From: JAHJDO01 sp030671985 [NCBI: bacterium]
GTDB taxonomy: Bacteria; JAHJDO01
Length of the DNA stretch: 10,583 bases
Direction of reading: 5' to 3'
Assembly (NCBI GenBank): GCA_030671985.1
Contig: DAOVHI010000040.1
Span: 1 to 10,583, forward strand
The translations under genes and the position numbers were made by a program. Numbering within the stretch: position 1 is the stretch's first letter; every line of letters begins with the position of its first letter. Of the stretch, positions 1-10,583 are shown piece after piece. Below the pieces are notes generated by a model. It ran no database searches. It worked only from the letters and a program-made list of their open reading frames with translations, and was not told where the DNA came from.

Positions 1-213
1 TATTGTATGTCTGGTTATTTTAGAATAATTAAACGTTGCTGCGATAACTAGCCCAACGAATCCCAGCAAAAAGTATAAAAGCTGTTTTTTTGCATAGTTA
101 ATCTCAAGTGTGCTTGTGGCACTCTCGATAAATATTATACCAAGCAGACATAATATAATCGTTGTGAAAAATAAAATGAAATCGAAATTTTCCAGCAATC
201 TTCTATCAATCAC
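1..213 (-). CDS. rodA: RodA (SEDS-family cell-wall glycan polymerase), N-terminal part only
   Basis: RodA is the membrane-embedded SEDS glycosyltransferase that polymerises lipid II into glycan strands in the rod-elongation complex, working with a class B penicillin-binding protein. The window holds only its first 71 codons; the frame stays open to position 1. The start is a GTG at 211-213, which overlaps the last 8 bases of rsmE and has AAAGG (222-226) eight bases upstream. The peptide opens with VIDRRLLENFDFIL, the typical RodA beginning (MIDRRLL-NFDW in relatives), followed by a first hydrophobic helix (about residues 12-30) ending in FIESATS, where relatives have the IYSAT-like sequence. 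A basic loop (YAKKQLLYF) leads into a second helix (about 46-61). The overlap with rsmE suggests translational coupling. FtsW is the main alternative, but the N-terminus fits RodA better. The catalytic loop lies outside the window. Confidence 0.85.
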   Translation of the reverse strand, partial: MIDRRLLENFDFILFFTTIILCLLGIIFIESATSTLEINYAKKQLLYFLLGFVGLVIAATFNYSKITRHTI

Positions 214-961
214 AACCTATGCCTTTTACCAATTCATAATTCAGCACACTCATTAAGTATATTGCCGCAGTTTCGCTTCGCAGTATGCGGGCTCCAAGAG
301 AAACAGATATCCCTCCCAAATCCCTTATTGCTTTCACTTCCTCGTAATCAAACCCGCCTTCCGGACCTATAAAAACTGCAATTGGATCATTAGTGCTCTT
401 TTTGCGAAATATAGATTTAATATTGATTTTATTTTCCTCTTCCCATGGCACTATACAAAAACAGCCCTCAGGTAAAGCCCTTAAACTGTCGCCTATCGAC
501 ATCAAATCAAAAACCTTTGGAACAACTATTCTTCCGGATTGTTCTGATGCTCCTTCGGCTATCTTCTGCCACCTCTCAACCTGTTTCTTTGAGCGATCTT
601 CTTTAGGTATAGCAACACTTCTCCTTGTAATAATCGGATGAATTTCAAAGACTCCAAGTTCCGTCGCTTTTTGAATAACAAGATCAGTGTTTTTGTTCTT
701 CAATACACTCTGATATAGACAAATTTTAGCCGGTAATTCCTTGTTCTCTTCTTTTAACAGAACAATAATTCTTAGCTTCAGACATTTGTCCCCAACATCC
801 TCAATTAATGCTTCCCATACGTTGTTGATTTTATCAACTATAAGAATGGAGTCTCCCGTTTTAAGCCTTAACACATCTATTAGATAGTGAAACCTATTCT
901 GCGCTAAATTTATGAGTTCACCCTGCCTGATCGTATCAACGTCAAGAAAGATTCTTTTCAT
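206..961 (-). CDS. rsmE: RsmE, 16S rRNA (uracil-1498-N3)-methyltransferase
   Basis: RsmE methylates N3 of U1498 in 16S rRNA within the assembled 30S subunit, using S-adenosylmethionine. The 251-aa length is normal for the family. Residues 1-70 form the PUA-like RNA-binding part (RFHYLIDVLRLKTGD, 23-37). The rest is the SPOUT methyltransferase with its trefoil-knot motifs: QKATELGV (97-104), RWQKIAEGASEQSGR (130-144), FIGPEGGF (197-204) and SLGARILRSETAA (221-233), all intact. The start at 961 matches the usual N-terminus (MKRIF-D). No Shine-Dalgarno site is visible, and an extended -10 box lies only 10 bases upstream of the ATG, so the mRNA may be nearly leaderless. It overlaps rodA by 8 bases and probably forms one transcript with it. 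The upstream side appears rebuilt by an inserted block (see the 23-bp repeats). Confidence 0.96.
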   Translation of the reverse strand: MKRIFLDVDTIRQGELINLAQNRFHYLIDVLRLKTGDSILIVDKINNVWEALIEDVGDKCLKLRIIVLLKEENKELPAKICLYQSVLKNKNTDLVIQKATELGVFEIHPIITRRSVAIPKEDRSKKQVERWQKIAEGASEQSGRIVVPKVFDLMSIGDSLRALPEGCFCIVPWEEENKINIKSIFRKKSTNDPIAVFIGPEGGFDYEEVKAIRDLGGISVSLGARILRSETAAIYLMSVLNYELVKGIGCD

Positions 962-968
962 ATTGTGT

Positions 969-991
969 TTTATTGTAGCACACTTTCTTTA
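969..991. repeat. 23-bp perfect direct repeat, left copy
   Basis: This 23-bp sequence is identical, in the same orientation, to 3274-3296. Together the copies bracket about 2.28 kb (992-3273) holding the HEPN fragment, the HEPN-like gene and the KilA-N gene. The repeat contains the minus-strand extended -10 box of rsmE. A perfect match of this length at this distance is not expected by chance, so it most likely records an insertion or duplication event at the rsmE promoter. No terminal inverted repeat is visible just inside the boundaries. Confidence 0.85.
972..980 (-). promoter_or_regulatory. Extended -10 promoter box of rsmE-rodA
   Basis: On the minus strand the sequence reads TGCTACAAT, an extended -10 element (TGn plus TACAAT, five of six matches to TATAAT), with TACAAT at 972-977. 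The ATG of rsmE follows 10 bases later, so transcription would start about 3-5 bases before the start codon. No -35 hexamer is recognisable at 16-18 bases spacing (18 bases gives GATGTT). The same box occurs in the second copy of the 23-bp repeat, where a better -35 is present. This is a prediction from sequence only. Confidence 0.5.
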
Positions 992-1134
992 CGAAAACAT
1001 CTCTCTCAGCTTTCGCATTTGACGAAACCGTCCCTTTTTGAAAAGATTAAATTGGCTGACGATTTGTTGGATTTTGTTGGTATGATAAATAATGTGAGCA
1101 TAGTAACAAGATATCCTGAAGATTTACTCAAGTC
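992..1134 (+). pseudogene. Fragment of a HEPN-domain protein (C-terminal half), broken
   Basis: The plus-strand frame gives RKHLSQLSHLTKPSLFEKIK and continues with ADDLLDFVGMINNVSIVTRYPEDLLK. This resembles the middle and end of small stand-alone HEPN proteins, which have a histidine-leucine helix (HDL-x2-L), an acidic helix and then the hallmark TRYP-(D/E)-DL. Such proteins are usually 120-140 aa and often pair with a nucleotidyltransferase (MntA/HepT-like toxin-antitoxin modules). Here the first half is absent: resemblance begins right after the 23-bp repeat. The end is replaced by REP-like sequence from 1135, although the frame stays open to a stop at 1244-1246. No partner nucleotidyltransferase is present. 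It is therefore read as a relic rather than a functional gene. The assignment rests on remembered family patterns, mainly the RYPEDL motif. Confidence 0.5.
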
Positions 1135-1183
1135 TGTCATTACGAGGAGTTCCGAAAGCTTTCGGGGGGATTTGGCAATCTCG
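1135..1183. repeat. REP-like palindromic element A
   Basis: The element opens with TGTCATTACGAGGAG and closes with GGCAATCTCG, the layout of a widespread dispersed repeat (TGTCATTGCGAGGAG...GGCAATCTC) seen in many bacterial genomes. It contains a perfect 14-bp palindrome at 1152-1165 (CCGAAAG/CTTTCGG). It replaces the expected C-terminus of the HEPN fragment and is followed directly by element B. Confidence 0.65.
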
Positions 1184-1186
1184 CTT

Positions 1187-1216
1187 GTCATTCTGCGGCT
1201 TGACCGCAGAATCCAG
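1187..1216. repeat. REP-like palindromic element B (9-bp stem)
   Basis: Positions 1190-1212 form a perfect 9-bp stem (ATTCTGCGG/CCGCAGAAT) with a 5-base loop (CTTGA). The flanks GTC and CCAG match the common dispersed palindrome GTCATTC...GAATCCAG found in many environmental bacterial genomes. It lies 3 bases after element A. There is no T-tract on either side, so it is not a classical intrinsic terminator, though the stem could stabilise the 3' end of the minus-strand transcript that ends at 1288. Positions 1217-1287 hold no recognisable feature. Confidence 0.65.
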
Positions 1217-1287
1217 ATGGTTAATGATTTGTGTGTGGTTTTTTGAGGAAAGGTTGCTGTGTCGTTTTATCTTAAGATTTGCCACTT

Positions 1288-2256
1288 TTACCTGTTGTTA
1301 ATTTTTTGTTTTAGTAAAGCAATAACTTTTAATGAACCTTCAATACCATTAAGGATTTGGCTCAATTCAACTTTGTCCTCGGCAATATTTCCATGAACTA
1401 AATCATTTCGTATTTTTCTTAATGAATTTGTAGCATTTATGTGAGGCTGTAGAGATTTAGATTCTGCTTTTGATAAAGTCAGAGGAGTAACAAGGTTCAA
1501 CATTGAATTGAATGTTAGTTCATCTCGTAAAGCTTTTATCTTGGAGTTACTGAAACCGAATGCTTTTAAAGCAGTCTTTAGGTACTGTCTCAATATTGTT
1601 TCAATTAAAATAGATGCTTCAATAACTGCTGTCTTCTTGTGTCTGTTGTTAATTTTCGTTCGTATTCTTAAAACCTCAATTATTTCATCCTGAGGAAATT
1701 GTTCTTCGTAAATTGCTTCCTGAAGTTTCTTCCATTTTTCTTTATCTATTAGCTGGGCTCTCTTAAAAAGCGGGTTTAGTTTTCTTCTGCCTTTTTGAAT
1801 TTTAGGTCTAAATTTTATAGGCTCTGAACCGTCCAAAGACCACGTGATTTTTTTGCCATTGAAACTGTCACTATTATAAAACTGCTCAAGAGTCATAGGT
1901 GACTCAAGAAATAAATTTTTAATATTTGCAGTATAAAGAAGTAAGGACTCAGTTTTTTGGATAACTTCTAGATAGTAATTGTATATTTTGTTGGCTAACT
2001 CAGTGGAGAGTTTGCCTGAAGTTGTTAAACCTTTTTCGATGTTAGCAGAAACGGGAGAAATATGTATTTCGAGGATTGCCTCCCATATTATGCCACGTTC
2101 ATCTTTGCTGTCTCCAATTGGAGACAGGTAAATGAATGCATTTGCTCCTGCGAGAGGGAAAATAAGTGGAGACGCGTAGTCATTTTTGTCCAAATTCCAA
2201 GTGCCGAACATGGGAATTTTAATTTTTTTCTTTATTATCAGTTTTTCTGTAGTCAT
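1288..2256 (-). CDS. Uncharacterised 322-aa protein with HEPN-like C-terminal domain
   Basis: The whole protein is not a family I can name. The C-terminal third (about 205-318) is helical, with a helix IEASILIETILRQYL (212-226) and, near the end, LRKIRNDLVHGN (279-290). R283-N284-x3-H288 fits the HEPN motif R-(polar)-x-H that forms the RNase active site in many toxins and abortive-infection proteins. The first 110 residues look beta-rich, then helical (SPLIFPLAGANAFIYLSP, 29-46), and a basic linker (KIQKGRRKL, 152-160) joins the two halves. No signal peptide or membrane helix is seen. The ATG at 2256 is preceded by only a weak GAG at short distance. It lies downstream of the KilA-N gene on the same strand but behind a likely terminator. 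An RNA-targeting or RNA-binding role is an inference. Non-toxic HEPN-like domains also carry this motif, so activity is not proven. Confidence 0.7.
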   Translation of the reverse strand: MTTEKLIIKKKIKIPMFGTWNLDKNDYASPLIFPLAGANAFIYLSPIGDSKDERGIIWEAILEIHISPVSANIEKGLTTSGKLSTELANKIYNYYLEVIQKTESLLLYTANIKNLFLESPMTLEQFYNSDSFNGKKITWSLDGSEPIKFRPKIQKGRRKLNPLFKRAQLIDKEKWKKLQEAIYEEQFPQDEIIEVLRIRTKINNRHKKTAVIEASILIETILRQYLKTALKAFGFSNSKIKALRDELTFNSMLNLVTPLTLSKAESKSLQPHINATNSLRKIRNDLVHGNIAEDKVELSQILNGIEGSLKVIALLKQKINNR

Positions 2257-2335
2257 TTTTTCTCAAGACCAACATTAATTATTGAACAGTCACTTCTACT
2301 CTAATATTACCTTACCTCAAATTGCTTAAAACCTC

Positions 2336-2371
2336 AATAAAAAGGAAAAAGGGCGGAGGCAAGCCCCGCCC
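2336..2371 (-). terminator. Probable intrinsic terminator of the KilA-N gene, built from a GC-rich palindrome
   Basis: Read on the minus strand, a GC-rich hairpin (2371-2351, GGGCGG paired with CCGCCC plus an inner GGC/GCC with one bulged base) is followed by TTTTTCCTTTTTATT (2350-2336). This is the form of a rho-independent terminator, 57 bases after the KilA-N stop codon. The hairpin with its flank CCCCTACAAT also resembles a common dispersed repeat (GGGCGGGGC...GCCCCGCCCCTACAA), so a REP-like element appears to serve as the terminator. Between it and position 2256 (2257-2335) only an upstream leader for the HEPN-like gene is expected; no clear promoter was found. Confidence 0.6.
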
Positions 2372-2428
2372 CTACAATATGAAAATCGGGGAATGACCTG
2401 AAAGAAAAATAACTTCTTCATTTCTCGA

Positions 2429-3247
2429 TTACTTTCCATTACCGCCCTTCAAACGCATTGATGTCGTTTCTTGAGTAAGTAATTTCATTTGATGAATTGC
2501 GATTTTGTTTAGCTTTATCAAACGTTTATTCTGCGGAAGTTCTTCATTGATAAAAAGTGCATTTAAGTTTTCAAGATTCGATAGACATACCAGTTGAGTG
2601 ACATTTGCATAATCGCGAATGTTGCCTTTCTTGTCGGTGTTTTTTTCTCGCCAATCTCTGGCAGTCATGCCGAAAAGAGCAATATTTAAAACATCAGCTT
2701 CCGAAGCATAAAGGAGATTAATTTGATTTTTGGTCAACTCATGGGGAATGAGATTTTCTTTAATGGCGTCTGTATGAATCCGATAATTAATTCTTGCCAA
2801 ATTGCGTTTAATGTCCCAGCCAAGTTGTTTTTGTTCCGCTTCTTTTAGTCTTTGAAATTCCTTGATGAGATATATTTTAAACTCAGCGCTAATCCACATT
2901 CCAAATTCAAAGGCGATATCCTTGTGGGCATATGTCCCTCCATATCTGCCGACTTTTGCTATAAGTCCTATTGCATTCGTTTTGGCCGTCCATTCTTTCA
3001 CGCTGATTTTATAATTGTTTAAGCCTGACTGATTTCTAATTATGGCATATTCGCCATAATTAAAATTGGGATTATATAGTCGCTCCCATATTCCAAGAAA
3101 CTCAACAGTGTTTCTATTTCGAAGCCAGTCTGAAATAAAAAAATCTCCATCTTTTGCTTTCAACATATCAGTAAGAGAAATATAGTCTTCATCATTCAAC
3201 GAAATTATGTTTATCTCTGTATTTTTAACACTTATTTTTCTTGTCAT
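2429..3247 (-). CDS. KilA-N domain DNA-binding protein
   Basis: KilA-N is a DNA-binding domain first described in phage P1 KilA and common in phages, large DNA viruses and bacterial accessory genes. This 272-aa protein matches the bacterial chromosomal type over its whole length: DYISLTDMLK (21-30), SDWLRNRNTVEFLGIWE (39-55), then RYGGTYAHKDIAFEFGMWIS (101-120) and AEFKIYLIKEFQRLK (121-135). A conserved C-terminal part follows (NYRIHTDAIKENLIP, 154-168; ALFGMTARDWR, 190-200; NKIAIHQMK, 247-255). The length is usual for this group. The function is unknown; the C-terminal half may contact a partner. Translation starts at 3247, behind a weak site (GTGGGTG). Its promoter lies in the right copy of the 23-bp repeat, back-to-back with the helicase promoter. 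Self-regulation at that site is plausible but not shown. Confidence 0.88.
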   Translation of the reverse strand: MTRKISVKNTEINIISLNDEDYISLTDMLKAKDGDFFISDWLRNRNTVEFLGIWERLYNPNFNYGEYAIIRNQSGLNNYKISVKEWTAKTNAIGLIAKVGRYGGTYAHKDIAFEFGMWISAEFKIYLIKEFQRLKEAEQKQLGWDIKRNLARINYRIHTDAIKENLIPHELTKNQINLLYASEADVLNIALFGMTARDWREKNTDKKGNIRDYANVTQLVCLSNLENLNALFINEELPQNKRLIKLNKIAIHQMKLLTQETTSMRLKGGNGK

Positions 3248-3273
3248 ATTTCACACCCACTTTGTTATTGATG

Positions 3274-3296
3274 TTTATTGTAGCACACTTTCTTTA
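3274..3296. repeat. 23-bp perfect direct repeat, right copy
   Basis: Identical in sequence and orientation to 969-991. This copy keeps a plausible -35 partner (minus strand GGGACA at 3301-3306), which the left copy lacks. That suggests it is the original promoter context of rsmE and that the left copy is the duplicated one. It is the right boundary of the accessory block. Confidence 0.85.
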
Positions 3297-3306
3297 TTGT
3301 TGTCCC
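3277..3306 (-). promoter_or_regulatory. Sigma70-type promoter of the KilA-N gene
   Basis: On the minus strand, GGGACA (3306-3301, four of six matches to TTGACA) is followed after 18 bases by TACAAT (3282-3277), with the extended -10 TG just before it. Transcription would start near 3270, giving a leader of about 23 bases before the ATG at 3247. It overlaps the region needed for the rightward helicase promoter, so the two may interfere. Confidence 0.55.
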
Positions 3307-3311
3307 CGTTT

Positions 3312-3322
3312 TGTGCTAATAT
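3312..3322 (+). promoter_or_regulatory. Extended -10 promoter of the helicase-nuclease gene (possibly leaderless)
   Basis: The plus strand reads TGTGCTAATAT, with TAATAT at 3317-3322 behind the extended TGC. It shares TGTGCTA with the two leftward boxes in the 23-bp repeats. The ATG at 3331 is 8 bases downstream, so transcription would begin almost at the start codon. No Shine-Dalgarno sequence is present in the 30 bases before it. The -35 region is weak (TTATTG at 17 bases). Confidence 0.5.
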
Positions 3323-3330
3323 ATTAAACT

Positions 3331-6300
3331 ATGTACAGCAATTATTATAATCAGCTAAACAAGAACCAAAAAGCGGTTGTTGATAATATTAGAGAACATG
3401 TTGTCGTGCTTGCCGGACCGGGTACAGGAAAGACACAGGTGCTTTCTGTAAGAACAGCAAATATACTAAAAAACCACAACGTTTCGCCATCAAATATCCT
3501 TATCTTGAGTTTTACTAATGCTGCCGCAGGAACCATCAGGGAGAGGCTTGTTGAGATCATTGGTACAGACGGCTATTTTGTAGAAGTTGGGACATATCAC
3601 AGCCTCGCAAATTCAATCATCGCTGAATCAGAGGAAGTATCCGAGACCTTTGGAGAAAAAATAGAGCTGCAGGATACAGAGAGAATCAAACTCATAAGAC
3701 ACATTCTGGATACACTTGATAATATCCCTGAAATCAGACCATTTAGAGCTCCTTATCATTATGAAAAGGAGATTGTTAAAAACATAAATATCCTAAAGAG
3801 AGAGAGTATCATGCCTGACGATTTTTCCAAATTACTAATAAATATCTCAGCTGACGGAGAGACTATTCAGGAAAAACATATTCCAAGACTTCACCTGTTT
3901 GGCAAGGTTTATAAAATGTATGAAGAGATCAAGAATGCAAAAGAAAAACAGGTTCTTGATGAGAGGGGAAGATATGATTTTGACGATATGATAATCATGG
4001 CAACCTATGTTTTGAATCATGAAAAAAATCTTGGCAAAAAATACAGGGAGAAATTCAGCTATATCATGGTGGACGAATTTCAGGATACGAACAAAGCCCA
4101 AATTAAGCTTCTTTTAAGTCTTATTGATCAAAAGAAAACTAATTTATGTGTGGTTGGCGATGATGACCAGTCAATATACAGATTTCAGGGCGCATCTATT
4201 GAAAATTTCAGGACAATAAAAGACAGCTTTAAGAATCTTACGCAGCTAACTCTTACAGAAAACTATCGCTCAACTCCCGAAATACTCAATATATCAAAAA
4301 AGCTTATAGAAAAAATCCCTTTTAGTGAGAGAATATCTCAAAAATCTTTGGTCCCGCACAAGAACTTCGAACGTAAAACAATAAAATCGCTAAGATTTAG
4401 TTCCATCAGAGAAGAGACGTCTTTCATTGTAGATAAGATTAAAAAACTTGTTAAAGAAAAACCCGTGGATGATCCATACAGCGATATAGCAATACTTCTT
4501 AGAGCAAGAAAAGACATACTGCCTATTATTGATGCGTTCCTGCAAACAGGAATTCCATATGTAACAGACGGCAAAGAGGATATAAGTACTCATCCGCGTG
4601 TCAGACAGCTGCTTTCAGCTCTGAACCTTGCAATAAATTCACATAATCCGGAACGTGCAGACAAGTATATATTTGAACTGCTCTCTTCAGATTATTTCGA
4701 GATAGACATAAGCGATATGACTAATTTACTGAGTTATGTAAGTTTAAAAAAGCGCCGCAATACAGAGAAACGAACCATTACGCTTTTTAATGAAATAATA
4801 TTAGAGCTTCCATTGCCTATTACCCTTAAAAACCCTCTAAAACTGCATAGATTCTCACGGACAATTCAAAGACTTATCAAGGATTCCAGAGCACGTCCGG
4901 TTCATCAGCTAATACTCCAGTATATAAAGGATTCCGGAATGCTGGAGTTTATATTAGCGCGATATGAAAAAGACCAAATATTAAGAGTAAGAGATTTAAG
5001 AGCAGTCTCTTCTTTTATTGAGTATGTAAAGGAACAGACAACAGCTAATCCATTAATGACAATTACGGATCTAATGGAAGATATTAATTTACAGCAATCC
5101 TACGGCATAGGAATTCAAGGCATACTCGCAAGTTCTCATCAGAAAGGGGTCAGGGTCCTGACAGCTCACAGCGCGAAGGGGACTGAATTCCATACTGTCT
5201 TTATCCCTTTCTGTATTCATGATAAAAAATGGCCTAAAAAACTAATTACAGATCTAATCCCTATTCCGCAAACGATTCTTCGGTCACCTGAAAAGAAAGA
5301 TACAAAGAAACTACATGTATTTGATGAAATAAGACTATTCTACGTAGCGTGTACAAGAGCTAAAGCAAACTTGTTTTTCACTGCCGCTCCGATACAAAAA
5401 GACATTCCAAGCATGTTTCTTAAAAATATGAACATTGAGCCTCAACCATGCCTCATCCCCGAAGAACAGGTTCTTCGATTTTCGATAGATACAGTGAAGG
5501 AACGTCCTCCATTTTTGCAGACAGGTGAAATTCTCAAGGACTATGTAAAATTCATAACCCTAAATCCGACAAATGTTAATGATTATATAAGATGTAAGCG
5601 ATATTTTCTTTATAACAATCTATTAATGCTTCCAAGCGAACTTATGGAAGGCCAGGTATTTGGGATTTGTGTTCACAAGGCATTAAGTAAAGTCTATCAG
5701 GAATACAAAAAGAGACAAAGCCTCCCTGAATTTGATATTTTTGAGAATGTTTTTAAGACGTGTCTGAAAAATATATCTTCGGGGAAAAGAATAGAACAGG
5801 GCTGTCTTGGGAAGATTGGCGAGCTCAGAACTTGGTATCAAAAAAAGGCGGAAGGCCGCGCGTCTGTTTTGTTCGTAGAAAAAAGTCTTGGGATACTCAT
5901 AAATGAGAATATTCCATTTGCAGGCAGATTTGACAGAATAGATATAGTCGGAAACAATAGAAATGTGTGCGTTATTGATTACAAAACAGGAAATGCTTAC
6001 GTGCATATAAAAAGCATCACGGACAACAATGACCCTCTTAACAAAAACTGCGACTCATATCTTCATCAGCTGATAGCCTATAAATTAATACTGGAAAATC
6101 AACCCGATCCTTATAAAGTAACATCATGCAAACTTGAGTTTTTGGAACCCTCAAAAAAAACAATCAAAAAATACAATATAGAAGAAGGAGAATACAAAAC
6201 ACTTGAGCTTACAATAACCGATAAAATGGCAGAAGATATGAAAAAGCTCATTATTGACGTGTGGCAAAGAATACACAATCTTGAATTTGAGAAATTAGCA

Positions 6301-6360
6301 AAATACGATAAGAAAAAATGTGAGAATTGTAATTTTAGAAGTGTGTGCTGGGAAGTGTGA
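3331..6360 (+). CDS. UvrD/PcrA-like helicase fused to an Fe-S PD-(D/E)XK nuclease
   Basis: This is a single-chain superfamily 1A 3'-5' DNA helicase with a RecB/AddB-type nuclease, 1009 aa. Helicase motifs are complete: Q motif LNKNQKAVVDN (9-19), Walker A AGPGTGKT (28-35), motif Ia ILSFTNAAAG (58-67), VDEFQD (247-252), VGDDDQSIYRFQGA (275-288), LTENYRS (308-314), VRVLTAHSAKGTEF (607-620) and FYVACTRAKANLF (670-682). The nuclease follows: GICVH (778-782), GRFDRID (865-871), VIDYKTG (881-887; D883 and K885 catalytic) and QLIAY (913-917). Cysteines C755, C997, C1000 and C1006 match the four ligands of the 4Fe-4S cluster in AddB and related nucleases. A role in double-strand break end processing, repair or degradation of foreign DNA is inferred. 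No AddA, RecC or AdnA partner is in the window. The start fits the family although no ribosome site is seen. It converges with the operon to its right, with 9 bases between stop codons. Confidence 0.95.
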   Translation: MYSNYYNQLNKNQKAVVDNIREHVVVLAGPGTGKTQVLSVRTANILKNHNVSPSNILILSFTNAAAGTIRERLVEIIGTDGYFVEVGTYHSLANSIIAESEEVSETFGEKIELQDTERIKLIRHILDTLDNIPEIRPFRAPYHYEKEIVKNINILKRESIMPDDFSKLLINISADGETIQEKHIPRLHLFGKVYKMYEEIKNAKEKQVLDERGRYDFDDMIIMATYVLNHEKNLGKKYREKFSYIMVDEFQDTNKAQIKLLLSLIDQKKTNLCVVGDDDQSIYRFQGASIENFRTIKDSFKNLTQLTLTENYRSTPEILNISKKLIEKIPFSERISQKSLVPHKNFERKTIKSLRFSSIREETSFIVDKIKKLVKEKPVDDPYSDIAILLRARKDILPIIDAFLQTGIPYVTDGKEDISTHPRVRQLLSALNLAINSHNPERADKYIFELLSSDYFEIDISDMTNLLSYVSLKKRRNTEKRTITLFNEIILELPLPITLKNPLKLHRFSRTIQRLIKDSRARPVHQLILQYIKDSGMLEFILARYEKDQILRVRDLRAVSSFIEYVKEQTTANPLMTITDLMEDINLQQSYGIGIQGILASSHQKGVRVLTAHSAKGTEFHTVFIPFCIHDKKWPKKLITDLIPIPQTILRSPEKKDTKKLHVFDEIRLFYVACTRAKANLFFTAAPIQKDIPSMFLKNMNIEPQPCLIPEEQVLRFSIDTVKERPPFLQTGEILKDYVKFITLNPTNVNDYIRCKRYFLYNNLLMLPSELMEGQVFGICVHKALSKVYQEYKKRQSLPEFDIFENVFKTCLKNISSGKRIEQGCLGKIGELRTWYQKKAEGRASVLFVEKSLGILINENIPFAGRFDRIDIVGNNRNVCVIDYKTGNAYVHIKSITDNNDPLNKNCDSYLHQLIAYKLILENQPDPYKVTSCKLEFLEPSKKTIKKYNIEEGEYKTLELTITDKMAEDMKKLIIDVWQRIHNLEFEKLAKYDKKKCENCNFRSVCWEV

Positions 6361-6369
6361 AATATTTTG

Positions 6370-6591
6370 TTACGACAATTCTTCTACGTCCGCTTTATCC
6401 CTGGTTCTTGAAGTTGAGACTCTAATAGTTCTTTGAAGTCTTGCTGGATATTCATACAAAAAATTTCCCACCTCAATTCTCAGCTTTTCAACAGCATTCA
6501 ACCTATATTCCGAGGTTTGTGACTGCCAGAATTTTCGGTCATCCATTGCCTGTTTTGCATGTGTTGTAGTTTTTATTATTTTCTTAATCAT
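6370..6591 (-). CDS. Small conserved-looking protein (73 aa), possible toxin-antitoxin component
   Basis: The frame also extends upstream to a TTG at 6615, overlapping ahcY, but the ATG at 6591 gives a natural start (MIKKIIKTTTHAKQAMDDRK), so that start was chosen. The core FWQSQTSEYRLNAVEKLR (21-38) followed by RLQRTIRV (51-58) resembles a family of small proteins with a pattern FW-x3-(T/S)-x2-(E)R-(L/I)-x-A-(V/L)-E-x-(L/M)R and a closing RLQR. From memory, these are often encoded just before a nucleotidyltransferase-like gene in suspected toxin-antitoxin pairs. No such partner follows here; the next thing downstream is the converging helicase gene. No membrane segment is present. It lies 13 bases after the ahcY stop and has no clear Shine-Dalgarno site, so it is probably translated from the ahcY transcript. 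Function unknown. Confidence 0.6.
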   Translation of the reverse strand: MIKKIIKTTTHAKQAMDDRKFWQSQTSEYRLNAVEKLRIEVGNFLYEYPARLQRTIRVSTSRTRDKADVEELS

Positions 6592-6604
6592 AACACTAAT
6601 TGAG

Positions 6605-7861
6605 TTATGTCCCAATCTCCCATGAACTGAGATATTTTTTTTGCTCCGTGGTTAAAGTGTCTATTTTAACACCCATGGAATTGAGCTTAAGTTTAGAGAT
6701 AGCTTTATCTATATCTTGAGGAACATTGTATACTTTATTATTTAATTTTTTGTAATTCTTCGCAATATACTCAGCTGATAAGGATTGATTGGCAAAACTC
6801 ATATCCATTACCATTGCAGGATGTCCATCAGCAGATGCCAGATTGATCAGCCGACCTTCCCCCAAAAGACATATTTTTCTGCCATTTTGCATTGTATATT
6901 CATCAACAAATTCCCTTACTCTTCTTTTGCTTCTACTCATTTTTTCAAGAGCAGGCACATCAATCTCTACGTCAAAATGTCCTGAATTTGCAATGATAGC
7001 ACCGTCCTTCATGTTCTTAAAATGCTTGGCTGCCAAAACATGTATATCTCCCGTTAAGGTTACAAAGGCATCGCCAATATAAGAAGCCTTCTCCATCGGC
7101 ATAACAGAAAATCCATCCATGACTGCCTCTAACGCACACAAAGGATCTACTTCCGTTATGATAACATTTGCTCCCATACCTTTGGCTCTGCTTGCAAAAC
7201 CACGTCCGCACCAGCCATATCCCGATACTACAACAGTGGAGCCCGCAAACAACATATTCGTTGCTCTGATAATTCCGTCAATTGTACTTTGCCCGGTACC
7301 ATATCTGTTGTCAAAGAAATGTTTTGTATCAGCGTCATTAACAGCTATGATCGGAAACGCAAGTTTCTTCTGTTTTTCAAGACTTCTCAGTCGAATAACA
7401 CCTGTTGTTGTCTCCTCTGTCCCGCCAAGAATATCCTTTATAAGATCTCTTTTCTTATCGTGAATTGTGGAAACAAGATCTGCGCCGTCATCCATAGTAA
7501 TATTCGGCTTTGCATCCAATACATTGTTTATGTGTCGATAATATGTTTTGTTGTCCTCTGCGCAAATGGCGAAAACAGATATCCCATAATCTTTTACGAG
7601 AGAAGCTGCAACATCATCCTGAGTGCTTAAAGGATTTGAAGCGCAAAGCATTACTTCCGCGCCGCCCGCTTTTAAAGCTATCGCCAAATTAGCTGTTTCT
7701 GTTGTAACATGCAGACATGCACCTAATTTAATCCCTTTCAGCGGTTTCTCTTTTTTAAAGCGCGCCTGAATTGATCTGAGAACAGGCATATTTCTTTCCG
7801 CCCATTCTATACGCAGTTTTCCTTCTTTAGCCAGCTTAATGTCTTTTATATCATACTTCAA
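6605..7861 (-). CDS. ahcY: Adenosylhomocysteinase (S-adenosylhomocysteine hydrolase)
   Basis: AhcY splits S-adenosylhomocysteine into adenosine and homocysteine with bound NAD, relieving product inhibition of methyltransferases and feeding homocysteine back to methionine. At 418 aa it is the short form lacking the roughly 40-residue insertion of many proteobacterial and eukaryotic enzymes. Motifs are intact: HVTTETANL (51-59), [10 protein letters not shown] (76-85), DDGADLV (124-130), TEETTTGV (148-155), [18 protein letters not shown] (175-192), the NAD-binding GYGWCGRG (214-221), GHFDVEID (294-301) and [15 protein letters not shown] (339-353). The C-terminus [16 protein letters not shown] is typical of the short form. 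The start codon is TTG at 7861, chosen because AAGGAG sits 7 bases upstream. It lies 39 bases after metK, as expected for two steps of the same cycle in one operon. Confidence 0.97.
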
Positions 7862-7868
7862 AATAATT

Positions 7869-7874
7869 CTCCTT
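7869..7874 (-). promoter_or_regulatory. Ribosome binding site that fixes the TTG start of ahcY
   Basis: The minus strand reads AAGGAG at 7874-7869, followed after 7 bases by TTG (7861-7859) and the family-typical coding start [11 protein letters not shown]. No in-frame ATG gives a better N-terminus, so the TTG is the likely start. Confidence 0.8.
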
Positions 7875-7900
7875 CTGTCTCATTGATTACGATTACGTTA

Positions 7901-9058
7901 TTACAGTCCGGCTTTTTTTCTAAGAAAATCGGCTTTATCTGTCTTTTCCCATGTGAAAGTATCTTCTTTTCTGCCAAAATGACCGTAACAGGCAGTCTTT
8001 TTATAAATTGGTCTGCGAAGTTTTAAGCGATTGATTATCCCCTTTGGGGTCATATCAAAATTGTCGACAAGAAGCTTTTTAATTTTGTCTTTTGATATCT
8101 TGCCTTTACTGAATGTGTTTAACATAATTGAAACAGGTTCAGGAACTCCAATCGCGTATGCCAGCTGAATCTCGCATTCAGATGTCAGACCGGCTGCTAC
8201 TACATTCTTTGCAAGATAACGTGCAAAATAGGATGCAGAGCGGTCAACCTTTGTGCAGTCCTTGCCGGAAAAGCATCCTCCGCCATGACTTCCTACACCG
8301 CCGTATGTATCAACTATTATCTTTCTTCCTGTAAGACCGGTATCTCCATGCGGTCCGCCTATCTCAAATCGGCCTGTTGGATTTATGAAAATTTTTGTTT
8401 TGCTGTCCATCAGTTCAGAAGGAATAACAGGTTTTATCACATGTTCTTTTATATCATCCTTCAGTATGTTCATATCAATATCGCCGTCATGCTGTGTTGA
8501 TACGACTATCGCATCTATGCGGCATGGCTTTCCATCTATATATTCAGCCGTCACCTGTGATTTCCCATCGGGTCTCAGATAATCTAGAATTTTTTCTTTT
8601 CTTATCTTAGCCAGTCTCTTGCAAAGCTTATGCGCAAGCATGATTGGCAAAGGCATGAGTTCCTTTGTCTCGTCAGTTGCATAACCAAACATCATGCCCT
8701 GATCTCCAGCGCCGCCCGGATCAACACCAAGAGCAATATCAGGAGATTGAGACTGTATAGCTGTAAGAACGCCGCATGTTTCATAATCAAATCCGTACGA
8801 AGCATTAGTATAGCCGATCTCTCTAATAGTCTTTCTTGCAATTGTTGGAATATCTACATAGCATGAAGTTGTGATCTCTCCGGCAATATATACAATGCCT
8901 GTCGTAACAAGTGTCTCACATGCAACTCTTCCGTTTGGATCACTTTCCATAATAACATCTAAAATGCTGTCCGATATTTGATCCGCCATCTTATCGGGAT
9001 GCCCTTCAGTTACAGACTCTGATGTAAACAAATACCTATTATTGTTCTTTGTCGCCAT
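7901..9058 (-). CDS. metK: S-adenosylmethionine synthetase
   Basis: MetK joins methionine and ATP to make S-adenosylmethionine, releasing phosphate and pyrophosphate; it works as a tetramer in the cytoplasm with Mg and K ions. The 385-aa length is normal. Motifs in order: [20 protein letters not shown] (10-29), which includes the catalytic His and metal-binding residues, GEITTS (60-65), [15 protein letters not shown] (116-130), [18 protein letters not shown] (237-254) and [17 protein letters not shown] (259-275). The last is usually GGGAFSGKDPTKVDRS, so Ala and Pro are each replaced by Cys here; this looks tolerable, as the Lys, Asp and Arg ligands are kept. The ATG at 9058 has a good site upstream (AGGGAGAG). 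It lies 17 bases after the isomerase gene and 39 bases before ahcY. No SAM riboswitch is seen between these genes. Confidence 0.98.
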
Positions 9059-9075
9059 TGTACTCTCTCCCTTTG

Positions 9076-10131
9076 CTATTCAAGCAGTTTTTTCTTTAGT
9101 GTTTCTATTCTGTCAACAGGTGTTGGGTCAACTTTGTATAACATTGCGAGATAAAAACTCACAAAATCCCCAAGATAAATAAGTGAAAACATTCTAGCAA
9201 GTATGGAATTACCCTGTGTCCAAACTTCTGTAATTTCACTTGGCTTGTCTTCTATAATTGAACTTGTTATGGCAATGCGCTTTGAATTTCTCTCAGAATC
9301 GTCTTTATCTCTGAGTATTATGACCGACATATCCTTTGTTAAGTTATCCAATCCTTCCCAGCCAACTATCTCGTTATGATCTAGTTCAGGAAAAATATTA
9401 TTGTATGCCAGAATCTTGCTGTTTTCATTTAACTGCGTTTTCCATCTTAGAGCTACCGGTCCAAGACAGCCGTCTATGGAATATATCAGAGGAAACTTGT
9501 TGTATAATATCTTTGCAAGCTTTTTTGCCAAATTTGAATCAGCGGATTTATTTCCCCATATAGTCTTAAATCTCTTTAACATAGCTATAGTTTCATTTAT
9601 ATCTTCCGTCTTAGTGGTAAGTCCTAGATTTTGCATAGCTATTAACACAGGAAAGAACATGTATCCCAACGCACTTCTCGGAGATTGGCCTCCTGGTATT
9701 ATTATTAACGGAATATTGTCAGACTCCGCATTCTCAGCTAGCTTCCCACCGCTTGTCACGCAAATTATTTTACAACCGCGCTCCTTTGCATCATTATAAG
9801 ATGAGAGTGTTTCTTCAGTATTACCTGAATAACTTGTAGCAAATACAAGCGTTTTTTTATCTGCAAAATTGGGCAGATGGTAATTACGATTAACAAATAT
9901 CGGAACTTTTATCTCATTTATAAGAAGTTTTGATAATATATCCCCGCCAATTGCCGAACCTCCCATGCCTATAACTATAATTTTTTCTACTTCCGAATAT
10001 TCATCCCGAAGGATACAAGATCGAGCAGCAGAAACAGCCTTTTCGCATTGAGAATCAAGATTTAATACCAAGTCAAACATACCCGATATATCCATTTCTT
10101 TCATTGATTCCATGTCATCCAAAACATCCAT
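9076..10131 (-). CDS. Bifunctional phosphoglucose/phosphomannose isomerase
   Basis: This enzyme interconverts glucose-6-phosphate or mannose-6-phosphate with fructose-6-phosphate. The family was characterised in Crenarchaeota and occurs in some bacteria in place of classical PGI. The protein is 351 aa (family about 300-350) with two SIS sugar-binding domains. Visible motifs are [10 protein letters not shown] (55-64), SYSGNTEET (101-109 region, SGNTEET phosphate loop), PRSALGY (151-157), [11 protein letters not shown] (229-239), with the conserved acidic residue, [11 protein letters not shown] (249-259), with the His, and [13 protein letters not shown] (334-346). The start [14 protein letters not shown] agrees with family N-termini; AAGAAG lies a few bases upstream. 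It sits 26 bases after ptsI and 17 before metK, so it is translated as part of the operon. It would feed PTS-imported hexose phosphate into glycolysis and nucleotide-sugar synthesis. Confidence 0.93.
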
Positions 10132-10157
10132 AAACGTTTCTTCTTTTTATAATTTAC

Positions 10158-10583
10158 TTAGCCGTATAACTCAATTTCAGCTCTTGAAATAATTTTTTTA
10201 ATCTTGGATCTCAGATATCTGTCTGCTTCCTTACCCGTTGATAATTCAAGCACATGTTTAGCAATTTTTTTTGTATCATCAGTGTTCACATGGCGAACAA
10301 GCTTTTTAATTTCAGGAATTCTTATAGAAGCCATGCTGAAACGAAATAATCCCAATCCAAGCAAAGCTAATACAGATGCCGGGGTTCCTGCCATCTCCCC
10401 GCATATACTAACAGGAATACCCGCTTCATTCGCAGCGTCCATGACCATTTTAATCAAACGATAAACTGCCGGATGATTGGGCCTATAGAGATAGGAAATC
10501 TTTTCGTCAACTCTGTCCACTGCAAAAGAATACTGGATTAAGTCATTAGTTCCTACACTAAAAAAATCTGCTTCTTTTGCCAA
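10158..10583 (-). CDS. ptsI: PTS enzyme I (phosphoenolpyruvate-protein phosphotransferase), C-terminal part
   Basis: Enzyme I takes phosphate from phosphoenolpyruvate and passes it to HPr, starting the sugar phosphotransferase cascade. The window contains the last 141 residues; the gene continues beyond 10583, and the first codon in view is an internal Leu rather than a start. The PEP-binding TIM-barrel domain is seen: FFSVGTNDLIQYSFAVDR (7-24), LYRPNHPAVYRLI (32-44), SICGEMAG (58-65), which carries the catalytic Cys, and LLGLGLFRFSMA (73-84). It is followed by a normal helical tail ending SRAEIELYG. PtsP (nitrogen-type enzyme I) shares this domain and differs only in an N-terminal GAF domain outside the window, so it remains possible. 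It is the first visible gene of the operon continuing to the isomerase, metK and ahcY. No promoter lies in view. Confidence 0.93.
   Translation of the reverse strand: MAKEADFFSVGTNDLIQYSFAVDRVDEKISYLYRPNHPAVYRLIKMVMDAANEAGIPVSICGEMAGTPASVLALLGLGLFRFSMASIRIPEIKKLVRHVNTDDTKKIAKHVLELSTGKEADRYLRSKIKKIISRAEIELYG

What the first reader, a model, noticed from the sequence alone, without database searches (positions are those of the whole stretch)
969..3296. Identical 23-bp direct repeats bracket a 2.3-kb accessory block inserted at the rsmE promoter
Seen: positions 969-991 and 3274-3296 are identical and in the same orientation. Between them are only accessory sequences (HEPN fragment, HEPN-like gene, KilA-N gene). 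The right copy keeps a plausible -35 (GGGACA, 18-base spacing) for the shared leftward -10; the left copy, next to rsmE, has none. The HEPN fragment begins abruptly at 992, just after the left repeat. Removing one repeat and the insert would restore a compact divergent promoter between rsmE and the helicase-nuclease. Inference: cargo entered at this site, duplicating 23 bp, and the KilA-N gene took over the rsmE promoter. No transposase or integrase is inside, so the agent is unknown. It may be a non-autonomous element or a recombination product.
Basis: partly seen in the sequence, partly recalled or inferred. Interest (0 to 1): 0.7.

Follow-up and report, generated by a model that had tools for sequence, protein, structure and literature searches.

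The report
Defence-gene insertion that duplicated a promoter
In an uncultured bacterium, a small block of probable virus-defence genes has landed in the promoter between two housekeeping genes and left an identical 23-letter copy of that promoter on each side, as a known but unexplained kind of integrase-free gene insertion does.

Summary
The repeat is real. Positions 969-991 and 3274-3296 are identical, co-oriented, and the genome's only copies at up to 3 mismatches. The longest repeat in 200 shuffles was 16 bp. Congener G004 has one copy (20 of 23 bases) in an 82-bp divergent spacer before the same helicase, so insertion with target duplication is well supported. Two corrections: the neighbour in G004 is rodA, and RsmE was found in none of 4 congeners; the "HEPN fragment" has no Pfam support. 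The KilA-N unit (89% DNA identity) sits elsewhere in G004, and its homology ends at the right repeat, so the insert is 992-3273. The rodA/helicase gap is a hotspot, holding other cargo in G001, G002 and G003. Six further blocks in sampled DNA of the genus look bracketed by unrelated repeats of 39-89 bp. No integrase, terminal inverted repeats or shared att sequence turned up. Best reading: an illegitimate insertion resembling the "insertion with long target duplication" described for restriction-modification genes, with a shorter duplication and other cargo.

The parts
1..213 (-). start of a rodA/ftsW-like gene (GTG start at 213-211, overlapping the rsmE stop)
   Evidence: 78.8-83.9% DNA identity to the start (MIDRRL...) of the same gene in all 4 congeners; the name RodA is recalled resemblance, no family search was run
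206..961 (-). rsmE, 16S rRNA (uracil-1498-N3)-methyltransferase
   Evidence: PF04452 E 3.5e-46, TIGR00046 over its cut-off; not found in G001-G004
969..991 (.). left copy of the 23-bp direct repeat (leftward -10 at 977-972, no -35)
992..1138 (+). left end of the insert; 49-codon open reading, remnant of an unidentified gene
   Evidence: no Pfam or NCBIfam support; a 46-base stretch of G004:C86 is 79% identical (E 4.3e-4)
1133..1216 (.). dispersed repeat found at other places in the four congeners
   Evidence: also near the left border of the hotspot inserts of G002 and G003
1288..2256 (-). 322-aa accessory gene, possibly HEPN (RNDLVH motif near the C-terminus)
   Evidence: PF18735 E 0.002, below cut-off; PADLOC Csx1 E 0.0023; not found in the 4 congeners, and in 92 further genomes only one marginal hit, E 6.8e-4; none in plasmids or viral contigs
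2271..2343 (.). about 73-bp dispersed element just upstream of the 322-aa gene
   Evidence: copies in all 5 genomes of the genus
2349..2373 (-). GC-rich hairpin with T tail, candidate terminator of the KilA-N gene; also a dispersed element
2429..3247 (-). KilA-N domain gene, candidate defence gene (PADLOC PDC-S22)
   Evidence: PF04383 E 3.6e-23; PDC-S22 E 1.8e-128; 93% identical protein at another locus of G004
3274..3296 (.). right copy of the 23-bp direct repeat (leftward -10 at 3282-3277), taken as the native position
   Evidence: one copy in G004, 20/23 identical
3301..3306 (-). -35-like GGGACA, 18 bases from the -10 of the right copy
3331..6360 (+). UvrD-type helicase fused to PD-(D/E)XK nuclease, conserved right flank
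   Evidence: PF00580, PF13361, PF12705; orthologues at 83-86% in 4 of 4 congeners

Best explanation
A composite block (992-3273: gene remnant, 322-aa possibly HEPN gene, KilA-N candidate defence gene) was inserted into the native divergent promoter upstream of the helicase, duplicating 23 bp of target. The KilA-N gene, which brings only about 26 bp of its own leader, now starts under the native leftward promoter; the rsmE-rodA side keeps the -10 but has lost the -35. No enzyme of its own is visible. The event most likely was an illegitimate insertion with target duplication (for example repair at a staggered break, or copying that returned upstream of its departure point) at a hotspot where defence genes are repeatedly gained. 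Shown: the repeat, the single-copy site in G004, the module boundary, the hotspot. Inferred: the repair route and the promoter takeover.
For: Exact 23-bp pair, unique in the genome. Single copy at the orthologous site of G004. The KilA-N unit 2271-3277 is 88.7% identical to a unit at another locus of G004, and the homology ends where the right repeat begins. The same gap is filled in 4 of 5 species and empty in 1, with type III restriction-modification, PDC-S02, DUF4238 and DUF6036 genes in the other three. Six other blocks look bracketed by unrelated repeats of variable length: 32/39, 48/50, 51/57, 57/60, 64/71 and 76/89 identical; single-copy counterparts were seen for three of them, one clouded by a second duplication. 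Terminal inverted-repeat scores did not exceed the 95% background in the 4 inserts tested, the window's among them.
Against: The duplication is short (23 bp) beside the order of 100 bp reported for the known phenomenon. Of 25 alignment gaps between G002 and G003, 8 had clean enough junctions to score: overlaps were 3-13 bp in 7 and 29 bp in 1, the latter an in-gene domain repeat, so long duplications are not the rule. The other three filled states of this hotspot show no flanking repeat. No close relative with rsmE and an empty site exists in the data.
Confidence: 0.62

Rival explanations
1. Site-specific integration: the 23-mer is an att core, and an integrase acting in trans inserted a non-autonomous element.
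For: Perfect direct repeats around cargo with no integrase of its own.
Against: The 23-mer occurs nowhere else in the genome. Inserts of G001-G003 at the same gap show no flanking repeat. Other bracketed blocks use unrelated repeats of 39-89 bp. The target is a promoter, not a gene end.
Confidence: 0.12
2. Integration by recombination: a circular or tandem donor that already carried a copy of this promoter (from the same hotspot in another strain) crossed over with the resident copy, leaving one on each side.
For: The hotspot is shared across species with varying cargo. At efp in G003 the order efp-start copy, upstream segment, toxin-antitoxin, efp looks like a tandem duplication of an occupied site.
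Against: Only 23 bp of identity, short for RecA-dependent exchange; no second copy of neighbouring sequence is present beyond the 23 bp.
Confidence: 0.18
3. Chance or selection: two separate, similar promoters, not a duplication.
For: Both copies sit at the position of a leftward -10.
Against: 23 of 23 identical, against at most 16 bp in 200 shuffles; the left copy lacks a -35; the edge of the right copy coincides with the module boundary.
Confidence: 0.04

Closest known systems
Insertion with long target duplication (Nobusato et al. 2000; Furuta et al. 2010), restriction-modification genes of Helicobacter pylori and others
   Same: Accessory defence gene inserted without a transposase, bracketed by a direct duplication of the target; duplications long and variable, reviewed as in the order of 100 bp (passages seen in PMC3874152, and PMC1643837; both primary papers known only as citations).
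   Different: Duplication here only 23 bp; cargo is KilA-N plus an unassigned gene, not a restriction-modification system; the target is a divergent promoter.
Defence islands and core-genome defence hotspots (for example in E. coli and Pseudomonas aeruginosa; titles and abstract starts seen)
   Same: A fixed gap between core genes carries different defence genes in different genomes.
   Different: Only five genomes, one per species; no carrier element recognised.
PADLOC PDC-S22 (KilA-N domain) candidate defence family
   Same: The KilA-N gene matches over nearly its whole length, E 1.8e-128; relatives on phages, satellite phages and plasmids and viral contigs.
   Different: Function untested; the library gives no description, and PDC as 'phage defence candidate' is recalled.

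Membership tests
Insertion with long target duplication | target sequence present twice, directly flanking the insert | tested here: met
Insertion with long target duplication | single copy and no insert in a related genome | tested here: met
   G004, 20/23 identical, 82-bp spacer; caveat that rsmE is also absent there
[quoted passage not shown]
   23 bp here; 39-89 bp in six other bracketed blocks of the genus
Insertion with long target duplication | cargo frequently a restriction-modification system | tested here: not met
   KilA-N and a 322-aa gene; the text read calls it a frequent association, not a requirement
Site-specific integrative element | recombinase gene in the element | tested here: not met
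   no integrase or transposase among the insert ORFs given to Pfam (4 of the 6 of at least 60 aa)
Site-specific integrative element | same att sequence used by other copies | tested here: not met
   2 places in the own genome, both here
Classical DNA transposon | terminal inverted repeats | tested here: not met
   best end-to-end score 5, background median 6

The most novel reading that the evidence does not exclude
This genus has a general, integrase-free route by which small defence and toxin-antitoxin modules enter promoters and gene ends with direct target duplications of 23-89 bp: one mechanism behind the seven bracketed blocks (the window's included) seen in about 1.36 Mb of sampled sequence.
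Probability: 0.22. Interest if true: 0.7.

Novelty: new member of a known kind. Interest (0 to 1): 0.42.

Why it matters
How defence genes without any transposase keep moving between core-gene gaps is an open question. This locus gives both ends of one insertion, the single-copy site in a congener, and a second home of the same module, so the junctions can be read exactly. The other bracketed blocks in the genus offer a test of whether one process with variable target duplication explains them.

Tried and rejected
Ordinary promoter motif: rejected, only two copies. RNA element in the window: Rfam gave nothing at E up to 1. The 2271-2386 segment is two separate dispersed elements, one often lying upstream of gene starts (judged by eye) and one a hairpin; it was not tested with an integron attC model. 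Duplication on every insertion in the genus: rejected by the 8 junctions scored. Alien origin of rsmE by composition: not informative, GC 0.38; its codon likelihood (-1.112) is the lowest of the 8 genes but close to the core range of -1.04 to -1.08. The RodA-like protein was found beside rsmE in 0 of 29 distant rsmE loci, so rsmE gain or loss is undecided. Structure of the 322-aa protein: AlphaFold without an alignment gave mean pLDDT 39.6, unusable. Relatives of that protein in viral contigs: none. Bracketed blocks: 33 exact two-copy pairs and 26 of 55 imperfect pairs kept as locally unique. Gene context was looked at for 17 pairs besides the window (9, 7, 1); 6 were judged brackets by eye. 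The pairs not opened were left as probable gene duplications or dispersed elements, unchecked.

Full report
The two 23-bp copies are exact and co-oriented. In 200 dinucleotide-preserving shuffles the longest repeat was 16 bp, and the own genome shows no third copy at up to 3 mismatches.

Relatives. Helicase orthologues (83-86% identity) exist in 4 of 4 congeners held; the other 35 genomes of that call are related only at domain level and give weaker or no matches. Aligning these loci gives five states of one gap between the rodA-like gene and the helicase. In G004 the gap is 82 bp with a single copy of the 23-mer (20/23) at L075:2795-2817. In the window it is 3.1 kb with rsmE and the insert. 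In G001 it is 1.5 kb with a nucleotidyltransferase (DUF6036, E 4.3e-4, below the curated cut-off). In G002 it is 5.0 kb with type III res and mod genes. In G003 it is 4.1 kb with DUF1016/YhcG (PDC-S02) and DUF4238 genes. Self-comparison of the G001, G002 and G003 loci reported no flanking repeat.

rsmE. It is found in the own genome but not in G001-G004, by protein (31 of 40 genomes had a match) or by the Pfam family (10 of 14 control genomes had it). G001 is only 62% complete. Its stop codon overlaps the rodA-like start. Because the left repeat abuts rsmE, not rodA, rsmE must have been in place before, or arrived separately from, the insertion of 992-3273.

Insert boundaries. A KilA-N protein 93% identical to the window's lies at another locus of G004 (G004:C20); 6 of 97 genomes searched had any match. 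DNA homology covers window 2271-3277 at 88.7%, with weaker similarity to about 2255, and stops at the right repeat. The 322-aa gene is not part of that shared unit and has no match in the 4 congeners; among 92 further genomes there was one marginal hit, E 6.8e-4. KilA-N relatives occur in 42 of 50,697 phage records and 30 of 72,556 plasmid records, and in 5 viral-contig loci.

Consequence for transcription (inference). The leftward promoter GGGACA-18-TACAAT is complete only at the right copy, with 29 bases between the -10 and the KilA-N start codon. A hairpin with a T tail follows the KilA-N gene. The left copy offers only a -10. Nothing was measured.

Is it a general process? In 373 kb of G000, 393 kb of G002, 548 kb of G003 and 41 kb of G004, I listed locally unique direct repeats and looked at the gene context of 17 pairs besides the window. 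Six look bracketed by a copy of a neighbouring gene edge or promoter. G002 C120: PIN gene, 48/50. G002 C75: 278-aa ORF, 51/57. G002 C140: 348-aa ORF, 57/60. G003 C99: Phd/YefM and ParE-type pair at the efp start, 64/71. G004 C108: DUF4143 ATPase (PDC-S01) at the helicase 3' end, 32/39. G000 C122: two genes at the fmt 3' end, 76/89. The gene names efp and fmt are recalled from the sequence, not searched. The helicase end has one matching stretch at that gene in the window, G002 and G003. The PIN unit is 95% identical to a unit elsewhere in G004, and its repeat aligns once in G000 and, for its first 24 bases only, once in G004, where another insert follows. The efp start is single in the loci of the other four genomes, but the upstream segment is duplicated too, and G001 carries the same toxin-antitoxin unit without the left copy, so this case is mixed. 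At fmt the left copy is shared with G003, so that event is older. The C140 block as a whole is absent from G003 and no single-copy counterpart of its repeat was seen; C75 was not tested further. Against generality, 7 of the 8 junctions scored between G002 and G003, out of 25 gaps, show only 3-13 bp of overlap, and the eighth is an in-gene domain repeat.

Known counterpart. Insertion with long target duplication was described for restriction-modification genes in H. pylori. I saw passages on it in PMC1643837, PMC3874152 and PMC3031569; the primary papers were not read. In anatomy the window works like that, with a shorter duplication and other cargo. Full membership is left open because 23 bp is short. 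Six paper searches were run; none paired KilA-N with insertion or target duplication, so I make no claim that this combination is absent from print.

Verdict: a real insertion with target duplication, mechanism unproven, at a defence-gene hotspot.

Noticed in passing
window 6370-6615: The 81-aa ORF between helicase and ahcY looks like the remnant of a longer gene (probably a nucleotidyltransferase, by recalled resemblance): the homologous stretch in G003 holds 355 bp more in the middle.
   Followed up: partly
window 2271-2343: A 73-bp dispersed element occurs in all five genomes of the genus, often just upstream of a gene start; some copies read as a short peptide end (..EVLSNLRYGNIKVEVTVQ-stop), others have stops.
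   Followed up: partly
G001-G004 genomes: RsmE (PF04452) undetected in 4 of 4 congeners although present in 10 of 14 control genomes; a possible lineage loss of a widespread rRNA methyltransferase.
   Followed up: partly
window 3331-6360: The conserved helicase-nuclease itself matches PADLOC models of defence helicases (RTasHel E 2.5e-75, GajB E 2.4e-74), so the hotspot's anchor gene may be more than a housekeeping repair gene.
   Followed up: no
L194:16420-17303 (G003 C99): Phd/YefM-ParE-type toxin-antitoxin pair at the efp start with duplicated efp start and duplicated upstream segment, suggesting a tandem duplication of an occupied insertion site.
   Followed up: partly
L081: A contig labelled Candidatus Nanohaloarchaea (CSMAG_1430) encodes the end of this helicase at 88% identity, probably a binning error.
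   Followed up: no
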